Shown piece after piece: positions 1 to 64,000 of a DNA stretch of 64,000 nucleotides (positions are counted from its first letter, which is position 1; each line of letters begins with the position of its first letter). This stretch comes from Streptomyces changanensis (lineage in GTDB: Bacteria > Actinomycetota > Actinomycetes > Streptomycetales > Streptomycetaceae). The stretch covers positions 868,001-932,000 of the forward strand of contig NZ_CP102332.1 of NCBI RefSeq assembly GCF_024600715.1, read 5' to 3'. A program made the position numbers and the translations under genes. The notes beneath the pieces are model-generated. The model was given only the letters and a program-made list of their open reading frames with translations, searched no databases and was not told where the DNA came from.

Positions 1-503
1 TCCTGGATGGTGTCGAGCAGCTTGTCCGGCTGGACGGCCGTCATCGGGTCCTCGACGACGAAGGTGATGCCCGGTCCCTCGGCGGCCACCGTACCGGCCA
101 GGACACCCAGCTGACGTTCCCTCTCCTGAGTCTGCCTGCGGGCCTCTTCCGCCTGGTCGGAGCTGTTCTCCAGTTCGCGCCGCTGCGCCTCCAGCCGGGT
201 CTTCTCGTCCTCCAGCCGCTGGCTGCGGTCGTCGAGCTCGTCCAGGATCCGCACGAGGTCCTCCTGGCGGGCACCCCGCAGCGCCCCGTCGTCGCTCGTG
301 GAGCGCACCTGGATGGCCAGCCCCAGCCCGAGGCCGAACAGCAGCAGCGCGACGACGAGTTGGGCGCGGGTCAGGCGCGGCGGCCACAGTCCGGCGACGA
401 GCCGCTGCCGCCCGGTCACCCCCTCGGGGGGCGGTCCGGGGGCCTGCTGTGCCTGGGGACCCTGTGCCTGTGGGGGCTGTGGTGCGTGCTCTTCGTTGCT
501 CAT
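1..503 (-). CDS. DUF881 family membrane-anchored protein, 3' part missing
   Basis: The gene starts at ATG 503 and runs off the left edge, so only about 167 N-terminal residues are visible. The order is a Pro/Gln-rich cytoplasmic leader of about 40 residues, one membrane segment (about residues 45-65), a charged coiled coil rich in Arg/Glu/Gln (about 70-130), and the start of the globular DUF881 domain with the typical VAAEGPGITF..VEDP pattern. Family knowledge: DUF881 proteins are single-pass division or envelope-associated proteins of Gram-positive bacteria and have no enzymatic function assigned. It lies 5 bp downstream of the small basic protein gene and continues that operon. Membership of DUF881 is clear; function is not known. 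Confidence 0.85.
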   Translation of the reverse strand, partial: MSNEEHAPQPPQAQGPQAQQAPGPPPEGVTGRQRLVAGLWPPRLTRAQLVVALLLFGLGLGLAIQVRSTSDDGALRGARQEDLVRILDELDDRSQRLEDEKTRLEAQRRELENSSDQAEEARRQTQERERQLGVLAGTVAAEGPGITFVVEDPMTAVQPDKLLDTIQ

Positions 504-508
504 CGGCC

Positions 509-841
509 TCACGCCCGGAACACGTGCCGACGGATGGCGGCGGCGTTGGAGAAGATCCGGATGCCGAGGACGACCACGACACCGGTGGAGAGCTGGGCGC
601 CGACGCCCAGCTTGTCGCCGAGGAACACGATCAGCGCGGCGACGACGACGTTCGACAGGAAGGAGACGACGAAGACCTTGTCGACGAAGATCCCGTCCAG
701 CATGGCCCGCAGACCGCCGAAGACCGCGTCGAGCGCCGCGACCACGGCGATCGGCAGGTAGGGCTCGACCACCGCCGGCACCTCGGGCCGGACCAACAGT
801 CCGACCACGACTCCCACGACGAGGCCCAGTACGGCGATCAC
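509..841 (-). CDS. sbp: Small basic protein (DUF1290)
   Basis: This 110-residue protein is almost wholly hydrophobic. A first membrane segment covers about residues 1-18, a conserved PEVPAVVEPYLPIAVVAALDA turn follows, and two more hydrophobic segments lie at about 56-76 and 80-97. The short tail is basic (RRHVFRA). Length and pattern match the DUF1290/Sbp family found beside cell-division genes in Firmicutes and Actinobacteria. The start codon overlaps the end of the upstream DUF881 gene by four bases, so the two are translationally coupled, and the second DUF881 gene follows after 5 bp. The conserved DUF881-sbp-DUF881 arrangement suggests an envelope complex, but the role is unproven. Confidence 0.9.
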   Translation of the reverse strand: MIAVLGLVVGVVVGLLVRPEVPAVVEPYLPIAVVAALDAVFGGLRAMLDGIFVDKVFVVSFLSNVVVAALIVFLGDKLGVGAQLSTGVVVVLGIRIFSNAAAIRRHVFRA

Positions 842-1767
842 GATGTGCCCTTCCCTGTGTCTGCCGCGCCCCGCCCGTCACCCGTCCCGGTTCCGGAGGT
901 CCTCGGCTGTGCTGTACGTACGATCAGGCTCGGCGCCGCCGGCAGGGTGACCCGGTCCTGGGCGGAGACGCTGCTGCGGATGCCGAAGTTCTCCTCCAGC
1001 GCGTGCAGGTAGCGGCCGTCCGCGCTGTCCTGGAACCGGGTGGCGAGCCGTTTCCCGTCCCCCACCGCGAGCACCGTGTACGGCGGTACCAGCGGTCTGT
1101 TGTCGACCAGTATGGCGTCACCCGCGGCCCTGATCGCGGACAGGGCGGTCAGCCGCTGCCCGTTGATGGCGACGGCTTCCGCCCCGGACTGCCACAGGCC
1201 GTTCACGATGCGCTGCATGTCCCGGTCGCGGACGCGCCCGGTGTCGGAGAAGCCACTGCCCTCACGCGGCCCGTCGCCGCCCCGGTCGGTCGCCTTGGCG
1301 TCGTCGACGACGAGCCTGACCCCCGGACCGGTCACCTCGGTCGCGCCGGAGAGCAACGCGACCAGGCCGCCCTGGTCGCCGCCGTGCTGCTGGAGCGCGG
1401 CCCGCTGCCGCTCGCCGACCTCGCGGCGCAGCCGTTCGATGTCCGTTTCCAGTCCGTCGACGGCGGTCGTCTCGGCCTGGATGCGGTCGATGAGCTCCTC
1501 GCGCTCCTTCGCGACGACGGGCGCGGAGATCTGCGTCTGCGCGGCGCCGAGCGTGACGACGGCGGCGGCGAGGACGAGGCCGGCGGCGAGACCCAGTTTG
1601 GCCCGCAGTGTCCGCGGGAGTCCGCCGCCGTCGGCGGCACGGCGTGCGGACGCCTCCGCGTAGCCGTCGTCGAGCGCGTGGTCCATCACGTTGGTCAGCA
1701 GCGACATCGACGCGTCGGGACGCGGAGGCGGGGAGCCGGTGCTCCGAACGGGGGGCTGCTGCGACAT
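838..1767 (-). CDS. DUF881 family protein
   Basis: About 309 residues. A cytoplasmic leader is followed by a transmembrane segment (about residues 58-78), a coiled coil (about 85-130), and the DUF881 domain with the VTGPGVRLVVDDA and NGLWQSGAEAVAINGQRL motifs seen across the family. An in-frame ATG nine bases upstream (1776) is possible. I prefer 1767 because family members begin MSQQPP-like. It is the first gene of the DUF881-sbp-DUF881 set and overlaps sbp by 4 bp. The paralogue at the left edge has the same architecture, which points to an old duplication around sbp. It probably works at the cell envelope; no catalytic residues are recognisable. Confidence 0.88.
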   Translation of the reverse strand: MSQQPPVRSTGSPPPRPDASMSLLTNVMDHALDDGYAEASARRAADGGGLPRTLRAKLGLAAGLVLAAAVVTLGAAQTQISAPVVAKEREELIDRIQAETTAVDGLETDIERLRREVGERQRAALQQHGGDQGGLVALLSGATEVTGPGVRLVVDDAKATDRGGDGPREGSGFSDTGRVRDRDMQRIVNGLWQSGAEAVAINGQRLTALSAIRAAGDAILVDNRPLVPPYTVLAVGDGKRLATRFQDSADGRYLHALEENFGIRSSVSAQDRVTLPAAPSLIVRTAQPRTSGTGTGDGRGAADTGKGTS

Positions 1768-1876
1768 GCCGCACATCGTCGCATGTCGCAGCGGTTACCG
1801 CCGAATGGCCCCACCGGTGTGCCGGGTGCCGTCGGGGACGGCACCCGGCACGGGGTCATGCGGGGCGCGGCGCGGT

Positions 1877-4372
1877 TCAGCGGCCGGCGCTGTCCACCAC
1901 GGCGGCCCATTCGTCGAGGAGCGCCTGGGCCGACGCGTCGTCCGGGCCCTCGGCCCACAGGTGGGTGACGGCCTCGGCCGGGTCGGGCAGGACCAGAACC
2001 CAGCGGCCGTCCGCCTCGACGACGCGGACGCCGTCGGTGGTGTCGACGTGCCGGTCGCCGGCGGCCTCGACGACCCGCCGCATGACCAGACCCTTGACCG
2101 CCCACGGCGTCGCGAGGTCCCGGCGGAGCACGTGGGCCCGCGGGATCCGCGCGTCGATCTGGCTGAGGGTGAGCTGGGTGCGGGCGACGAGCCCGAGGAG
2201 CCGTACGAAGGCGGCCGTCCCGTCGAAGACGCTGCTGAACTCGGGAACGATGAACCCGCCCAGGCCGTCTCCACCGAAGATGGTGGATTCCTCGCGGCCC
2301 ACCCGGGTCAGGTCGTCGGGTGAGGTGGTCGTCCAGTCGACCTGCGTCCCGTGGTACGCGGCGACCTGCTCGGCGATCCGCGTCGTGGTGACGGGCAGCG
2401 CCACGCGTCCGCTGCGCCGTTCGGCAGCGACGAGGTCGAGCATGACGAGGAGGGCCCGGTCGTCCTCGATGATCCGGCCGCGCTCGTCGACGAGCGACAG
2501 CCGCTCGCCGACGGTGTCGAACCGCACACCGAAGGCGGCGCGGGCGGACGCCACGATCTCGCCGAGCCGTACGAGCCCGGCCCGGCGCGTCTCCGCGGAC
2601 TCGGTGGGCCGCGACTCGTCGAGACCGGGGTTGATGGTCAGCGAGTCGACACCGAGCCGCCCGAGGAGGCTGGGCAGGACGAGTCCGGCGCTGCCGTTGG
2701 AGGCGTCGACGACGACCTTCAGCCCCGCCTCGGCGACACCGGTGGTGTCGACGCTCCGCAGGAGGGAGCCGGTGTACTGGTCGAAGACGCTCGACGGGAA
2801 GTTGAGGTCGCCGATCTCGCCGGGGAAGGCTCGGCGGTACTCCTGGCGGGCGTAGACGCGGTCGAGCTTGCGCTGCTTGGCCTGGGAGAGGTCGGCGCCG
2901 CGCTCGTCGAAGAACATGATGTCGACGGAGTCAGGCACTCCGGGCGTGGTCCGGATCATGATGCCGCCGGCGCTGCCACGGGCGGTCTGCTGGCGGGCCA
3001 CGGGGAGCGGCACGTTCTCCAGGTCGCGCACGTCGATGGCGCTGGCCTGCAGGGCCGAGATCACCGCCCGCTTGAGGGCGCGGGCGCCGCGGGAGTGGTC
3101 TCGCGCGGTGGTGACGGTGGCGCCCTTCTTGAGGGTCGTGGCGTAGGCGCCGGCGAGCCGGACGGCGAGTTCGGGGGTGATCTCGACGTTGAGGACACCG
3201 GAGACGCCGCGGGCGCCGAAGAGGTGCGCCTGGCCGCGGGACTCCCAGATGACGGAGGTGTTGACGAAGGCGCCGGCCTCGATCGTCTTGAACGGGTAGA
3301 CCCGGACGTTGCCCTGCACGATCGATTCCTCGCCGACGAGGCACTCGTCGCCGATGACGGCGCCGTCCTCGATGCGGGCGGCCCGCATGACGTCGGTGTT
3401 CTTGCCGATCACGCAGCCTCGGAGGTTGCTGTGCGGCCCGATGTAGACGTTGTCGTGAACAACCGCCTTGTGGAGGAAGGCGCCGCTCTTCACGACCACG
3501 TTGGAGCCGATGACCGTGTGCTCGCGGATCTCGACGCCGGCTTCGACCTTGGCGTAGTCGCCGATGTAGATGGGGCCGCGGAGGACCGCGTCCGGGTGGA
3601 CCTCGGCGCCCTCGGCGACCCAGACGCCCGGGGAGATCTCGAAGCCGTCGAGTTCGACGTCGACCTTGCCTTCGAGGACGTCGGCCTGGGCCTTGACGTA
3701 GCTCTCGTGGGTGCCGACGTCCTCCCAGTAGCCCTCGGCGACGTAGCCGTAGATCGGCTTGCCTTCCTTCATCAGCTGCGGGAAGACGTCGCCGGACCAG
3801 TCGACGGGTACGTCGGGCTGGACGTAGTCGAAGACCTCGGGCTCCATGACGTAGATGCCCGTGTTGACGGTGTCGGAGAAGACCTGGCCCCAGGTGGGCT
3901 TCTCCAGGAACCGTTCGACGCGGCCTTCCTCGTCGACGATGGTGATGCCGAATTCCAGGGGGTTCGGGACCCTCGTCAGACAGACCGTGACCATGGCCCC
4001 CTTCTCCTTGTGGAAGGCGATCAGGTCGGTCAGGTCGAAGTCGGTCAGGGCGTCCCCGGAGATCACCACGAACGCGTCGTCCTTGAGGGCCTCTTCGGCG
4101 TTCTTGACGCTGCCGGCTGTGCCGAGTGGCTTCTCCTCGTTGGCGTAGCTGAGCTCCATCCCGAGCTCTTCGCCGTCACCGAAGTAGTTCTTCACCAGCG
4201 AGGCGAGGAACTGCACGGTGACGACGGTCTCGGTGAGTCCATGCCTTTTGAGCAGGCGCAGCACGTGCTCCATGATCGGCCGGTTGGCGACCGGCAGGAG
4301 CGGCTTGGGCATGCTCGAGGTCATCGGGCGAAGTCTGGTTCCTTCGCCTCCGGCCATCACGACGGCCTTCAT
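1877..4372 (-). CDS. manC: Mannose-1-phosphate guanylyltransferase with a degenerate phosphomannomutase-like domain
   Basis: 831 residues in three parts. The N-terminal nucleotidyltransferase (about 1-235) carries the signature [11 protein letters not shown] (8-18) and FLEKPT (155-160), and should make GDP-mannose from mannose-1-phosphate and GTP. A left-handed beta-helix of hexapeptide repeats follows (about 245-370). The C-terminal alpha-D-phosphohexomutase fold (about 380-831) has lost its key loops. The phosphoserine loop reads [12 protein letters not shown] (471-482) instead of TASHNP, the metal loop DGDxDR is RFDTVGERL (617-625), and the sugar loop GExSGH is GGDGLGG. Mutase activity is therefore doubtful and the domain may be structural or regulatory. 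An AAGGAGG site lies about 11 bp before the ATG. GDP-mannose feeds glycan and lipoglycan synthesis, including the Ppm1 product encoded at 49.3 kb. Confidence 0.9.
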
Positions 4373-4444
4373 GTCGGAAGCGTCCTCCTTGCAGAGACGA
4401 GGGTCTAGCCGATTTCACCCGTCTTTGCGTGGTCCTCTGACATC

Positions 4445-4473
4445 ACACCGGTATCGCTTTTCGCTTCGGTGTG
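4445..4473 (-). terminator. Possible weak terminator after the cardiolipin synthase gene
   Basis: Directly after the cardiolipin synthase stop, the minus strand reads CACACCG, a 15-base loop containing GAAGCGAAAAGC, then CGGTGTG. The seven-base arms are perfect but short, and there is no U-tract, so termination here is only a suggestion. Confidence 0.35.
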
Positions 4474-4482
4474 GAAGACGGG

Positions 4483-5091
4483 TCAATCGGTCGCGGTATC
4501 CGCTTTGACGAGTCGGCGGACCTGGACCACATAGAGGATCCCTGCCCACCAGTACAGACATGTACCCCATCCGGCGAAGGCCCACCCGAAAACTTCAGCG
4601 AGTGACGCAAGCCACGTCTCACCGTCGCTGAGCAGGAGCAGCGGGAAGGCATACATCAGGTTGAAGGTGGCGGCCTTGCCCAGGAAGTTCACCTGCGGCG
4701 GCGGATATCCGTGGCGCCGGAGGATTCCCACCATCACCAGCAGCATCGCCTCGCGGGCGAGGAGCGCCGCGGTGAGCCAGAGGGGGAGGATGTCCCGCCA
4801 GGTGAGTCCGATGAGGGTGGAGAGGATGTAGAGGCGGTCGGCTGCCGGGTCGAGGATGCGTCCGAGACGGCTGATCTGGTTCCAGCGCCTGGCGAGCTTG
4901 CCGTCGAGGTAGTCGCTGATGCCACTGAAAGCCAGGACGAGGAGGGCCCAGCCGTCGCTGTTCGTCCCGTCGAACTCGGGACGGAGGATGAGCCACAGGA
5001 AGAGCGGTACACCGATGAGCCGGGCCATGCTCAGGATGTTGGGGATGGTGAGGACCCGGTCCGTCTGAACGCGAGTCTCCTGTACCTCCAC
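4483..5091 (-). CDS. cls: CDP-alcohol phosphatidyltransferase, cardiolipin synthase type
   Basis: 202 residues from a GTG at 5091, chosen because AGGAGG sits 7 bp upstream and homology begins just after it; the open frame extends further without a better site. The CDP-alcohol phosphatidyltransferase signature DG-x2-AR-x8-G-x3-D-x3-D is complete (DGKLARRWNQISRLGRILDPAADR region), and four to six hydrophobic segments follow. The gene next to the mannose-1-phosphate guanylyltransferase gene in S. coelicolor has been shown to be a eukaryote-like cardiolipin synthase, which joins CDP-diacylglycerol to phosphatidylglycerol in the membrane. Gene order here is the same, so that activity is the best call. 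Phosphatidylglycerophosphate synthase is the main alternative on sequence alone. Confidence 0.82.
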   Translation of the reverse strand: MEVQETRVQTDRVLTIPNILSMARLIGVPLFLWLILRPEFDGTNSDGWALLVLAFSGISDYLDGKLARRWNQISRLGRILDPAADRLYILSTLIGLTWRDILPLWLTAALLAREAMLLVMVGILRRHGYPPPQVNFLGKAATFNLMYAFPLLLLSDGETWLASLAEVFGWAFAGWGTCLYWWAGILYVVQVRRLVKADTATD

Positions 5092-5228
5092 CCGGGGGCC
5101 TCCTGTGGGAACGTGCCGATGCTGCCCCCTGACCTTACCGTCAGCACCGGCCACCCGGTGCACGGGGTGGCTGGCGGCGAACGGTTCGGCCGGCTGTTGC
5201 GCGGAAAAAAGGAGCCCGGAAATACGGA

Positions 5229-5256
5229 AAGCCCCGCACCATACGGTGCGGGGCTT
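5229..5256 (-). terminator. Rho-independent terminator of the rRNA operon
   Basis: A perfect 12-bp inverted repeat (AAGCCCCGCACC / GGTGCGGGGCTT) with a 4-base loop lies 14 bp past the 3' end of 5S rRNA. A T-containing run (TTTCCGTATTT) follows on the minus strand. Position and strength fit the end of the rrn transcript. Confidence 0.88.
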
Positions 5257-5270
5257 CCCCAACAAATTGT

Positions 5271-5387
5271 TCGGCGGTGTCCTACTCTCCCACAGGGTCC
5301 CCCCTGCAGTACCATCGGCGCTGAAAGGCTTAGCTTCCGGGTTCGGAATGTAACCGGGCGTTTCCCTAACGCTATGACCACCGAAAC
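5271..5387 (-). rRNA. rrf: 5S ribosomal RNA
   Basis: The minus strand begins GTTTCGGTGGTCATAGCG and ends CACCGCCGAAC, the expected pairing ends of actinobacterial 5S RNA, with CCGAACCCGGAAGCTAAG in between. The length of about 117 nt is normal. Ends are set by family pattern and could be off by one or two bases. An 85-bp spacer separates it from 23S. Confidence 0.95.
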
Positions 5388-5472
5388 ACTATGAAGATAT
5401 CGACCTACAACCAACCGGCAGATTGGGAGTTCGTTACTTCAGAACTAACACAGTGGACGCGAGCAACTGAGG

Positions 5473-10420
<4,948 letters not shown>

Positions 10421-10813
10421 ATGCTTACCCGTGATCGGGTCGACACTCGCGTTGAGCGGAACCGGGGGGAGGAATAGTCCCCCGCGGTTCACAGCATCCT
10501 CGCTGTGTTTTCTACAAAGGAACCTCATCTCCGTGATGGAGACGGGGTATCAACTAATCTGGCGTTGATTTTTGGCACGCTGTTGAGTTCTCAAGGAACG
10601 GACGCTTCCTTTGTACTCACCCTCTCGGGCTTTCCTCCGGGCGCTTCCCTTCGGTCTTTCGTGTTTCCAGTCTAGCAGATCCGATTTCTCGTTTCCGCCA
10701 CCCGCTGGAGCGGGCTGCCGGGCCGTTCTCCGCTTTCGCGTTTCCCTTTCCGGCGGCTCCGACACTATCAGGGTTTTTCCGCCTCCCTGACCACTCCCCG
10801 ACCGACCACACGC
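10421..10813 (-). promoter_or_regulatory. rRNA operon leader and promoter region
   Basis: About 390 bp without a gene upstream of 16S. Near 10570-10600 the minus strand has GTTCCTTGAGAACTCAACAG, typical of the pre-16S leader. Farther upstream, hexamers resembling the vegetative -10 box occur on the minus strand, TAGACT (10674-10669) and TAGTGT (10767-10762), but good TTGACA partners are not evident. Streptomyces rrn operons usually have several promoters here. I support the region as the rrn promoter area but not single start sites. Confidence 0.6.
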
Positions 10814-10845
10814 AGAGGTGTAGACCAGTAGTGGTGTAGACCAGT
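10814..10845. promoter_or_regulatory. Tandem DasR operators (dre sites) upstream of crr-ptsI
   Basis: Two adjacent 16-bp sites, AGAGGTGTAGACCAGT (10814-10829) and AGTGGTGTAGACCAGT (10830-10845), lie head to tail. The second matches the DasR consensus AGTGGTCTAGACCACT at 14 of 16 positions; the first is one base weaker. DasR is the GntR-family regulator that represses PTS and chitin genes in Streptomyces until glucosamine-6-phosphate appears, and crr is a known target. The pair is 245 bp before the crr start, so a crr promoter with a long leader is implied. It is also only about 400 bp upstream of the divergent rrn operon. Confidence 0.85.
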
Positions 10846-11089
10846 TAGGATCTCGCCCTGACAGGCGCCGCTGCCAGCCGTCGACGCGTGCTCGCATCGG
10901 TGCCAGGCAGGGGAACGACACTACTCCTGCCTACGAGTTGAGGCAAATCGCCGCCGGTGGTCCCGAGGTCCTGCAACCAGGGCCTCTCATGCGGAACCCG
11001 GACTTTCCATGACATACGCTCTGAACAGCACGCCGTCCAGGACAGGCCGTGACGGCGGCTCCCCATCTCCGCCCTCTGGGAGGCCCTCC

Positions 11090-11539
11090 ATGACCACCGT
11101 GACGTCGCCCCTCGCCGGACGCGCCATCGGACTCGCCGCCGTACCCGACCCGGTGTTCTCCGGGGCCATGGTCGGGCCGGGCACCGCCATCGACCCCGTG
11201 CGCGAGCCCTCCACGGCCGTCGCGCCCGTCGACGGCGTCGTGGTCTCCCTGCACCCGCACGCCTTCGTCATCGTGGACGCCGAGGGGCACGGCGTCCTGA
11301 CGCACCTGGGCATCGACACCGTCCAGCTCAACGGCGAGGGCTTCGAGCTGCTCGTCAACAAGGGCGACACCGTCACGCGGGGCCAGGACGTCGTGCGCTG
11401 GAACCCCGCCGCGGTGGAGGCGGCCGGCAAGTCGGCGATCTGCCCGGTGGTCGCCTTGGAGGCCACCGCCGACGCGCTCGGCGAGCTGCGCGAGGAAGGC
11501 GACGTGAAGGCCGGCGAGACGCTCTTCGACTGGCGGTGA
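11090..11539 (+). CDS. crr: PTS enzyme IIA component, glucose/N-acetylglucosamine type
   Basis: 149 residues from ATG 11090, which has GGGAGG about 6 bp upstream. The fold is the PTS EIIA type 1 family. The conserved histidine pair is H57 (HPHAFVIVD) and H72 (LTHLGIDTVQL), spaced 15 apart as in Bacillus IIA-Glc; H72 is the phosphorylated residue. The protein accepts phosphate from HPr and passes it to a membrane IIB domain, in Streptomyces mainly for N-acetylglucosamine uptake. It has no membrane segment and is cytoplasmic. ptsI follows 85 bp downstream in the same direction, and tandem DasR sites lie upstream. Confidence 0.95.
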   Translation: MTTVTSPLAGRAIGLAAVPDPVFSGAMVGPGTAIDPVREPSTAVAPVDGVVVSLHPHAFVIVDAEGHGVLTHLGIDTVQLNGEGFELLVNKGDTVTRGQDVVRWNPAAVEAAGKSAICPVVALEATADALGELREEGDVKAGETLFDWR

Positions 11540-11624
11540 CGTCACCGCCGCCCCCGCGGGCGGCGCTGAACGGGATGTTCCTACGCGGCGGCCACGGCCG
11601 CCGCTCGATCGGAGACGGGTGAAC

Positions 11625-13295
11625 ATGGAGACAACGCTGCGCGGCGTCGGGGTCAGCCACGGGGTGGCGATCGGCGAGGTCCGGCACATGGGGACCGCGG
11701 TACTGGAACCGCCGGCCAAGCAGATCCCCCCCGAGGACGCCGAGCGCGAGCAGGGACGTGCCCGCCAGGCCGTGGAGGCCGTGGCCGCCGACCTGATAGC
11801 GCGGGGCAACCTCGCCGGCGGTGAGGCCCAGCACGTCCTCGAGGCCCAGGCCATGATGGCGCAGGACCCCGAGTTGATGGCCGACGTGGAGCGGCGCATC
11901 GCCGTCGGGTCCACGGCCGAGCGGGCCGTCTACGACGCCTTCGCGGCGTACCGGGCGCTGTTGGCCGGCGCCGGTGAGTACCTCGCCGGGCGGGTCGCCG
12001 ACCTGGACGACGTGCGGAACCGGATCGTGGCGCGGCTGCTGGGCGTGCCCATGCCGGGCGTGCCGGACAGTGACGAGCCTTACGTACTGATCGCGCGGGA
12101 CCTGGCGCCGGCGGACACGGCGCTGCTCGACCCGGCGCTGGTGCTCGGCTTCGTGACCGAGGAGGGTGGGCCGACCAGCCACAGCGCGATCCTCGCGCGG
12201 GCGCTCGGCGTGCCGGCCGTGGTGGCTCTGCCGGGTGCGTGCGAGCTGGCCGAGGGCACCGTGGTCGCGGTCGACGGCAGCACCGGTGAGGTGTTCGTCG
12301 ATCCGAGCGAGGACAAGCGCGACGCCATGGAGCGGGCCGCGCGGGAGCGCAAGGCCGCGCTGGCCGCGTCGACCGGTCCGGGTGCCACTTCGGACGGGCA
12401 CCGGGTGCCGCTGCTGGCCAACGTCGGTGGACCGGCGGACGTGCCGGCCGCCGTGGAGGCCGGGGCCGAGGGCGTCGGCCTGTTCCGCACCGAGTTCCTC
12501 TTCCTCGACGACAGCGAGCGCGCCCCGTCGGAGGAGAAGCAGGTCGAGGCGTACCGGAAGGTGCTGGAGGCGTTCCCGGAGGGCCGGGTCGTCGTGCGGG
12601 TGCTGGACGCGGGCGCGGACAAGCCGCTGGCGTTCCTCACGCCGGCCGACGAGCCGAACCCGGCGCTGGGCGTGCGGGGCCTGCGGACGCTGCTCGACCA
12701 TCCGGAGGTGCTGCGGACGCAGCTGACCGCGCTGGCGAAGGCGGCCGAGGGGCTGCCGGTGCACCTCGAGGTCATGGCGCCGATGGTGGCGGACCGGGCG
12801 GACGCGAAGGCGTTCGCCGACGCGTGCCGTGAGGCGGGGCTGCGGGCGAAGTTCGGCGCGATGGTGGAGATCCCGTCGGCGGCGCTGCGCGCGCGTTCGA
12901 TCCTGCGGGAGGTGGAGTTCCTGTCGCTGGGCACGAACGACCTCGCGCAGTACACGTTCGCGGCCGACCGGCAGGTCGGTGCCGTGTCGCGGTTGCAGGA
13001 CCCGTGGCAGCCGGCGCTGCTCGACCTGATCGCGATGGCGGCCGACGCGGCCCGGGCGGAGGGCAAGAGCTGCGGCGTATGCGGCGAGGCGGCCTCCGAT
13101 CCGCTGCTGGCGTGCGTGCTGACGGGTCTGGGCGTCACCTCCCTGTCGATGGGTGCGGCGTCGATCCCCTACGTGCGGGCGACGCTGGCGAAGTACACGG
13201 TGGCGCAGTGCGAGCGGGCCGCGGCCGCGGCCCGGGCGGCCGACTCGGCGGAGGAGGCACGGGTCGCCGCTCAGGCGGTGCTCTCCGGCGAGTGA
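11625..13295 (+). CDS. ptsI: Phosphoenolpyruvate-protein phosphotransferase (PTS enzyme I)
   Basis: 556 residues from the first in-frame GTG (11619), or 554 from ATG 11625. I prefer the ATG because GGAGA is 9 bp upstream of it. The N-terminal HPr-binding and phosphohistidine domains contain the active-site GGPTSHSAILARALG, with His186 as the phosphorylated residue. The C-terminal PEP-binding barrel carries GLFRTEFLF, FLSLGTNDLAQYTFA and the catalytic Cys in SCGVCGEAASDP. It takes phosphate from phosphoenolpyruvate and loads HPr, the first step of the PTS. It is slightly shorter than the E. coli enzyme, as is normal in actinobacteria. The crr-ptsI gap holds GC-rich hairpins that may tune expression. 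Confidence 0.96.
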   Translation: METTLRGVGVSHGVAIGEVRHMGTAVLEPPAKQIPPEDAEREQGRARQAVEAVAADLIARGNLAGGEAQHVLEAQAMMAQDPELMADVERRIAVGSTAERAVYDAFAAYRALLAGAGEYLAGRVADLDDVRNRIVARLLGVPMPGVPDSDEPYVLIARDLAPADTALLDPALVLGFVTEEGGPTSHSAILARALGVPAVVALPGACELAEGTVVAVDGSTGEVFVDPSEDKRDAMERAARERKAALAASTGPGATSDGHRVPLLANVGGPADVPAAVEAGAEGVGLFRTEFLFLDDSERAPSEEKQVEAYRKVLEAFPEGRVVVRVLDAGADKPLAFLTPADEPNPALGVRGLRTLLDHPEVLRTQLTALAKAAEGLPVHLEVMAPMVADRADAKAFADACREAGLRAKFGAMVEIPSAALRARSILREVEFLSLGTNDLAQYTFAADRQVGAVSRLQDPWQPALLDLIAMAADAARAEGKSCGVCGEAASDPLLACVLTGLGVTSLSMGAASIPYVRATLAKYTVAQCERAAAAARAADSAEEARVAAQAVLSGE

Positions 13296-13335
13296 CCGGG
13301 TGAGCGGTGAGCCGGTGGCACGGTGAGCCGGCGTT

Positions 13336-13371
13336 CGAGGGGTCCTCCCGTTTCGGCGGGGGGACCCCTCG
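13336..13371. terminator. Bidirectional terminator between ptsI and the next convergent gene
   Basis: Arms CGAGGGGTCCTCCCG (13336-13350) and CGGGGGGACCCCTCG (13357-13371) pair almost perfectly around a 6-base loop containing TTTCG. The hairpin lies 40 bp after ptsI and 5 bp before the stop of the convergent gene, so it can end both transcripts. Confidence 0.8.
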
Positions 13372-13376
13372 GCGTG

Positions 13377-14270
13377 TCAGTGGTGGGTGGGGCGGCCGTC
13401 GTCAGGGGCGAGGTCGAAGCCCGCCCGGTACTCGACGCCCGATTCCGGTGGGAGGGGTTCTCCGGTGTCCGCGTCGGTGCAGTAGGCGTTGAAGACCTCG
13501 GCCTCCGTGAGGGGGACGAGGCGGCCGTGGTCCAGGCGCCAGCCGTGGAGGCGGTCCGGGGCGCCGGGGCTGCTGGTGCGCAGGACGATGCCGCCGGGGG
13601 CGGAGCGGGCCAGGCCGGCGGCGAGGACGGTGACGAACTCGGATCCCTCCGAGGAGTCCAGGCGGGGGCGGTCGGCTCCGGTGCGGTCGGTGTGGAGGAC
13701 GGCCAGGAGGTGGTCGTCGGCGGCGGGGACGCTGCAGACGAGGTGGTGCGTGCCGGGTCCGGCCCCTTCGAGGATGCGCAGGACGGCTCGGGTGGCCTGG
13801 TCGAAGGCGGCGTGGCCGATGTCCTGTCCGCAGTCGGCGCAGTGGCCGGCGTCGGCGAGGAGCAGGGTGGCGTACTCGCGGGTGGCGTGGCGGACGGCCG
13901 TGCCGACGAGGAGGGGCACGAGTTCCTCGATGGGCTGCCCGGTGTACGGGACGCGGGTGCGGGCGGCGGCGATCTCCGCGGTGTACCGGGTGCGGCTGGC
14001 CCGGCTGTCGGGGTCGAGGCCGGTCTCGGCACAGTAGGCGGCGTAGTCCTCGGGGTCGAAGAGGGTGACGGTGGTGTGCGTGCCTTCGGCGGCGAGGGTC
14101 CTCAGGAGGCGCTCCGTCTCCTGGAGGTAGGTGGCGTGGTCGTCGAAGGGGAAGGTGCGGTAGCGGCGCATGGCCGCGAAGTCCCGGGCGTCGGCGAGGA
14201 GGCCGACGGTGCCCGGTACTTCGCGGCGCAGCGTCCGTCGCAGGGATGTGGTGGTCCTGGTGTGCGCCAT
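13377..14270 (-). CDS. Conserved hypothetical protein of Streptomyces
   Basis: 297 residues from ATG 14270 with AGGGGGA just upstream. No membrane segment or signal peptide is visible. Notable parts are the basic N-terminus (RTLRREVPGT), an alpha/beta-looking segment THTTVTLFDPEDYAAYC, a CxxC-like HCADCGQD (about residue 144), and a region SEFVTVLAAGLARSAPGG with a following GWRLDHGRLVPLTEAEVFNAYC. I do not recognise the family. Codon use is normal for the genome, so the gene is real. It converges on ptsI and is 74 bp upstream of the acetoacetyl-CoA synthetase stop on the same strand, possibly as a separate unit. Confidence 0.8.
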   Translation of the reverse strand: MAHTRTTTSLRRTLRREVPGTVGLLADARDFAAMRRYRTFPFDDHATYLQETERLLRTLAAEGTHTTVTLFDPEDYAAYCAETGLDPDSRASRTRYTAEIAAARTRVPYTGQPIEELVPLLVGTAVRHATREYATLLLADAGHCADCGQDIGHAAFDQATRAVLRILEGAGPGTHHLVCSVPAADDHLLAVLHTDRTGADRPRLDSSEGSEFVTVLAAGLARSAPGGIVLRTSSPGAPDRLHGWRLDHGRLVPLTEAEVFNAYCTDADTGEPLPPESGVEYRAGFDLAPDDGRPTHH

Positions 14271-14344
14271 GGGTCCCCCTGGTGATCAGCTGTCGATCAG
14301 TGCTCACTCAGAGTAACCAAGGGGTCTGACAGCGGTGCCGGGTG

Positions 14345-16360
14345 TCAGTCGGCGGTGCGCTGCTGGGCGCGGCGGCGTGCGAGGTCCTCGTAGAAGTGGA
14401 GGAGGCTGACGTCGTCGATGGAGCCGGGATTGCAGGCCTTGTCGAGCGGGGTGCCCTGGAGGAGGCGCTTGACGGGGACCTCGATCCGCTTCCCGGTGAG
14501 GGTGTGGGGGACGCCGGGGACCTGGATGATCTCGTCGGGGACGTGGCGGGGGGAGAGTTCGGTGCGGATGGTCCGCTTGACGCGGTCGACGAGGGCGTCG
14601 TCGAGGACGGCTCCTTCGGCGAGGTGGACGAAGAGCGGCATCCAGTAGCCGCCGTCCGGTTCCTCCAGGCCGATGACGAGGGACTCCTTGATCTCGGGGA
14701 GGCGCTCGACGGCTTCGTAGATGTCGGCGCTGCCCATGCGGACGCCCTGGCGGTTGAGGGTGGAGTCGGAGCGGCCGTGGATGACGACGGAGCCGTGGTC
14801 GGTGAGGGTGATCCAGTCGCCGTGGCGCCAGACGCCGGGGTAGGTGTCGAAGTAGCTGTCGTGGTAGCGGCTGCCGTCGGGGTCGTTCCAGAAGTGGATC
14901 GGCATGGACGGCATGGGGTTGGTGACGACGAGTTCGCCGACCTCGCCGGTCAGGGGCTTGCCGTGGGGGTCCCACGCCTGGAGGTCGGTGCCCAGGCAGG
15001 GCGCCTGGAGCTCTCCGATGTGGACCGGGAGGGTGGGGACGGCGCCGGCGAAGCAGCTGCACACGTCGGTGCCTCCGCTGACGGAGGCGACGTACAGGTC
15101 GGCGCCGGCGGTGGCGAACTCGTCGTGGAGCCAGCGGAAGCCGTCGGGCGGCAGGGGGGAGCCCGTGGTGGCGACGCACCGGATCCGGGACAGGTCGTGG
15201 TCGCGGGCGGGGTGCACGCCGGCCTTGCGGCAGGCCATGACGTAGGCGGCGGAGGTGCCATAGAGGGTGGCGCGGGTGCGTTCGGCGACGCGCCACTGGG
15301 CGTCGGTCGACGGGTGTCCCGGGCTGCCGTCGTAGAGGACGACGGTGGTGCCGGTGAGGAGGCCGGAGACGAGAAAGTTCCACATCATCCAGCCGGTGGA
15401 GGTGTACCAGAAGAACACGTCGTCGGGGCCGAGGTCGCAGTGGAACCCGAGCTGCTTGAAGTGCTCGAGCAGGATGCCGCCCTGGGACTGGACGATGGCC
15501 TTGGGAAGGCCGGTGGTGCCGGAGGAGTAGAGGATCCACAGGGGGTGCTCGAAGGGGACCTGCTCGTAGAGCGGGGTGGCGTCGCCCGAGGTGAGCGCGG
15601 ACCATTCGAGGGCGCCGTCGGGGGCGGGGGTGCCGAGGAGCGGGATGTGGACGACGGCGCGGAGGGTGGGGAGCTCGCGGCGCAGTTCGGCGACGGTGTC
15701 GCGGCGGTCGTGCTCCTTGCCGCCGTAGCGGTAGCCGTCGACGGTGAAGAGGACGACCGGTTCGACCTGCTGGAAGCGGTCGAGGACGCTGCGGGCGCCG
15801 AAGTCGGGGGCGCAGGAGGTCCACACGGCGCCGACGGCGGCGGTGGCGAGGAGGGCGGTGACAGCCTGCGGGACGTTGGGCAGGTAGCCGCTGACGCGGT
15901 CGCCGGGGCGCACGCCGAGGGCGCGCAGTTCGGCGGCGAGGGCGGCGACCTGGCGGCGCAGTTCCGCCCAGGTGACGGGGGTCGGCTCGTGGGTCTCGTC
16001 GACGTGGAGGAGCGCGGGGGCGTCGGGGCGCCGGTCCGCGGCGCGCAGGGCGTGTTCGGCGTAGTTGAGGGTGGCGCCGGGGAACCACTGGGCGCCGGGC
16101 ATGGCGCGGTCGCCCAGGACGCGCGTGTACGGAGTCGTGAAGTGGACGTCGAACCACTCGGTGACGGCTTGCCAGAAGGTGTCGAGGTGGTCGATGGACC
16201 AGCGGTGGAGCGCCGGGTACCCGCCGTTCGCGGGGGCGCCGTGGCGCTCTGCGGCCCATGCCTGGAAGCGGGTGACCGCGGCGGAGGCGATGCGGTCCTG
16301 GTCCGGCTGCCAGAGCGGCTCGGGTTGGTCGGAGTGCGCTGTCGCTGACGTCGATGTCAT
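14345..16360 (-). CDS. Acetoacetyl-CoA synthetase
   Basis: 671 residues from ATG 16360, with GGGAG 9 bp upstream; the frame is open 54 bases further. It belongs to the acyl-adenylate-forming family. An N-terminal acetyl-CoA-synthetase-like domain precedes the AMP-binding P-loop LYSSGTTGLPKAIVQSQGG. The WTLT..GSVVIHGRSDSTLNRQGVRMG hinge and the C-terminal lysine region LTGKRIEVPVKRLLQG complete it. The aspartate-rich and tryptophan-rich pattern around WFPGATLNYAEHAL is typical of acetoacetate-CoA ligase rather than acetyl-CoA synthetase. It activates acetoacetate to acetoacetyl-CoA with ATP, allowing ketone bodies or polyketide precursors to be recovered. It is divergent from the GH31 gene. 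Confidence 0.88.
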   Translation of the reverse strand: MTSTSATAHSDQPEPLWQPDQDRIASAAVTRFQAWAAERHGAPANGGYPALHRWSIDHLDTFWQAVTEWFDVHFTTPYTRVLGDRAMPGAQWFPGATLNYAEHALRAADRRPDAPALLHVDETHEPTPVTWAELRRQVAALAAELRALGVRPGDRVSGYLPNVPQAVTALLATAAVGAVWTSCAPDFGARSVLDRFQQVEPVVLFTVDGYRYGGKEHDRRDTVAELRRELPTLRAVVHIPLLGTPAPDGALEWSALTSGDATPLYEQVPFEHPLWILYSSGTTGLPKAIVQSQGGILLEHFKQLGFHCDLGPDDVFFWYTSTGWMMWNFLVSGLLTGTTVVLYDGSPGHPSTDAQWRVAERTRATLYGTSAAYVMACRKAGVHPARDHDLSRIRCVATTGSPLPPDGFRWLHDEFATAGADLYVASVSGGTDVCSCFAGAVPTLPVHIGELQAPCLGTDLQAWDPHGKPLTGEVGELVVTNPMPSMPIHFWNDPDGSRYHDSYFDTYPGVWRHGDWITLTDHGSVVIHGRSDSTLNRQGVRMGSADIYEAVERLPEIKESLVIGLEEPDGGYWMPLFVHLAEGAVLDDALVDRVKRTIRTELSPRHVPDEIIQVPGVPHTLTGKRIEVPVKRLLQGTPLDKACNPGSIDDVSLLHFYEDLARRRAQQRTAD

Positions 16361-16575
16361 GGGGGTGTGCTCCCTGGCTGTACGCGGGTCTGCGTGTGTC
16401 GCACGCATGGGCATGGGTGTGCGCGGACGCGGCTGACAGGGACTGTGCCATGGGAGCGGGGATCACACCAGGGTCCTCCACCCATGGTCGGGGCGTTGAA
16501 CATGTGGTGTGACCACGGGTGAACGGCTGTTGAACGCCTCCCGTGCGCCCCCTGGGGAGTGGCAGGGTGCTCGGC

Positions 16576-18966
16576 ATGGACCGTCGTGAGCTGGTGCGTT
16601 CGATGTGGGTGTTCGGCAGGGTGCGGGGGCCGCGAGCCATGCGTTCGGCGTGGCGCCAGCGGAGGGCGGACGCCGTGGGGCTGCCTCCCCGGGGGCCGGA
16701 GCGGGCCAGGGTGCCGGGGCGGGTGACGGGGGTGGAGCCGCTGCCGGGCGGAGGGATCGTGCGGTTCGCGCGCTCGGTGCTGCGGGTGTGCGTGTCGGCC
16801 GGGGGGACGGTCTTCTGGGGGTGGGACGGGGCGGAGCCCCTGCCGTCGTACGCGTTGGCGGGCGAGGTGCCGGAGCCGGACGCGCGGGTGGTGCTGGAGC
16901 CGGACACGGACGGCGGCTGGCGGGTGGTGGCCGAGCGGGTGACGGTGGCCGTGTCGCGCAACGGGGCGGTCGAGGTGCGCACACCGGGCGGTGTGGTGTT
17001 GCGCCGGGACCTTCCGCCGCGCTGGTGGGAGCCGGTGGGCGGGGGCGAGGCGCGGTGGGTGCAGCGGTCGGAGGTGCCGGCCGACGCGCGGTTCTTCGGG
17101 CTGGGGGGCCGCGCGGGTGGGCCGCGGCTGCGGGACGGGGTGTACCGGCTGTGGAACAGCGACCCGCGCGGCAGCTTCGGTCCGCAGGACGATCCGCTGT
17201 ACGTCACGATGCCGGTCCACTGGGTGGTGGCGGACGCGGGGACGCACCTGGCGTTCCACGACAACCCGTGGGACGGGCGGGTCACGCTGCGGGAGGGCGG
17301 CGAGGGGGCCGGGTCGGGCCACGACCGGCCGGGGCTGGTCGAGGTGCGGATGAGCGGCGGTCCCCTGCGCTGCTGGGTGGTGGTGGGGACGCCGGCGCGG
17401 GTGCTGCGCGGGTGGACGCAGTTGACGGGGGCGCCGGCGGTGCCGCCGTCGTGGGCGCTGGGGCCGCAGCACGCGCGGTGGGGGTTCGGCAGCGCCGAGG
17501 AGGTGCGGCGGGTGGTGGCCGGGTACCGGGAGCACGACCTGCCGCTGGCGGCGCTGCACCTGGACATCGACCACTACGACGGGCACCGGGTGTTCACCGT
17601 GGACCGCGAGCGGTTCCCGGACCTGCCGGGGCTGGCGGCGGAGTTGCGGGAGCAGGGGGTGCGGCTGGTGTCGATCGTGGACCCGGCGGTGAAGGCGGAG
17701 CCGGGCGGCGCGGTGTACGAGGACGGCGCGCGGGTGGGCGCCCGGGGGGCGTTCGTGCGGGACGCGCGGGGCGAGGTGGTGCGGGGCGTGGTGTGGCCGG
17801 GTGAGTGCGTGTACCCGGACTTCACGGATCCGGCGGTGCGCGGCTGGTGGGGCCGGCTGTACGAGGAGCGGTTGGCGCAGGGGTTCGCCGGGGTGTGGCA
17901 CGACATGAACGAGCCGGTGTCGTTCACGCCGTTCGGGGACATGACGCTGCCCCGGTCGGCGCGGCACGCGCTGGAGGGCCGGGGCGGGGACCACCGGGAG
18001 GCGCACAACGTGTACGCGCTGGCGATGGCCCGGGCGGGGTACGAGGGGCTGGCGCGGCTGCGGCCCCGGGAGCGGCCGTTCCTGTTCTCCCGGTCGGGGT
18101 GGGTGGGGATGCAGCGGTACGGCGGTACCTGGTCGGGGGACGTGGCCACGGGGTGGCCGGGGCTGCGGGCGTCGCTGTCGCTGGCGCTGGGGCTGGGGTT
18201 GTGCGGGGTGCCGTACTCGGGGCCGGACGTGGGCGGCTTCGACGGGTTCCCCTCGCCGGAGCTGTACCTGCGGTGGTTCCAGCTGGGCGCCTGGCTGCCG
18301 CTGTTCCGTACGCACGCGGCGATCGACGCGGGGCGGCGCGAGCCGTGGGAGTTCGGGCCGAAGGTGCTGGAGTACGCGCGGGCGGCGCTGGAGGAGCGGG
18401 AGCGGCTGCGGCCGTACTTCGTGTCGCTGGCGCGGCTGGCCCGGCTGACGGGCGCGCCGTACGCGCGGCCCCTGTGGTGGGGCGCCCCGGAGGACCGGGT
18501 GCTGCGGGAGTGCGAGGACGCCTTCCTGCTGGGGGACGCGCTGCTGGTGGCGCCGGTGCTGACGCGCGGGACGGACCGGCGGGCGGTCCGGCTGCCGCGC
18601 GGCCGCTGGTACGACATGGTGACCGGGCAGTCGTACGAGGGGCCGGGGCAGGTGCTGGTGGAGGCGCCGCTGTCGCGGGTGCCGGTGCTGGTGCGGGCGG
18701 GGGCCGTGGTGCCGGTGCGGGGCGAGGAGGGGACCACGGAGCTCGAGGTGTGGGCGCCGGCGCCGGGCCGCTCGGGTGGCGGGCTGGTCGTGCGGGACCC
18801 GGGCGACGGGTGGGAGCGGGCGGACGTGGAGCGGTACGTCACGCGGTGGGTGGACGGCGAGGTGCGGGTGGAGCTGGTGACCGACGCGGGGGCGGTGGCG
18901 GTGGGGCCCGCGGGGGTACGGGTGCGCGGGTTGGGTGTGACGGGCGGGGGTGAGGGACGGGGGTAA
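16576..18966 (+). CDS. Glycoside hydrolase family 31 (alpha-glucosidase type)
   Basis: About 796 residues from ATG 16576; ATG 16603 or an earlier start at 16543 cannot be excluded because no strong ribosome site is visible. The order is an N-terminal beta-sandwich, the catalytic barrel, and C-terminal beta domains. The GH31 nucleophile lies in WHDMNEP (Asp443 from this start) and the acid/base in GGTWSGDVA (Asp522). DIDHYDGHRVF and FLFSRSGWVGMQRY also match the family. It should cleave alpha-linked glucose from maltose-like oligosaccharides. There is no signal peptide, so it acts in the cytosol. It is divergent from the synthetase gene, and a long GC-rich repeat tract follows its stop. Confidence 0.92.
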   Translation: MDRRELVRSMWVFGRVRGPRAMRSAWRQRRADAVGLPPRGPERARVPGRVTGVEPLPGGGIVRFARSVLRVCVSAGGTVFWGWDGAEPLPSYALAGEVPEPDARVVLEPDTDGGWRVVAERVTVAVSRNGAVEVRTPGGVVLRRDLPPRWWEPVGGGEARWVQRSEVPADARFFGLGGRAGGPRLRDGVYRLWNSDPRGSFGPQDDPLYVTMPVHWVVADAGTHLAFHDNPWDGRVTLREGGEGAGSGHDRPGLVEVRMSGGPLRCWVVVGTPARVLRGWTQLTGAPAVPPSWALGPQHARWGFGSAEEVRRVVAGYREHDLPLAALHLDIDHYDGHRVFTVDRERFPDLPGLAAELREQGVRLVSIVDPAVKAEPGGAVYEDGARVGARGAFVRDARGEVVRGVVWPGECVYPDFTDPAVRGWWGRLYEERLAQGFAGVWHDMNEPVSFTPFGDMTLPRSARHALEGRGGDHREAHNVYALAMARAGYEGLARLRPRERPFLFSRSGWVGMQRYGGTWSGDVATGWPGLRASLSLALGLGLCGVPYSGPDVGGFDGFPSPELYLRWFQLGAWLPLFRTHAAIDAGRREPWEFGPKVLEYARAALEERERLRPYFVSLARLARLTGAPYARPLWWGAPEDRVLRECEDAFLLGDALLVAPVLTRGTDRRAVRLPRGRWYDMVTGQSYEGPGQVLVEAPLSRVPVLVRAGAVVPVRGEEGTTELEVWAPAPGRSGGGLVVRDPGDGWERADVERYVTRWVDGEVRVELVTDAGAVAVGPAGVRVRGLGVTGGGEGRG

Positions 18967-19067
18967 GGCGTGGGAGGGGGTGAGGCGTGCGGGGTGCCGC
19001 TGGGGACGGGGCGCGTTCTGCCGGGGCCGCCCGCCGGGTCGAGGGCGGGGGGTGCCGTCGGCGGTGC

Positions 19068-19180
19068 CCGCCGGGGTCAGGGGCGGGCGGTCAGGGGCGG
19101 GTGTGTGCGGGCCCCGCCGGGGTCAGGGGCGGGCGGTCAGGGGCGGGTGTGTGCGGGCCCCGCCGGGGTCAGGGGCGGGG
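19068..19180. repeat. 46-bp direct repeat, about 2.4 copies
   Basis: The unit starts at 19068, 19114 and 19160 with CCGCCGGGGTCAGGGGCGGG and contains GTGTGTGCGGGCC. The copies look identical over the compared length. The last partial copy runs into the stop codon of the Nudix gene. The remaining 18967-19067 stretch is GC-rich with no gene. Confidence 0.9.
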
Positions 19181-19699
19181 GCGGGGGTGGTCGTACTCCC
19201 CCGCGAAGTAGCGGCGGACCGCCTCGGTGTGCAGCGGGAAGGCCAGGGGCGCCGGGGCGCGCAGGACGTGATGGCCGGCCGTCTCGTCCGTGGGGGCGGA
19301 AGGCGGCAGGTCGGCCTCGCGGCGCTCGGGGAGGAGACCGAAGAGCAGCAGGTGGCCGCCGGGCGCGCTCATCGCGTCGGCCAGGCGCACGTCGTCGGCG
19401 GCGGCCTCGATGCCGGTCTCCTCGCGGAGCTCCCGTACGACCGCCTCGCGCCAGTCCTCGGTGTGGTCGATGTAGCCGCCGGGCAGGGCGGTGCCGCCGC
19501 GCGCGGGTTCGATGGTGCGGGTGATGACCACGAGCCCGGCGCCCTCGGGGCCGGACGCCGGGAGGAGGGCGACGGCCACGGGGAGGGGGTTGCGGTAGGT
19601 GACTGCGGTGCAGGAGGGGCAGGTGCGGGGCCAGGGCTGGGCCGGGTCGGCGTAGGCGGCACCGCAGTGGGCGCAATGGGTGTTCTGCACGGGGCGCAC
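19169..19699 (-). CDS. Nudix hydrolase with N-terminal zinc ribbon
   Basis: 176 residues from GTG 19699; a second GTG nine bases downstream is possible and no clear ribosome site decides. The N-terminus has a four-cysteine zinc ribbon (CAHCG and CPSC, about residues 9-30). The Nudix box is complete: GGYIDHTEDWREAVVREL followed by REETGIE. The architecture resembles NADH pyrophosphatase-like and ADP-ribose type Nudix enzymes, but the SQPWPFPxS motif of NudC is absent, so the substrate is open. It is cytosolic. The promoter region is shared with the divergent VanX-like gene (35 bp between starts). Confidence 0.88.
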   Translation of the reverse strand: MRPVQNTHCAHCGAAYADPAQPWPRTCPSCTAVTYRNPLPVAVALLPASGPEGAGLVVITRTIEPARGGTALPGGYIDHTEDWREAVVRELREETGIEAAADDVRLADAMSAPGGHLLLFGLLPERREADLPPSAPTDETAGHHVLRAPAPLAFPLHTEAVRRYFAGEYDHPRPRP

Positions 19700-19734
19700 T
19701 GTACCGATCAGCGGCGGGGTGGTAGACGGTGTTC

Positions 19735-20676
19735 ATGACAGGACGTGGTGTTCCCGTACGGTCCGTGGCCGCCGCCGTCGCCGGGGCGCTCGCCCTGGCC
19801 GCCGCTCCCGCCGCCCCGCCCCCGGCGCGGGCGGAGGCGGGGCCGGTGACGGGTCCGGCGTCGGCGTCGGCACGGGCGGGATCCGGGGCGGAACCCGTCG
19901 CGCCACGGGGGTTCGTGGCGCTGGCGGCGGTCGATCCGACCGTCCTGCACGACCTGCGCTACACGACCGCGCACAACTTCGTCGGCGAGCCGGTGGACGG
20001 GTACCGCCAGCCGCTGTGCCTGCTGACCCGGTCGGCGGCGCGGGCCCTGCACCGGGCGCAGACCCGGCTGCTGCGGCGGGGGTACTCGCTGAAGGTGTAC
20101 GACTGCTACCGCCCGCAGCGGGCCGTCGACCACTTCGCGCGGTGGGCGCGGGACCCGGACGACGAGCGGATGCGGGCGGAGTTCCACCCGCGCGTGGACA
20201 AGTCGCGGCTCTTCGCGGACGGGTACGTGGCGGAGCGATCGGGGCACAGCCGGGGGTCGACCGTCGACGTGACGCTGGTGCGGCTGCCGGCGGCGCCGAC
20301 CCGCCCGTACGTGCCGGGCGAGACGCTCGTGGACTGCGCGGCGCCGCGCGCGGAGCGGTTCCCGGACGCCTCGGTCGACATGGGGACGGGGTACGACTGC
20401 TTCGACACGCTGTCGCACACCGACGACCCGCGGGTCCAGGGGGCGCCGCGGCGCAACCGGGACGCGCTGCGCGAGGCGCTCGCGGCGGAGGGGTTCGTGA
20501 ACCTGCCGCAGGAGTGGTGGCACTTCACGTACCGGCCGGAGGACTTCCCCGACACGTACTTCGACTTCCCCGTGGCGTGGCGCTCGCTGACCGGCCGCCC
20601 GGGTGGGCCGTCCGCGCCCCGAGGGGACGCGGACGGCCGGGTCAGGTGGCGACCGGTTCCGGGGTCGGCTCGGTGA
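19735..20676 (+). CDS. D-alanyl-D-alanine dipeptidase, VanX family (M15D), secreted
   Basis: 313 residues from ATG 19735 (GTG 19729 also possible). A signal peptide with a basic start and an Ala-rich hydrophobic core (about 10-35) predicts export. The zinc site is SGHSRGSTVD (His171, Asp178) plus EWWHF (Glu260, His263), with the substrate arginine in CYRPQRA. The enzyme cleaves D-Ala-D-Ala. As a secreted chromosomal member far from vanHA genes it is more likely to act in peptidoglycan recycling than in glycopeptide resistance. The 3' end overlaps the convergent cvnD stop by 35 bp. The last 20 residues are low in complexity, as though the frame reads into the neighbour. Confidence 0.9.
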   Translation: MTGRGVPVRSVAAAVAGALALAAAPAAPPPARAEAGPVTGPASASARAGSGAEPVAPRGFVALAAVDPTVLHDLRYTTAHNFVGEPVDGYRQPLCLLTRSAARALHRAQTRLLRRGYSLKVYDCYRPQRAVDHFARWARDPDDERMRAEFHPRVDKSRLFADGYVAERSGHSRGSTVDVTLVRLPAAPTRPYVPGETLVDCAAPRAERFPDASVDMGTGYDCFDTLSHTDDPRVQGAPRRNRDALREALAAEGFVNLPQEWWHFTYRPEDFPDTYFDFPVAWRSLTGRPGGPSAPRGDADGRVRWRPVPGSAR

Positions 20677-21250
20677 AGGTCATCGCGTGCCTGACCACCG
20701 CGACGAGGACCTCCTTGACAGACTCGCGCCGCCGGGCGTCGCACATCAGCAGCGGTACGGCCGGGTCCAGGTCCAGCGCCGCGCGTACCGCCTCGACCGG
20801 ATGGAGGTCCGCGCCCTCGAAGCAGTTGACGGCGATGGCGAAGGGGATGCGCCGCCGCTCGAAGTAGTCGATGGCCGCGAAGGAGTCCTCCAGGCGGCGG
20901 GTGTCGACCAGGACCACCGCGCCGAGCGCGCCCTGCGCGAGCTCGTCCCAGAGGAACCAGAACCGGTCCTGGCCGGGCGTACCGAACAGGTACAGCACCA
21001 GGTCCTCGCGCAGGGTGATCCGCCCGAAGTCCATCGCGACCGTGGTCGTCGACTTGGACTCGACCCCGTCCAGGTCGTCGACCGGCCGGCTCGCCTCGGT
21101 GAGCTCCTCCTCGGTGCGCAGGGGCCGGATCTCGCTCACCGCCCCGACCAGCGTGGTCTTGCCGACGCCGAACCCGCCGGCGACCAGGATCTTCAACGTC
21201 ACCGGTTCGACCGGCGGCGGACCCTTGCGGCTAGAGCGCCCGAAGGCCAT
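20642..21250 (-). CDS. cvnD: Conservon GTPase CvnD
   Basis: 202 residues of the small Ras-like ATP/GTP-binding family. The P-loop is GGFGVGKTTLVGAV, the G3 motif is LYLFGTPGQDRFWFLW, and the G4 NKxD is changed to AVNCFEGAD, as in other conservon GTPases. The family partners with CvnA-C to form a membrane-linked switch resembling eukaryotic G-protein modules. It is the last gene of the cvnABCD operon and overlaps cvnC by 20 bp. No cvnE cytochrome P450 follows; the convergent VanX-like gene ends inside it. It controls development or secondary metabolism in studied cases, but this copy's target is not known. Confidence 0.93.
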   Translation of the reverse strand: MAFGRSSRKGPPPVEPVTLKILVAGGFGVGKTTLVGAVSEIRPLRTEEELTEASRPVDDLDGVESKSTTTVAMDFGRITLREDLVLYLFGTPGQDRFWFLWDELAQGALGAVVLVDTRRLEDSFAAIDYFERRRIPFAIAVNCFEGADLHPVEAVRAALDLDPAVPLLMCDARRRESVKEVLVAVVRHAMTFTEPTPEPVAT

Positions 21251-21656
21251 TGATCACCTCACGCAGAATGCTCACGTCCGGCAGCTCGGCCGGCGGAACG
21301 GGACGGGTTACGTGGACCAGCTCGTCCTCGACGAGGTCGCCGACCAGGACCCGGACCACCCCGACGGGCAGGTCCATCCCGGCGGCGAGTTCGGCGATCG
21401 ACTGCGGGAACTCGCTGCAGCGTTCGACGATCTCCACGTGTTCCGGGGAGAGCGTCTGGTCGCGGCCGGGGTCGTCGGCCGCGGGCTCCGGGACGACGAC
21501 CGCGATCAGGTCGAGCCGGTGGCGGCCGGCGGTCGCGGTCCGGCCGCGGGTCATCGCGTACGGGCGCACCACCGGACCGGCGTCGTCGTCGAACCAGTGG
21601 TGGGCGTCGCCGCCGTTGCGGTGGCGCCGCGCCTGTCGCGCCGCTGCGTCGCTCAT
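21231..21656 (-). CDS. cvnC: Conservon protein CvnC (DUF742)
   Basis: 141 residues from ATG 21656; a GTG at 21671 that overlaps the cvnB stop is an alternative. The N-terminus is charged and disordered (RRHRNGGDAHHWFDDD). The C-terminal DUF742 winged-helix-like domain shows VRPYAMTRGRT and PQSIAELAAGMDLPVGVVRVLV, then ends ILREVINGL like its homologues. DUF742 proteins bind the other conservon components. It sits between cvnB and cvnD with tight overlaps. Confidence 0.92.
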   Translation of the reverse strand: MSDAAARQARRHRNGGDAHHWFDDDAGPVVRPYAMTRGRTATAGRHRLDLIAVVVPEPAADDPGRDQTLSPEHVEIVERCSEFPQSIAELAAGMDLPVGVVRVLVGDLVEDELVHVTRPVPPAELPDVSILREVINGLRAL

Positions 21657-21667
21657 CGCATCCCGCC

Positions 21668-22096
21668 TCACCCTCCGGTGGGCAGGCCGGACCGGGGGGC
21701 GGTGGCGAGGTGGGCGCCCACGCGCTTGACCATGAGCGTCATCTCGTACGCGACGAGGCCCACGTCGGAGTCGGCGTCCGCGAGGACGGCGAGGCAGCTG
21801 CCGTCACCGGCGGCGGTGACGAAGAGGAACGCGTCCTCCAGTTCGACGACGGTCTGACGGACCTTGCCGGCCTCGAAGTGACGGCCGACTCCCTTGGCGA
21901 GGCTGTGGAAGCCGGAGGCGACGGCGGCCAGGTGCTCGCTGTCCTCGCGGCTGAGGTCCCGCGAGCCGCCCGTCGGCAGGCCGTCGCTGGAGAGCACCAG
22001 GGCCTTGCGAATGGAGCCGACCCGCTCGACCAGTTCGTCGAGGAGCCAGTTCAGCTCGCCGGTTGAGTTGGGTGTTGCGGCGTTCGGTGCGGTCAT
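21668..22096 (-). CDS. cvnB: Conservon roadblock/LC7 protein CvnB
   Basis: 142 residues, a single roadblock/LC7 domain. The N-terminal helix LNWLLDELVERVGSIRKALVLSSDGL and the FAVTAAGDGSCLAVLADAD-like strand pattern are typical. Such domains regulate small GTPases such as MglA and here CvnD. Its ATG overlaps the cvnA stop by 4 bp and its own stop overlaps the possible cvnC GTG, so the operon is translationally coupled. Confidence 0.93.
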   Translation of the reverse strand: MTAPNAATPNSTGELNWLLDELVERVGSIRKALVLSSDGLPTGGSRDLSREDSEHLAAVASGFHSLAKGVGRHFEAGKVRQTVVELEDAFLFVTAAGDGSCLAVLADADSDVGLVAYEMTLMVKRVGAHLATAPRSGLPTGG

Positions 22097-24879
22097 CGAC
22101 CGTCCCCCTCCGGTGTCGTTCCTGGTGCTGTCTCACTGCGGGCGCGCTGCCAGCCTCGCTGCATCGCGGCCATCCTTCGGCGTACGTCTTCGGCCTCCCG
22201 CTCCGCGTCCTCGGGGTCGGTGAGGCCGGGCGCGGGGGCGGGTGCGGCCGGGGCGGCGGACCGCTCGGCCTGGTCCCGCAGCTGCGGGACGAGGCTCGCC
22301 TGGCGGACCCGGCGGGGCAGGCCGCCGATCGTCGGGGCGGCCCCGCCCGGCGCGGGCGGTGCGGGTGCGGGTGCGGACGGGGTGCTGCCGTCGCGGTCCC
22401 CGGGGCTGTCGTCGGGGGTGCCGGCGCCGTGGCGGGCCCGGGTGGTGCCGTCGCGGTCCCGGCCGGCGCCGTCGCGGGCGTCATGGGCGTCGCGGGCGTG
22501 GCCCGACGGGTGTCGGTCGGCGCGGGCTTCGCCGGGCGTCTCGTCCGCCGCGGGGGCGGGGTGGGCGCGGGCGGCCGGGTCGTCGACGCGCCGGCCGTGC
22601 CGGGCCACCAGGGCCGGCCTGCGGCGGGGCAGCGGGATGGGTCCGGTGGGGCGGTCGTCGGACGCGTCGGCCACCTGCTGGTGCTGCTCGCCCGAGGGCG
22701 CGCCGGCGGGGCGCAGGGGCGGGCGGGGAGCGAAGAGGGCGTCGTCCGGGGCGCCCGTACGCCCGTCGCGGTCGCCGTCGCGGTGGCGGCGGTCGAGACC
22801 TTCCTGCAGGCCGGCCCGCAGTTCGTCGGAGAGGTCCCCGAGGAGGTCGAAGGGGCCCTCCAGCTCGACCGGCCCGTCCAGGGCCGAGGTCGTGTGCGGC
22901 AGGGCGGTGCGCCGTGCCGTGCCGCCCGTACCGCGGCGGTCGGGGGTCTTGCGGTCCAGCCGGAAGCCGGCGCCCTGCGTCTCGGGGGCGTCGGTGAGGA
23001 GCGCGGCCGGAAGGAAGACGACGGCGGTGGTGCCTCCGTACGGGGAGTGCTGCAGGGAGACGCGGACGTTCTGCCGCCGGGCGAGGCGGCTGACGACGAA
23101 CAGACCGAGTCGGTCGGTGTCGGAGAGCTCGAACTCGGGGGTCTCCGCGAGGCGGAGGTTCGCGTCGAGGAGGTCCTCGGGCGACATGCCGAGGCCCCGG
23201 TCGTGGATCTCCAGGGTGAAGCCGTTGGCGACGCGCTCGCCGAGCACCTGGACGGCGGTGTGGGGCGGGGAGAAGACGGTGGCGTTCTCGAGGAGTTCGG
23301 CGATGAGGTGGGTGAGGTCCGCGACGGCGGGACCGCCGACGCCGATGCGGGGCAGGCGCCGGACCTCGATCCGCTCGTAGTCCTCGACCTCCGCGACCGC
23401 GGCCCGGACGACGTCCATGAGCTGGACGGGCCGGCGCCACTGGCGGGAGGGGGCCGCGCCGGAGAGGATCACCAGGCCCTCGGCGTGGCGGCGCATGCGC
23501 GTGGTGAGGTGGTCGAGGCGGAAGAGGTCGGCGAGCTCCTCGGTGTCCTCGGTGCGCCGCTCCATCGTGTCGAGGAGGGTCAGCTGGCGGTGCAGGAGGA
23601 CCTGGTTGCGGCGGGCGAGGTTGACGAAGACCTCGGAGACGCCGCGGCGCATGTCGGCCTGCTTGACGGCGGCTTCGACGGCGGCGCGCTGAAGGGTGTT
23701 GAGGGCCTTGCCGACCTGACCGATCTCGTCCTTGTCGTACTCGAGCCGGGGAACCTCCGTCTCAACGTCGACCTGCTCGCCGGCGGCCAGACGGCGCATC
23801 ACGCTGGGCAGGCGGGCGCCGGAGACCTCCTGGGCCTCCTTGCGCAGCCGGGTCAGGTCGCGGACCAGCCCGCGGCCGACGCGTACGGAGACGATGACGG
23901 AGCACAGGACGGCGAGGAAGCCGAGGACGCCCGCGCCGCCGGCCTTGAGCAGGACGCCCTGCGCGGCGGGGCCGACGCGGTCCTGGTAGCGGTCGCCCGC
24001 CTCCCGGTTCTCGGTCGCCAGGCCGTCGAGGACGGCGCCGGCGGCCTCGGTCCACCGGGCGGTGTCCGTGGCGCGCGGGTCGTCGGTGGGGCCGCCGGAC
24101 ACGACCGACTCCTCGACCTCCCGCAGCGGCTGGCTCCGGGGGCCGTGCCAGAAGTGCCGGTAGACGTCGCGCTCGCTCTGCGGCAGGACTTCGAGGCTGA
24201 GCTCGTAGAACTGCCGGCGGCGGGCGACCAGGTCGGAGATCAGGCGGATCTCCTCCGCGGTGAGGCGGTTGCTGATGAGCGAGGAGACGACGAGGGCGTC
24301 CTCGCGGGCGAGCATCTCGCGGGCGCGGGTGAGGCCGACGAGAGCACGGCCCTGCTTCTCCATCTCGACGTTGTCGAGGGCGTTGAGGTGGACGAGGAAG
24401 GTGTAGCAGGGGTCGACGAGGCGGTTGTAGAACTCCAGCGCCTGGAGGCGACCGACGGCGCGGGTGTCGACGGAGCGGCGCAGGGTCGCCAGGCTGTCGA
24501 AGGCGGCGAGGAGCGAGTCGAGGCGCTGCGCGGCGTCGTCCTGCATGGCGCCGGTGACGCGGGGGTCGCGGGCGTTGGCGCGGATGACGGCGACGGTGCG
24601 GTCGGTCTCGGCGCGGTCGCGGCGCAGGGCGGTGAGGGCGTCGGCGGCGCGCGGGTCGGCGAGGTAGACGAGGCTCTGACGGCGTTCGCGCTGGATCACG
24701 CGGACGGTGTCCTCCAGCGGGTAGCCCACCTTCTGCATGATGTGGCCGACGTCGAGGAGGTGGCCCGCCTCACGGCCGGTGATGAAGGTCGCGAAGCCCC
24801 ACAGGCCGGTGAGGGACAGGAGGGGGACGAGCAGCAGCGCCACGATCTTCCTGCGGATCGACTTCCCGCGAAAGCCCAT
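22093..24879 (-). CDS. cvnA: Conservon sensor histidine-kinase-like protein CvnA
   Basis: 928 residues from ATG 24879 with GGGGGAGG just upstream. A first membrane helix (about 12-34) and a second (about 305-330) enclose an extracytoplasmic nitrate/nitrite-sensing-type domain. A HAMP segment (VGRGLVRDLTRLRKEAQEVSG), a helical dimerisation part with RLDHLTTRMRRHAEGL, and an HATPase domain with ELLENATVFSPP and DRGLGMSPEDL follow. The last 230 residues are low-complexity and rich in Pro, Arg and Asp. It should sense an outside signal and act on CvnB-D instead of a response regulator. It heads the operon; the 428-bp upstream space holds its promoter. Confidence 0.92.
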   Translation of the reverse strand: MGFRGKSIRRKIVALLLVPLLSLTGLWGFATFITGREAGHLLDVGHIMQKVGYPLEDTVRVIQRERRQSLVYLADPRAADALTALRRDRAETDRTVAVIRANARDPRVTGAMQDDAAQRLDSLLAAFDSLATLRRSVDTRAVGRLQALEFYNRLVDPCYTFLVHLNALDNVEMEKQGRALVGLTRAREMLAREDALVVSSLISNRLTAEEIRLISDLVARRRQFYELSLEVLPQSERDVYRHFWHGPRSQPLREVEESVVSGGPTDDPRATDTARWTEAAGAVLDGLATENREAGDRYQDRVGPAAQGVLLKAGGAGVLGFLAVLCSVIVSVRVGRGLVRDLTRLRKEAQEVSGARLPSVMRRLAAGEQVDVETEVPRLEYDKDEIGQVGKALNTLQRAAVEAAVKQADMRRGVSEVFVNLARRNQVLLHRQLTLLDTMERRTEDTEELADLFRLDHLTTRMRRHAEGLVILSGAAPSRQWRRPVQLMDVVRAAVAEVEDYERIEVRRLPRIGVGGPAVADLTHLIAELLENATVFSPPHTAVQVLGERVANGFTLEIHDRGLGMSPEDLLDANLRLAETPEFELSDTDRLGLFVVSRLARRQNVRVSLQHSPYGGTTAVVFLPAALLTDAPETQGAGFRLDRKTPDRRGTGGTARRTALPHTTSALDGPVELEGPFDLLGDLSDELRAGLQEGLDRRHRDGDRDGRTGAPDDALFAPRPPLRPAGAPSGEQHQQVADASDDRPTGPIPLPRRRPALVARHGRRVDDPAARAHPAPAADETPGEARADRHPSGHARDAHDARDGAGRDRDGTTRARHGAGTPDDSPGDRDGSTPSAPAPAPPAPGGAAPTIGGLPRRVRQASLVPQLRDQAERSAAPAAPAPAPGLTDPEDAEREAEDVRRRMAAMQRGWQRARSETAPGTTPEGDGR

Positions 24880-25307
24880 GGCCTCCCCCAGCCCGCCCGG
24901 CCGCCCGGCGCGGCACGGGGTGTACACATCAACGGAGCAGCAAACGGCGCGAGCCTACTACTGCCGCGCAGGGGACCCGAAGACGCGTCCGGACGTTTTT
25001 CGGCCGCCTCACGCGTTGTTGATCATGACTTGTCCCGGTATCCCCGCCATGCCGGGAGAACACTCGGGTCACCGGTGAATCCGGCTGTGGCGCATGACAC
25101 CTGGCGAGGCGTCAGTACCGTGCCGGTGGGGCGTCCGAGCGGAGCCGCTCCGGCCGGGATTCCGGATGGCTGGAATTGCTCCCTCCGGGAATCTTCCCGG
25201 GCCACCGGCCGTCTTCCTGTACGGGGGGCGGCGGTCCGATCGGCGTAGAACGGTCCACAAGGGGCAGCCACCCTGGTACGGGTATCTGTGGTGGGGAGTG
25301 ACGGTGG
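24880..25307. promoter_or_regulatory. Divergent intergenic region with a sigma-R-like promoter
   Basis: No gene is visible in these 428 bp between cvnA and the next plus-strand gene. On the plus strand GGGAAT (25187-25192) is followed after exactly 18 bases by GTC (25211-25213). This is close to the sigma-R consensus GGGAAT-N18-GTT but with a weaker -10. The predicted start would be about 90 bp before the 25308 ATG. The -35 box also forms part of a CCGGGAA-TC-TTCCCGG palindrome. Confidence 0.4.
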
Positions 25308-25754
25308 ATGAGCACGGGGCGTCATGAGCTTTGGGTGGAGGAGCCGGTCGGGCGGCGCAGGCTGCCGGATCCGGTACGGATAGTGGCGGTACGGGCCGGG
25401 ATCGTCACGTCGGTGGCGCTGATCCAGGCGATGGCCGCGTACCTGCTGACGGTCACGGGATCCTGGCTGGCGTTCCCGCTGGTGCTGACCAGTATCGGCA
25501 GCACGGTGGGGGCGACCTGGGCGGTCCTGGACGTCTGGGTGACGCGTCAGGTCTGGAAGCAGCGGTACGGGGTGGTCTCGGAACCGAGCAGCACGGCGCG
25601 GCAGCTGCGGCGCGAGCGGCGGTTGGCGAAGCGGGCCGCGCGGGAGGCCGCGCGCATACGGACGGCGCCCGCTCGGACCGCGGCACGTGGCGCGCAGGCC
25701 CCGCCGGGCGGGCACGCCCCGCAGCCGGCACCGGGCGAGCTGTCCCGGGCCTGA
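25308..25754 (+). CDS. Small membrane protein of unknown function
   Basis: 148 residues from ATG 25308. Two hydrophobic segments (about 26-46 and 52-74) are joined by a short turn and followed by WVTRQVWKQRYGV. A strongly basic Arg/Ala-rich cytoplasmic tail (about 95-125) and a Pro/Ala-rich end follow. I do not recognise the family, but the pattern of two helices plus basic tail is common in Streptomyces envelope proteins. A sigma-R-like site upstream hints at redox control. The 229 bp after it are GC-rich with no gene. Confidence 0.75.
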   Translation: MSTGRHELWVEEPVGRRRLPDPVRIVAVRAGIVTSVALIQAMAAYLLTVTGSWLAFPLVLTSIGSTVGATWAVLDVWVTRQVWKQRYGVVSEPSSTARQLRRERRLAKRAAREAARIRTAPARTAARGAQAPPGGHAPQPAPGELSRA

Positions 25755-25983
25755 CGCGGCGCCGCGCCGCGGCTGGGGCGCGGCCGGGGGCCGGGGGCCG
25801 GGGGCGCGGGTGTGCCCCCGGCCCCCGGCGTGCGTCTCGGCGGGCCGCCCGCGGGCTCGGCCGGCAGCCCGCGGGGGGGCCTGGCGGTGTCGGGGGTGCC
25901 AGGTGGAGCGGGTGCGCCCCGGCGGTGTCGGGGCGCGGGGTGGCGGGTGCGGGTCCGTGCGCCGGCGGGCCGACGGCCGGGCG

Positions 25984-28900
25984 TCAGCCCGCCGTCGGCT
26001 GACGCTCCGCCGGGGGCTGCCCCTCCGCCAGGGGCCGCTCGGACCTCGGCCGCTCGGACGTCGGCCGCTCGGCGGACGGTCGCTCCGTCGGCTGGCTCCG
26101 GCGGAACATGCGGGTCGCGGTGATCTCGCCGTGGACGGCCGGCTCCCCCTCCTGGGCGGGTTGCGGCAGCCCCGGCCGCAGGTGCTCCTCGACGCTGATG
26201 TACTTCAACCCCGCCCGCAGGTCGGCATCGTTGCGCAACCTGATCACCAGCGGGAACTCCGCGAGCGCCGTCGTGTCGAAGAGGCCCGTCGTGTACAGGA
26301 GCTGCACGCCGAGCGCGTCCGACACGGCCCGCTGGAGCTCCAGCAGGTAGGTGGCGTTGGCGCGGCCGATGGGGTTGTCGAGGAAGAGCGTGCCGGCGTG
26401 CCGGTGCTTGTCCCGGCCCCGGTCGTTGCTGCGCAGCGCCGCCATCGTGCAGTACAGGGCGATGGCGGCGGTCAGGAGCTGGCCGCCGGAGAAGACGTCA
26501 CCCATCTGACCGACCGGGACGCGCTCGGCGCGGAGCACCGCGTCGGGCTTGAGGATCTCCACGGCGACGCCCCGGGGCTGCAGGGCCGCGTGGACGCCGC
26601 GCAGGAGCAGCGACATGCCGTCGCGCCGGAGGTCGGAGTTCTTCTTGACGGCGGCGCGGGTGGCCTCGTCGATGACCTCCCCGAGCCGCTCGACGAGGGT
26701 CGCCTGGTCGGGCTCCTCGAAGCGGATGCGGAGGAACTCCTGCCCGGACCACTCGCCGAGGCCCTCGGGCAGTCGGGAGAGGCGCTGGGCGGAGCGGAGC
26801 GTGGTGAGCGCGGACTCGACCAGGCCGCGCAGCCGGTCGACGATCGACTCGCGGTTGCGCTCCAGCTGGGCCAGCTCGTCGGTGAGGACGCGCAGGCGCG
26901 GCGCGAACGCCTCGGCCCAGCGGGCGGCGTGCTCGGGCAGCGCGGCCGCCGGCAGCTCCCTGATCTGCTGCCGGGCGGGGGTGCGCACCTGCTCGTAGCG
27001 GGTGGAGTTGGCGTGCCGTACGAGGACGTCACAGGCCTCGCGCACGGCTGAGTCGGCAGCGGACAGGTCGGCGGCGCAGCCGCGCAGGGAACGGCGGGCC
27101 TCGGCGGCGGCCTGGCGGGCTTCCTCCAGGGAGCCCGCGTGGGGCTGGGGCTCCCGCGGGTCGTCGTCCGCGTGCTCGCGCAGCTGGTCGCGCAGGAGGG
27201 CGGCCAGCTCGTCGAAGCCGCCCGCGGCGTCCTCGGCGGCGCGGTGCGCCCGCAGGAGGTGGGCGTGCGTGGCGCGGGCCGCCTCCAGGGCGTCGGTGCG
27301 CGCGGCGAGTTCGCCGGTGGCCGTGCGCAGCAGCGTCTGGGCCTGCTCGGCGTCGGCGGGGACCAGCTCGTCGGGCAGCTCGGTGTGCGCTTCGCCGTCG
27401 GTGGGGGCGAGCCGTTCGGCCTCGCCGCGCAGCCGGCCCAGCTTCTCGCTGGCCTCGGAGGCGCGGGTCTCCAGCAGCTGCACCAGCGACTCGGCGCGGG
27501 CGGCGGCGGCCTGCCGGGAGGGGCCGTCGGCGCCGTCCGGGCTGTCCAGCAGCTGCGCGGCGCGGGTGCGGACCTTGTTGGTGAGCCGGTCGAGCTCGGC
27601 GAGGGCGGCGCTCTCGTCGCTCTCCGCGCGGGCCTGCTCGGCGCGCAGGTCGGCGCCGACGCCCACCTTCTCGTACAGCTGCGACGCGGCGCGGTACGCC
27701 TCGCGGAGCGCCGGCAGGGAGGGGCGCGGCACGCCGCCGTCGAGGAGGTCGGTGCCGTCGGGCTTCTCCTCGGGGACGTTCTCCGGGGCGCCGGCGATCT
27801 CGGCGCGTTCGGCGCGCAGGGCGCGGGCGGTGCGGTGGGCGTCGTCGGCGGCGCGCTGGGCGGCGCGGCGGTCCTCGTCGGCGGCGCGGGCGCGCTCCAG
27901 GCACGTCTGGGCCCTGGCCTCGGCCTCGGCGGCCTCGTCGGCGAGTTCACGCAGGCGGGACTGCCAGCCGGCCCGTTCACGGAGCCGGAAGGCGAGACCG
28001 GCGAGGGCGTCGGCGACGCGGCGGGCACGCTGGGCGGCGTCCTGCCGTTCGTCGCGGACGCGGGCGGTCTCGGCGGCGGTCTCGTCGGCCTCCGCGCGGG
28101 CGGCACGGGCCTCGGCGAGGACCGCCTGCGCGGTCTCGGCCGCTTCGCGGGCGGCTTCGGCGGCCCCGGCCAGCTCGGCGAGCATGCCGGGCGGGCAGTC
28201 GGCGCGCCACGAGCCGACGCGGGCGGCGAGCGAGCGGTCACCGGCGAGGCGGGCCGCGAGACCGCGGATCTCCTCGTCGCGGGCGGCGGCACGGGCGCGC
28301 AGGGCCTGGCGCTCCTCGTCGGCGGCGTGCTCGTCGTGCATGGCCGGGTTCGGCGGGATGAGGAACACCTCGCCGTCGTCGTCCGACGGCTGCCGGGGTA
28401 CGGGCGCGAGCAGCGCGGCGGCGGTGCCGACGGCGACGGCGGAGCGGGGCAGGAGGGCGGCGCCGGCGAGGGCCTCGCGGGCGCGGGCGTACGACTGGGG
28501 GTCGGTGACGACGACGCCGTCGACCAGTTCGGGGCGGGCGGCGAGGACGGCGGCGTGGTCGGCCGGGTCGACGGACTGGGCCAGGTAGCGCCAGCCGGGG
28601 AGGGCGGGGACGCCCTGCTCGCCGAGGAACTCGACGGTGGCCAGGACGTCGGGGCCGGGCGGCAGGAGGCCGCCGTCGCCGAGGGCTCCGAGGATCCGCG
28701 CGTCGTCGGCCGCGGCGGTGCGCAGGTCGAAGAGCTTGCGCTCGCCCGAGGCGATGTTGTGGTCGAGGAGCTCGCGCAATTCGTCGGCGTACCGGTCGAG
28801 CTCCTCGGCGGTCAGGGGGCCCTGGCCGGCGCGGGGCGCGGCGGCGCTCGCGCCGGGCCGCTGCCCGGTGGCGACGCCGGCGTCCCCGCCGGTGGCCGCG

Positions 28901-30819
28901 CCGGCGGTCCCGCCGTTGTGCTCACCGGTGCTGCCGCCGGTGTTCTGGCGGGGTACGCGGGCGGTCCTGCGGGCGGCGGGCAGGCTGAGCAGCTCGGCGA
29001 GGCGCTCCTCGGCGGCGATGGACTCGGCGGCGCGCCGCTCGGCCTCGTGGGCGTGGTCGGCGGCTTGGGCGGCGTCGGCGGCGCGGGCGGCGGCCAGCTC
29101 GGCGCGGGACTCGTCGGCGGCGGCCTCCCGCGCGCGGTCCGCGGCGAGGCGGGCGGCCTCGCGGGCGGTGTCCCAGGCGGCGACGGCGGTCTTCTCGGCG
29201 TCGGCGGCGGCGAGGGCGGCGCGTGCGGGGTCGGCGTCGGGGGCCGTGTCGTCGAGCCAGCCCGCCCGTACGGCCTCGGCGGTCTCCTGCTCCACCTCGG
29301 CGAGCCGCTGGCGCAGGTGGCCGGCCTCGCTGCGGGCGCGCTGCGCCTCGGTGGCGGCGGAGGTGGCGTCGCGGTGGGCGGTCTCGCCGGCCTCCTGGAG
29401 GGCGGCGGAACGCTCCTCCTGCTCGTCGGCGTGGCGCTCGCCCTCCGTCGCGGCGGCCTGGAGGGCGCGGACGAGGTCGGAGGCGGCCTTGGCGCGGGCG
29501 GCGAGGGCCGGTGCGGCGTCCCGCTCCGCCTCCTGGATGGCGACCGCCACGCGCGCGGAGCGGTCGGCCGCGGCGCGGTGGCGCAGGACGGCCTCGGTGG
29601 CCTGCCAGGCGGCGTGCAGGGTGCGGGCGTCGGTGAGTTCGCGGCGCTGGGCGGCGGCGCCCTTCTCGGCGGCGGCGAGCGCCAGGGACGCGTGGCGGTA
29701 GGCGAGTTCGGCGGCGACGAGGGAGCTGCGGGCGCGGGCCTGCTCGGCGTCGGTGACGGTGTGCGCGGCGGCGGTCACCTGCTCGGCGAGCTCGGCGGTG
29801 CGCACCCGTTCCTCGCCGGCGCGGGCGGTCAGGCGGCGCGCCAGGGCGCGGGTGCGGCGCTCGGCGGCGGCGTGGACGTCGCGGGCGCGGGCGCGGGTGT
29901 CGGCGGCGTCGACGATGCGGCCGAGGAGGTCGACGGAGCCGGCGGTGAAGTCGCGTTCCGCGGTGAGTTCGGCGCGGCGGCCGAGCTTGCCGCCGAAGCC
30001 GCTGACGAGGTCGGCGAGGCCGTCGGTGTCGCGGGTGTCGGTGACGGCGCGCAGCAGGAGGTCGGTGAAGTCGGAGTCCTTCTTCACCGCGAAGAGGCCG
30101 GCCGCCTCACCCTCGTCGGCGTTCATCTCGCGCTGGTAGCGGAAGAGTTCCGGGTCGAGGCCGAGGTCGCCGAGGTGTTCGTTCCAGCGGTCGTGGATCT
30201 CCTCCCAGTACACCTCCAGGTGCGGGTACGCCTTGCCGGCCTCCGTGAGGGCGTCGCGGAAGCCCTTCATGGTGCGGCGGCGGCCCTGCGCGCCGGAGGC
30301 GCCCTCGCCGTGCGCGCGGACGGCGGTGGACTCGGCGACGGGGAGGTTGTCGAGGCTGAGGCCGGGGCCGGGACGGAAGGAGTACCACGCCTCGGCGAAC
30401 TTGCGCGGGTCGTTGGAGACCTGGCGGCCGCGCCACTCGCTGACCTTGCCGACGACGACGAGTTCACCGGTGAGGGTGTGCTGCCACTCCAGGGCGACGT
30501 GTCCGCAGTCGTCGGCGAGGAGGAACTTGCGCAGGACGCCGGAGCTGGCGCCGCCGAGGGTGTTGCGGTGGCCGGGGAGCATCACCGAGAAGATCAGCTT
30601 GAGGAGGACGGACTTGCCGCCGCCGTTTTCCAGGAAGAGCACGCCGGCGGGGGCGGGCCGGCGGGGCGGCCCGACCGGTTCGTCCTCGAAGAACTCCGCC
30701 TGGGTGGGGGCGGGCCGGGGCACGGGCTCGCCCACTCCGCGCAGGTCCAGGACGGTGTCGGCGTAGCGGGCACCGGCGGGTCCGATGGAGTAGAGGCGGA
30801 CCCGGGACAGCTCGTACAT
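25984..30819 (-). CDS. SMC-like ATPase of a JetABC/MksFEB-type complex (JetC/MksB)
   Basis: 1,611 residues from ATG 30819. The head N-terminus has a Walker A in FLENGGGKSVLLKLIF (K69), and the head C-terminus has the signature DVFSGGQ (1441-1447) and Walker B GTLFLDNPIG. Between lie two very long Ala/Arg/Glu coiled-coil arms (about 300-640 and 880-1330) around a globular hinge-like part (about 700-870, LLDHNIASGERKLFDL to EVFLIPPNP). This is the SMC/MukB/Rad50 plan. The Walker B residue after Asp1481 is Asn1482, not the usual catalytic Glu. The tail has SERP/AERP repeats. It follows the JetB-like gene by 110 bp. Family knowledge: such ATPases extrude DNA loops in condensin-like or plasmid-restricting (Wadjet) complexes. 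No JetD/MksG nuclease follows. Confidence 0.85.
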   Translation of the reverse strand: MYELSRVRLYSIGPAGARYADTVLDLRGVGEPVPRPAPTQAEFFEDEPVGPPRRPAPAGVLFLENGGGKSVLLKLIFSVMLPGHRNTLGGASSGVLRKFLLADDCGHVALEWQHTLTGELVVVGKVSEWRGRQVSNDPRKFAEAWYSFRPGPGLSLDNLPVAESTAVRAHGEGASGAQGRRRTMKGFRDALTEAGKAYPHLEVYWEEIHDRWNEHLGDLGLDPELFRYQREMNADEGEAAGLFAVKKDSDFTDLLLRAVTDTRDTDGLADLVSGFGGKLGRRAELTAERDFTAGSVDLLGRIVDAADTRARARDVHAAAERRTRALARRLTARAGEERVRTAELAEQVTAAAHTVTDAEQARARSSLVAAELAYRHASLALAAAEKGAAAQRRELTDARTLHAAWQATEAVLRHRAAADRSARVAVAIQEAERDAAPALAARAKAASDLVRALQAAATEGERHADEQEERSAALQEAGETAHRDATSAATEAQRARSEAGHLRQRLAEVEQETAEAVRAGWLDDTAPDADPARAALAAADAEKTAVAAWDTAREAARLAADRAREAAADESRAELAAARAADAAQAADHAHEAERRAAESIAAEERLAELLSLPAARRTARVPRQNTGGSTGEHNGGTAGAATGGDAGVATGQRPGASAAAPRAGQGPLTAEELDRYADELRELLDHNIASGERKLFDLRTAAADDARILGALGDGGLLPPGPDVLATVEFLGEQGVPALPGWRYLAQSVDPADHAAVLAARPELVDGVVVTDPQSYARAREALAGAALLPRSAVAVGTAAALLAPVPRQPSDDDGEVFLIPPNPAMHDEHAADEERQALRARAAARDEEIRGLAARLAGDRSLAARVGSWRADCPPGMLAELAGAAEAAREAAETAQAVLAEARAARAEADETAAETARVRDERQDAAQRARRVADALAGLAFRLRERAGWQSRLRELADEAAEAEARAQTCLERARAADEDRRAAQRAADDAHRTARALRAERAEIAGAPENVPEEKPDGTDLLDGGVPRPSLPALREAYRAASQLYEKVGVGADLRAEQARAESDESAALAELDRLTNKVRTRAAQLLDSPDGADGPSRQAAAARAESLVQLLETRASEASEKLGRLRGEAERLAPTDGEAHTELPDELVPADAEQAQTLLRTATGELAARTDALEAARATHAHLLRAHRAAEDAAGGFDELAALLRDQLREHADDDPREPQPHAGSLEEARQAAAEARRSLRGCAADLSAADSAVREACDVLVRHANSTRYEQVRTPARQQIRELPAAALPEHAARWAEAFAPRLRVLTDELAQLERNRESIVDRLRGLVESALTTLRSAQRLSRLPEGLGEWSGQEFLRIRFEEPDQATLVERLGEVIDEATRAAVKKNSDLRRDGMSLLLRGVHAALQPRGVAVEILKPDAVLRAERVPVGQMGDVFSGGQLLTAAIALYCTMAALRSNDRGRDKHRHAGTLFLDNPIGRANATYLLELQRAVSDALGVQLLYTTGLFDTTALAEFPLVIRLRNDADLRAGLKYISVEEHLRPGLPQPAQEGEPAVHGEITATRMFRRSQPTERPSAERPTSERPRSERPLAEGQPPAERQPTAG

Positions 30820-30929
30820 GGCGGCGGACTCTCGTCGGTGGTTCGGAGGGGTGGGGCGTCGGGACGCCGATGGCGGAATGCCGGTGGCGGGGGCGCCGTC
30901 GGCGGGGCCGGGGCGCGGGTCGGGGGCGG

Positions 30930-31841
30930 TCAGCCGTGGAACGGGAGGCCCGCGTCCGCGGCCAGTTCCAGGTCGTCGCCGTCGGGCGGGGGCAGGAGGG
31001 AGGCGGTCCCGTCGGTGACGGGGACGACGCCCAGGTCCAGCAGTTCGGCCATGGCGGCGCTGCCGGCCATGTCGCGGACCTGCAGCTGGAAGCGGGCCGT
31101 CGTGCGGTAGGCGCCCCCCGCGTCGTCCCCGGTGCGCTGGAGGAAGCCGGAGTCGGTGAGGAAGGCGACGGCCTTGCCGATGATGCCGGTGGTGGAGCCG
31201 GCGAGGCGCCGGGCGTCCTTGGTGGCGCCGGTGGCGCTGCGGCGCGTGTAGGTGCGCCAGGCGGCCTCCAGGCCGGGGGCGGCGGAGGCGGGGTCGGTGT
31301 TCTCGCCCTCCCGCTCGGCACGCTCCTCCAGGCGGCGGCACGCCTGGCGGACGAAGGCGTCGACGCCGTTGACGGTGATGCGGCCGATGTAGCCGTCGTC
31401 GGCGAGGTCCTCGGGCCGGGGGAAGGCCATGGCGGCGATGGCCAGGTGGGCGAGGCCGTGCAGGAAGCGGTCGGCGGAGTCGGCGGAGGCCCGGCGGGCG
31501 TAGTCGCCCATGCGGACGGCGAAGACGGAGTCCTCACCGGCGGTGACGGCCATGCCCGCGCGTGGGGAGACCTCCAGGACGACGAGGCCGAGGCCGGTGG
31601 CGACGGCGTCGGCGAGCCGGGCGAAGGGCGGGTCCTCGCGGTAGCGGCGGAGCAGTTCGGCGTACTCGGCGTCGCGGGCCGGGAGCAGCCTGGGCTGGAG
31701 GCCGAAGGAGACGAGCCGCGCGGCGTCGGCGGCGTCGGCCGGCGTGACGCCGCCCGACGCCGCCGGCGGGGCGGGCACGGCGGCCTGCCCGGCGTCCGAC
31801 TCGCTCCACGCGTCGGTGTGCTCGGCGTGGTGGTCGCTCAC
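30930..31841 (-). CDS. MksE/JetB-like subunit of the SMC-like complex
   Basis: 303 residues from GTG 31841, with GAGGAG 8 bp upstream. An acidic, Ala/Pro-rich leader (1-35) is followed by an all-helical and winged-helix-like body: ARLVSFGLQPRLLPARDAEYAELLRRY, FLHGLAHLAIAAMAFPRP, and a C-terminal half with STTGIIGKAVAFLTDSGFLQ. No catalytic motif or membrane segment is visible. The place between a kleisin-like gene and an SMC-like gene, the size and the winged-helix look fit the KITE-type partner (MksE/JetB). The assignment is by position and fold impression and needs structure comparison. It starts 43 bp after the kleisin-like gene. Confidence 0.72.
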   Translation of the reverse strand: MSDHHAEHTDAWSESDAGQAAVPAPPAASGGVTPADAADAARLVSFGLQPRLLPARDAEYAELLRRYREDPPFARLADAVATGLGLVVLEVSPRAGMAVTAGEDSVFAVRMGDYARRASADSADRFLHGLAHLAIAAMAFPRPEDLADDGYIGRITVNGVDAFVRQACRRLEERAEREGENTDPASAAPGLEAAWRTYTRRSATGATKDARRLAGSTTGIIGKAVAFLTDSGFLQRTGDDAGGAYRTTARFQLQVRDMAGSAAMAELLDLGVVPVTDGTASLLPPPDGDDLELAADAGLPFHG

Positions 31842-31884
31842 GGCTGGTGCTCCTCGGTGCTGCTGGTGGTCGCGGTCATGCGGG

Positions 31885-33411
31885 CTACGTGCGGTCGGCG
31901 GCCATGCCGGCCGCGTCGAGCAGGGCGGTGCCGACGATGAGGTCCGCGCCGCCGAACTCGGGGTCGTCGAGCTGCGTGCCGTCGTCGACGGCGAACAGGA
32001 GGCGCTCCTCGCCCTGGCGGTAGGCGGTGCCGACCGGGGGGCTCGCCGCGTGCACCGCGAGGAGGGCGACCAGGTAGGGCAGGTCGGGGTCCTTCCGGCG
32101 GGCCTCGGCGAGGAGCCCGGAGAGCCGGCGGGGCGCGTCGTGCTCCAGGTCGAGCAGCGCCATGGCCGTCTCGAGCTGTTCCTCGCTGAAGCGGCTGTCG
32201 TCGGGGGTGGCGATCAGATCCGGCTCGGGCATCTCCGCGCCGAGGTGCTCGCGCTCCGCGGGCGGGGTGAGGAGGAGGTCGACGAGGTCGCCGAGGCGTA
32301 CGGAGCCGGGGGTGCGCAGGCCCGTGCCGCGGGCGAAGTAGGCGTCGGTGACGCGGCCGGCCTGCTCCAGCGGGAGCGGCAGCAGGGGGGCGAGGAGCTG
32401 TCCGTACAGGTCGAGACCGGTCCGGGCGGCGGGCTGGGCGAAGGCCTGGCGGTCCTGCTCGGCGCGGAAGAGGGGCCCCGCCTCCAGAAGACGCGACTGG
32501 AGCTGCGTGTGGCGGCGGATGCAGTCCTTGACGATGTCGACGAGCTCGGCGGCGCGCCGCTTGTGCTCGGGCTCCTCCGCCTCGTCGCGGGCCTTGCGGA
32601 TGTTGGTGAGGATCGCGTTCTCGTGGCGGTAGCGGTCCGCGACGTGGTCCAGCGCCTCGTCGATCATGTCGGGGACCGTCTTGAGCCAGTCGACCGCGCG
32701 GACGTTGCGCCGGGTGGCCTCCAGGGTCTTGCGGAGGGTCTCGGCGTACTGCACGGTGCGGTACCGGGCCTGCTCGGCGGCGAGCTGGGCGTCGGCGAGC
32801 CGGCCCCGGCTGATCAGCACCTCCAGCTTGACCTCGGCGGCGATCTGGGCGCTGGTGACGTCGGTGTCGAGGGCGCCGACCAGGACGTTGACGGCTTCGT
32901 CGGTGGTGCGGAGGTAGACGTTGCCGCCGTACCCGGGCACCTCCTCGATGAGCTTGAAGTCGTAGTCCCGGCGGACGTAGACGCCGTCGACGCCGAAGGT
33001 GCCGTAGACGGCGCGGAAGCCGCGATCGACACTGCCGACGTTGATGAGGTTCTCCAGGACCCAGCGGGCGACGCGCTCGTGTTCGGCGGCCGGGCGGTGC
33101 GGGGCCTGGGCGGCGACGCGGGGCAGCAGACGGGCGACGATCTGCTCGTGGTCGGCGCCCGTGTCGAAGTCCATGTTGAGCGTGACGAGGTCGATCGCCG
33201 CGAGGGCGACCTCCGCCATGGCGTAGACCGAGTACTCGCCCGCCAGGTTCGCCTTGCGGGCGTCCAGGTCGTGCAGGGGCGCGGTGCAGGCGAGCGCGCG
33301 CAGGCGCCGCGCCAGCCCTTCGTCGGCGGCCGGGCCCTGCGCGGGCCGCGGCCCCGCGCTGAGCTGGGGCGGAACGAGTTCCGTCGGTTCCGTCGGGGCA
33401 GGCGAAGTCAC
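31885..33411 (-). CDS. Kleisin-like subunit of the SMC-like complex (MksF/JetA type)
   Basis: 508 residues from GTG 33411. The frame stays open far upstream through the GntR gene, but codon use and homology-like sequence begin here; no good ribosome site is seen, so a leaderless start is possible. The N-terminal winged-helix-like part (ANLAGEYSVYAMAEVALAAIDLV) is followed by a body with YGGNVYLRTTDEAVNVL and helices reading RTVQYAETLRKTLEATRRNV, then HENAILTNIRKARDEAEEPE. This order resembles JetA/MksF kleisins that bridge the SMC heads. It is the first gene of the three-gene operon. The call rests on gene order and pattern. Confidence 0.72.
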   Translation of the reverse strand: MTSPAPTEPTELVPPQLSAGPRPAQGPAADEGLARRLRALACTAPLHDLDARKANLAGEYSVYAMAEVALAAIDLVTLNMDFDTGADHEQIVARLLPRVAAQAPHRPAAEHERVARWVLENLINVGSVDRGFRAVYGTFGVDGVYVRRDYDFKLIEEVPGYGGNVYLRTTDEAVNVLVGALDTDVTSAQIAAEVKLEVLISRGRLADAQLAAEQARYRTVQYAETLRKTLEATRRNVRAVDWLKTVPDMIDEALDHVADRYRHENAILTNIRKARDEAEEPEHKRRAAELVDIVKDCIRRHTQLQSRLLEAGPLFRAEQDRQAFAQPAARTGLDLYGQLLAPLLPLPLEQAGRVTDAYFARGTGLRTPGSVRLGDLVDLLLTPPAEREHLGAEMPEPDLIATPDDSRFSEEQLETAMALLDLEHDAPRRLSGLLAEARRKDPDLPYLVALLAVHAASPPVGTAYRQGEERLLFAVDDGTQLDDPEFGGADLIVGTALLDAAGMAADRT

Positions 33412-33522
33412 GCTGCACAGAGTAGGTCCTCGTGGTGACAGCGGTCGAAACGGCGCGGGTCGGCGGGTGCGCGGGGCGGGACTTCGGGCCGGCTTCCGAG
33501 GCGGGGCCCGGGGCGTGCGTGG

Positions 33523-33612
33523 CGCAGGAGCGGAGGGCCGGGACGGGCGGGGGTGCAGGAGCGGAGGGCCGGGACGGGCGGGGGTGCAGGGGCGGAGGGC
33601 CGGGACGGGCGG
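33523..33612. repeat. 31-bp tandem repeat, about 3 copies
   Basis: The unit GCAGGAGCGGAGGGCCGGGA plus CGGGCGGGGGT begins at 33523, 33554 and 33585; the third copy differs at one base and is truncated. The array ends next to the stop codon of the GntR gene, within the 206-bp gap upstream of the JetA-like gene. The remaining 33412-33522 sequence shows no gene. Confidence 0.9.
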
Positions 33613-33617
33613 CGTGC

Positions 33618-34355
33618 TCAGTCCTGGGGCGGGGCGGCGTGCTCGGGTGCGGGGCGGGCGGCGTGCGCCACGCGCCGGGCGTACACGTCGACGAGCTGGG
33701 CGCGCGAGTCGTCGAGGTACGCGCCGAGGAGCCGCTCGGCCGTGGTGCGCTCCCCCGCCCGCAGCGCGTCGAGGATCTCCCGGTTGCGCGTCAGGTAGGG
33801 CTCGTGGAGGGCGTGCGGGTCGTCGACCACGTGGAAGGCGAGGCGGAGTTCGGCGAGGACGCCGCGCATCAGCTCGTCGGTGCGCTCGCTCCCGGCGAGG
33901 GCGACCAGCTCGCGGTGGAAGTGGATGTTGGCGGTGGACACGCCCTTCCAGTCGCCGACGCGGGCGTGCCGTTCCCCTTCCGCGACGGCGTCGGCCAGCC
34001 CGTCGAGGGCGAACGGCGGGTCGCCGAGGTCGTGTACGACGGCGCACTCGACGAGTTGGCGGATGCGGTAGATGTCGACGACGTCGTCGACGGCGAGGAC
34101 GCGGACGAACACGCCGCGGTTCAGCTCGTGCACGAGCAGACGCTCGTGGGTGAGCAGGCGGAACGCCTCGCGCAGGGTGTTGCGGGAGACGCCGAGCGCG
34201 CCGCCGATGCCGTCCTCGGACAGCCGGGTCCCGGGCGGGAAGTACCCCTCCGCGATGCGCGTGCGCAGGATGTCCGCCACCCGCTCGGCGGTGCTCGTGC
34301 GCCCCAGCAGCGCGCGGTCCTCGGCCAGTCCGCCGCTCGTCGTTCCCACCGGCAC
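33618..34355 (-). CDS. GntR-family regulator, FadR/FCD type, of the 5-oxoproline module
   Basis: 245 residues from GTG 34355, with GGGAGGG 6 bp upstream. The N-terminal winged helix-turn-helix (about 20-88) includes GTRLSEDGIGGALGVSRNTL and FRLLTHERLLV. The C-terminal FCD ligand domain (about 95-225) has the metal-site histidines in NIHFHRELVALAG and the arginine/histidine set near RLAFHVVDD. It is divergent from the transporter-pxpABC operon, and a perfect palindrome of the TNGTNNNACNA class lies between. It most likely represses that operon until an effector such as 5-oxoproline binds; the effector is inferred from context. Confidence 0.9.
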   Translation of the reverse strand: MPVGTTSGGLAEDRALLGRTSTAERVADILRTRIAEGYFPPGTRLSEDGIGGALGVSRNTLREAFRLLTHERLLVHELNRGVFVRVLAVDDVVDIYRIRQLVECAVVHDLGDPPFALDGLADAVAEGERHARVGDWKGVSTANIHFHRELVALAGSERTDELMRGVLAELRLAFHVVDDPHALHEPYLTRNREILDALRAGERTTAERLLGAYLDDSRAQLVDVYARRVAHAARPAPEHAAPPQD

Positions 34356-34460
34356 CGTCGTCCCTCCCGTGGAGCCCCAGCCCGCCTGCCGTCGCCATCG
34401 TAGATCCGGGTCGAGGACGGGCGGTCGGAGGTGCCGGGACGGTTGTCCACAGCCCTTGTC

Positions 34461-34477
34461 GGATCGTTCAACGATCC
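34461..34477. promoter_or_regulatory. GntR/FadR-type operator palindrome
   Basis: GGATCGTT-C-AACGATCC is a perfect 17-bp palindrome with one central base. Its core TCGTTCAACGA fits the FadR-subfamily consensus TNGTNNNACNA exactly. It lies 106 bp before the GntR start and 85 bp before the transporter start. It is the best candidate site for autoregulation and control of the operon. Confidence 0.75.
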
Positions 34478-34561
34478 TCTACGTTGTCGGACACCGCACG
34501 GCCCGCTCGGCACCATCCACGGCACAGCCCAGGCACGCTCCTCACCCTCTGCGAGGTGCAG

Positions 34562-35890
34562 ATGAGTACGACCCGGAAGACTCCGACGAGCCAGGACGCC
34601 GCGTCCGCAGGACCGCAGCCGCAGCTGCAGCCGCCGGAAGGGGAGCCGCCGCGGGGCGGCGAGCGGCCGTTCGCGTGGCTGCGCGCGCTCGGGCCGCGCG
34701 GCCGCCGTGCCTTCGCCGGCGCGTTCGGCGGGTACGCCCTGGACTCCTACGACTTCTTCACGCTGCCGCTGAGCATGGTGGCCATCGCCGCCTACTTCGG
34801 CCTCGACAGCGGCCAGACCGGGCTGCTGACCACCGTCACGCTGGTCGTGTCGGCCGTCGGTGGCGCCCTCGCCGGGATCCTGGCCGACCGGATCGGCCGC
34901 GTGCGCGCGCTGATGATCACCGTCATGACGTACGCGGTCTTCACGGTCGCCTGCGGTTTCGCGACGGACTACGGGACGCTGCTGGTCTTCCGTGCCCTGC
35001 AGGGCCTCGGCTTCGGCGGCGAGTGGGCGGTCGGCGCGATCCTCGTCGCCGAGTACGCGTCCGCGCGGCACCGGGGGCGCACCCTGGGCGGCGTGCAGAG
35101 CGCGTGGGCGGCCGGCTGGGCGCTCGCCGTCGTCGTGTACACCCTGGTCTTCCACTTCCTGGACCCCGACACCGCGTGGCGCGTGATGTTCTGGACGGGC
35201 GCGCTGCCCGCGCTCCTGGTGGTCTACGTCCGGCGGAACGTGCGGGACGCCCCGGAGGCCGAGCGGATCCGGCGGGCCAGTGCCCGGCGCGGTTCGTTCG
35301 CGGAGATCTTCCGCTCCCGGCTGGGGCGCACCACGCTGTTCGCGGTGCTGCTGTCCACCGGTGTGCAGGGCGGTTACTACACACTGGCCACATGGGTGCC
35401 CACCTACCTCAAGACGGAGCGCGGCCTCACCGTCGTCGGCACCGGCGGCTACCTGGCGTTCCTCATATCCGGCGCCTTCATCGGCTACCTGACCGGCGGG
35501 TACCTGACGGACCGGCTCGGCCGGAAGCGGAACATCGCGCTGTTCGCCGTCCTGTCGGCGGTGTGCATCGTGGCGTACACGAACATCCCCGCCGGGGCGG
35601 ACGGGCTGGTGCTCGTCCTCGGCTTCCCGCTCGGGTTCTGCATGTCCGCGATCTTCAGCGGTTTCGGTTCGTTCCTCGCCGAGCTCTACCCGACGTCGGT
35701 GCGCGGCACGGGGCAGGGGTTCACGTACAACACGGGCCGCGCGGTGGGGGCGTTCTTCCCGACGCTGGTCGGCTTCCTCGCCGGGAGTTGGGGCGTCGGC
35801 GGGGCCCTGGTGTTCGGGGCGGTGGGGTACGGCATCGCCGTGCTGGCCCTGCTCGGGCTGCCCGAGACGCGCGGACGGGAGCTGTCGTGA
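34562..35890 (+). CDS. MFS transporter (probable 5-oxoproline/organic acid uptake)
   Basis: 442 residues from ATG 34562, chosen for GAGGTG 6 bp upstream. Twelve membrane helices are expected. The MFS loop 2-3 motif is GILADRIGRVRALM and its repeat is GGYLTDRLGRKRNI. RALQGLGFGGEWAVGAILVAEY and LYPTSVRGTG are typical of the metabolite:H+ symporter branch (sialate, aromatic acid, citrate carriers). The operon position ahead of pxpABC suggests it imports 5-oxoproline or a related acid, which is inference. A stretch YNTGRAVGAFFPTLVGFLA marks helix 10-11. pxpA begins 67 bp later. Confidence 0.88.
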   Translation: MSTTRKTPTSQDAASAGPQPQLQPPEGEPPRGGERPFAWLRALGPRGRRAFAGAFGGYALDSYDFFTLPLSMVAIAAYFGLDSGQTGLLTTVTLVVSAVGGALAGILADRIGRVRALMITVMTYAVFTVACGFATDYGTLLVFRALQGLGFGGEWAVGAILVAEYASARHRGRTLGGVQSAWAAGWALAVVVYTLVFHFLDPDTAWRVMFWTGALPALLVVYVRRNVRDAPEAERIRRASARRGSFAEIFRSRLGRTTLFAVLLSTGVQGGYYTLATWVPTYLKTERGLTVVGTGGYLAFLISGAFIGYLTGGYLTDRLGRKRNIALFAVLSAVCIVAYTNIPAGADGLVLVLGFPLGFCMSAIFSGFGSFLAELYPTSVRGTGQGFTYNTGRAVGAFFPTLVGFLAGSWGVGGALVFGAVGYGIAVLALLGLPETRGRELS

Positions 35891-35957
35891 CGGATGGTGG
35901 AGGAGGGGCGGTGCGCGCTCCTGCCGTACGAACGGAATTCCGGAGGGGTCGACGGAC

Positions 35958-36722
35958 GTGACCTGGGCATCGATGGACCTCAACGCCGATCTCGGTGAGG
36001 GCTTCGGCCGCTGGCGGCTGACCGACGACGAACAGCTCCTGTCGGTGGTGACCAGCGCGAACGTGGCCTGCGGCTTCCACGCGGGCGACGCGGTGACGAT
36101 GCGCCGCGTGTGCGCCCTCGCCGCCGAGCGGGGGGTGCGCATCGGCGCCCAGGTCTCCTACCGCGACCTCGCCGGCTTCGGGCGGCGGGCCATGGACGTA
36201 CCGCCGGACGAGCTGGCGGCCGAGGTGGCCTACCAGATCGGCGCACTGGAGGTCTTCGCTCGGGCGGCCGGGGCGGCGGTGGCGTACGTCAAGCCGCACG
36301 GCGCCCTGTACAACCGCGTGGTGCGGGACGGCGTGCAGGCCCGTGCCGTGGTCGAGGGGGTGCTGCTGGCCGGCGGGGGGCTGCCCCTGCTGTGCCTGCC
36401 CGGTTCGGCGCTGCACCGGAGCGCCGGGGAAGTGGGGCTGCCGGTGGTGGCGGAGGCGTTCGCGGACCGGGCGTACACGGCGGACGGCACCCTCGTGCCG
36501 CGGACGGAGGAGGGCGCCGTCCTGCACGACCCGGCGGAGGTGGTGGAGCGGTCCGTGGCCATCGCGCGGTCCGGGACGGTGACCTCGCACGGCGGACGGC
36601 CCGTCCCCGTCCGGGCCCGGTCGCTGTGCGTGCACGGCGACACCCCCGGGGCCGTGGAGCTGGCCCGGCGGGTGCGGGCGGCGCTGGAGGACGCCGGCGT
36701 CCGGGTGGAGGCGTTCGCATGA
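35958..36722 (+). CDS. pxpA: 5-oxoprolinase subunit A (LamB/YcsF family)
   Basis: 254 residues from GTG 35958, which has GGAGGGG 9 bp upstream; ATG 35973 is less well placed. The family pattern is intact: DLNADLGEGFGRW, SANVACGFHAGD, GAQVSYRDLAGFGRR, YVKPHGALYN and VCVHGDTPGA-like LCVHGDTPGA. PxpA with PxpB and PxpC forms the prokaryotic ATP-dependent 5-oxoprolinase, which opens 5-oxoproline to glutamate. The stop overlaps the pxpB ATG by 4 bp. It is cytosolic. Confidence 0.95.
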   Translation: MTWASMDLNADLGEGFGRWRLTDDEQLLSVVTSANVACGFHAGDAVTMRRVCALAAERGVRIGAQVSYRDLAGFGRRAMDVPPDELAAEVAYQIGALEVFARAAGAAVAYVKPHGALYNRVVRDGVQARAVVEGVLLAGGGLPLLCLPGSALHRSAGEVGLPVVAEAFADRAYTADGTLVPRTEEGAVLHDPAEVVERSVAIARSGTVTSHGGRPVPVRARSLCVHGDTPGAVELARRVRAALEDAGVRVEAFA

Positions 36723-37336
36723 GGGCCCTCGAGGTGGGCGAGCGGGCGTTGCTGCTGGAGTTCCGGGACGGCGAGGAGACCGGCGCCTTCCACGCCGAGC
36801 TGCTGCGGCGACGGGCGGCGGGGGCGCTGCCCGCCGTGCGGGATGTCGTCCCGGCGGCGCGGACCGTGCTGCTGGACGGCGTGGCCGATCCCCGGCGGCT
36901 GGCCGCCGAGATGGCGGCGTGGGAGGTGCCGCCGCCGCGGTGGCGCGCGCAGCCGGTGGTCGAGCTGCCGGTCCGGTACGACGGGCCGGACCTCGCCGAG
37001 GTGGCCGGGGTGTGGGGCGTGGCGCCCCGTGAGGTGCCGCGGATCCACGCGGGGGCCGAGTACCGGGTGGCGTTCTGCGGGTTCGCGCCGGGCTTCGGCT
37101 ATCTGACGGGGCTGCCGGAGCGGTACGCCGTGCCGCGCCGGTCCACACCGCGGACGGCCGTGCCGGCCGGTTCGGTCGGGCTGGCCGGTCCGTACACGGG
37201 TGTGTACCCGCGTTCGTCGCCCGGTGGGTGGCAGCTCGTCGGGACGACGGACGCCCTGCTGTGGGATCCGGCGCGGGAGCCGGCGGCGCTGCTGGCGCCG
37301 GGCACGCGGGTGCGGTTCGTGGAGGGGGCCGGGTGA
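36719..37336 (+). CDS. pxpB: 5-oxoprolinase subunit B (KipI family)
   Basis: 205 residues from ATG 36719, overlapping the pxpA stop (ATGA). The carboxyltransferase domain subdomain C/D pattern is clear: HAGAEYRVAFCGFAPGFGYLTGLP, then VPRRSTPRTAVPAGSVGLAG and YPRSSPGGWQLVGTT. KipI in Bacillus also inhibits a sporulation kinase, but in this operon the oxoprolinase role is the natural one. It forms the active site with PxpC. Confidence 0.95.
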   Translation: MRALEVGERALLLEFRDGEETGAFHAELLRRRAAGALPAVRDVVPAARTVLLDGVADPRRLAAEMAAWEVPPPRWRAQPVVELPVRYDGPDLAEVAGVWGVAPREVPRIHAGAEYRVAFCGFAPGFGYLTGLPERYAVPRRSTPRTAVPAGSVGLAGPYTGVYPRSSPGGWQLVGTTDALLWDPAREPAALLAPGTRVRFVEGAG

Positions 37337-38208
37337 CGGAACGGGCCTTCACGGTCGTCCGCGCCGGGGCGCTCACCACGGTGCAGGACCGGGGGCGCGC
37401 CGGCTACGCCCACCTCGGGGTGCCGCGCTCCGGCGCGCTCGACCCGTACGCCGCGGCCCTGGCCAACCGGCTGGTGGGCAACGACGACGGGGCGGCCGTC
37501 CTGGAGACGACCCTCACCGGCTGCGCGGTGCGGCCGAGGTGCGCGGTGGCCGTGGCGGTGGGCGGCGCGCCCTGCCCGGTCGCCGTGGACGGGCGCCCGG
37601 CGGCGTGGGGCGCTGCGGTGCGGGTCCCGGCCGGCGCGGTACTGGACGTGGGTACCGCCGGGCGGGGCCTGCGGTCGTACGTGGCGTTCGCCGGCGGTGT
37701 GGCCGCGGAAGCGGTGCTGGGCAGCCGTTCGACGGACCTGTTGTCGGGGTTGGGGCCCGCGCCGCTCGTGGACGGGGCGGTGCTGGCACTGGGGGCTCCG
37801 CCGTCCGGGCGCGCCCACTTCGAGGCGGCTCCCTGGCCGGGCGTACCCGACGAGCTGGTCCTGCGCGTGCGGTGGGGGCCCCGGGCCGACTGGTTCGCCG
37901 ACGGGGCGCTGCGCACCCTCACCTCCCGCCCGTACCGCGTGTCGGCGGCGTCCAACCGCATCGGCCTGCGCGTCCAGGGCCCTCCGCTGGAGCGCGCGAG
38001 GGCCGGGGAGCTGCCCAGCGAGGGCATGGTGCTGGGCGCCGTACAGGTGCCGCCGGACGGTCTGCCGGTGGTGTTCCTGGCGGACCATCCGACGACCGGC
38101 GGCTACCCGGTGGTGGCCGTCGTCCACGAGCCCGATCTGGCGGCGGCCGCGCAGGCGAGGCCGGGGACGCCGGTGCGGTTCGTGGGCGCGGGCGGCGGCG
38201 CGCGGTGA
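37333..38208 (+). CDS. pxpC: 5-oxoprolinase subunit C (KipA family)
   Basis: 291 residues from GTG 37333, overlapping the pxpB stop by 4 bp (GTGA). The carboxyltransferase domain A/B pattern is intact: GALTTVQDRGRAGYAHLGVPRSGALD, ANRLVGNDDGAAVLE, RSYVAFAGGV and LADHPTTGGYPVVAVV. It ends the transporter-pxpABC operon. Together the operon turns imported or internally formed 5-oxoproline into glutamate at the cost of ATP. Confidence 0.95.
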   Translation: MTERAFTVVRAGALTTVQDRGRAGYAHLGVPRSGALDPYAAALANRLVGNDDGAAVLETTLTGCAVRPRCAVAVAVGGAPCPVAVDGRPAAWGAAVRVPAGAVLDVGTAGRGLRSYVAFAGGVAAEAVLGSRSTDLLSGLGPAPLVDGAVLALGAPPSGRAHFEAAPWPGVPDELVLRVRWGPRADWFADGALRTLTSRPYRVSAASNRIGLRVQGPPLERARAGELPSEGMVLGAVQVPPDGLPVVFLADHPTTGGYPVVAVVHEPDLAAAAQARPGTPVRFVGAGGGAR

Positions 38209-38597
38209 GACCGGGTGAGGGCTCCGGCGGGGCCCCGGGGCTCCCCCACGCCTCCGCCGGGCCTCCGGGAGCCACCCGCCGACGCCCCTGCGGCGCACCG
38301 GAGCCCCAGGCAGCTGCTGCCCCGGCTTTGTGGCCGCGCCGAGCGGGCTGCGTGCCGGGGAAGACCGCATGCCGGGCGCGCTGCGTACCGGGTGGACCAC
38401 CTTCCGGAGGGCCGCCTGCCGGGCGGACCGGCCCGGGGACCGTACGTCCGGAGGGCTGCGCGCCCGGAGGACCGCCTGCGTACCGGGAGGACCGCCTGCC
38501 CGGGGGCCAGCCTGCCGGGCGGGCCGTGTGCCGGGGCCCCGGGCGGGCCGTGTGCCGGGGGCCCCGGGTGGGCCGTGTGCCGGGGGCCCCGGGTGGG
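38209..38597. repeat. GC-rich intergenic space with a 24/25-bp tandem repeat
   Basis: No gene is visible in these 389 bp between the convergent pxpC and HEAT-repeat genes. The part next to the HEAT gene (38521-38597) is three copies of GGGCCGTGTGCCGGGGCCCC plus a GGGYG tail, starting at 38521, 38545 and 38570. Irregular CCGCCTGCCGGGCGG-like hairpins in 38400-38520 could end transcription from either side. Confidence 0.8.
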
Positions 38598-40016
38598 TCA
38601 GACGGCGGGCGCGTCGGGGCCTATGCGGCTGCGGACGGCCGTCTGTACCTCGTCCTCTTCCACGGGGTCGGCGGCGAGCCGGCGCAGCCGTTCGGCGACG
38701 CGCACGTCCCCGGTCTCGGCGTGCCGGGCGGCGATCTCCCGGGTGGTCTCCTCGCAGTCCCACAGGCACTCGACGGCGAAGCCGGTGGGGAAGGTCGCGT
38801 CGGTGGCGGCGAGGGCGCGGGCGGTGCGGCCGCGCAGTTCGGACGAGGCGGTCTCGCGGTAGACGTGGCGCAGGACGGGCGCGGCGCAGCCGATGCCCAG
38901 GCGGCCGGCGCCGTCGACGAGGGGGTAGAGGGAGGGCGCGTCCGGGCCGTCGGTGCGGACGGCCTGGCGGAGCGCGCCGAGGACCAGCGGGGCGTCCTGT
39001 TCGCCGCCGCGGGCGGCGAGGACGCCGGCGGCCGAGGCGCCGAGGGCGTCGGGCCGGTGCACCCAGCCCCGGGCGCGGTCGACGGCGGCCTCGCCGCACA
39101 TGCGCTCGAAGGCGGCGACGGCCGCTTCGGAGACCGTGCGGGACGGGTCACCCGCCGCTGCCTCGATCAGGTCGAGCACGGCCGGGTCACGGGACTCGGC
39201 GAGGTAGTGCAGGGAGGCGCAGCGGGCACCGTCGGAGCCGCTGCGGGCGGCGTCCAGGATCAGGGGCCGGTCGTCGGGGCCCGCCACCGCGTTGAGGCAG
39301 CGGGCGGCCGGGCCGTGCAGGACGCTGCCGCGCTCCAGGCCCTCCTGCGCCCAGTCGAAGACGGCCTGGACGCTCCACCCGGGACGCGGCCCGGTGGGGC
39401 TCATCTGCCGCTGCCACCGGGCGAAGGAGCCCTGTTCCCGGGCGGCGCGCACGCGGCCGCCCACGGTGTCGCGGGGGTCGTCGCCCCACAGCCGCCACGG
39501 GCGGGGCTCGTAGGCGTCGCGGACCGTGGCCGCCAGCGCGGCCTCGCCGTCCGGCGTGGCCGGGAAGCGGGCGAGGACGGCGTCGGCGAGGCCGCGCAGC
39601 GCGGTGTCCTCGTCGCGGAGGGCCAGCTCGTCGAGGGCCCAGGCCCAGTTGGTGCCGGTCGCCGTGTAGCGGCGCAGCAGCAGGAGGGCGTCGCGGCGGC
39701 CGTACGAGGCGAGGTGGCCCAGCACCGACAGCGCGAGGCCGGTCCGGCACTCCTCGGTGTCGAGGGTGTCCTCGACACCGAACAGGTGGGCCTCGACCGC
39801 GTCCAGACCGCCGTGCAGGTCCAGGTAGAGGCGGGCGTAGTAGAGGGAGCGGTTCTCGACCTGCCAGTCCTGGCGGGGGTCGTGGAGCACGCAGTGGTCG
39901 AGGGCGGCGAGGGCTTCGGCACGGGGCGCGGCGAGCGCGTGCAGCGTGCCGTCACCGCGGCCCCTCTGCAGCAGACCGAGCAGGGTGCCGCTCGGCGCTA
40001 TGACTGGTTCGAACAT
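38598..40016 (-). CDS. HEAT-repeat protein
   Basis: 472 residues from ATG 40016. It is mostly helical, with recurring pairs such as DRPLILDAARSGSDGARCASLHYLAES, DPAVLDLIEAAAGDPSRTVSEAAVAAF and APVLRHVYRETASSELRGRTARAL, which read as HEAT/PBS-lyase-like repeats in the second half. The N-terminal half has HCVLHDPRQDWQVENRSLYYARLYLDLH, a pattern conserved in Streptomyces homologues. HEAT solenoids bind proteins or nucleic acids; no catalytic motif is visible. Its partner is not known. It lies on the same strand as the ankyrin gene 278 bp upstream. Confidence 0.85.
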   Translation of the reverse strand: MFEPVIAPSGTLLGLLQRGRGDGTLHALAAPRAEALAALDHCVLHDPRQDWQVENRSLYYARLYLDLHGGLDAVEAHLFGVEDTLDTEECRTGLALSVLGHLASYGRRDALLLLRRYTATGTNWAWALDELALRDEDTALRGLADAVLARFPATPDGEAALAATVRDAYEPRPWRLWGDDPRDTVGGRVRAAREQGSFARWQRQMSPTGPRPGWSVQAVFDWAQEGLERGSVLHGPAARCLNAVAGPDDRPLILDAARSGSDGARCASLHYLAESRDPAVLDLIEAAAGDPSRTVSEAAVAAFERMCGEAAVDRARGWVHRPDALGASAAGVLAARGGEQDAPLVLGALRQAVRTDGPDAPSLYPLVDGAGRLGIGCAAPVLRHVYRETASSELRGRTARALAATDATFPTGFAVECLWDCEETTREIAARHAETGDVRVAERLRRLAADPVEEDEVQTAVRSRIGPDAPAV

Positions 40017-40294
40017 GGAAAACGCCTCACATCAAGCTGTCGACGCAACGGGCGCGGTCGGGTGTCCCGAAGCAACCGGGTGGGTTGGTCGCCGGTGATC
40101 GGCTAGGCCGCGCGGGAACAACATGAGGAGCCGCCCGTCGTCTTCTGCCTGGTGTCGACCATCTTCCTCTGCCTCTGCCTTCTCATCGGTGGCCCCGTGC
40201 GGGCCCGTCGTCATGATGACCCAGCGTTTTCTCCGCCGCGACCACATTTACGGCGCCGTGTCCGTCCGGGGTTCGCTGCCCGTTCCCGGGCCGT

Positions 40295-40687
40295 TCACCC
40301 CTTCCGGTTCTGTTCCAGGAGCTCCGTCCTGCCGAACATCCGGGCCGTGTCCAGCGCGGACGGAGTCCCGGCTTCCGGATCCGCGCCGCCCGCGAGGAGG
40401 GTCCGGATGACGGATTCCTCACCCTTGAAGACCGCTCCGGCGAGAGGGGTCTGCCCCCGGTCGTTGACGGCGTCGGGGTCGGCGCCGCGCGCCAGGAGGG
40501 CCTCCACCGTCGCGGCGTGGCCGTGGTACGCGGCGAGCATCACGAGCGAGTCGCCCTTGTCGTTGGAGAGGTTCGCGGGGGCGCCGGCGTCGACGTAGGC
40601 GGCGAGCGCCGCGGTCTCCCCCCGGCGTGCCAGGTCGAAGATCTTCGACGCGAGTTCGACCACCTCGGGGTCGGGGGTGTCGCTCAT
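40295..40687 (-). CDS. Small ankyrin-repeat protein
   Basis: 130 residues from ATG 40687. A leading helix (EVVELASKIFDLARRGETAAL) is followed by three ankyrin repeats, NDKGDSLVMLAAYHGHAATVEALLARGADPD being the clearest, then NDRGQTPLAGAVFKGEESVIRTLLAGGADPE. It is cytosolic and probably a binding adaptor. The 278 bp between it and the HEAT gene hold no gene that I can support. Confidence 0.88.
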   Translation of the reverse strand: MSDTPDPEVVELASKIFDLARRGETAALAAYVDAGAPANLSNDKGDSLVMLAAYHGHAATVEALLARGADPDAVNDRGQTPLAGAVFKGEESVIRTLLAGGADPEAGTPSALDTARMFGRTELLEQNRKG

Positions 40688-40912
40688 CGGCGGGCCGCCT
40701 TTCCGTGCTGTCCGTGCTCCGTTGCCGTGCGTACGACGAGGTCAGCCGTACGAGTGAACCGACAGGGTACTGCCCCACCCGACCGCATCCCGACGTGCGC
40801 CAGTCAAGTGAAAACACCCGAACTTCACCCGATTGCACCTTTTATCACATAGATGCTTCCTGTGAGCCTGGAACACCTCATGGTGACTGTCCCTTCAACC
40901 AGGAGAAACCTC

Positions 40913-41107
40913 ATGATCCTGTCGATCTCCGGCGTGGTACTGCTGGGCATCATCGTCTTCCTCTTCTTCAAGAAGGACGGCCTCAAGGCGTCCCACGCCC
41001 TGGTCTGCTCGCTGTTCGGCTTCTACCTCGCGGGCACCGCGATCGCGCCGAGCATCACCGCGGGCGGGCAGAGCCTCGCCAGCCTGCTGGGCGGCATCAA
41101 CTTCTGA
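40913..41107 (+). CDS. smeA: Small sporulation membrane protein SmeA
   Basis: 64 residues from ATG 40913, with AGGAGA 7 bp upstream; the frame is open 60 bases further but homology starts here. Two membrane helices, LSISGVVLLGIIVFLFF (about 3-19) and a second at about 29-47, flank KKDGLKAS. Length, sequence style and position directly before an FtsK/SpoIIIE-like gene match S. coelicolor SmeA, a sporulation protein that localises to septa and targets SffA there. The upstream 160 bp are relatively AT-rich; TTCACC (40824) and CATAGA (40848) may be promoter boxes, with low confidence. Confidence 0.88.
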   Translation: MILSISGVVLLGIIVFLFFKKDGLKASHALVCSLFGFYLAGTAIAPSITAGGQSLASLLGGINF

Positions 41108-41153
41108 CGCCGCAGGACCCTCGCCCTCCCCTTCCACGACCCCAGGAGACGAC

Positions 41154-42731
41154 GTGGCCAGGCGACCACTCCCCCGCATTCTGCGCAGCGGCAGCGCCTC
41201 GATCACTCGCAGCCGAGAGATCGCGCGCACGGCCGCCGACAGCGCCACGGACGTCCTCCATCCGCTGTTCACGGTCTCGCGCGGCCTGCGGAGGCTGGCA
41301 GCGGCCGGACGTGCCCGATGGGCGGCCACCCCCAAGGAACGGCGCGGTCCCACGCTGTTCCTGGCCGCCGCGGGCGTCCTGGTCGTCGCCCTGCTGCCGT
41401 ACGGACCGCTCCTGGCGCTGATCTCGCTGATGGCGGCGGCGGCGTGGAAGGGCAGGGAACGCCCCGTCGAGCGGACGGGGCCCGACGAGGCCGAGACCGC
41501 GCGGCTGCGGGCGCTGTACGAGGCCCTGGTGCCGTACTTCTCGGTGCCCGACGACCCGAGTCCGCTCTTCTCCCACGGCGGGGAGTGGAGCGGCGCCTTC
41601 AGCGACTTCGCGTTCGACGCCGACGGCCGGCCCACCCGGCTGCGCATCGCGTACCCGGCCTACTTCCCGGACGGCGACCCGGCCTCGCGCGCCCGGATCG
41701 AGCACGTCCTGCACGCCAAGTGCGGTCGCGGCCGCGAGTACCTCTTCGACTGGGACGAGGAGGGCAACCGGCTGGTGATGTGCGTGCTGCCCGCCCTGCC
41801 GGTGTCGGTGGCCGCGCAGCGCTTCGTCACGGTGCCGGGCGAGACGGTACTGGGTTTCACCGACGCCGACGCCGTGCAGCGGACGGTCCCCGTCCGGGAC
41901 GGCGAGGCGACGCGCGACGCCCCCGCCGTGGTCTGGCGCACCGGGCCGCGCGCGACGGAGCCGCACCTGCTGGTGGTCGGGCAGCCCGGAGCCGGCGTCA
42001 GTACCCTGCTGCGGTCGATCGCGCTCCAGGCGCTGCTGCACGGCGGGGACGTGCTGGTGCTGGAGGGGTGCGGGAGCGGCGAGTACGCCTGCCTGTCCGG
42101 CCGGGACGGCGTGCTGGGCGTGGAGTGCGGGCCGGTCGGCGCGTTGAACGCGCTGGAGTGGGCGGTCCGCGCGACCGAGCGGCGCCTCGCCGTCGCCCAC
42201 GAGGCCCGGCAGGCGGGGCGGCCCGCTCCCACGGAACTGCGGCGGCCCCTGTGGATCCTGCTCGACCGGCTCGGTGTCCTCGGCGACCTGGCGGCGGCGG
42301 AGGGCCGCCCCGACCCGCAGGAACTCCTCCAGGTGCCACTGCGGCACGGCCGGGCGGCGTACGTCACGGTCGTGGTGGGCGAGCAGTTCGACACCGTCGA
42401 CGTCCTCGGCGCTTCCGTACGGGCCCACACGCGCGCGCACGTCACTCTCGGCGCGGCCACGCCCGAACAGCTCACGGACGTCCTGGGCGCCCCGCCCCAC
42501 ACGACGCCGCCGCCCCAGGTGCCGCCGGGACGCGGGTACGTCCGCCTCGGCACCGGCCCCGTCCTGCGGCTCCAGGTCCCGGCCACACCGGACCCGTACG
42601 ACGACGAGGCCCCCGAGCCCCACCGCCGAGCGGTGCTGGACCTCCTCGCGGTGCACCCCACGGAGCCCCCCGAGCCGGCGCCGCCGCGGGATTCACCCCT
42701 CCCGGCGGGAGAGCCGGCGCTCCCCGCCTGA
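41154..42731 (+). CDS. sffA: Septum-targeted FtsK/SpoIIIE-like protein SffA, degenerate ATPase site
   Basis: 525 residues from GTG 41154, with AGGAGA 4 bp upstream. A basic leader is followed by two membrane helices (about 66-98), a helical region, and a C-terminal FtsK/TraB-like motor fold (about 260-480). The P-loop position reads GQPGAGVST (276-284) with Val282 in place of the catalytic Lys. The Walker B position reads WILLDRLG, with Arg372 after Asp371 instead of Glu. ATP hydrolysis is therefore doubtful. A Pro-rich tail ends the protein. In S. coelicolor SffA goes to sporulation septa with SmeA and affects chromosome segregation and spore maturation. smeA-sffA form one operon (46 bp gap). 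Confidence 0.88.
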   Translation: MARRPLPRILRSGSASITRSREIARTAADSATDVLHPLFTVSRGLRRLAAAGRARWAATPKERRGPTLFLAAAGVLVVALLPYGPLLALISLMAAAAWKGRERPVERTGPDEAETARLRALYEALVPYFSVPDDPSPLFSHGGEWSGAFSDFAFDADGRPTRLRIAYPAYFPDGDPASRARIEHVLHAKCGRGREYLFDWDEEGNRLVMCVLPALPVSVAAQRFVTVPGETVLGFTDADAVQRTVPVRDGEATRDAPAVVWRTGPRATEPHLLVVGQPGAGVSTLLRSIALQALLHGGDVLVLEGCGSGEYACLSGRDGVLGVECGPVGALNALEWAVRATERRLAVAHEARQAGRPAPTELRRPLWILLDRLGVLGDLAAAEGRPDPQELLQVPLRHGRAAYVTVVVGEQFDTVDVLGASVRAHTRAHVTLGAATPEQLTDVLGAPPHTTPPPQVPPGRGYVRLGTGPVLRLQVPATPDPYDDEAPEPHRRAVLDLLAVHPTEPPEPAPPRDSPLPAGEPALPA

Positions 42732-43070
42732 CGCCGACGCGCCGGCGCGCGGCCCCGTCGCGGCCCTCGCGTTCCGGCCCACGCCCCGGCATCCCCGCCC
42801 GTCGGCGTCCGTACCCCAGCGCGCCCACCGCACGCGGTACGCCCGCCGCACGCTGTGCACCCGGCCGGGGAGCACGGGGAGCCCGGGGCACACGGCACGC
42901 CCGGAACACTCGGCCGCCCCCGTGGCCGGGAGCACGAGGAGCACGGCACCCCCCGGCACCCCCGAGCACCGTCACCCCCGGAGTCCCCCCCAGCCCCCGG
43001 CCCACCGGAGCGCCGGGCCGGCCCCGGGCGCGCCGGGCACGCGCCCGCCCCGGCGCGCCCCGAGGCGCGC
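42732..43070. other. GC-rich intergenic region, no gene seen
   Basis: 339 bp between the convergent sffA and MocR genes. It is very GC-rich and full of short Pro/Gly-type codon runs in all frames, without a ribosome site or conserved product. I see no clean terminator, only many short GC hairpins such as GGGCGCGCCGGGCACGCGCCC near 43028. Confidence 0.7.
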
Positions 43071-44576
43071 TCAGGCCACGAACGTCCGCGGCTCCTCCGC
43101 CGCCGCTCCCCCGCTGGCGCCGGAACGCACCGCGGCCGCGGCGGCGGCCAGCCGGACGGCGGCCTCGTCGGCGACCGGCCCTCCGACGGTGAACGGGAGC
43201 CGGACGTACCCCTCGAAGGCGCCGTCCACGCCGAAGCGCGGCCCCGACGGCACGCGCACGCCGACGCGCTCCCCCACCTCCGCCAGGCGCGACCCGGACA
43301 GACCCCCGGTGCGCACCCACAGCGTCAGCCCGCCGAGCGGCACCTCGAACTCCCAGCCCGGCAGCTCCCGGCGCACCGCGGCGACCAGCGCGTCCCGGTT
43401 CTCCCGGGCCTGGGCGCGCCGGAGGGTGACCGCCTCCTCCCACCCGCCGGTCCGCATCAGCCAGTTGACGCCCAGCTGCTCCAGGACCGGGGTGCCCAGG
43501 TCCGCGTAGGCGCGGGCCGCGACGAGGGAGCGGATGACGTCGGGGGCCGCGCGGACCCAGCCGATCCGCATGCCGGCCCAGAACGCCTTGCTCGCCGAGC
43601 CGACCGTCAGCACCGTGCTGCCGGCCGGGTCGAAGGCGCAGACGGGCCGCGGCATCTCCAGGTCGTCCTCCAGGTGCAGCTCCGCCATGGTCTCGTCGAC
43701 CACGAGGACCGTCCCGGCCGACCGCGCCGCGTCGACCAGCGCCCGGCGCTGGTCCTCGTCGGCGAGGGCGCCCGTCGGGTTGTGGAAGTCGGCGACCACG
43801 TACGCCAGCCGGGGCGCGGCGTCGCGGAGCACCTGGCGCCAGCGGGGCAGGTCCCAGCCGGACAGCCCCTCCGCCATGGCGACGGGCACCAGGCGCGCGC
43901 CGGCCTCCCGCATGAGCTGGAGGATGTTGGCGTACGACGGCGACTCCACGGCGATGCGCTCGCCGCGGCCGGCGAAGAGGTGGCAGATCGCGTCGATCGC
44001 GCCCATCGCGCCGGTCGTCACCATGATCTGCTCGGGCATCGTGGGGATGCCGCGCCGCGTGTACCGCTCGGCCAGGGTGCGGCGCAGCGCGGGGAGGCCC
44101 GCCGGGTAGTCGCCGTGGGTGTGGGCGTAGGGCGGGAGCTCCTCCAGGGCGCCCTGGAAGCCGCGGCTGAGCCAGGGCTCGGGGGCGGGCAGCGCCGCGC
44201 ACCCCAGGTCGATCATCGAGCCCAGCGACTCGGGCGGCAGCGGTTCGAGGCCGCGGGCCGGCAGGGGGTTGCCGGCCGGGACGGTGGTCCAGCTGCCGGC
44301 CCCCCGCCGTGACTCCAGGAACCCTTCCGCGCGCAGCGCCTCGTAGGCGGCGGCGACGGTGGTGCGGCTCACGGAGAGCGCCAGCGCGAGCTCCCGTTCC
44401 GCGGGCAGCCGGGCGGCGACCGGCACCCGGCCCTCCAGCACCAGCAGGCGGATGCCGTCCGCCAGGGCGCGGTAGGCGGGCGGCTTGCGCGTACCGGGGC
44501 CCGCGGGCCGGGGTTGTTGCACGGTCAACTGACGGGCGAGCTGGGCGGGGCCCACCGCCGAAGTCCACTGGGCCAT
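43071..44576 (-). CDS. MocR-family PLP-dependent regulator (YczR type)
   Basis: 501 residues from ATG 44576. An N-terminal GntR winged helix (about 28-100, LPAERELALALSVSRTTVAAAYEAL) is fused to a fold-type I aminotransferase domain (about 130-490). The PLP lysine is in VGSASKAFWAGMRIGW, and NPTGALADE and VVDET are the usual cofactor contacts. MocR proteins use PLP binding to control neighbours. The divergent neighbour is a YczE-like membrane protein, a pairing seen in many bacteria. Repeats of AGTCCAC lie between the starts and may be the operator. Confidence 0.9.
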   Translation of the reverse strand: MAQWTSAVGPAQLARQLTVQQPRPAGPGTRKPPAYRALADGIRLLVLEGRVPVAARLPAERELALALSVSRTTVAAAYEALRAEGFLESRRGAGSWTTVPAGNPLPARGLEPLPPESLGSMIDLGCAALPAPEPWLSRGFQGALEELPPYAHTHGDYPAGLPALRRTLAERYTRRGIPTMPEQIMVTTGAMGAIDAICHLFAGRGERIAVESPSYANILQLMREAGARLVPVAMAEGLSGWDLPRWRQVLRDAAPRLAYVVADFHNPTGALADEDQRRALVDAARSAGTVLVVDETMAELHLEDDLEMPRPVCAFDPAGSTVLTVGSASKAFWAGMRIGWVRAAPDVIRSLVAARAYADLGTPVLEQLGVNWLMRTGGWEEAVTLRRAQARENRDALVAAVRRELPGWEFEVPLGGLTLWVRTGGLSGSRLAEVGERVGVRVPSGPRFGVDGAFEGYVRLPFTVGGPVADEAAVRLAAAAAAVRSGASGGAAAEEPRTFVA

Positions 44577-44653
44577 GACTTCAGTCCACCTTCCTCGGAT
44601 TGGCCATGGTTCGCGGCCGATCCCCGGCCAGAGAGTGTCACAGGCCAGTCCAC
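44562..44653. promoter_or_regulatory. Candidate MocR operator repeats
   Basis: AGTCCAC occurs three times in direct orientation (44562-44568, 44583-44589, 44647-44653). The first two are 21 bp apart, two helical turns, a spacing common for MocR sites. The first copy lies inside the first codons of the regulator gene. It is a suggestion from repeat pattern only. Confidence 0.4.
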
Positions 44654-44676
44654 CACACCAGAGCCCGGGGGTACAC

Positions 44677-45552
44677 ATGTGCAGTCCGACGTCCGCACCG
44701 GAGTCGACGGAGGGGTCCGCATCGGGCCACCCGGCGGAGAGCACCGACGAACCCGCCGGGGGACCCCTGGACGAAGCCGCCGGGGGGCGGTACGGGCGGC
44801 GGCTACCGCGCCGGCTCGTCCAGCTCACCGCCGGCCTGCTCCTCTACGGCGCCAGCTCGGCCCTCCTCGTCCGCAGCGGCCTCGGCCTCGAACCGTGGAA
44901 CGTGCTCCACCAGGGCCTGGCCCGGCTCACCGGCCTGTCCATCGGCGTCGTCGTGACGCTCATGGGCGGGGTCGTGCTGCTGCTCTGGATCCCCCTGCGG
45001 CAGCGGCCGGGTCTCGGCACCGTGGCGAACGTCCTGCTGATCGGCGCCGCGATGGACGGCACCCTCGCCCTCCTCCCGGACGTCCACGGGACGGGGGCGC
45101 GCGTCGCGCTGATGGTCGCCGGAGTGGTCCTCAACGGCGCCGCGACGGGCCTCTACATCGCCGCCCGCTTCGGACCCGGGCCCCGGGACGGCCTCATGAC
45201 CGGGCTGCACCGGGTCACCGGCCGCTCGCTGCGGCTGATCCGGACCCTCATCGAGGTCGGCGTGGTCGCCACGGGCTTCCTCCTCGGCGGGTCCGTCGGC
45301 GTCGGAACGCTGCTGTACGCGCTCGCCATCGGACCGCTCGCCCAGCTCTCCCTGCGCCTGTTCACCGTCCCGGCCACCCGCGCCGTCCCCACCGCCCCCT
45401 CCCCCGCCGGCCCCGACGACCCCGCCGAGCCCCTCGCCGACCCGCCCGCCCCCGCCGCCCCCACCGGTGCGCCGGGCGCCACCTCCGGTACTCCCGAGGA
45501 CCGCCCCGCGGTCGCCGCCGGGCCACCGGACCGGGTCATACTGCCGCGGTGA
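44677..45552 (+). CDS. YczE/YitT-like membrane protein
   Basis: 291 residues from ATG 44677. An acidic leader (1-40) precedes five or six membrane helices, with RRLVQLTAGLLLYGASSALLVRSGLGLEPWNVLHQGL as the family start and GPGPRDGLMTGL between helices. A long Pro/Ala tail follows. YczE proteins are probable transporters, perhaps for vitamin B6-type compounds given the PLP-dependent regulator; that link is inference. The stop overlaps the next gene by 4 bp (GTGA). Confidence 0.85.
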   Translation: MCSPTSAPESTEGSASGHPAESTDEPAGGPLDEAAGGRYGRRLPRRLVQLTAGLLLYGASSALLVRSGLGLEPWNVLHQGLARLTGLSIGVVVTLMGGVVLLLWIPLRQRPGLGTVANVLLIGAAMDGTLALLPDVHGTGARVALMVAGVVLNGAATGLYIAARFGPGPRDGLMTGLHRVTGRSLRLIRTLIEVGVVATGFLLGGSVGVGTLLYALAIGPLAQLSLRLFTVPATRAVPTAPSPAGPDDPAEPLADPPAPAAPTGAPGATSGTPEDRPAVAAGPPDRVILPR

Positions 45553-46328
45553 CTCGACTGCCGCGCCCCCGACCGGGCCACCCCTACCTGGACCACCCCT
45601 CCCCCATACCGTTCGCCCACCGGGGCGGCGCGGCGGACGGCCTGGAGAACACCGCGAGCGCGTTCCGGCGGGCCGCCGAGGCCGGCTACCGCTACTTCGA
45701 GACGGACGTGCACACGACGGCCGACGGCCGGCTCGTCGCGTTCCACGACGCGACCCTCGACCGGGTGACGGACGCCCGCGGCCGGATCGCGCGGCTCCCG
45801 TGGAGCGAGGTGCGGCGGGCGCGGGTCGCGGGCCGGGAGCCGCTGCCGCTCTTCGAGGAACTACTGGAGGAGTTCCCGCAGGCCCGCTGGAACGTCGACC
45901 TGAAGGCGGAGTCGGCGCTCGCGCCGCTCGTCTCGCTGATCCGCCGGACCGGCGCGTGGGACCGGGTGTGCGTGGGCTCCTTCGACGAGGGCCGCGTGGC
46001 CCGCGCGCGCAGGGCGGCGGGCGAGCGGCTGGCCACGTCGTACGGGGTGCGCGGCGTGGTCGCGCTGCGGCTGCGCTCGTACGGGATCCCGGCGGCGGTG
46101 CGCGCGGGGGCGGTGGCCGCCCAGGTGCCGGAGGCGCAGGGCGGGGTACGGGTCGTCGACCGGCGCTTCGTGCGGGAGGCCCACGCACGCGGGCTGCAGG
46201 TGCACGTGTGGACGGTCAACGATCCGCGGCGCATGACGGCTCTCCTGGACCTGGGCGTCGATGGCATCATGACCGATCATCTGGAGACGCTGCGCACGGT
46301 GCTCACCGACCGGGGAGCGTGGCTCTGA
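45549..46328 (+). CDS. Glycerophosphodiester phosphodiesterase
   Basis: 259 residues from GTG 45549, translationally coupled to the membrane protein gene. The GDPD motifs are present: FAHRGGAADGLENTASAF, YFETDVHTTADG (metal Glu/Asp), AFHDATLDR, and later NVDLKAE and HVWTVNDP. It hydrolyses glycerophosphodiesters to glycerol-3-phosphate and an alcohol. There is no signal peptide, so it acts in the cytosol on deacylated lipids. The UMF1 transporter gene starts 52 bp later. Confidence 0.93.
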   Translation: MTRLPRPRPGHPYLDHPSPIPFAHRGGAADGLENTASAFRRAAEAGYRYFETDVHTTADGRLVAFHDATLDRVTDARGRIARLPWSEVRRARVAGREPLPLFEELLEEFPQARWNVDLKAESALAPLVSLIRRTGAWDRVCVGSFDEGRVARARRAAGERLATSYGVRGVVALRLRSYGIPAAVRAGAVAAQVPEAQGGVRVVDRRFVREAHARGLQVHVWTVNDPRRMTALLDLGVDGIMTDHLETLRTVLTDRGAWL

Positions 46329-46380
46329 CCCCGGGTGGGCCGAGGCCGGAGCCGGGGCCGGGACGAACGAGGGGGCGCGT

Positions 46381-47745
46381 GTGACCGCCGAGACCACCGA
46401 CCGGGAGGCCGGCGCCGGCGACGTGCCGCCCCCCGACCGCCGCCGCGAGCAGCACGGCTGGTACTTCTACGACTTCGCCTGCTCGGTCTACTCGACGAGC
46501 GTCCTGACGGTGTTCCTCGGCCCGTACCTGACCTCGGTGGCGAAGGCCGCGGCGGACCCGGACGGCTTCGTGCACCCGCTCGGCGTCCCGGTCCGCGCCG
46601 GGTCGCTCTTCGCGTACTCCGTCTCGGCGTCGATCGTCCTCGCGGTGCTGGTGATGCCGTTGGCCGGCGCGGTGGCGGACCGTACGGGACGCAAGAAGCC
46701 GCTGCTGGCCACCGCGGCGTACGTGGGCGCCGGCGCCACGACCGGCATGTTCTTCCTGGAGGGCGACCGCTACCTGCTGGGCGCGCTGCTGCTGGTCGTC
46801 GCGAACGCGGCGCTCGCCGTGTCGATGGCCCTGTACAACGCGTACCTGCCGCAGATCGCCGGGCCGGAGGAGCGCGACGCGGTGTCGTCGCGGGGCTGGG
46901 CGTTCGGGTACACCTCGGGCGCGCTCGTCCTCGTCCTGAACCTGGTGCTGTACTCCGGCCACGCGTCGTTCGGCCTGACCGAGTCCGCCGCGGTGCGGAT
47001 CTGCCTGGCGTCGGCGGGCCTGTGGTGGGGCGCGTTCACGTTGGTGCCGCTGCGGCGGCTGCGCGACCGGAGGGTCGCCCCGGCGGGCGGCGGGGGGTCG
47101 GTCGGGCCCGGATGGCGCCGGCTGGTGTCGACCCTGCGGGACATGCGGCGCCATCCGCTGACGCTGTCGTTCCTCCTCGCCTACCTCGTCTACAACGACG
47201 GGGTGCAGACGGTGATCTCCCAGGCGTCCGTCTACGGCTCCGAGGAACTGGGCCTGGAGCAGACGACGCTGATCACGGCCGTGCTGCTGGTGCAGGTGCT
47301 GGCGGTGGCCGGCGCGCTCGGGATGGGCCGGCTGGCCCGCTCGTACGGGGCGAAGCGGACGATCCTCGGCTCGCTGGCGGTGTGGACGCTGATCCTGGCG
47401 GCCGGGTACTTCCTGCCGGCCGGCGAGCCGGTCTGGTTCTACGGGCTGGCGGCCGCGATCGGGCTGGTGCTGGGCGGCAGCCAGGCGCTGTCCCGCTCCC
47501 TGTTCTCGCACCTGGTGCCGCGCGGCAAGGAGGCGGAGTACTTCTCGGCGTACGAGATGAGCGACCGCGGGCTGAGCTGGTTGGGGCCGCTGGTGTTCGG
47601 ACTCGCCTACCAGCTGACCGGAAGCTACCGGGACGCGATCGTCTCCCTGGTGCTGTTCTTCTCGGTGGGTTTCGTGCTGCTCGCGCGGGTACCGGTACGA
47701 CGTGCGGTGGTCGCCGCGGGCAACCCCGTCCCGGAACGGATCTGA
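46381..47745 (+). CDS. MFS transporter, UMF1/Atg22-like family
   Basis: 454 residues from GTG 46381 with GAGGGGG upstream. About 12 helices. The family opening HGWYFYDFACSVYSTSV and the loop AVADRTGRKKPLLA are typical of UMF1 permeases, related to the yeast vacuolar amino-acid effluxer Atg22. A second repeat motif GRLARSYGAKRTI follows, then LGGSQALSRSLFSHLVPRGKEAEYF. The substrate is not known. It is at the end of the yczE-gdpD run and upstream of the rbpA promoter. Confidence 0.9.
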   Translation: MTAETTDREAGAGDVPPPDRRREQHGWYFYDFACSVYSTSVLTVFLGPYLTSVAKAAADPDGFVHPLGVPVRAGSLFAYSVSASIVLAVLVMPLAGAVADRTGRKKPLLATAAYVGAGATTGMFFLEGDRYLLGALLLVVANAALAVSMALYNAYLPQIAGPEERDAVSSRGWAFGYTSGALVLVLNLVLYSGHASFGLTESAAVRICLASAGLWWGAFTLVPLRRLRDRRVAPAGGGGSVGPGWRRLVSTLRDMRRHPLTLSFLLAYLVYNDGVQTVISQASVYGSEELGLEQTTLITAVLLVQVLAVAGALGMGRLARSYGAKRTILGSLAVWTLILAAGYFLPAGEPVWFYGLAAAIGLVLGGSQALSRSLFSHLVPRGKEAEYFSAYEMSDRGLSWLGPLVFGLAYQLTGSYRDAIVSLVLFFSVGFVLLARVPVRRAVVAAGNPVPERI

Positions 47746-47763
47746 GCGGAAACCGGTCCGGAT

Positions 47764-47793
47764 TTAGACGGCGAAGTGAAAGGCCGCTAGTGT
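47764..47793 (+). promoter_or_regulatory. Possible vegetative promoter upstream of rbpA
   Basis: TTAGAC (47764-47769) and TAGTGT (47788-47793) are separated by 18 bases, a fair match to the HrdB-type consensus. It would give a leader of about 220 bases before rbpA. Low confidence because the -35 is one base off and no other evidence is visible. Confidence 0.35.
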
Positions 47794-47935
47794 ACGCCTT
47801 TGGCCTGCCAGGCGGACCGTTACTGCGTGCTCGGATACCGGGAACGCTGGGTGACATCTTCTGCCAGATGTGACAAACCGGGCATTGGTGGGTACAACAA
47901 GGGGCGGCACGACGGGCGACGCATGACCCGCAACG

Positions 47936-47963
47936 GGAATCTTTACCGCCGACCGGCCGTTGA
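47936..47963 (+). promoter_or_regulatory. Sigma-R promoter of rbpA
   Basis: GGGAAT (47936-47941) and GTTG (47960-47963) are separated by exactly 18 bases, a perfect match to the sigma-R consensus GGGAAT-N18-GTT. rbpA is a known member of the thiol-stress sigma-R regulon in S. coelicolor. The expected start is near 47968, giving a leader of about 55 bases. Confidence 0.9.
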
Positions 47964-48022
47964 CCGGATGACGACGACAGCGACACCTGTCCTGTGGGCG
48001 ACAAGCCCGGGAGGCACGATTC

Positions 48023-48397
48023 ATGAGTGAGCGAGCTCTTCGCGGCACGCGCCTCGTGGTGACCAGCTACGAGACCGACCGCGGCATCGATCTGGCCCCG
48101 CGCCAGGCGGTGGAGTACGCATGCGAGAAGGGGCATCGGTTCGAGATGCCGTTCTCGGTCGAGGCGGAGATCCCGCCGGAGTGGGAGTGCAAGGTCTGCG
48201 GAAACCAGGCACTCCTGGTGGACGGGGACGGCCCCGAGGAGAAGAAGGCGAAGCCTGCGCGCACGCACTGGGACATGCTGATGGAGCGGCGCACCCGCGA
48301 GGAGCTGGAGGAAGTGCTGGCCGAACGGCTGGCGGTCCTGCGCTCCGGCGCCATGAACATCGCGGTGCACCCGCGCGACAGCAGGAAGTCCGCGTGA
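48023..48397 (+). CDS. rbpA: RNA polymerase-binding protein RbpA
   Basis: 124 residues from ATG 48023, with GGGAGG 9 bp upstream. The zinc-binding residues are Cys34, His38, Cys56 and Cys59 (CEKGH, CKVCG). The C-terminal sigma-interaction helix contains Arg89-Arg90 in LMERRTREELEEVL, known as essential for HrdB contact. RbpA stabilises the housekeeping sigma-RNA polymerase complex and open promoter in actinobacteria and lowers rifampicin sensitivity. It has its own sigma-R promoter and a strong terminator, so it is a single-gene unit. Confidence 0.97.
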   Translation: MSERALRGTRLVVTSYETDRGIDLAPRQAVEYACEKGHRFEMPFSVEAEIPPEWECKVCGNQALLVDGDGPEEKKAKPARTHWDMLMERRTREELEEVLAERLAVLRSGAMNIAVHPRDSRKSA

Positions 48398-48423
48398 CCG
48401 ATTAGCACCCGGTCACCCATCAC

Positions 48424-48467
48424 AGCCGCGGGGCGCGGTACGCATCGGCGTACCGCGCCCCGCGGCT
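48424..48467 (+). terminator. Strong terminator of rbpA
   Basis: A perfect 20-bp stem (48424-48443 with 48448-48467) and a 4-base loop ATCG, followed by TTT. The arm is AGCCGCGGGGCGCGGTACGC. It lies 27 bp past the rbpA stop and could stop reading from both strands. Confidence 0.9.
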
Positions 48468-48663
48468 TTGGCGTCCCGTCATGCTCCCGTCCGGCCCCGC
48501 CGACGGCTCCCGTACGCCCACCCGCCGGCGGCTTCGGACGTGCCGCCCGCGCGCGGGCGGCGGACTTCGGCGGTGCGGCCGGGGCCGCGTACGGCGGTAC
48601 GGCGGCACGGCGGCGGCCATCGACGTGACGCCGGCCCCCGCGAAAGGAGCCGGCGCCTCGCGT

Positions 48664-49212
48664 TCAGGAGGTCAGCGGCGGCCGGGCGTCGCGGCCGTCC
48701 GGGCCGGACCCGGCGGGTTCGTCGCGGATCACCTCGCCCGGGACCACCCGGCCGTCCGGGCGGCGGACGCGGGCCTGCAGCAGGAGGGACCCCATGCGGC
48801 GGTCGAGCGTCCGCTCCGCGTACCGCGCCGCGGCCGTGCGGACCGCCGGCACGAGCAGGAGCAGGCCGGGCACGTCGGAGACGAGGCCGGGCAGCATGAG
48901 CAGCAGGCCGCCGAGCATGAGCATGCCGTTGCCGCCGCCGGGCCCGGCCGCCTCGGGCGGCTCGCCCGACCGCTCGCGCTGGAGCGTCCCGGCCAGGCTC
49001 GTGAAGGCCCGGCGGCCGGCCCGCTTGACGACGGTGGCGCCGAGGACGCCGGCGCCCACCAGCAGCGCGAGGACGGTGAGACCCCCGGCGGCGTCCGCCA
49101 CGAGGGTGAGCAGCCAGATCTCCAGCACCAGCCAGGCGGCCAGAGCGAGGGGTACGAGGGTGCGGGCGCGCGAGCGCCCGCGCGTGGCGGGGGGCGGGGC
49201 ACCGGTCGTCAT
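48664..49212 (-). CDS. fxsA: FxsA family membrane protein
   Basis: 182 residues from ATG 49212. A basic leader is followed by helices at about 18-40 and 45-60, the cytoplasmic VKRAGRRAFTSLAGTLQRERSGEP loop, and a further hairpin of helices (MLMLGGLLLMLPGLVSDVPGLLLLVPAV). This order is the FxsA/YtzA pattern. E. coli FxsA relieves exclusion of phage T7 by the F plasmid; the role here is not known. A polar tail ends it. The gene is downstream of ppm1 with 73 bp between. Confidence 0.9.
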   Translation of the reverse strand: MTTGAPPPATRGRSRARTLVPLALAAWLVLEIWLLTLVADAAGGLTVLALLVGAGVLGATVVKRAGRRAFTSLAGTLQRERSGEPPEAAGPGGGNGMLMLGGLLLMLPGLVSDVPGLLLLVPAVRTAAARYAERTLDRRMGSLLLQARVRRPDGRVVPGEVIRDEPAGSGPDGRDARPPLTS

Positions 49213-49285
49213 GGTCCCAGTGTGCCGGGAGCCGTGCCGGGACGGTGTAAAGGCCCCCGACCACGACGGCGGGGGACGGCGGCGG

Positions 49286-50059
49286 TCAGCGGGGCTTGCG
49301 ACCGGTCAGGCGGCCGGCGCGGTCGCCCACGCCCCAGGCGGTGACGCGCCACAGCGCCTCTACCACGATGTCCCGGCTCATCTTGGAGTCGCCGTGCTCC
49401 CGTTCCACGAACGTGATCGGCACCTCCACCACGTGGAAGCCGGACGCGACCGCCCGCCGCGCGAGGTCGATCTGGAAGCAGTACCCCTGGGACGCCACGT
49501 CGTCCAGCCCGAGCCCCCGGAGGGTCTCCGCGCGGAACGCCCGGAAGCCGCCGGTGACGTCGCGAATCGGCACGCCGAGCAGCAGCCGCGAGTACACGCT
49601 CGCGCCGCGGGAGAGGTACTCGCGCGACTTCGGCCAGTTGACGATCCGGCCACCCGGGATCCAACGGGAGCCGAGCACCAGGTCCGCGCACTTGAGGGCG
49701 GTCAGCAGCCGGGGCAGCTCCTCCGGACGGTGGGAGCCGTCGGCGTCCATCTCGACGAGGACGCCGTACCCGCGGTCCATGCCCCAGCGGAACCCGGCGA
49801 GGTAGGCGGCGCCGAGCCCTTCCTTGCCCTTGCGGTGCAGCACGTGGACGTGGGGGTCGTCGGCGGCCAGCTCGTCGGCGATCTTGCCGGTGCCGTCAGG
49901 GCTGTTGTCGTCCGCGACGAGGACGTCCGCGTCGGGCACGGCGGCCCGCACCCGGGAGACGATCGGCCCGATGTTCTCCGCCTCGTTGTAGGTCGGAACG
50001 ATCACCAAGGCCCTGCCGAGCGGTCCGTACCGCCGCTGACTCTGACCGTCGTCTTTCAC
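49286..50059 (-). CDS. ppm1: Polyprenol monophosphomannose synthase
   Basis: 257 residues from GTG 50059 with GAGGGG 6 bp upstream. A GT-A fold family 2 glycosyltransferase: VIVPTYNEAENIGPIV, ADDNSPDGTG (nucleotide contact), EMDADGSHRPEELPRL (metal DAD) and VTGGFRAFRAETL. The last 40 residues have EREHGDSKMSRDIVVEALWRV. It moves mannose from GDP-mannose to polyprenyl phosphate at the inner membrane face; the product feeds protein O-mannosylation and lipoglycans. No apolipoprotein N-acyltransferase domain is fused, unlike Ppm1 of M. tuberculosis. GDP-mannose comes from the enzyme at 1.9-4.4 kb. Confidence 0.95.
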   Translation of the reverse strand: MKDDGQSQRRYGPLGRALVIVPTYNEAENIGPIVSRVRAAVPDADVLVADDNSPDGTGKIADELAADDPHVHVLHRKGKEGLGAAYLAGFRWGMDRGYGVLVEMDADGSHRPEELPRLLTALKCADLVLGSRWIPGGRIVNWPKSREYLSRGASVYSRLLLGVPIRDVTGGFRAFRAETLRGLGLDDVASQGYCFQIDLARRAVASGFHVVEVPITFVEREHGDSKMSRDIVVEALWRVTAWGVGDRAGRLTGRKPR

Positions 50060-50595
50060 TACTGCCCCTCACGTCCTGTCGCGGATGCCCACCATAGCGA
50101 GCCCGATCGGCGGACCGGTCGTGGTATCGGGGCGTGCGTGCTTGAGGTGGCGCGGCCCGGTCCGCTCGGGGGCCCGGCGTCCTTCGGGCCGACCTGGGGC
50201 CCGCTGGCTGCGGGTCGTCCGAGAGCCGTTGTCTACTGAACGTCCGGGCCCCACCCGGGTCGCACCCCGCCCCGGCTCAGGGAGCCGGGGGGACGCCCCG
50301 TCCGGATCGACCCCGCCGCGCCGCGGGACGCTCGCGCTGAACCTGGCTCCCAGCGGTGGTGCGCCGGTGCGGCACACCACCCCGCGATCCAGCGGCGCTC
50401 TGCGGCCACGGGCAGGCCGTGCTCTGCCGGTGGGACGTCCGTGGTGGACCCGGCCGAACCTACCGGCCGTTCACCGTTGCCTGTCAACACCCGCCTCACC
50501 TGCGGTCCTCTTGGGAAGGCCCAGGTCAGCGACGAAGATCCGCAGGTCGCGCCCGACCGCGCCGCGGGCCGCCCGGCGACCGGAACGCCCCCATG
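50060..50595. promoter_or_regulatory. Intergenic region upstream of ppm1
   Basis: 536 bp without a supportable gene. On the minus strand TTGACA (50487-50482) and TAGGTT (50462-50457) are 19 bases apart, a possible vegetative promoter. It would give ppm1 a leader of almost 400 bases, so an undetected small RNA or leader element is possible. No riboswitch or tRNA is recognised. Confidence 0.4.
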
Positions 50596-52227
50596 TCACT
50601 CGTTCGGTCGGACGAACACCGTTTGCCCGGAGACCACCGTTCGGAGGCATACGGGCAGCGGGGTGCCCGGCGTGAGGTCCGGCAGCCCCGGCGTGCCGGA
50701 GCGGGGGTCCGTGGACCAGCGGGCCACCCGGTCGTCCGGGGCCTGCACCACCAGGTCGCCGGCGCGCCACACGGCGTAGTCGGCGGGGGCGCCGGGCACG
50801 AGGACCCCGGCGTCGTCCCGGCCCGCGGCCCGCCAGCCGCCGCGGGTGTGGGCGGTGAAGGCCGCGCGGACGGAGACGCGGTGCTCGGGCGTGCGGTGGA
50901 AGGCGGCGGCGCGGACGCCGCCCCAGGGATCCAGCGGGGTGACCGGGCTGTCGGAGCCGAAGGCCAGCGGCACGCCGGCGCGCAGCAGCGCCGCGTACGG
51001 ATTGAGGGTGCGCGCCCGCTCGACGCCGAGGCGCTCGGCGTACATGCCGTCCTCTCCGCCCCAGGCCGCGTCGAAGGCCGGCTGCACGGAGGCGGTGAGG
51101 CCGAGTTCCGCGAAGGCGGCGATCGTCTCGGGCGTGAGCATCTCCGCGTGCTCCACCCGGTGCCGGGCCGCGCGGACGCGGGCCAGGCCGACGGTCTGCG
51201 CGGCGGCCCGGACGCCGTCGACGACGGCCGTGACGGCGGCGTCGCCGATGGCGTGGAAGCCGGCCTGCAGCCCGGCGCGCGTGCAGGCGGTGACGTGCGC
51301 GGCGACGGCGGCCACGTCGAGGTGGGCGGCGCCGGTGTGGGGGGCGTCGGCGTACGCCGTGTGGAGGCAGGCGGTGTGGGAGCCGAGGGAGCCGTCCACG
51401 AAGAGGTCGCCGGCGGCGCCGACGGCCCCCAGCGCGCGGACGCGCGCGGCGTCCTGTTCCCCGGCGACGGGCTCCGCCCAGTAGCCGACGACCCGCGGCA
51501 GGCCCTCCGCCCGGGCCAGCGCCAGCAGGGCGGTGAAGTCGTCCTCGTCGGAGATCTCGGGTCCGCCGCACTCGTGAACGGTGCCGATGCCCAGCGAGGC
51601 GGCGTGGCGCAGCGCGGCGCGCTGGGCCGCGGTGCGCTGGGCGGGGGTGACCGCGGCGTGGGCGGCGGCCCGCACGGCGTGGTGGGCGGCGCCGGTGAGG
51701 GGCGCCTCGGGGTGGTAGCCGTCGAGGGCGGCGACACCGGGGACGAGGTCGAGCAGGGCGGTCGTGGCGACCGCCGAGTGGACGTCGACGCGCGGCAGGT
51801 ACAGGGGGCGGCCGCCGGTCGCCGCGTCCAGCTCGGCGCGGGTCGGGTGCCGCCGCTCGGGCCACCGTGCGGCGTCCCAGCCGTGGCCCAGCAGGACCCG
51901 GTCGCCGGGGCGGGCGGCGGCGAACTCCCGTACGAGGGCGAGGGCGTCGTCCAGGGTCCGGGCACCGGACAGGTCGAGGCCGGTGAGGGCGAGCCCGGTC
52001 GCGGTGGTGTGCACGTGGGCGTCGGTGAACGCGGGGGTGACCAGGGCGCCTTCGAGGTCGATCACCTCGTCCACGCCGGGGGCGAAGGCGTCGGCCGCGC
52101 CCTCCGACCCCACCCAGGCGACGTGGCCGCGCTCGACGACCATCGCGGTGGCGAAGGGGTCGGCGGGGCTGTGGACGTCTCCACCGCGCAGCAGCACGGT
52201 GCGGTGTTCGGGTTCGCGCTCGGTCAT
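50596..52227 (-). CDS. YtcJ-like metal-dependent amidohydrolase
   Basis: 543 residues from ATG 52227; the ribosome site is weak. The Amidohydro_3 fold has the N-terminal beta part (LLRGGDVHSPADPFATAMVVERG), the first metal motif TPAFTDAHVHTTATGLAL, a histidine in DVHSAVATTALLDL, HECGGPEISD, GFHAIGDAAV and the C-terminal FGSDSPVTPLDPW. Such enzymes remove N-acyl or amide groups from diverse substrates; the specificity cannot be read from sequence. Cytosolic. It is an isolated unit on the minus strand upstream of the ppm1 region. Confidence 0.88.
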   Translation of the reverse strand: MTEREPEHRTVLLRGGDVHSPADPFATAMVVERGHVAWVGSEGAADAFAPGVDEVIDLEGALVTPAFTDAHVHTTATGLALTGLDLSGARTLDDALALVREFAAARPGDRVLLGHGWDAARWPERRHPTRAELDAATGGRPLYLPRVDVHSAVATTALLDLVPGVAALDGYHPEAPLTGAAHHAVRAAAHAAVTPAQRTAAQRAALRHAASLGIGTVHECGGPEISDEDDFTALLALARAEGLPRVVGYWAEPVAGEQDAARVRALGAVGAAGDLFVDGSLGSHTACLHTAYADAPHTGAAHLDVAAVAAHVTACTRAGLQAGFHAIGDAAVTAVVDGVRAAAQTVGLARVRAARHRVEHAEMLTPETIAAFAELGLTASVQPAFDAAWGGEDGMYAERLGVERARTLNPYAALLRAGVPLAFGSDSPVTPLDPWGGVRAAAFHRTPEHRVSVRAAFTAHTRGGWRAAGRDDAGVLVPGAPADYAVWRAGDLVVQAPDDRVARWSTDPRSGTPGLPDLTPGTPLPVCLRTVVSGQTVFVRPNE

Positions 52228-52429
52228 GGTGACCAGCGTAGACAGCGGCGGCCGCCGCCCCCGGCCGGGGCCCGGGACCGCGGCCGGACGCACATCGGGA
52301 CGGCCGCCGGACGCAGCTCGGGACGGCGGCCGGCGCGAGCCCGGGTCCACGCCCGGTGCCAGGCCCCGCCGGGGCACGGTGAGGCGGGGCGGGCGAGGTG
52401 TGGCACGGCGGGGCACGGTGGGCGGCGGG

Positions 52430-52870
52430 TCAGACGCGGGGCGGGCGGGCTTCGTAGGGGGTGGAGAGCACCACCGTCGTGCGGGTGGAGACGCCCGACT
52501 GCGAGCGGATGCGGGTGAGCAGGTGCTCCAGTTCCAGCGGGGTCGCGACGCGGACCTTGAGGATGTAGTTCTCGTCGCCCGCCACGCTGTGGCACGCCTC
52601 GATCTCGGGGATGTCGGCGAGCCGTTCCGCGATGTCGTCGGGGGCGCTGGGGTCGAAGGGTTTCACCGAGATGAACGCGGTCAGCGGCAGCCCCACCGCC
52701 TCCGGGTCGACGACGGCCGCGTACCCGCGGATGACGCCGCGGTGTTCGAGGCGGCGGACGCGCTGATGCACCGCCGACGTGGACAGGCCCGTGGCCTTGC
52801 CCAGGTCGGTGTAGCTCATGCGCCCGTCCTTGACGAGCAACTCGACGATCTGACGATCCAGCTCCTCCAT
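52430..52870 (-). CDS. Lrp/AsnC-family transcriptional regulator
   Basis: 146 residues from ATG 52870. A helix-turn-helix (about 18-42, SYTDLGKATGLSTSAVHQRVRRLEHRGVI) precedes the RAM ligand domain with ADIPEIEACHSVAGDENYILKV, the usual effector-site pattern with Gly-Asp. It probably responds to an amino acid. The divergent small gene at 53073 shares its 202-bp promoter space. The amidohydrolase and this gene lie on the same strand, 202 bp apart. Confidence 0.92.
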   Translation of the reverse strand: MEELDRQIVELLVKDGRMSYTDLGKATGLSTSAVHQRVRRLEHRGVIRGYAAVVDPEAVGLPLTAFISVKPFDPSAPDDIAERLADIPEIEACHSVAGDENYILKVRVATPLELEHLLTRIRSQSGVSTRTTVVLSTPYEARPPRV

Positions 52871-53072
52871 GCGGTCAACCTATTGCCCAGGGCGCCCTCC
52901 AGCCCAGTCGGCGGCACACCGTACGGGCACCTGCGAGCGGCATGTGACCAAAGCCACAGGTTCATGGTCACGGTCGTTCGATACCGGACGGTTATCCGCG
53001 CGCGTGAGGGGGAATTGCTTGCTGTGGTCGGGGCCGCATGCCTGGTCGGCCCGCCTGAGGGGGAGATTCTCC

Positions 53073-53462
53073 ATGCAGGAGCCTGTTGATTCGGTAGAGG
53101 CCGAAGAGCTCGACGCGTACGACACGTTCGAGATGTTCCGGGTCGTCTGCCCGGACTGCGCGCAGCCGATCGCACTGCTGGCGGACGAGGAGGTCCTGCC
53201 CGAGCACGCGCTGTGCCCCACGCCGTGGAACCCGTTCGTGCTGTCGGTGTGCGGCGGCTCGGGACGGGACGCCGCCGACGCGCGGCCCGTGGACGCGGCG
53301 TCCGGGCCGCACGAGCAGGAGTTGGGGCTGCTGTTGACGCTCCCGCAGGGGCTCGACTGGCGCACGCAGCCGTTCTCACACGTCGGCGGGCCCGGGTCCC
53401 GTCCGATCAAGGTGCCGCGGATGCGCGGCGCCGCGTCCCCGCGTCTGCGCCGGGCCGCCTGA
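53073..53462 (+). CDS. Small acidic protein with putative zinc ribbon
   Basis: 129 residues from ATG 53073 with GGGGAG 8 bp upstream. An acidic start (DSVEAEELDAYDTFEMF) is followed by four cysteines: C26 and C29 (VVCPDCAQPI), C48 (ALCPTPWNP) and C60 (LSVCGG). They may bind zinc. The end is basic (PRMRGAASPRLRRAA). I do not recognise the family; the pattern is seen in Streptomyces only as a conserved hypothetical. No membrane segment. Confidence 0.7.
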   Translation: MQEPVDSVEAEELDAYDTFEMFRVVCPDCAQPIALLADEEVLPEHALCPTPWNPFVLSVCGGSGRDAADARPVDAASGPHEQELGLLLTLPQGLDWRTQPFSHVGGPGSRPIKVPRMRGAASPRLRRAA

Positions 53463-53628
53463 CCCCTACCGGTTCCGCCCGTCCGCCCCGGCGCGCGCCC
53501 GCGCGGCCGGGGCGCCCCGCGGCGGGGCACCGTACCGGTGTACGCCCCCGGACGCCGCGGGTACGCCGCGAACTGGCGGCCTATTGCCACCGGGAGTGAC
53601 CCGGCATGCCGGTGCGCGTTGCCCTGGT

Positions 53629-53910
53629 ATGACCTCGCTGTACACGACGTACTCGACGAGCGGCTACGTCCAGGGCCGCCTGGTGGTGCCCGGCGCGGCG
53701 GCCGGTGGCGACGCACCTCTCCCGCAGGCGGGGGACCCGCCGATCTACCGGGCGCTGCTGCGCCACTGGGCCGGCTCGGGGCGTACGCTGCCGGGCCGCC
53801 GCGACCAGGAGTGGACCAGGCTCACGGCGGCGCCGGTGTGGGCGCACCCCGGCGATGTGGGGACCGCGGAGTTCAGCGGCTCTCGGGTCCCGCGAGGTGA
53901 CGGGCGATGA
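53629..53910 (+). CDS. Small hypothetical protein
   Basis: 93 residues from ATG 53629. The N-terminus is not GC-codon noise: MTSLYTTYSTSGYVQGRL, followed by PPIYRALLRHWAGSGRTLPGRRDQEWTRL, which looks like a real helical segment. The last 12 codons overlap the convergent acyl-CoA dehydrogenase 3' end by 38 bp. There is no strong ribosome site. Function not known. Confidence 0.55.
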   Translation: MTSLYTTYSTSGYVQGRLVVPGAAAGGDAPLPQAGDPPIYRALLRHWAGSGRTLPGRRDQEWTRLTAAPVWAHPGDVGTAEFSGSRVPRGDGR

Positions 53911-55045
53911 CCACCCGCTGGATCTGGTTGGTGCCCTCGACGATCTGCAGCACCTTCGCCTCGCGCATGTAGCGCTCGGCCGGGAAGTCGGCGGTGTAGC
54001 CGTAGCCGCCGAGCACCTGCACGGCGTCGGTGGTGACCTTCATCGCCGCGTCCGTGCAGAACAGCTTCGCCATCGCCGCCTGCCGGGAGAACGGCCGGCC
54101 CGCGTCCCGCAGCCGGGCGGCCGCGAGGTAGAGAGAACGGCCGGCCTCGATCTGCGTCGCCATGTCGGCGAGCATGAAGCGCAGCCCCTGGAAGTCCGCG
54201 ATGGGTCGGCCGAACTGCCGCCGCTCCCGCGCGTACGCCACGGCCTCGTCCAGGGCGGCCTGGGCGACACCGATCGCGCACGCCGCGATGCCCAGCCGCC
54301 CGGAGTCCAGCGCCGACAGGGCGATCGTGAAGCCCTGTCCCTCGTCGCCGATCCGGCGCGCGTCGGGGACGCGTACGCCGTCGAAGTGGATCTGGGCGGT
54401 GGGCGAGCCCTTCATGCCCATCTTCTTCTCGGGCGCGGCCGCGGTGAGGCCCTCGGCGTCACCGGGGACGAGGAACGCCGTGACACCGCGCGGCCCCTCG
54501 GGGCCCGTGCGGGCCATCACCGTGTAGAAGTCGGCGACGCCGCCGTGGGTGATCCACGCCTTGGTGCCGGTGATGACCCAGTCGTCGCCGTCCCGGACGG
54601 CCCGGGTGCGCAGGGAGGCCGCGTCGGAACCGGAGGCCGGTTCGGAGAGGCAGTACCCGCCGAGCAGTCCGCCGCCCAGCATCGCGGGCAGGTGCTCGGT
54701 CTGCTGCTCCTTCGCGCCGTAGCCGGCGAGGGCGTGGCAGGCGAGGGTGTGGACGCTGACGCCGAGGCCGACGGTGAGCCGGGCGGCGGCGAGCTCCTCC
54801 AGGACCTGGAGGTACACCTCGTACGGCTGGTCGCCGCCGCCGAGGCCGGAATCGTAGGGCAGGCCGAGGAGGCCCGCCTCGGAGAGCAGGGAGAAGACCT
54901 CGCGCGGGAAGTGCCCGGCGTCCTCCTCCTCGGCGGCCCGGGGAACGATCTCCCCCTGGACGACGTCACGCACCAGGGCGATCAGATCCCTGGACTCCTC
55001 CGTGGGCAGCTGGCGGTCCACCGGCTGCGGGGCGCGGTCGGGCAT
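53873..55045 (-). CDS. Acyl-CoA dehydrogenase
   Basis: 390 residues from ATG 55045 with GGAGGAG about 6 bp upstream. All acyl-CoA dehydrogenase parts are present: helical N-terminus, YCLSEPASGSDAASLRTRAV (FAD contact), WITGTKAWITHGG, GMKGSPTAQIHFDGVRVP, and the C-terminal QVLGGYGYTADFPAERYMREAKV. The catalytic glutamate lies in LQIVEGTNQIQR. It oxidises acyl-CoA to enoyl-CoA, and short or branched chains are likely. It stands as a single gene; no beta-oxidation partners are next to it. Confidence 0.93.
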   Translation of the reverse strand: MPDRAPQPVDRQLPTEESRDLIALVRDVVQGEIVPRAAEEEDAGHFPREVFSLLSEAGLLGLPYDSGLGGGDQPYEVYLQVLEELAAARLTVGLGVSVHTLACHALAGYGAKEQQTEHLPAMLGGGLLGGYCLSEPASGSDAASLRTRAVRDGDDWVITGTKAWITHGGVADFYTVMARTGPEGPRGVTAFLVPGDAEGLTAAAPEKKMGMKGSPTAQIHFDGVRVPDARRIGDEGQGFTIALSALDSGRLGIAACAIGVAQAALDEAVAYARERRQFGRPIADFQGLRFMLADMATQIEAGRSLYLAAARLRDAGRPFSRQAAMAKLFCTDAAMKVTTDAVQVLGGYGYTADFPAERYMREAKVLQIVEGTNQIQRVVIARHLAGPESR

Positions 55046-55241
55046 AGCGGCGCTCTCCTCCCTGTCGGGCGCTGCGGCGGGCGCGCGCGAAGGGTCGGGC
55101 GGCGCCGCCGTGTCTCACTGCTTCGCCGATGCTGCCCGTCCGGATCACGGAATCGGCAGTTCAGCGGCTGTGGCGGCTCGAGTATGCCCGATCGGGTGGC
55201 TCCCGTCACCAGCGGAAAGACACCCTTCGATAACGCTCGTT

Positions 55242-55273
55242 CACTGACCGCCCGGCGGGCCGGGCGGTCAGTG
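55242..55273. terminator. Terminator after the 48-residue membrane protein gene
   Basis: A perfect 14-bp stem CACTGACCGCCCGG / CCGGGCGGTCAGTG with loop CGGG begins 8 bp after the stop of the small gene on the minus strand. There is no long T-run, but it is GC-strong, as is common in this genus. Confidence 0.82.
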
Positions 55274-55281
55274 CGGGAACG

Positions 55282-55428
55282 TCAGATGAGGCCCGTGTCG
55301 GTCACCAGCATGGCGACGACGATCACGAGGACCCAGCCCAGGGCGTGCTCCAGCCACGTGGGGCCGTCGTCCTTCGGACCACCGGTGCGGGCACGGACGA
55401 AAGGCGCGGCGGCTGCGTTCGCGGTCAT
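55282..55428 (-). CDS. Small single-pass membrane protein, 48 residues
   Basis: The ATG at 55428 opens a 48-residue frame that ends at 55282. It has a polar start (TANAAAAPFVRARTGG), a lysine/aspartate patch (PKDDGPTWLEHALG) and one C-terminal membrane helix (WVLVIVVAMLVTDTGLI). The stop is followed at once by a strong stem-loop, which supports real transcription. The ribosome site is weak (GAGAAG). I do not know its function. Tail-anchored or small regulatory membrane protein are possibilities. Confidence 0.65.
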   Translation of the reverse strand: MTANAAAAPFVRARTGGPKDDGPTWLEHALGWVLVIVVAMLVTDTGLI

Positions 55429-55519
55429 GGCTTCTCGCTGTCGGTCGGTTCGGCTGAGGAGGTCCCCCTACGACACTCCAATGTGCCAGCGTCGAAGCCG
55501 CCGCGGGGGGAGACGTTGC

Positions 55520-56929
55520 TCACGCCGGGACGCCGACCTCCGCGAGGGCACGCCGCTGGGCGGGGGTGGCCTCCGTGGGCCAGTACAGGTAGCAGACGCC
55601 GCCCGGGCCGGTGACGGTCCTGCCGGTGGCGTCATGGCGCCTGGTGCGGAGCCAGACCGTCTCCCACTCGCGTCGGCGGTAGACGCGGCGGACGGCCTGG
55701 TTGGTGGGCGCGGAGGGGTCGTTGGCGATGACGTCCCCGTCGGCGGTGAAGCCGACCACGACCATCAGGTGGCCGGTCGTGCCGTACCCCGCCCCCGTCA
55801 ACTCGCCCTCCAGGAAAGACTGGGAGGTGATCACGGGGATGCCCGCCTCGATCAGCGTCTCCAGGTCCGTGAGCGAGTGCAGACGCGTCACGACGGCCTG
55901 GAGGTCCTCGTAGGTGGCGGCGTAGGCGGCGTTGAACGGCCAGTTGCCGCACCCCCGGTACTGGCTGTCGTAGGTGTGGCGGGCGGCGTGGCAGACCTGG
56001 GGGTCGGCGTAGTCGGGGTTCACCCAGGCCAGCTGGCGCGCGGTGGGCCGGCGGCCCCAGTACTCGACGACCATCTGGGAGGAGGTGGGGCTGCACCAGG
56101 CCTCGCCGCCGTTGTCGTACTCCGGGTACTGGCCGGTGTGGACGGTCTGCGAGTAGCGCGGGACGATCAACTCGCGGACCACCCGGTGCGCGGCGGCGGG
56201 GACGGTGAAGCGGTCGGGGACGTCGGAGGCCATCGCACCGAGCCGCCACACGGTCGGCGTGCGGTCGGTGCCCGGTGCGCGGTGGAGGGTGACGCGCAGC
56301 CGGTAGGAGGTCACCCGCAGGCCGCTCGCGGGGTCGCGCACCGCGAGGGTGTCGGTGGAGACGGCGGTCCGTCCGTCGCCCTGGCCGTCGACCGAGGCCC
56401 GCCGGACGTCCCGGTCGCCGGCCGCCCAGCGGGCCATCGTGTACCAGGGGCTGTCGGTGCCGTCCCCGTAGCCGCAGGAGAGCTCGACCGCGATCCACGT
56501 GCCGTCGGGGGTGTCGGCGTTCCAGGACGCGACCACCTCGGTGGCGGGGACGGTCGGCGCGTGCCGGGGCGAGGTCCAGGTGGCGTACTCCCAGCCGGCC
56601 GTGGTGCCCGTGTGCGGGTCGGTGTGGTCCAGACGGCCCGCGGGGACGTCGACCACCAGGCCTGGGCGGCGGCCCGCGTCGACCCGTACGCCCTCGCCCG
56701 TGCCGGAGTACCAGTCGGCCGGGGAGGTCCAGAAGCGGTTGTCGACGAGCGGCCTGCCGGGCGGGCCGGCCGCCGCGGTCGGGTCGACGGCGGGGGCGGC
56801 GGGGTCGACCGGTGGCGGGGCCGCGGGCGCGACGCCCTGGGCCGGGGAGGCGGCGGAGGCCGCGACGGTGGCGGAGGCCGTGGCGAGGGCGGCGGCGAGC
56901 ACGGTCCTGCGCGAGGTCGGGTCGGACAT
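55520..56929 (-). CDS. Secreted C39-like cysteine peptidase, Tat signal
   Basis: 469 residues from ATG 56929. A twin-arginine signal (SRRTVLAAALATASATVAASA) leads to export. A long beta-rich domain (about 60-250) precedes a papain-like Peptidase_C39_2 domain: Cys279 in GEAWCSPTSSQMVVEYW, His387 in TTGHLMVVVGF and Asp404 in IANDPSAP. Substrate is unknown; the N-terminal part may bind wall polymers. Compared with bacteriocin C39 peptidases there is no ABC transporter. The upstream 650 bp contain a 20-bp minisatellite. Confidence 0.88.
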   Translation of the reverse strand: MSDPTSRRTVLAAALATASATVAASAASPAQGVAPAAPPPVDPAAPAVDPTAAAGPPGRPLVDNRFWTSPADWYSGTGEGVRVDAGRRPGLVVDVPAGRLDHTDPHTGTTAGWEYATWTSPRHAPTVPATEVVASWNADTPDGTWIAVELSCGYGDGTDSPWYTMARWAAGDRDVRRASVDGQGDGRTAVSTDTLAVRDPASGLRVTSYRLRVTLHRAPGTDRTPTVWRLGAMASDVPDRFTVPAAAHRVVRELIVPRYSQTVHTGQYPEYDNGGEAWCSPTSSQMVVEYWGRRPTARQLAWVNPDYADPQVCHAARHTYDSQYRGCGNWPFNAAYAATYEDLQAVVTRLHSLTDLETLIEAGIPVITSQSFLEGELTGAGYGTTGHLMVVVGFTADGDVIANDPSAPTNQAVRRVYRRREWETVWLRTRRHDATGRTVTGPGGVCYLYWPTEATPAQRRALAEVGVPA

Positions 56930-57240
56930 GCGGGCATTCCCCCTGTCGGGCGGCCCCGGTCGGTGCGGGACCGGTCACGGAACGGGTCGGCGGGCCCACT
57001 ATCCACGGCGGTCACCCCCGTGGCCAGGCAACCCGCACGGACCCCGGACGACGACCCTCCGCCCGGCCCAGTCCGACCCCGTCGGCCCCGGCGGGGTCGG
57101 ACTGGGCCGGCGCGGGGCGGTGGAGTGGGGGCCGGCGCGGGGCGGCGGACAGGGCCGGCATGGCCGACACTGTCCCGCCGGGCCGACGGCCGCAGCTGGC
57201 GCTGTGCGGCTCGGCGGTCGGGACGGCCGCGTCCAGCGCG

Positions 57241-57400
57241 GTGTAGCCGGGCGCAGTGCGGTGTGGCCGGGCGCAGTGCGGTGTGGCCGGGCGCAGTGCG
57301 GTGTGGCCGGGCGCAGTGCGGTGTGGCCGGGCGCAGTGCGGTGTGGCCGGGCGCAGTGCGGTGTGGCCGGGCGCAGTGCGGTGTGGCCGGGCGTGGTGCG
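57241..57400. repeat. 20-bp tandem repeat, 8 copies
   Basis: GTGTGGCCGGGCGCAGTGCG is repeated head to tail eight times from 57241 to 57400. The first copy has A for G at position 5 and the last differs in its second half. It lies between divergent genes (C39 peptidase at 56929, kinase at 57578). The rest of 56930-57577 is GC-rich without a supportable gene. Confidence 0.95.
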
Positions 57401-57577
57401 GCGCGGTGCCGCCCGGCGAAGCCGGCAAGGCGCGGCTCGGCGGTCGGCGACAGCCACGTCCTGTGCGGCGCGGCGGCCGGCTCGTCCGGGGCAGGCCGGC
57501 CCGACACGGTGCGGCACGGCGCGGCCCGGTGCGGTGCGGCCCGGTTCCGGTGTCGTACCGCGTCGTAGGGTGGCGGC

Positions 57578-58276
57578 ATGTCCGCAGCCGTCCCCGCACC
57601 TGGTCCCCCACCGGGCCGGAGCCCCGCAGGCCCCGGCGATCCCGGCGCGTCCGGGACGCCCGGCGCGCACTGCGGGCTGGGCGCGCTCGCCGGTGGGCTG
57701 CGCGCGCTGCCGCCCTCCTGCGGTCCGGTGCGGCTGGTCGCGGTCGACGGGCACGCCGGGTCCGGCAAGTCGACCTTCGCCGCGCGCCTCGCGGCCGCGC
57801 TCGGCGGGGCCCCCGTCCTGCGCCTCGACGACCTCGCCACGCACGACGAGCTGTTCGGGTGGACAGGCCGACTGCGGGAGCAGGTGCTCGAACGGCTGAG
57901 TCGCGGCGAGGCCGCGGAGTATCACCCGTACGACTGGACCTCACGCCGCTTCGCGCCGCCCCGGCGGCTGCCGCCCGCCCCCGTCGTCCTCGTCGAGGGC
58001 GTGGGCGCGGGGCGGCGCGCCCTGCGGCCCCACCTCGCGCGACTGCTGTGGATGGAACGCCCGCCCGAGGAGTCCTGGCGGCGCGGGCGACACCGGGACG
58101 GGCCGGGGCAGTCCACGTTCTGGGACGGATGGACAGTGGCGGAGACCCGCCATTTCGCCCACGACCCGTCCCTGCCCTTCGCGGACATCCTGGTACGCGA
58201 GTGCAGAGGGGGATACGAGTGGCGTCCGAGGCGCCTTCCGGCCGTCGGTGAGGAACCGATTCGTCACTCTCGGTGA
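57578..58276 (+). CDS. P-loop kinase, uridine kinase-like
   Basis: 232 residues from ATG 57578. A Pro/Gly-rich leader is followed by Walker A GHAGSGKST (58-66), LRLDDL (possible Walker B/substrate Asp), YDWTSRRF and VVLVEGVGAGRRAL, which is the uridine kinase/phosphoribulokinase order. The catalytic region is complete but the substrate is not shown by sequence; AAA-like proteins annotated as uridine kinase in Streptomyces have this shape. Cytosolic. Confidence 0.85.
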   Translation: MSAAVPAPGPPPGRSPAGPGDPGASGTPGAHCGLGALAGGLRALPPSCGPVRLVAVDGHAGSGKSTFAARLAAALGGAPVLRLDDLATHDELFGWTGRLREQVLERLSRGEAAEYHPYDWTSRRFAPPRRLPPAPVVLVEGVGAGRRALRPHLARLLWMERPPEESWRRGRHRDGPGQSTFWDGWTVAETRHFAHDPSLPFADILVRECRGGYEWRPRRLPAVGEEPIRHSR

Positions 58277-58401
58277 CGACCTCCCGGGCGGCTTCGGAGG
58301 TGTCGGAAAACAGCCGGGCAGACTGCCTCAACTTCGCTTGACCGACGGGGCGGACAGGTCTTACGTTCTCAATGTGCGGCTTTTCGGAGTCGCCGCAGAC
58401 G

Positions 58402-58439
58402 CGAAGCCCCCGGTTGTTCCCCCGTGATCGGGGGCTTCG
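58402..58439 (+). terminator. Stem-loop in the kinase-AAA ATPase spacer
   Basis: Arms CGAAGCCCCCG (58402-58412) and CGGGGGCTTCG (58429-58439) pair perfectly around a 16-base loop, 125 bp after the kinase gene. It is either a terminator or a regulatory hairpin before the AAA gene. The rest of 58277-58682 (406 bp) shows no gene; TTACGTTCTCAAT near 58362 may be part of a promoter. Confidence 0.65.
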
Positions 58440-58682
58440 TTCTGCCCACCACCCCCTCCCCGCGGCCCGATCGGCCACCCCATGCTCACCCTGGGTCACC
58501 GGTCCGAGCGCGCCCGCGGCCGCCCCCCGAGCGCTGGTTGCGCCCTTAATCGCGCGGCTTCCCCGCAGGTACGATGCCTTCCGGTGCGGTCAAAACCCGT
58601 CCACGAGAAGGCGATTGGGAAGACTTCCGACGGGCGCCCGCCCGGCCGGAGGGCTCCGGGGACACGTGTTGTGGGGGACCCG

Positions 58683-60665
58683 ATGGACATCGGCACGCAG
58701 GGCACACAGGCCCCGGCCGAGCTCGCCTGGCTGCGGGGCGTCGACGCCTACACCATGGGGGCGTATCCGCAGGCCGAGGAGGAGTTCCGGACCGCGGTGC
58801 GGATCGACCCCGGCATGGCCGACGCCTGGCTCGGGCTGCACGCCCTGCGGGTCGACACGACGACCGCCCTGCTGCGCATGTACCACCACCGGGACCGGTT
58901 CTGCGAGCAGCGCCGGCGGCACCGGAGGACGCTGAACTCCTGGTACTGGCTGGGCTGGTGGGTGCAGCCGGTGCTGGAGAGCCCCCGCGACCTGCTGCTC
59001 GCGCACGCCTCGCACTGGCTGGACGGCCGCCACGTCCCCGAGCTCGACCGGGCGCTCGCCGGGCTGCCGCCCGTGGACACCGACCCGCAGGTGCGGTTCC
59101 TGCACGCCTGCCGGGCGTACCTCGTCAAGGACTGGGACCAGCTCGTGCGGCACACCGAGCCGCTCGTCGACGATCCGCTGCTCGGCATCGAGGCCGGCCT
59201 CTTCGGCGGCATGGCGCGGGTCCGGCTGGAGATGTACGGGCAGGCCGAGCCGCTGCTGTCGGCCGCGCTGATGCGGTGCCGCAGCGAGCAGCCGCAGCGC
59301 AAGGAGCTGCGCTACTGGCTGGCGCGGGCGCACGAGGGCACGGGCCGCACGGCCGCCGCCCTGCCGCTGTACCGGGCGGTGCACCGGGTGGACCCGGCGT
59401 TCATGGACACCGCGGCGCGGTTGGCGGCCATCGCCGAGTACGACGGGTTCGACGGCTCGCCGGAGGAGGCCGCGGGTGTCGCGGCCGTGTCGCTGGCGGG
59501 CGCCGGAGCCGGCATCGGCGGCGACGGCGGGCTCGGCGCCGACCTGCTCGACACACCGCTGGACGGGCAGGAGTACACCGGACCGGACGCCCCGCCGCAG
59601 GGCGTTCCGGGTCCGGGTCCGGGCCAGGGTCCGGGTCCGGGCGGGTCCTCGGGGCCGGCCCCCTCCGTGCCCGGCGTGCCCGCGTCGTCGGGCGGGGCAC
59701 GGGAGAAGGCGGCGGGCGCCGTGGCCGGCCGGCCGGCCGCTCCCCCGTTCCCGGCGAGCCCCGTCGACCCGGGGCTGCTCGGCCAGGCCATCGCCGAGCT
59801 GGAGCGGATGGTGGGGCTGGAACCGGTGAAGCGCCAGGTGAAGGCGTTGTCCGCACAGCTGGAGATGGCACGGCTGCGCGCGGCGCAGGGGCTGCCGGTA
59901 CAACCGCCGAAACGTCACTTTGTCTTCTCGGGCCCCTCCGGCACCGGGAAGACCACCGTCGCCCGCATCCTCGGCCGGGTCTTCTACGCGCTCGGGCTGC
60001 TGGGCGGCGACCACCTCGTCGAGGCGCAGCGGGCCGACCTGGTCGGCGAGTTCCTCGGCCAGACGGCGGTGAAGGCCAACGAGCTGATCGACTCCGCGCT
60101 CGGCGGGGTGCTCTTCGTCGACGAGGCGTACTCCCTGTCGAACACCGGCTACAGCAAGGGCGACGCCTACGGCGACGAGGCCCTCCAGGTCCTGCTGAAG
60201 CGCGCCGAGGACAACCGCGACCACCTGGTGGTGATCCTCGCCGGCTACCCCGAGGGGATGGATCGGCTGCTGGCCGCGAACCCCGGACTGTCGTCCCGCT
60301 TCACCACGCGGGTCGACTTCCCCTCCTACCGGCCGCTCGAACTGACGGAGATCGGCCGCGTGCTGGCCGCCGGGAACGGTGACCTCTGGGACGAGGAGTC
60401 GCTGGAGGAGCTGCGCTCGATCAGCGGCCACGTGGTGGAGCAGGGGTGGATCGACGAGCTGGGGAACGGCCGGTTCCTTCGGACGCTGTACGAGAAGTCG
60501 TGCGCGTACCGGGACCTGCGGCTGTCCGGGTACGCGGCGACGCCGACGCGGGAGGACCTGGCGACGCTGCGGCTGCCGGACCTGATGCAGGCGTACGGCG
60601 AGGTCCTCTCGGGCCGCGGCCCGACCTCCCACGGTCCGCAGGACCCCCCGCCCCCCGCGTACTGA
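58683..60665 (+). CDS. AAA ATPase, CbxX/EccA-like, with TPR-like N-terminus
   Basis: 660 residues from ATG 58683 with GGGGGA upstream. A helical TPR-like N-terminal domain (about 10-250; AYTMGAYPQAEEEFRTAVRIDP) is joined by a Gly/Pro/Ser-rich linker (about 265-355, GPGPGQGPGPGG) to a CbxX/CfqX-type AAA module. That module has Walker A GPSGTGKTT (417-425), Walker B LFVDEAYS (477-484), AGYPEGM and Arg finger SR near 537. This is the plan of type VII secretion EccA. No esx, eccB, eccC, eccD or mycP gene is nearby, so it is an orphan; an unknown remodelling role is possible. Confidence 0.88.
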   Translation: MDIGTQGTQAPAELAWLRGVDAYTMGAYPQAEEEFRTAVRIDPGMADAWLGLHALRVDTTTALLRMYHHRDRFCEQRRRHRRTLNSWYWLGWWVQPVLESPRDLLLAHASHWLDGRHVPELDRALAGLPPVDTDPQVRFLHACRAYLVKDWDQLVRHTEPLVDDPLLGIEAGLFGGMARVRLEMYGQAEPLLSAALMRCRSEQPQRKELRYWLARAHEGTGRTAAALPLYRAVHRVDPAFMDTAARLAAIAEYDGFDGSPEEAAGVAAVSLAGAGAGIGGDGGLGADLLDTPLDGQEYTGPDAPPQGVPGPGPGQGPGPGGSSGPAPSVPGVPASSGGAREKAAGAVAGRPAAPPFPASPVDPGLLGQAIAELERMVGLEPVKRQVKALSAQLEMARLRAAQGLPVQPPKRHFVFSGPSGTGKTTVARILGRVFYALGLLGGDHLVEAQRADLVGEFLGQTAVKANELIDSALGGVLFVDEAYSLSNTGYSKGDAYGDEALQVLLKRAEDNRDHLVVILAGYPEGMDRLLAANPGLSSRFTTRVDFPSYRPLELTEIGRVLAAGNGDLWDEESLEELRSISGHVVEQGWIDELGNGRFLRTLYEKSCAYRDLRLSGYAATPTREDLATLRLPDLMQAYGEVLSGRGPTSHGPQDPPPPAY

Positions 60666-60734
60666 CGGGCGGGGCGTCGCGCACGGGCCGGCCCACCGCC
60701 TGCGGGCGAGGGCCGGGTGCCGTGCGGAGGGCTG

Positions 60735-61193
60735 TCAGCGCTGCTCGGCGCCCGTCCCGCGGTTCTCGACGAGGGCGCGCAGCGCCCGTGCGTCGCGGAT
60801 GGCCTGGGCCCGGCCGATGCCGGGCTGGATGCCGAGGGCGGGCAGGCTGGTGCCGTCACTCAGGTCGAGGAAGACCCACGGGTCACCGACGCGCAGGTTG
60901 ACCCGGAGGATCTCCGGCCACGACAGGCGGCGGCTGCGGGTCAGGTTGACGACGGTGACGCCGTCCTCGTCGGCCACCACCTTGGGGCGGCTCATCAGGA
61001 TGAGCACCCCGTAGAACAGGCCGGCCGTGAGGATGAAGCTCATGCGCTCCCCCGGGTGGAGCCGCTCCAGTATCAGGGCGACCGCCGTCAGTACGGCGAA
61101 CATGACGGCGCCGACGGTGAGGAGCACGGCGCGCGTGCGCCGGGGGCGGAAGGTGACGGGGAGGGCGGGGACTTCGCTGGGCGCGTCGGTCAT
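60735..61193 (-). CDS. PH-domain membrane protein (bPH type)
   Basis: 152 residues from ATG 61193. A basic start (TFRPRRTRAVL) is followed by two membrane helices (about 22-42 and 52-68) and a bacterial PH-like domain with SRPKVVADEDGVTVVNLTRSRRLSWPEILRV and DGTSLPALGIQ. Function not known. It is the last gene of the ribBA-ribH-hisE-hisG group on this strand, 23 bp after hisG, so it may be cotranscribed. Confidence 0.88.
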   Translation of the reverse strand: MTDAPSEVPALPVTFRPRRTRAVLLTVGAVMFAVLTAVALILERLHPGERMSFILTAGLFYGVLILMSRPKVVADEDGVTVVNLTRSRRLSWPEILRVNLRVGDPWVFLDLSDGTSLPALGIQPGIGRAQAIRDARALRALVENRGTGAEQR

Positions 61194-61216
61194 GGTGGGC
61201 GGGTCGGCTTCCGGAC

Positions 61217-62065
61217 TCAGAGGCGGCAGGCGTGGATCGCCGTGGTGAGGATGGCCCGCGCGCCGAGGGCGTACAGGTCGTCCATGATGCGCTGCGCGTC
61301 CTTGGCGGGGACCATCGCGCGGACGGCGACCCAGCCCTCGTTGTGCAGCGGGGAGATGGTGGGGGACTCCAGGCCCGGGGTGAGGGCGACGGCCCGCTCC
61401 AGGTGCTCGGCGCGGCAGTCGTAGTCCATCATCACGTAGCTGCGGGCGACCAGGACGCCCTGGAGGCGGCGGAGGAACCGCTGCACGCCGGGGTCGTCGG
61501 CGGGGGCGCCGGTGCGGCGCACGACGACGGCCTCGGAGGTGAGGATGGGCTCGCCGACGATCTCCAGACCGGCGTTGCGCAGGGACGTGCCGGTCTCGAC
61601 GACGTCCGCGATGACCTGGGCGACACCCAGCTGGACGGCGGTCTCGACGGCGCCGTCGAGGTGGACGACGGACGCGTCGATGCCGTGGTCGTCGAGGTGC
61701 TTGGCGACGATGCCCTCGTAGGAGGTGGCGATCGTCATGCCGTGGAAGTCGGCCGGGCCGCTCGCCGTGCCGGGCCGGGTGGCGTAGCGGAAGGTGGAGC
61801 GGGCGAAGCCGAGCTGGAGGATCTCCTCGGCGTCGGCGCCGGAGTCCAGCAGGAGGTCCCGGCCGGTGATGCCGATGTCGAGCTTGCCGGAGCTGACGTA
61901 GATCGCGATGTCCCGGGGGCGGAGGTAGAAGAACTCGACCTCGTTCTCCGGGTCGACCAGCACGAGCTCCTTGGACTCCTTGCGCTGCTTGTAGCCGGCC
62001 TCATGGAGCATCGCCGACGCAGGCCCGGACAGTGAACCCTTGTTGGGGACGGCGATGCGCAGCAT
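61217..62065 (-). CDS. hisG: ATP phosphoribosyltransferase
   Basis: 282 residues from ATG 62065. The long form has the N-terminal LRIAVPNKGSLSGPASAML, phosphoribosyl binding region VIADVVETGTSLRNAGLE, and the C-terminal histidine-binding ACT-like domain (RAILTTAIHACRL end). It makes phosphoribosyl-ATP from ATP and PRPP, the first and histidine-inhibited step of histidine synthesis. hisE, the next step, lies 137 bp upstream in the same direction. The long form does not need HisZ. Confidence 0.96.
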   Translation of the reverse strand: MLRIAVPNKGSLSGPASAMLHEAGYKQRKESKELVLVDPENEVEFFYLRPRDIAIYVSSGKLDIGITGRDLLLDSGADAEEILQLGFARSTFRYATRPGTASGPADFHGMTIATSYEGIVAKHLDDHGIDASVVHLDGAVETAVQLGVAQVIADVVETGTSLRNAGLEIVGEPILTSEAVVVRRTGAPADDPGVQRFLRRLQGVLVARSYVMMDYDCRAEHLERAVALTPGLESPTISPLHNEGWVAVRAMVPAKDAQRIMDDLYALGARAILTTAIHACRL

Positions 62066-62202
62066 GGGACGTGCTTCCTTTGCGTCGGAGTGCTTCGGGG
62101 TGCTTCGGGGTGGGCGCGGCGGTGGTGCCGCGGTCCCGGCCGGACCGGACGGCCCGGCCGTGACCGGCGGGCGGCGGCCCGGGCGGCGGGCGCCCGGGCG
62201 GC

Positions 62203-62475
62203 TCAGAGGTGGGCGTAGACGTCGTCGAGCGAGATCCCGCGGGCGACCATCATCACCTGGACGTGGTACAGCAGCTGCGAGATCTCCTCGGCGGCGGCGT
62301 CCTTGCCCTCGTACTCGGCGGCCATCCAGACTTCGGCGGCCTCCTCGACGACCTTCTTGCCGATGGCATGGACCCCCTTGTCCACCAGTTCGGCGGTGCG
62401 GGAGGTGGCGGGGTCGCCGGTCCTGGCCTTGAGCTCCAGCTCGGCGAAGAGCTGTTCGAAGGTTTTGTTCGCCAT
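62203..62475 (-). CDS. hisE: Phosphoribosyl-ATP pyrophosphatase
   Basis: 90 residues from ATG 62475 with GAGGACATC upstream. A MazG-like all-helical protein: [25 protein letters not shown], then [41 protein letters not shown] with the metal-binding Glu/Asp residues. It converts phosphoribosyl-ATP to phosphoribosyl-AMP. The usual HisE partner HisI is elsewhere. It follows ribH after 34 bp. Confidence 0.96.
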
Positions 62476-62509
62476 GATGTCCTCAGGGTACGGGGTGCGG
62501 GACTCGCAC

Positions 62510-63091
<582 letters not shown>

Positions 63092-63170
63092 TCATGCGCG
63101 CCTGGTCGTACGCGCCGGGGCGTGCGCGACCGGTGGTGCGGGATGGTACGGGGGTGCCGCGGTGCCGGCG

Positions 63171-64000
63171 CTACTGGGTCGCGCAGGGGGACACGTCGGC
63201 CGCGGGGTCGAGCCAGGGCAGGTCGTGGCCCATGCGGTCCCGCTTGGTGCGCAGGTACCGGACGTTGTGCTCGCCGGCCTGCACGGGCATCGCCTCCCGG
63301 CCCAGCACGGTGAGGCCGTGGCGGGCGAGGGCGGCGGTCTTGTCCGGGTTGTTGGTCATGACGCGGACGCTGCGCACACCGAGGTCGGCGAGCATCTCGG
63401 CGCCGGCGGCGTAGTCGCGGGCGTCGGCGGGCAGGCCGAGCTCCAGGTTGGCGTCGAGGGTGTCGCGCCCGCGCTCCTGCAGCTCGTACGCGCGGAGCTT
63501 CGACAGCAGGCCGATGCCACGGCCCTCGTGACCGCGCAGGTAGACGACGACACCGCGGCCGGCCTCCGTGACGCGGTCCATGGCGGCGTGCAGCTGGGGG
63601 CCGCAGTCGCAGCGCAGGGAGTGGAAGACGTCGCCGGTGAGGCACTCGGAGTGGACGCGGACGAGGACGTCCTCGCCGTCCCCGAGGTCGCCGTGGACGA
63701 GGGCGACGTGCTCGACGCCGTCGGTCGTGGAGCGGTAGCCGTACGCGGTGAAGTCACCGTGCGCGGTGGGCAGCCGCACCTCGGCCTCGCGGCGGACGGT
63801 CGGCCGCGGGGCCGGGGCGGGGGCGGCCGCGCGGGCGCCCCCGCGCAGGTGGGCGACGAGGTCCGCGATGGAGATGATCGTCAGGCCGTGCTTGCGGGCG
63901 AACGGGACGAGCTCGGGCAGCCGCAGCATGACGCCGTCCTCGCCGGCGATCTCGACGATCGCCCCGGCCGGGCGGAGTCCGGCGAGCCGGGCGAGGTCCA
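63171..64000 (-). CDS. ribBA: 3,4-dihydroxy-2-butanone 4-phosphate synthase/GTP cyclohydrolase II, 5' end missing
   Basis: The C-terminal 276 residues are seen; the gene continues beyond the right edge. The last part of the RibB domain reads [19 protein letters not shown] then [17 protein letters not shown]. The RibA domain has the zinc site [40 protein letters not shown] and [15 protein letters not shown]. RibA opens GTP to the pyrimidine precursor, and RibB makes the four-carbon unit, so the protein supplies both riboflavin branches. The end of the protein ([12 protein letters not shown]) is short. An FMN riboswitch, if any, would be outside the window. Confidence 0.96.

Follow-up and report, generated by a model that had tools for sequence, protein, structure and literature searches.

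A type III Wadjet JetABC set lacking the JetD nuclease in Streptomyces changanensis, a probable second condensin-like complex of the Streptomycetaceae

Three adjacent genes of Streptomyces changanensis encode a type III Wadjet set that lacks the nuclease JetD, and the set is probably best explained as what remained of a type III Wadjet system after loss of the nuclease, retained alongside SMC as a second condensin-like complex that does not cut. Close copies occur in nearly every genome of the Streptomyces family that was checked, which suggests that the complex was probably retained as an extra DNA-folding motor. The genes were studied in a stretch of 64,000 nucleotides (C1:868001-932000, hereafter the window) of a genome of 6.9 Mb in 2 contigs, which was itself searched.

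The locus comprises a jetA-like kleisin gene (31885..33411, 508 aa), a jetB-like KITE gene (30930..31841, 303 aa) and a jetC-like SMC ATPase gene (25984..30819, 1,611 aa), all on the minus strand in the order A, B, C and separated by spacers of 43 bp (A-B) and 110 bp (B-C). The original prediction of three same-strand genes with a 1,611-residue SMC-like ATPase is thus confirmed. All three genes are predicted by a codon-position gene caller, GC content by codon position and dN/dS values of 0.05-0.26 favour coding, and the genes are 80-92% identical to the syntenic core genes of the other genus genomes that were fetched. Among the named loci, which are the best 80 of 582 relatives, the nearest JetA is that of Streptomyces roseolilacinus (96%, L174). 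The position where jetD would be expected holds, as had also been predicted, a small conserved gene on the plus strand (25308 or 25335 to 25754) and no nuclease. This ORF is context outside the complex. Of the core loci compared from the Streptomycetaceae, 19 of 31 have it, but none of 11 loci from the actinomycete family f18 and none of 14 Pseudonocardiaceae loci.

JetA is a kleisin of the type III JetA3 family (PADLOC PDLC00567, E 5e-190, 631 bits), and JetC matches the type III JetC3 model (PADLOC PDLC00588, E 0, 1,394 bits) and has intact motifs. The window JetB on its own has no PADLOC match, and its place in the JetB3 family of KITE proteins is given by 54% identity to the JetB encoded at L063, where the JetABCD set is complete, by the matches of its relatives to JetB3 (PDLC00573; 16 of 41 aligned relatives, best E 6e-6) and by its predicted fold. 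Aligned relatives of JetB also match LmuC, weakly (12 of 41, best E 0.004), and DUF6063 (7, best E 4.5e-5). Structure prediction covered JetA and JetB, with moderate confidence for both: the JetA model consists of an N-terminal mixed helix/strand part, a long helical middle and a C-terminal helix/strand part and resembles MukF entries, and the JetB model matches JetB and MukE entries along its full length. Broader collections yielded little, with only weak, unrelated Pfam matches for the three proteins, no NCBIfam match for JetB or JetC (E up to 1 for JetC) and weak, unrelated ones for JetA, and no relative among solved structures searched by sequence and by profile. The JetABC/MksFEB-like identity first proposed is borne out by the JetA3 and JetC3 profile matches and by the MukF-like and JetB/MukE-like predicted folds, and the three genes are a type III Wadjet JetA-JetB-JetC set.

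The ATPase motifs of the window JetC are the Walker A within residues 61-78, the FSGGQ signature within residues 1441-1463 and the Walker B (FLDNP) within residues 1476-1496. The signature and the D-N pair of the Walker B are present in all 37 aligned JetC copies, and the Walker A reads ENGGGKS in 34 of them and QNGGGKG in three JetD-bearing ones (L009, L010, L093). Since all 25 aligned JetD-less copies retain the Walker A (ENGGGKS), signature and Walker B, the window JetC is as intact as nuclease-linked copies. The equal state of these motifs in JetABCD defence systems, which are among the sequence relatives of the set, would also suit a complex that still acts against plasmids without cutting them, for instance through compaction, silencing or faulty segregation of circular DNA that enters the cell. 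This reading is nevertheless unlikely, because the set is near-universal, usually occupies a recurring locus and has shorter branches in the trees than the majority of copies with JetD, whereas defence genes are usually patchy in distribution.

The absence of JetD is well supported. Models for JetD_C (PF09983), DUF3322 (PF11795) and JetD3 (PDLC00594) gave no match in the 6.9 Mb of the S. changanensis genome, window included, in agreement with the prediction that the window holds no JetD-type nuclease; the accompanying suggestion of a nuclease encoded elsewhere is not supported, for the JetD family at least. The genomic surroundings of jetC were surveyed in 58 core loci, defined by a JetA more than 70% identical to that of the window, a set which counts the window itself and whose genomes may overlap. 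No JetD was found within 3 kb downstream of jetC in any of the 53 loci with at least 1.3 kb of sequence there, and the jetD gene that belongs to a type III Wadjet operon is therefore missing from every assessable core locus. The other 95 loci of the same survey (L047 and L109 being one locus) have JetD in 32 cases, lack it in 54 and are cut off in 9.

Within 150 Streptomyces genomes, PF09983 has matches in 18 and PDLC00594 in 21, so that at least one of these two models is matched in 22 and neither in 128. Strong JetD3 matches (>150 bits) are limited to 11 genomes, all with at least two JetA3 matches, and in each of the 11 JetD directly follows jetC of a second, accessory JetABC copy (L009, L010, L013, L015, L017, L019, L022, L095, L096, L097, L098). 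Core JetABC might borrow JetD in trans from such accessory Wadjet systems, but this idea is largely refuted by the counts and very improbable, with neither JetD model matched in 128 genomes, yet JetA3 present in 147 of the 150; a nuclease in trans is accordingly rejected as a general explanation. The remaining 10 JetD3 matches in the genus are weak (20-32 bits), and the six of their loci that were fetched (L100-L105) have no match of at least 50 bits to the type III JetA, JetB or JetC references; one of these, L102, matches type I JetABCD models.

Gene clustering of hand-chosen loci from the Streptomycetaceae (31), f18 (11) and the Pseudonocardiaceae (14) showed that JetA, JetB and JetC are the only genes common to the three locus types, and thus no linked replacement subunit is seen. 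It is quite unlikely that an unlinked nuclease of another family has taken the place of JetD; searches for the JetD family are blind to such an enzyme, and the lack of any JetD-family gene in the genome (three models) and the restriction of the shared genes to A, B and C both speak against a replacement, while leaving room for one that is unlinked and unrelated.

The wide distribution of the set favours retention as a non-cutting complex. JetA3 has a match in 147 of the 150 Streptomyces genomes (one weakly; 146 below E 1e-100) and in 120 of 121 Streptomycetaceae genomes (one weakly; 119 below E 1e-100), covering 17 of 17 genera. The core locus was fetched from 16 of these 17 genera, and elsewhere the core state is given by the JetA3 score alone. 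Exceptions include the three genus genomes without JetA3, which are 82%, 98% and 78% complete and two of which are in more than 1,000 contigs, the genus genome G121, whose sole match is weak (E 1e-30), and G543, where the sole match (E 5e-46) comes from a divergent copy that has JetD (L084). Core jetABC is mostly present at a syntenic, recurring locus. The system belongs, as had been supposed, to core Streptomyces DNA and not to a defence island.

Both the missing JetD and the broken frames of core copies in a few genomes, namely G545 (L078), G603 (L085), G596 (L086, genome 76% complete) and G574 (L108), where the breaks may reflect either decay or sequencing error, might point to a decaying relic of a defence system. 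This is hardly credible in view of the near-universal presence of the set and of dN/dS values of 0.045-0.257 in all three genes across five core pairs. Values elsewhere were 0.133-0.358 in one f18 pair, 0.042-0.103 in one Amycolatopsis pair and 0.131-0.385 in four JetABCD pairs, and thus the core is under purifying selection that is not clearly stronger than in other groups. Median JetB/JetC lengths are 300/1,557 aa in the Streptomycetaceae and 313.5/1,643.5 aa in f18, compared with 265.5/1,487 aa in JetD-bearing copies; in the mostly-Pseudonocardiaceae JetD-less set they are 266/1,485 aa, not longer than in JetD-bearing copies.

Across the Actinomycetes JetA3 is sparse, with matches in 61 of 394 genomes and 7 of 137 genera, comprising Streptomyces, four genera of f18 (19 genomes), Prauserella isguenensis (G509) and one weak match. 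Not all f18 genomes have JetA3, G166 being one without a match. The f18 core copies lack JetD in all 10 assessable cases, and often have neighbours that we take to be TerD-like (8 of 11 loci); three other f18 copies (L059, L060, L063) carry JetD. Among the named loci, a biased sample consisting of the best 80 of 582 relatives, 74 are assessable, and JetD is present in 0 of 20 from the Streptomycetaceae, 5 of 47 from the Pseudonocardiaceae and 6 of 7 others. JetD-less JetABC sets are also found in Prauserella, Amycolatopsis and Pseudonocardia, whose chromosomes are circular, and this weakens the special link to linear chromosomes that the original prediction had raised. In the Pseudonocardiaceae, jetABC is often followed by gap and pgk, and the Tamaricihabitans locus at this place includes JetD. 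A. rifamycinica has after jetC a segment of ~1.08 kb with JetD, which is cleanly missing at the same place in 6 of 7 relatives (L132, L136, L137, L138, L141, L143); the seventh Amycolatopsis comparison (L134) has only a 30-bp match beyond the segment.

Phylogenetic trees require repeated changes of JetD state, with 3 changes in a first JetA tree (2 forced; cut-off copies L065 and L094 counted as JetD-bearing), 8 in a wider JetA tree (7 forced) and 7 in a wider concatenated set (quick tree, no mixture model). The loci were hand-picked, with broken ones excluded (55 in the first JetA tree, 37, 52 in the wider JetA tree and 48 rows in the wider concatenated set), and the 37-, 52- and 48-row trees exclude most of the most divergent JetD-bearing copies. 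A single JetD-less clade of Streptomycetaceae, f18 and Prauserella was rejected by the concatenated tree (AU p 1e-43), and a clade of Streptomycetaceae and f18 alone was borderline (p 0.049), these p values being weakened by the choice of groups after the first tree had been viewed. The wider JetA tree, by contrast, joins the latter two groups (92/85), and JetD-less sets in the Streptomycetaceae and f18 thus have one or two origins. Loss of JetD is preferred over gain, because under a midpoint root 6 of the 7 most divergent copies have JetD, the remaining one (L065) being cut off, although the trees do not fix the direction. The nested JetD-bearing Pseudonocardiaceae copies (A. rifamycinica, Tamaricihabitans, P. 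ammonioxydans) may have acquired the gene anew.

These observations suggest an SMC-kleisin-KITE complex derived from type III Wadjet, in which JetD was lost, judging from the trees, probably before the Streptomycetaceae genera split. The complex has most likely kept its binding of ATP and DNA and its translocation or extrusion of DNA, in the manner of Wadjet and MukBEF, and without JetD extrusion would end without cutting. Assembly of JetABC, loop extrusion and a chromosomal target are presumed, and the present role of the complex would be that of a second condensin, with a housekeeping function alongside SMC-ScpAB. By analogy with MksBEF of Pseudomonas aeruginosa, a second condensin is the most likely role of the Streptomycetaceae complex. 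A broader proposal, possible but offered tentatively, is that an anti-plasmid machine was domesticated, through loss of its nuclease, into a second SMC complex with housekeeping duties alongside SMC-ScpAB in (nearly) all Streptomycetaceae, and that the same loss occurred several times in other actinomycetes, which would make the passage from Wadjet to condensin a recurrent route, perhaps of use in hyphae with many genomes or in the compaction of spores.

If nearly all genomes of the family encode a second SMC complex, an evident participant would have been missing from the picture of Streptomyces chromosome folding. This folding has been studied with Hi-C, and in three such papers the condensin discussed for Streptomyces is SMC(-ScpAB) (PMC8410768, PMC8410849, PMC13121528). 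By term counts, the main texts of these three papers do not contain 'Wadjet', and PMC13121528 alone has 'Mks', where it concerns M. smegmatis and appears in the corresponding reference. Enrichment of Wadjet among Actinobacteria, and towards the ends of Streptomyces chromosomes, is described in PMC10482375, whose main text does not contain 'JetD'; further background papers are PMC10123090 and PMC10512200. Titles and abstract openings on JetD-less Wadjet or JetABC, or on Wadjet, Mks or a second condensin in Streptomyces, contain no description of the complex, in a scope outside which most subscription journals fall. Orthologous loci repeatedly differ in having or lacking JetD, as in the clean case among close Amycolatopsis species, and this natural experiment bears on how an immune machine that senses DNA turns into, or ceases to be, a chromosome organiser.

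Among known systems, SMC-ScpAB shares with the set an SMC-type ATPase in the same genome. The canonical SMC lies at a separate locus (C1:4863555-4867397, 903 bits), however, and JetC has no SMC_prok_B/NCBIfam match at E up to 1. MukBEF has the gene order kleisin-KITE-SMC, as found here, and its MukF and MukE resemble the predicted folds of JetA and, along the full length, JetB, but a Pfam search up to E 1 matched none of the window proteins to a Muk family. Comparison by hhalign of the window JetA and JetB profiles with type I counterparts, for which thin profiles of two JetA and two JetB sequences were used, gave no similarity. Wadjet type III is alike in its JetA and JetC models, which are strongly matched, in gene order and in the signature and Walker B motifs; by contrast, the window set lacks JetD, with no JetD-family gene genome-wide (three models), and is near-universal in its family and not sporadic. 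In Wadjet, JetABC is thought to sense circular DNA through loop extrusion, and JetD cuts it (PMC10586767). MksBEFG of C. glutamicum, a counterpoint to a chromosomal role, was found not to organise the chromosome, though a nuclease is present there (PMC7083940). MksBEF of P. aeruginosa, likely derived from JetABCD through loss of JetD, contributes to chromosome organisation (PMC10586767). Like the Streptomyces set, it has a kleisin, a KITE protein and an SMC subunit but no nuclease, and the Streptomyces set differs in its type III parent and in being core in the Streptomycetaceae. A JetD-less condensin derived from Wadjet thus has a precedent in P. aeruginosa MksBEF, and the Streptomycetaceae complex would be a type III variant of this kind.

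A segment containing JetD, the Wadjet nuclease subunit, is located downstream of jetC in Amycolatopsis rifamycinica (L135:16698-17780), and is cleanly absent from the same position in six of the seven close relatives compared; it may represent either retention or re-gain of the gene. According to the gene calls, Prauserella, Qaidamihabitans and Amycolatopsis loci (L111, L112, L116-L122, L124-L126 and L132) contain an additional gene between jetC and the gene gap, the product of which resembles AlkZ/YcaQ-like winged-helix proteins. Searches of Streptomyces genomes with JetD models also located JetD-type genes near both chromosome ends in three genomes, as if in terminal inverted repeats (G129 C1, 34292 and 8497867; G049 C1, 34320 and 10642375; G090 C1, 15696 and 9222617).

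In many Streptomyces core loci, locus comparison shows that jetABC is adjoined by a four-gene cluster, presumably of the conservon type, which occupies 20642-24927 of the window on the minus strand. The low-GC dip in the window is accounted for by a complete rRNA operon (16S, 23S and 5S; 5269-10421, minus strand).

JetA relatives are also found on four plasmids, three from Streptomyces and one from Rhodococcus, and a weak partial match is present on one Polaromonas plasmid (NZ_CP107962, NZ_CP108614, NZ_CP107864, NZ_CP070616 and NC_008759, the weak match included), all of them annotated as hypothetical proteins. Some Streptomyces genomes additionally contain JetABCD of a different type (loci L102 and L103); L102 is matched by the type I JetABCD models, and the JetA encoded there has matches to JetA chains of solved structure.
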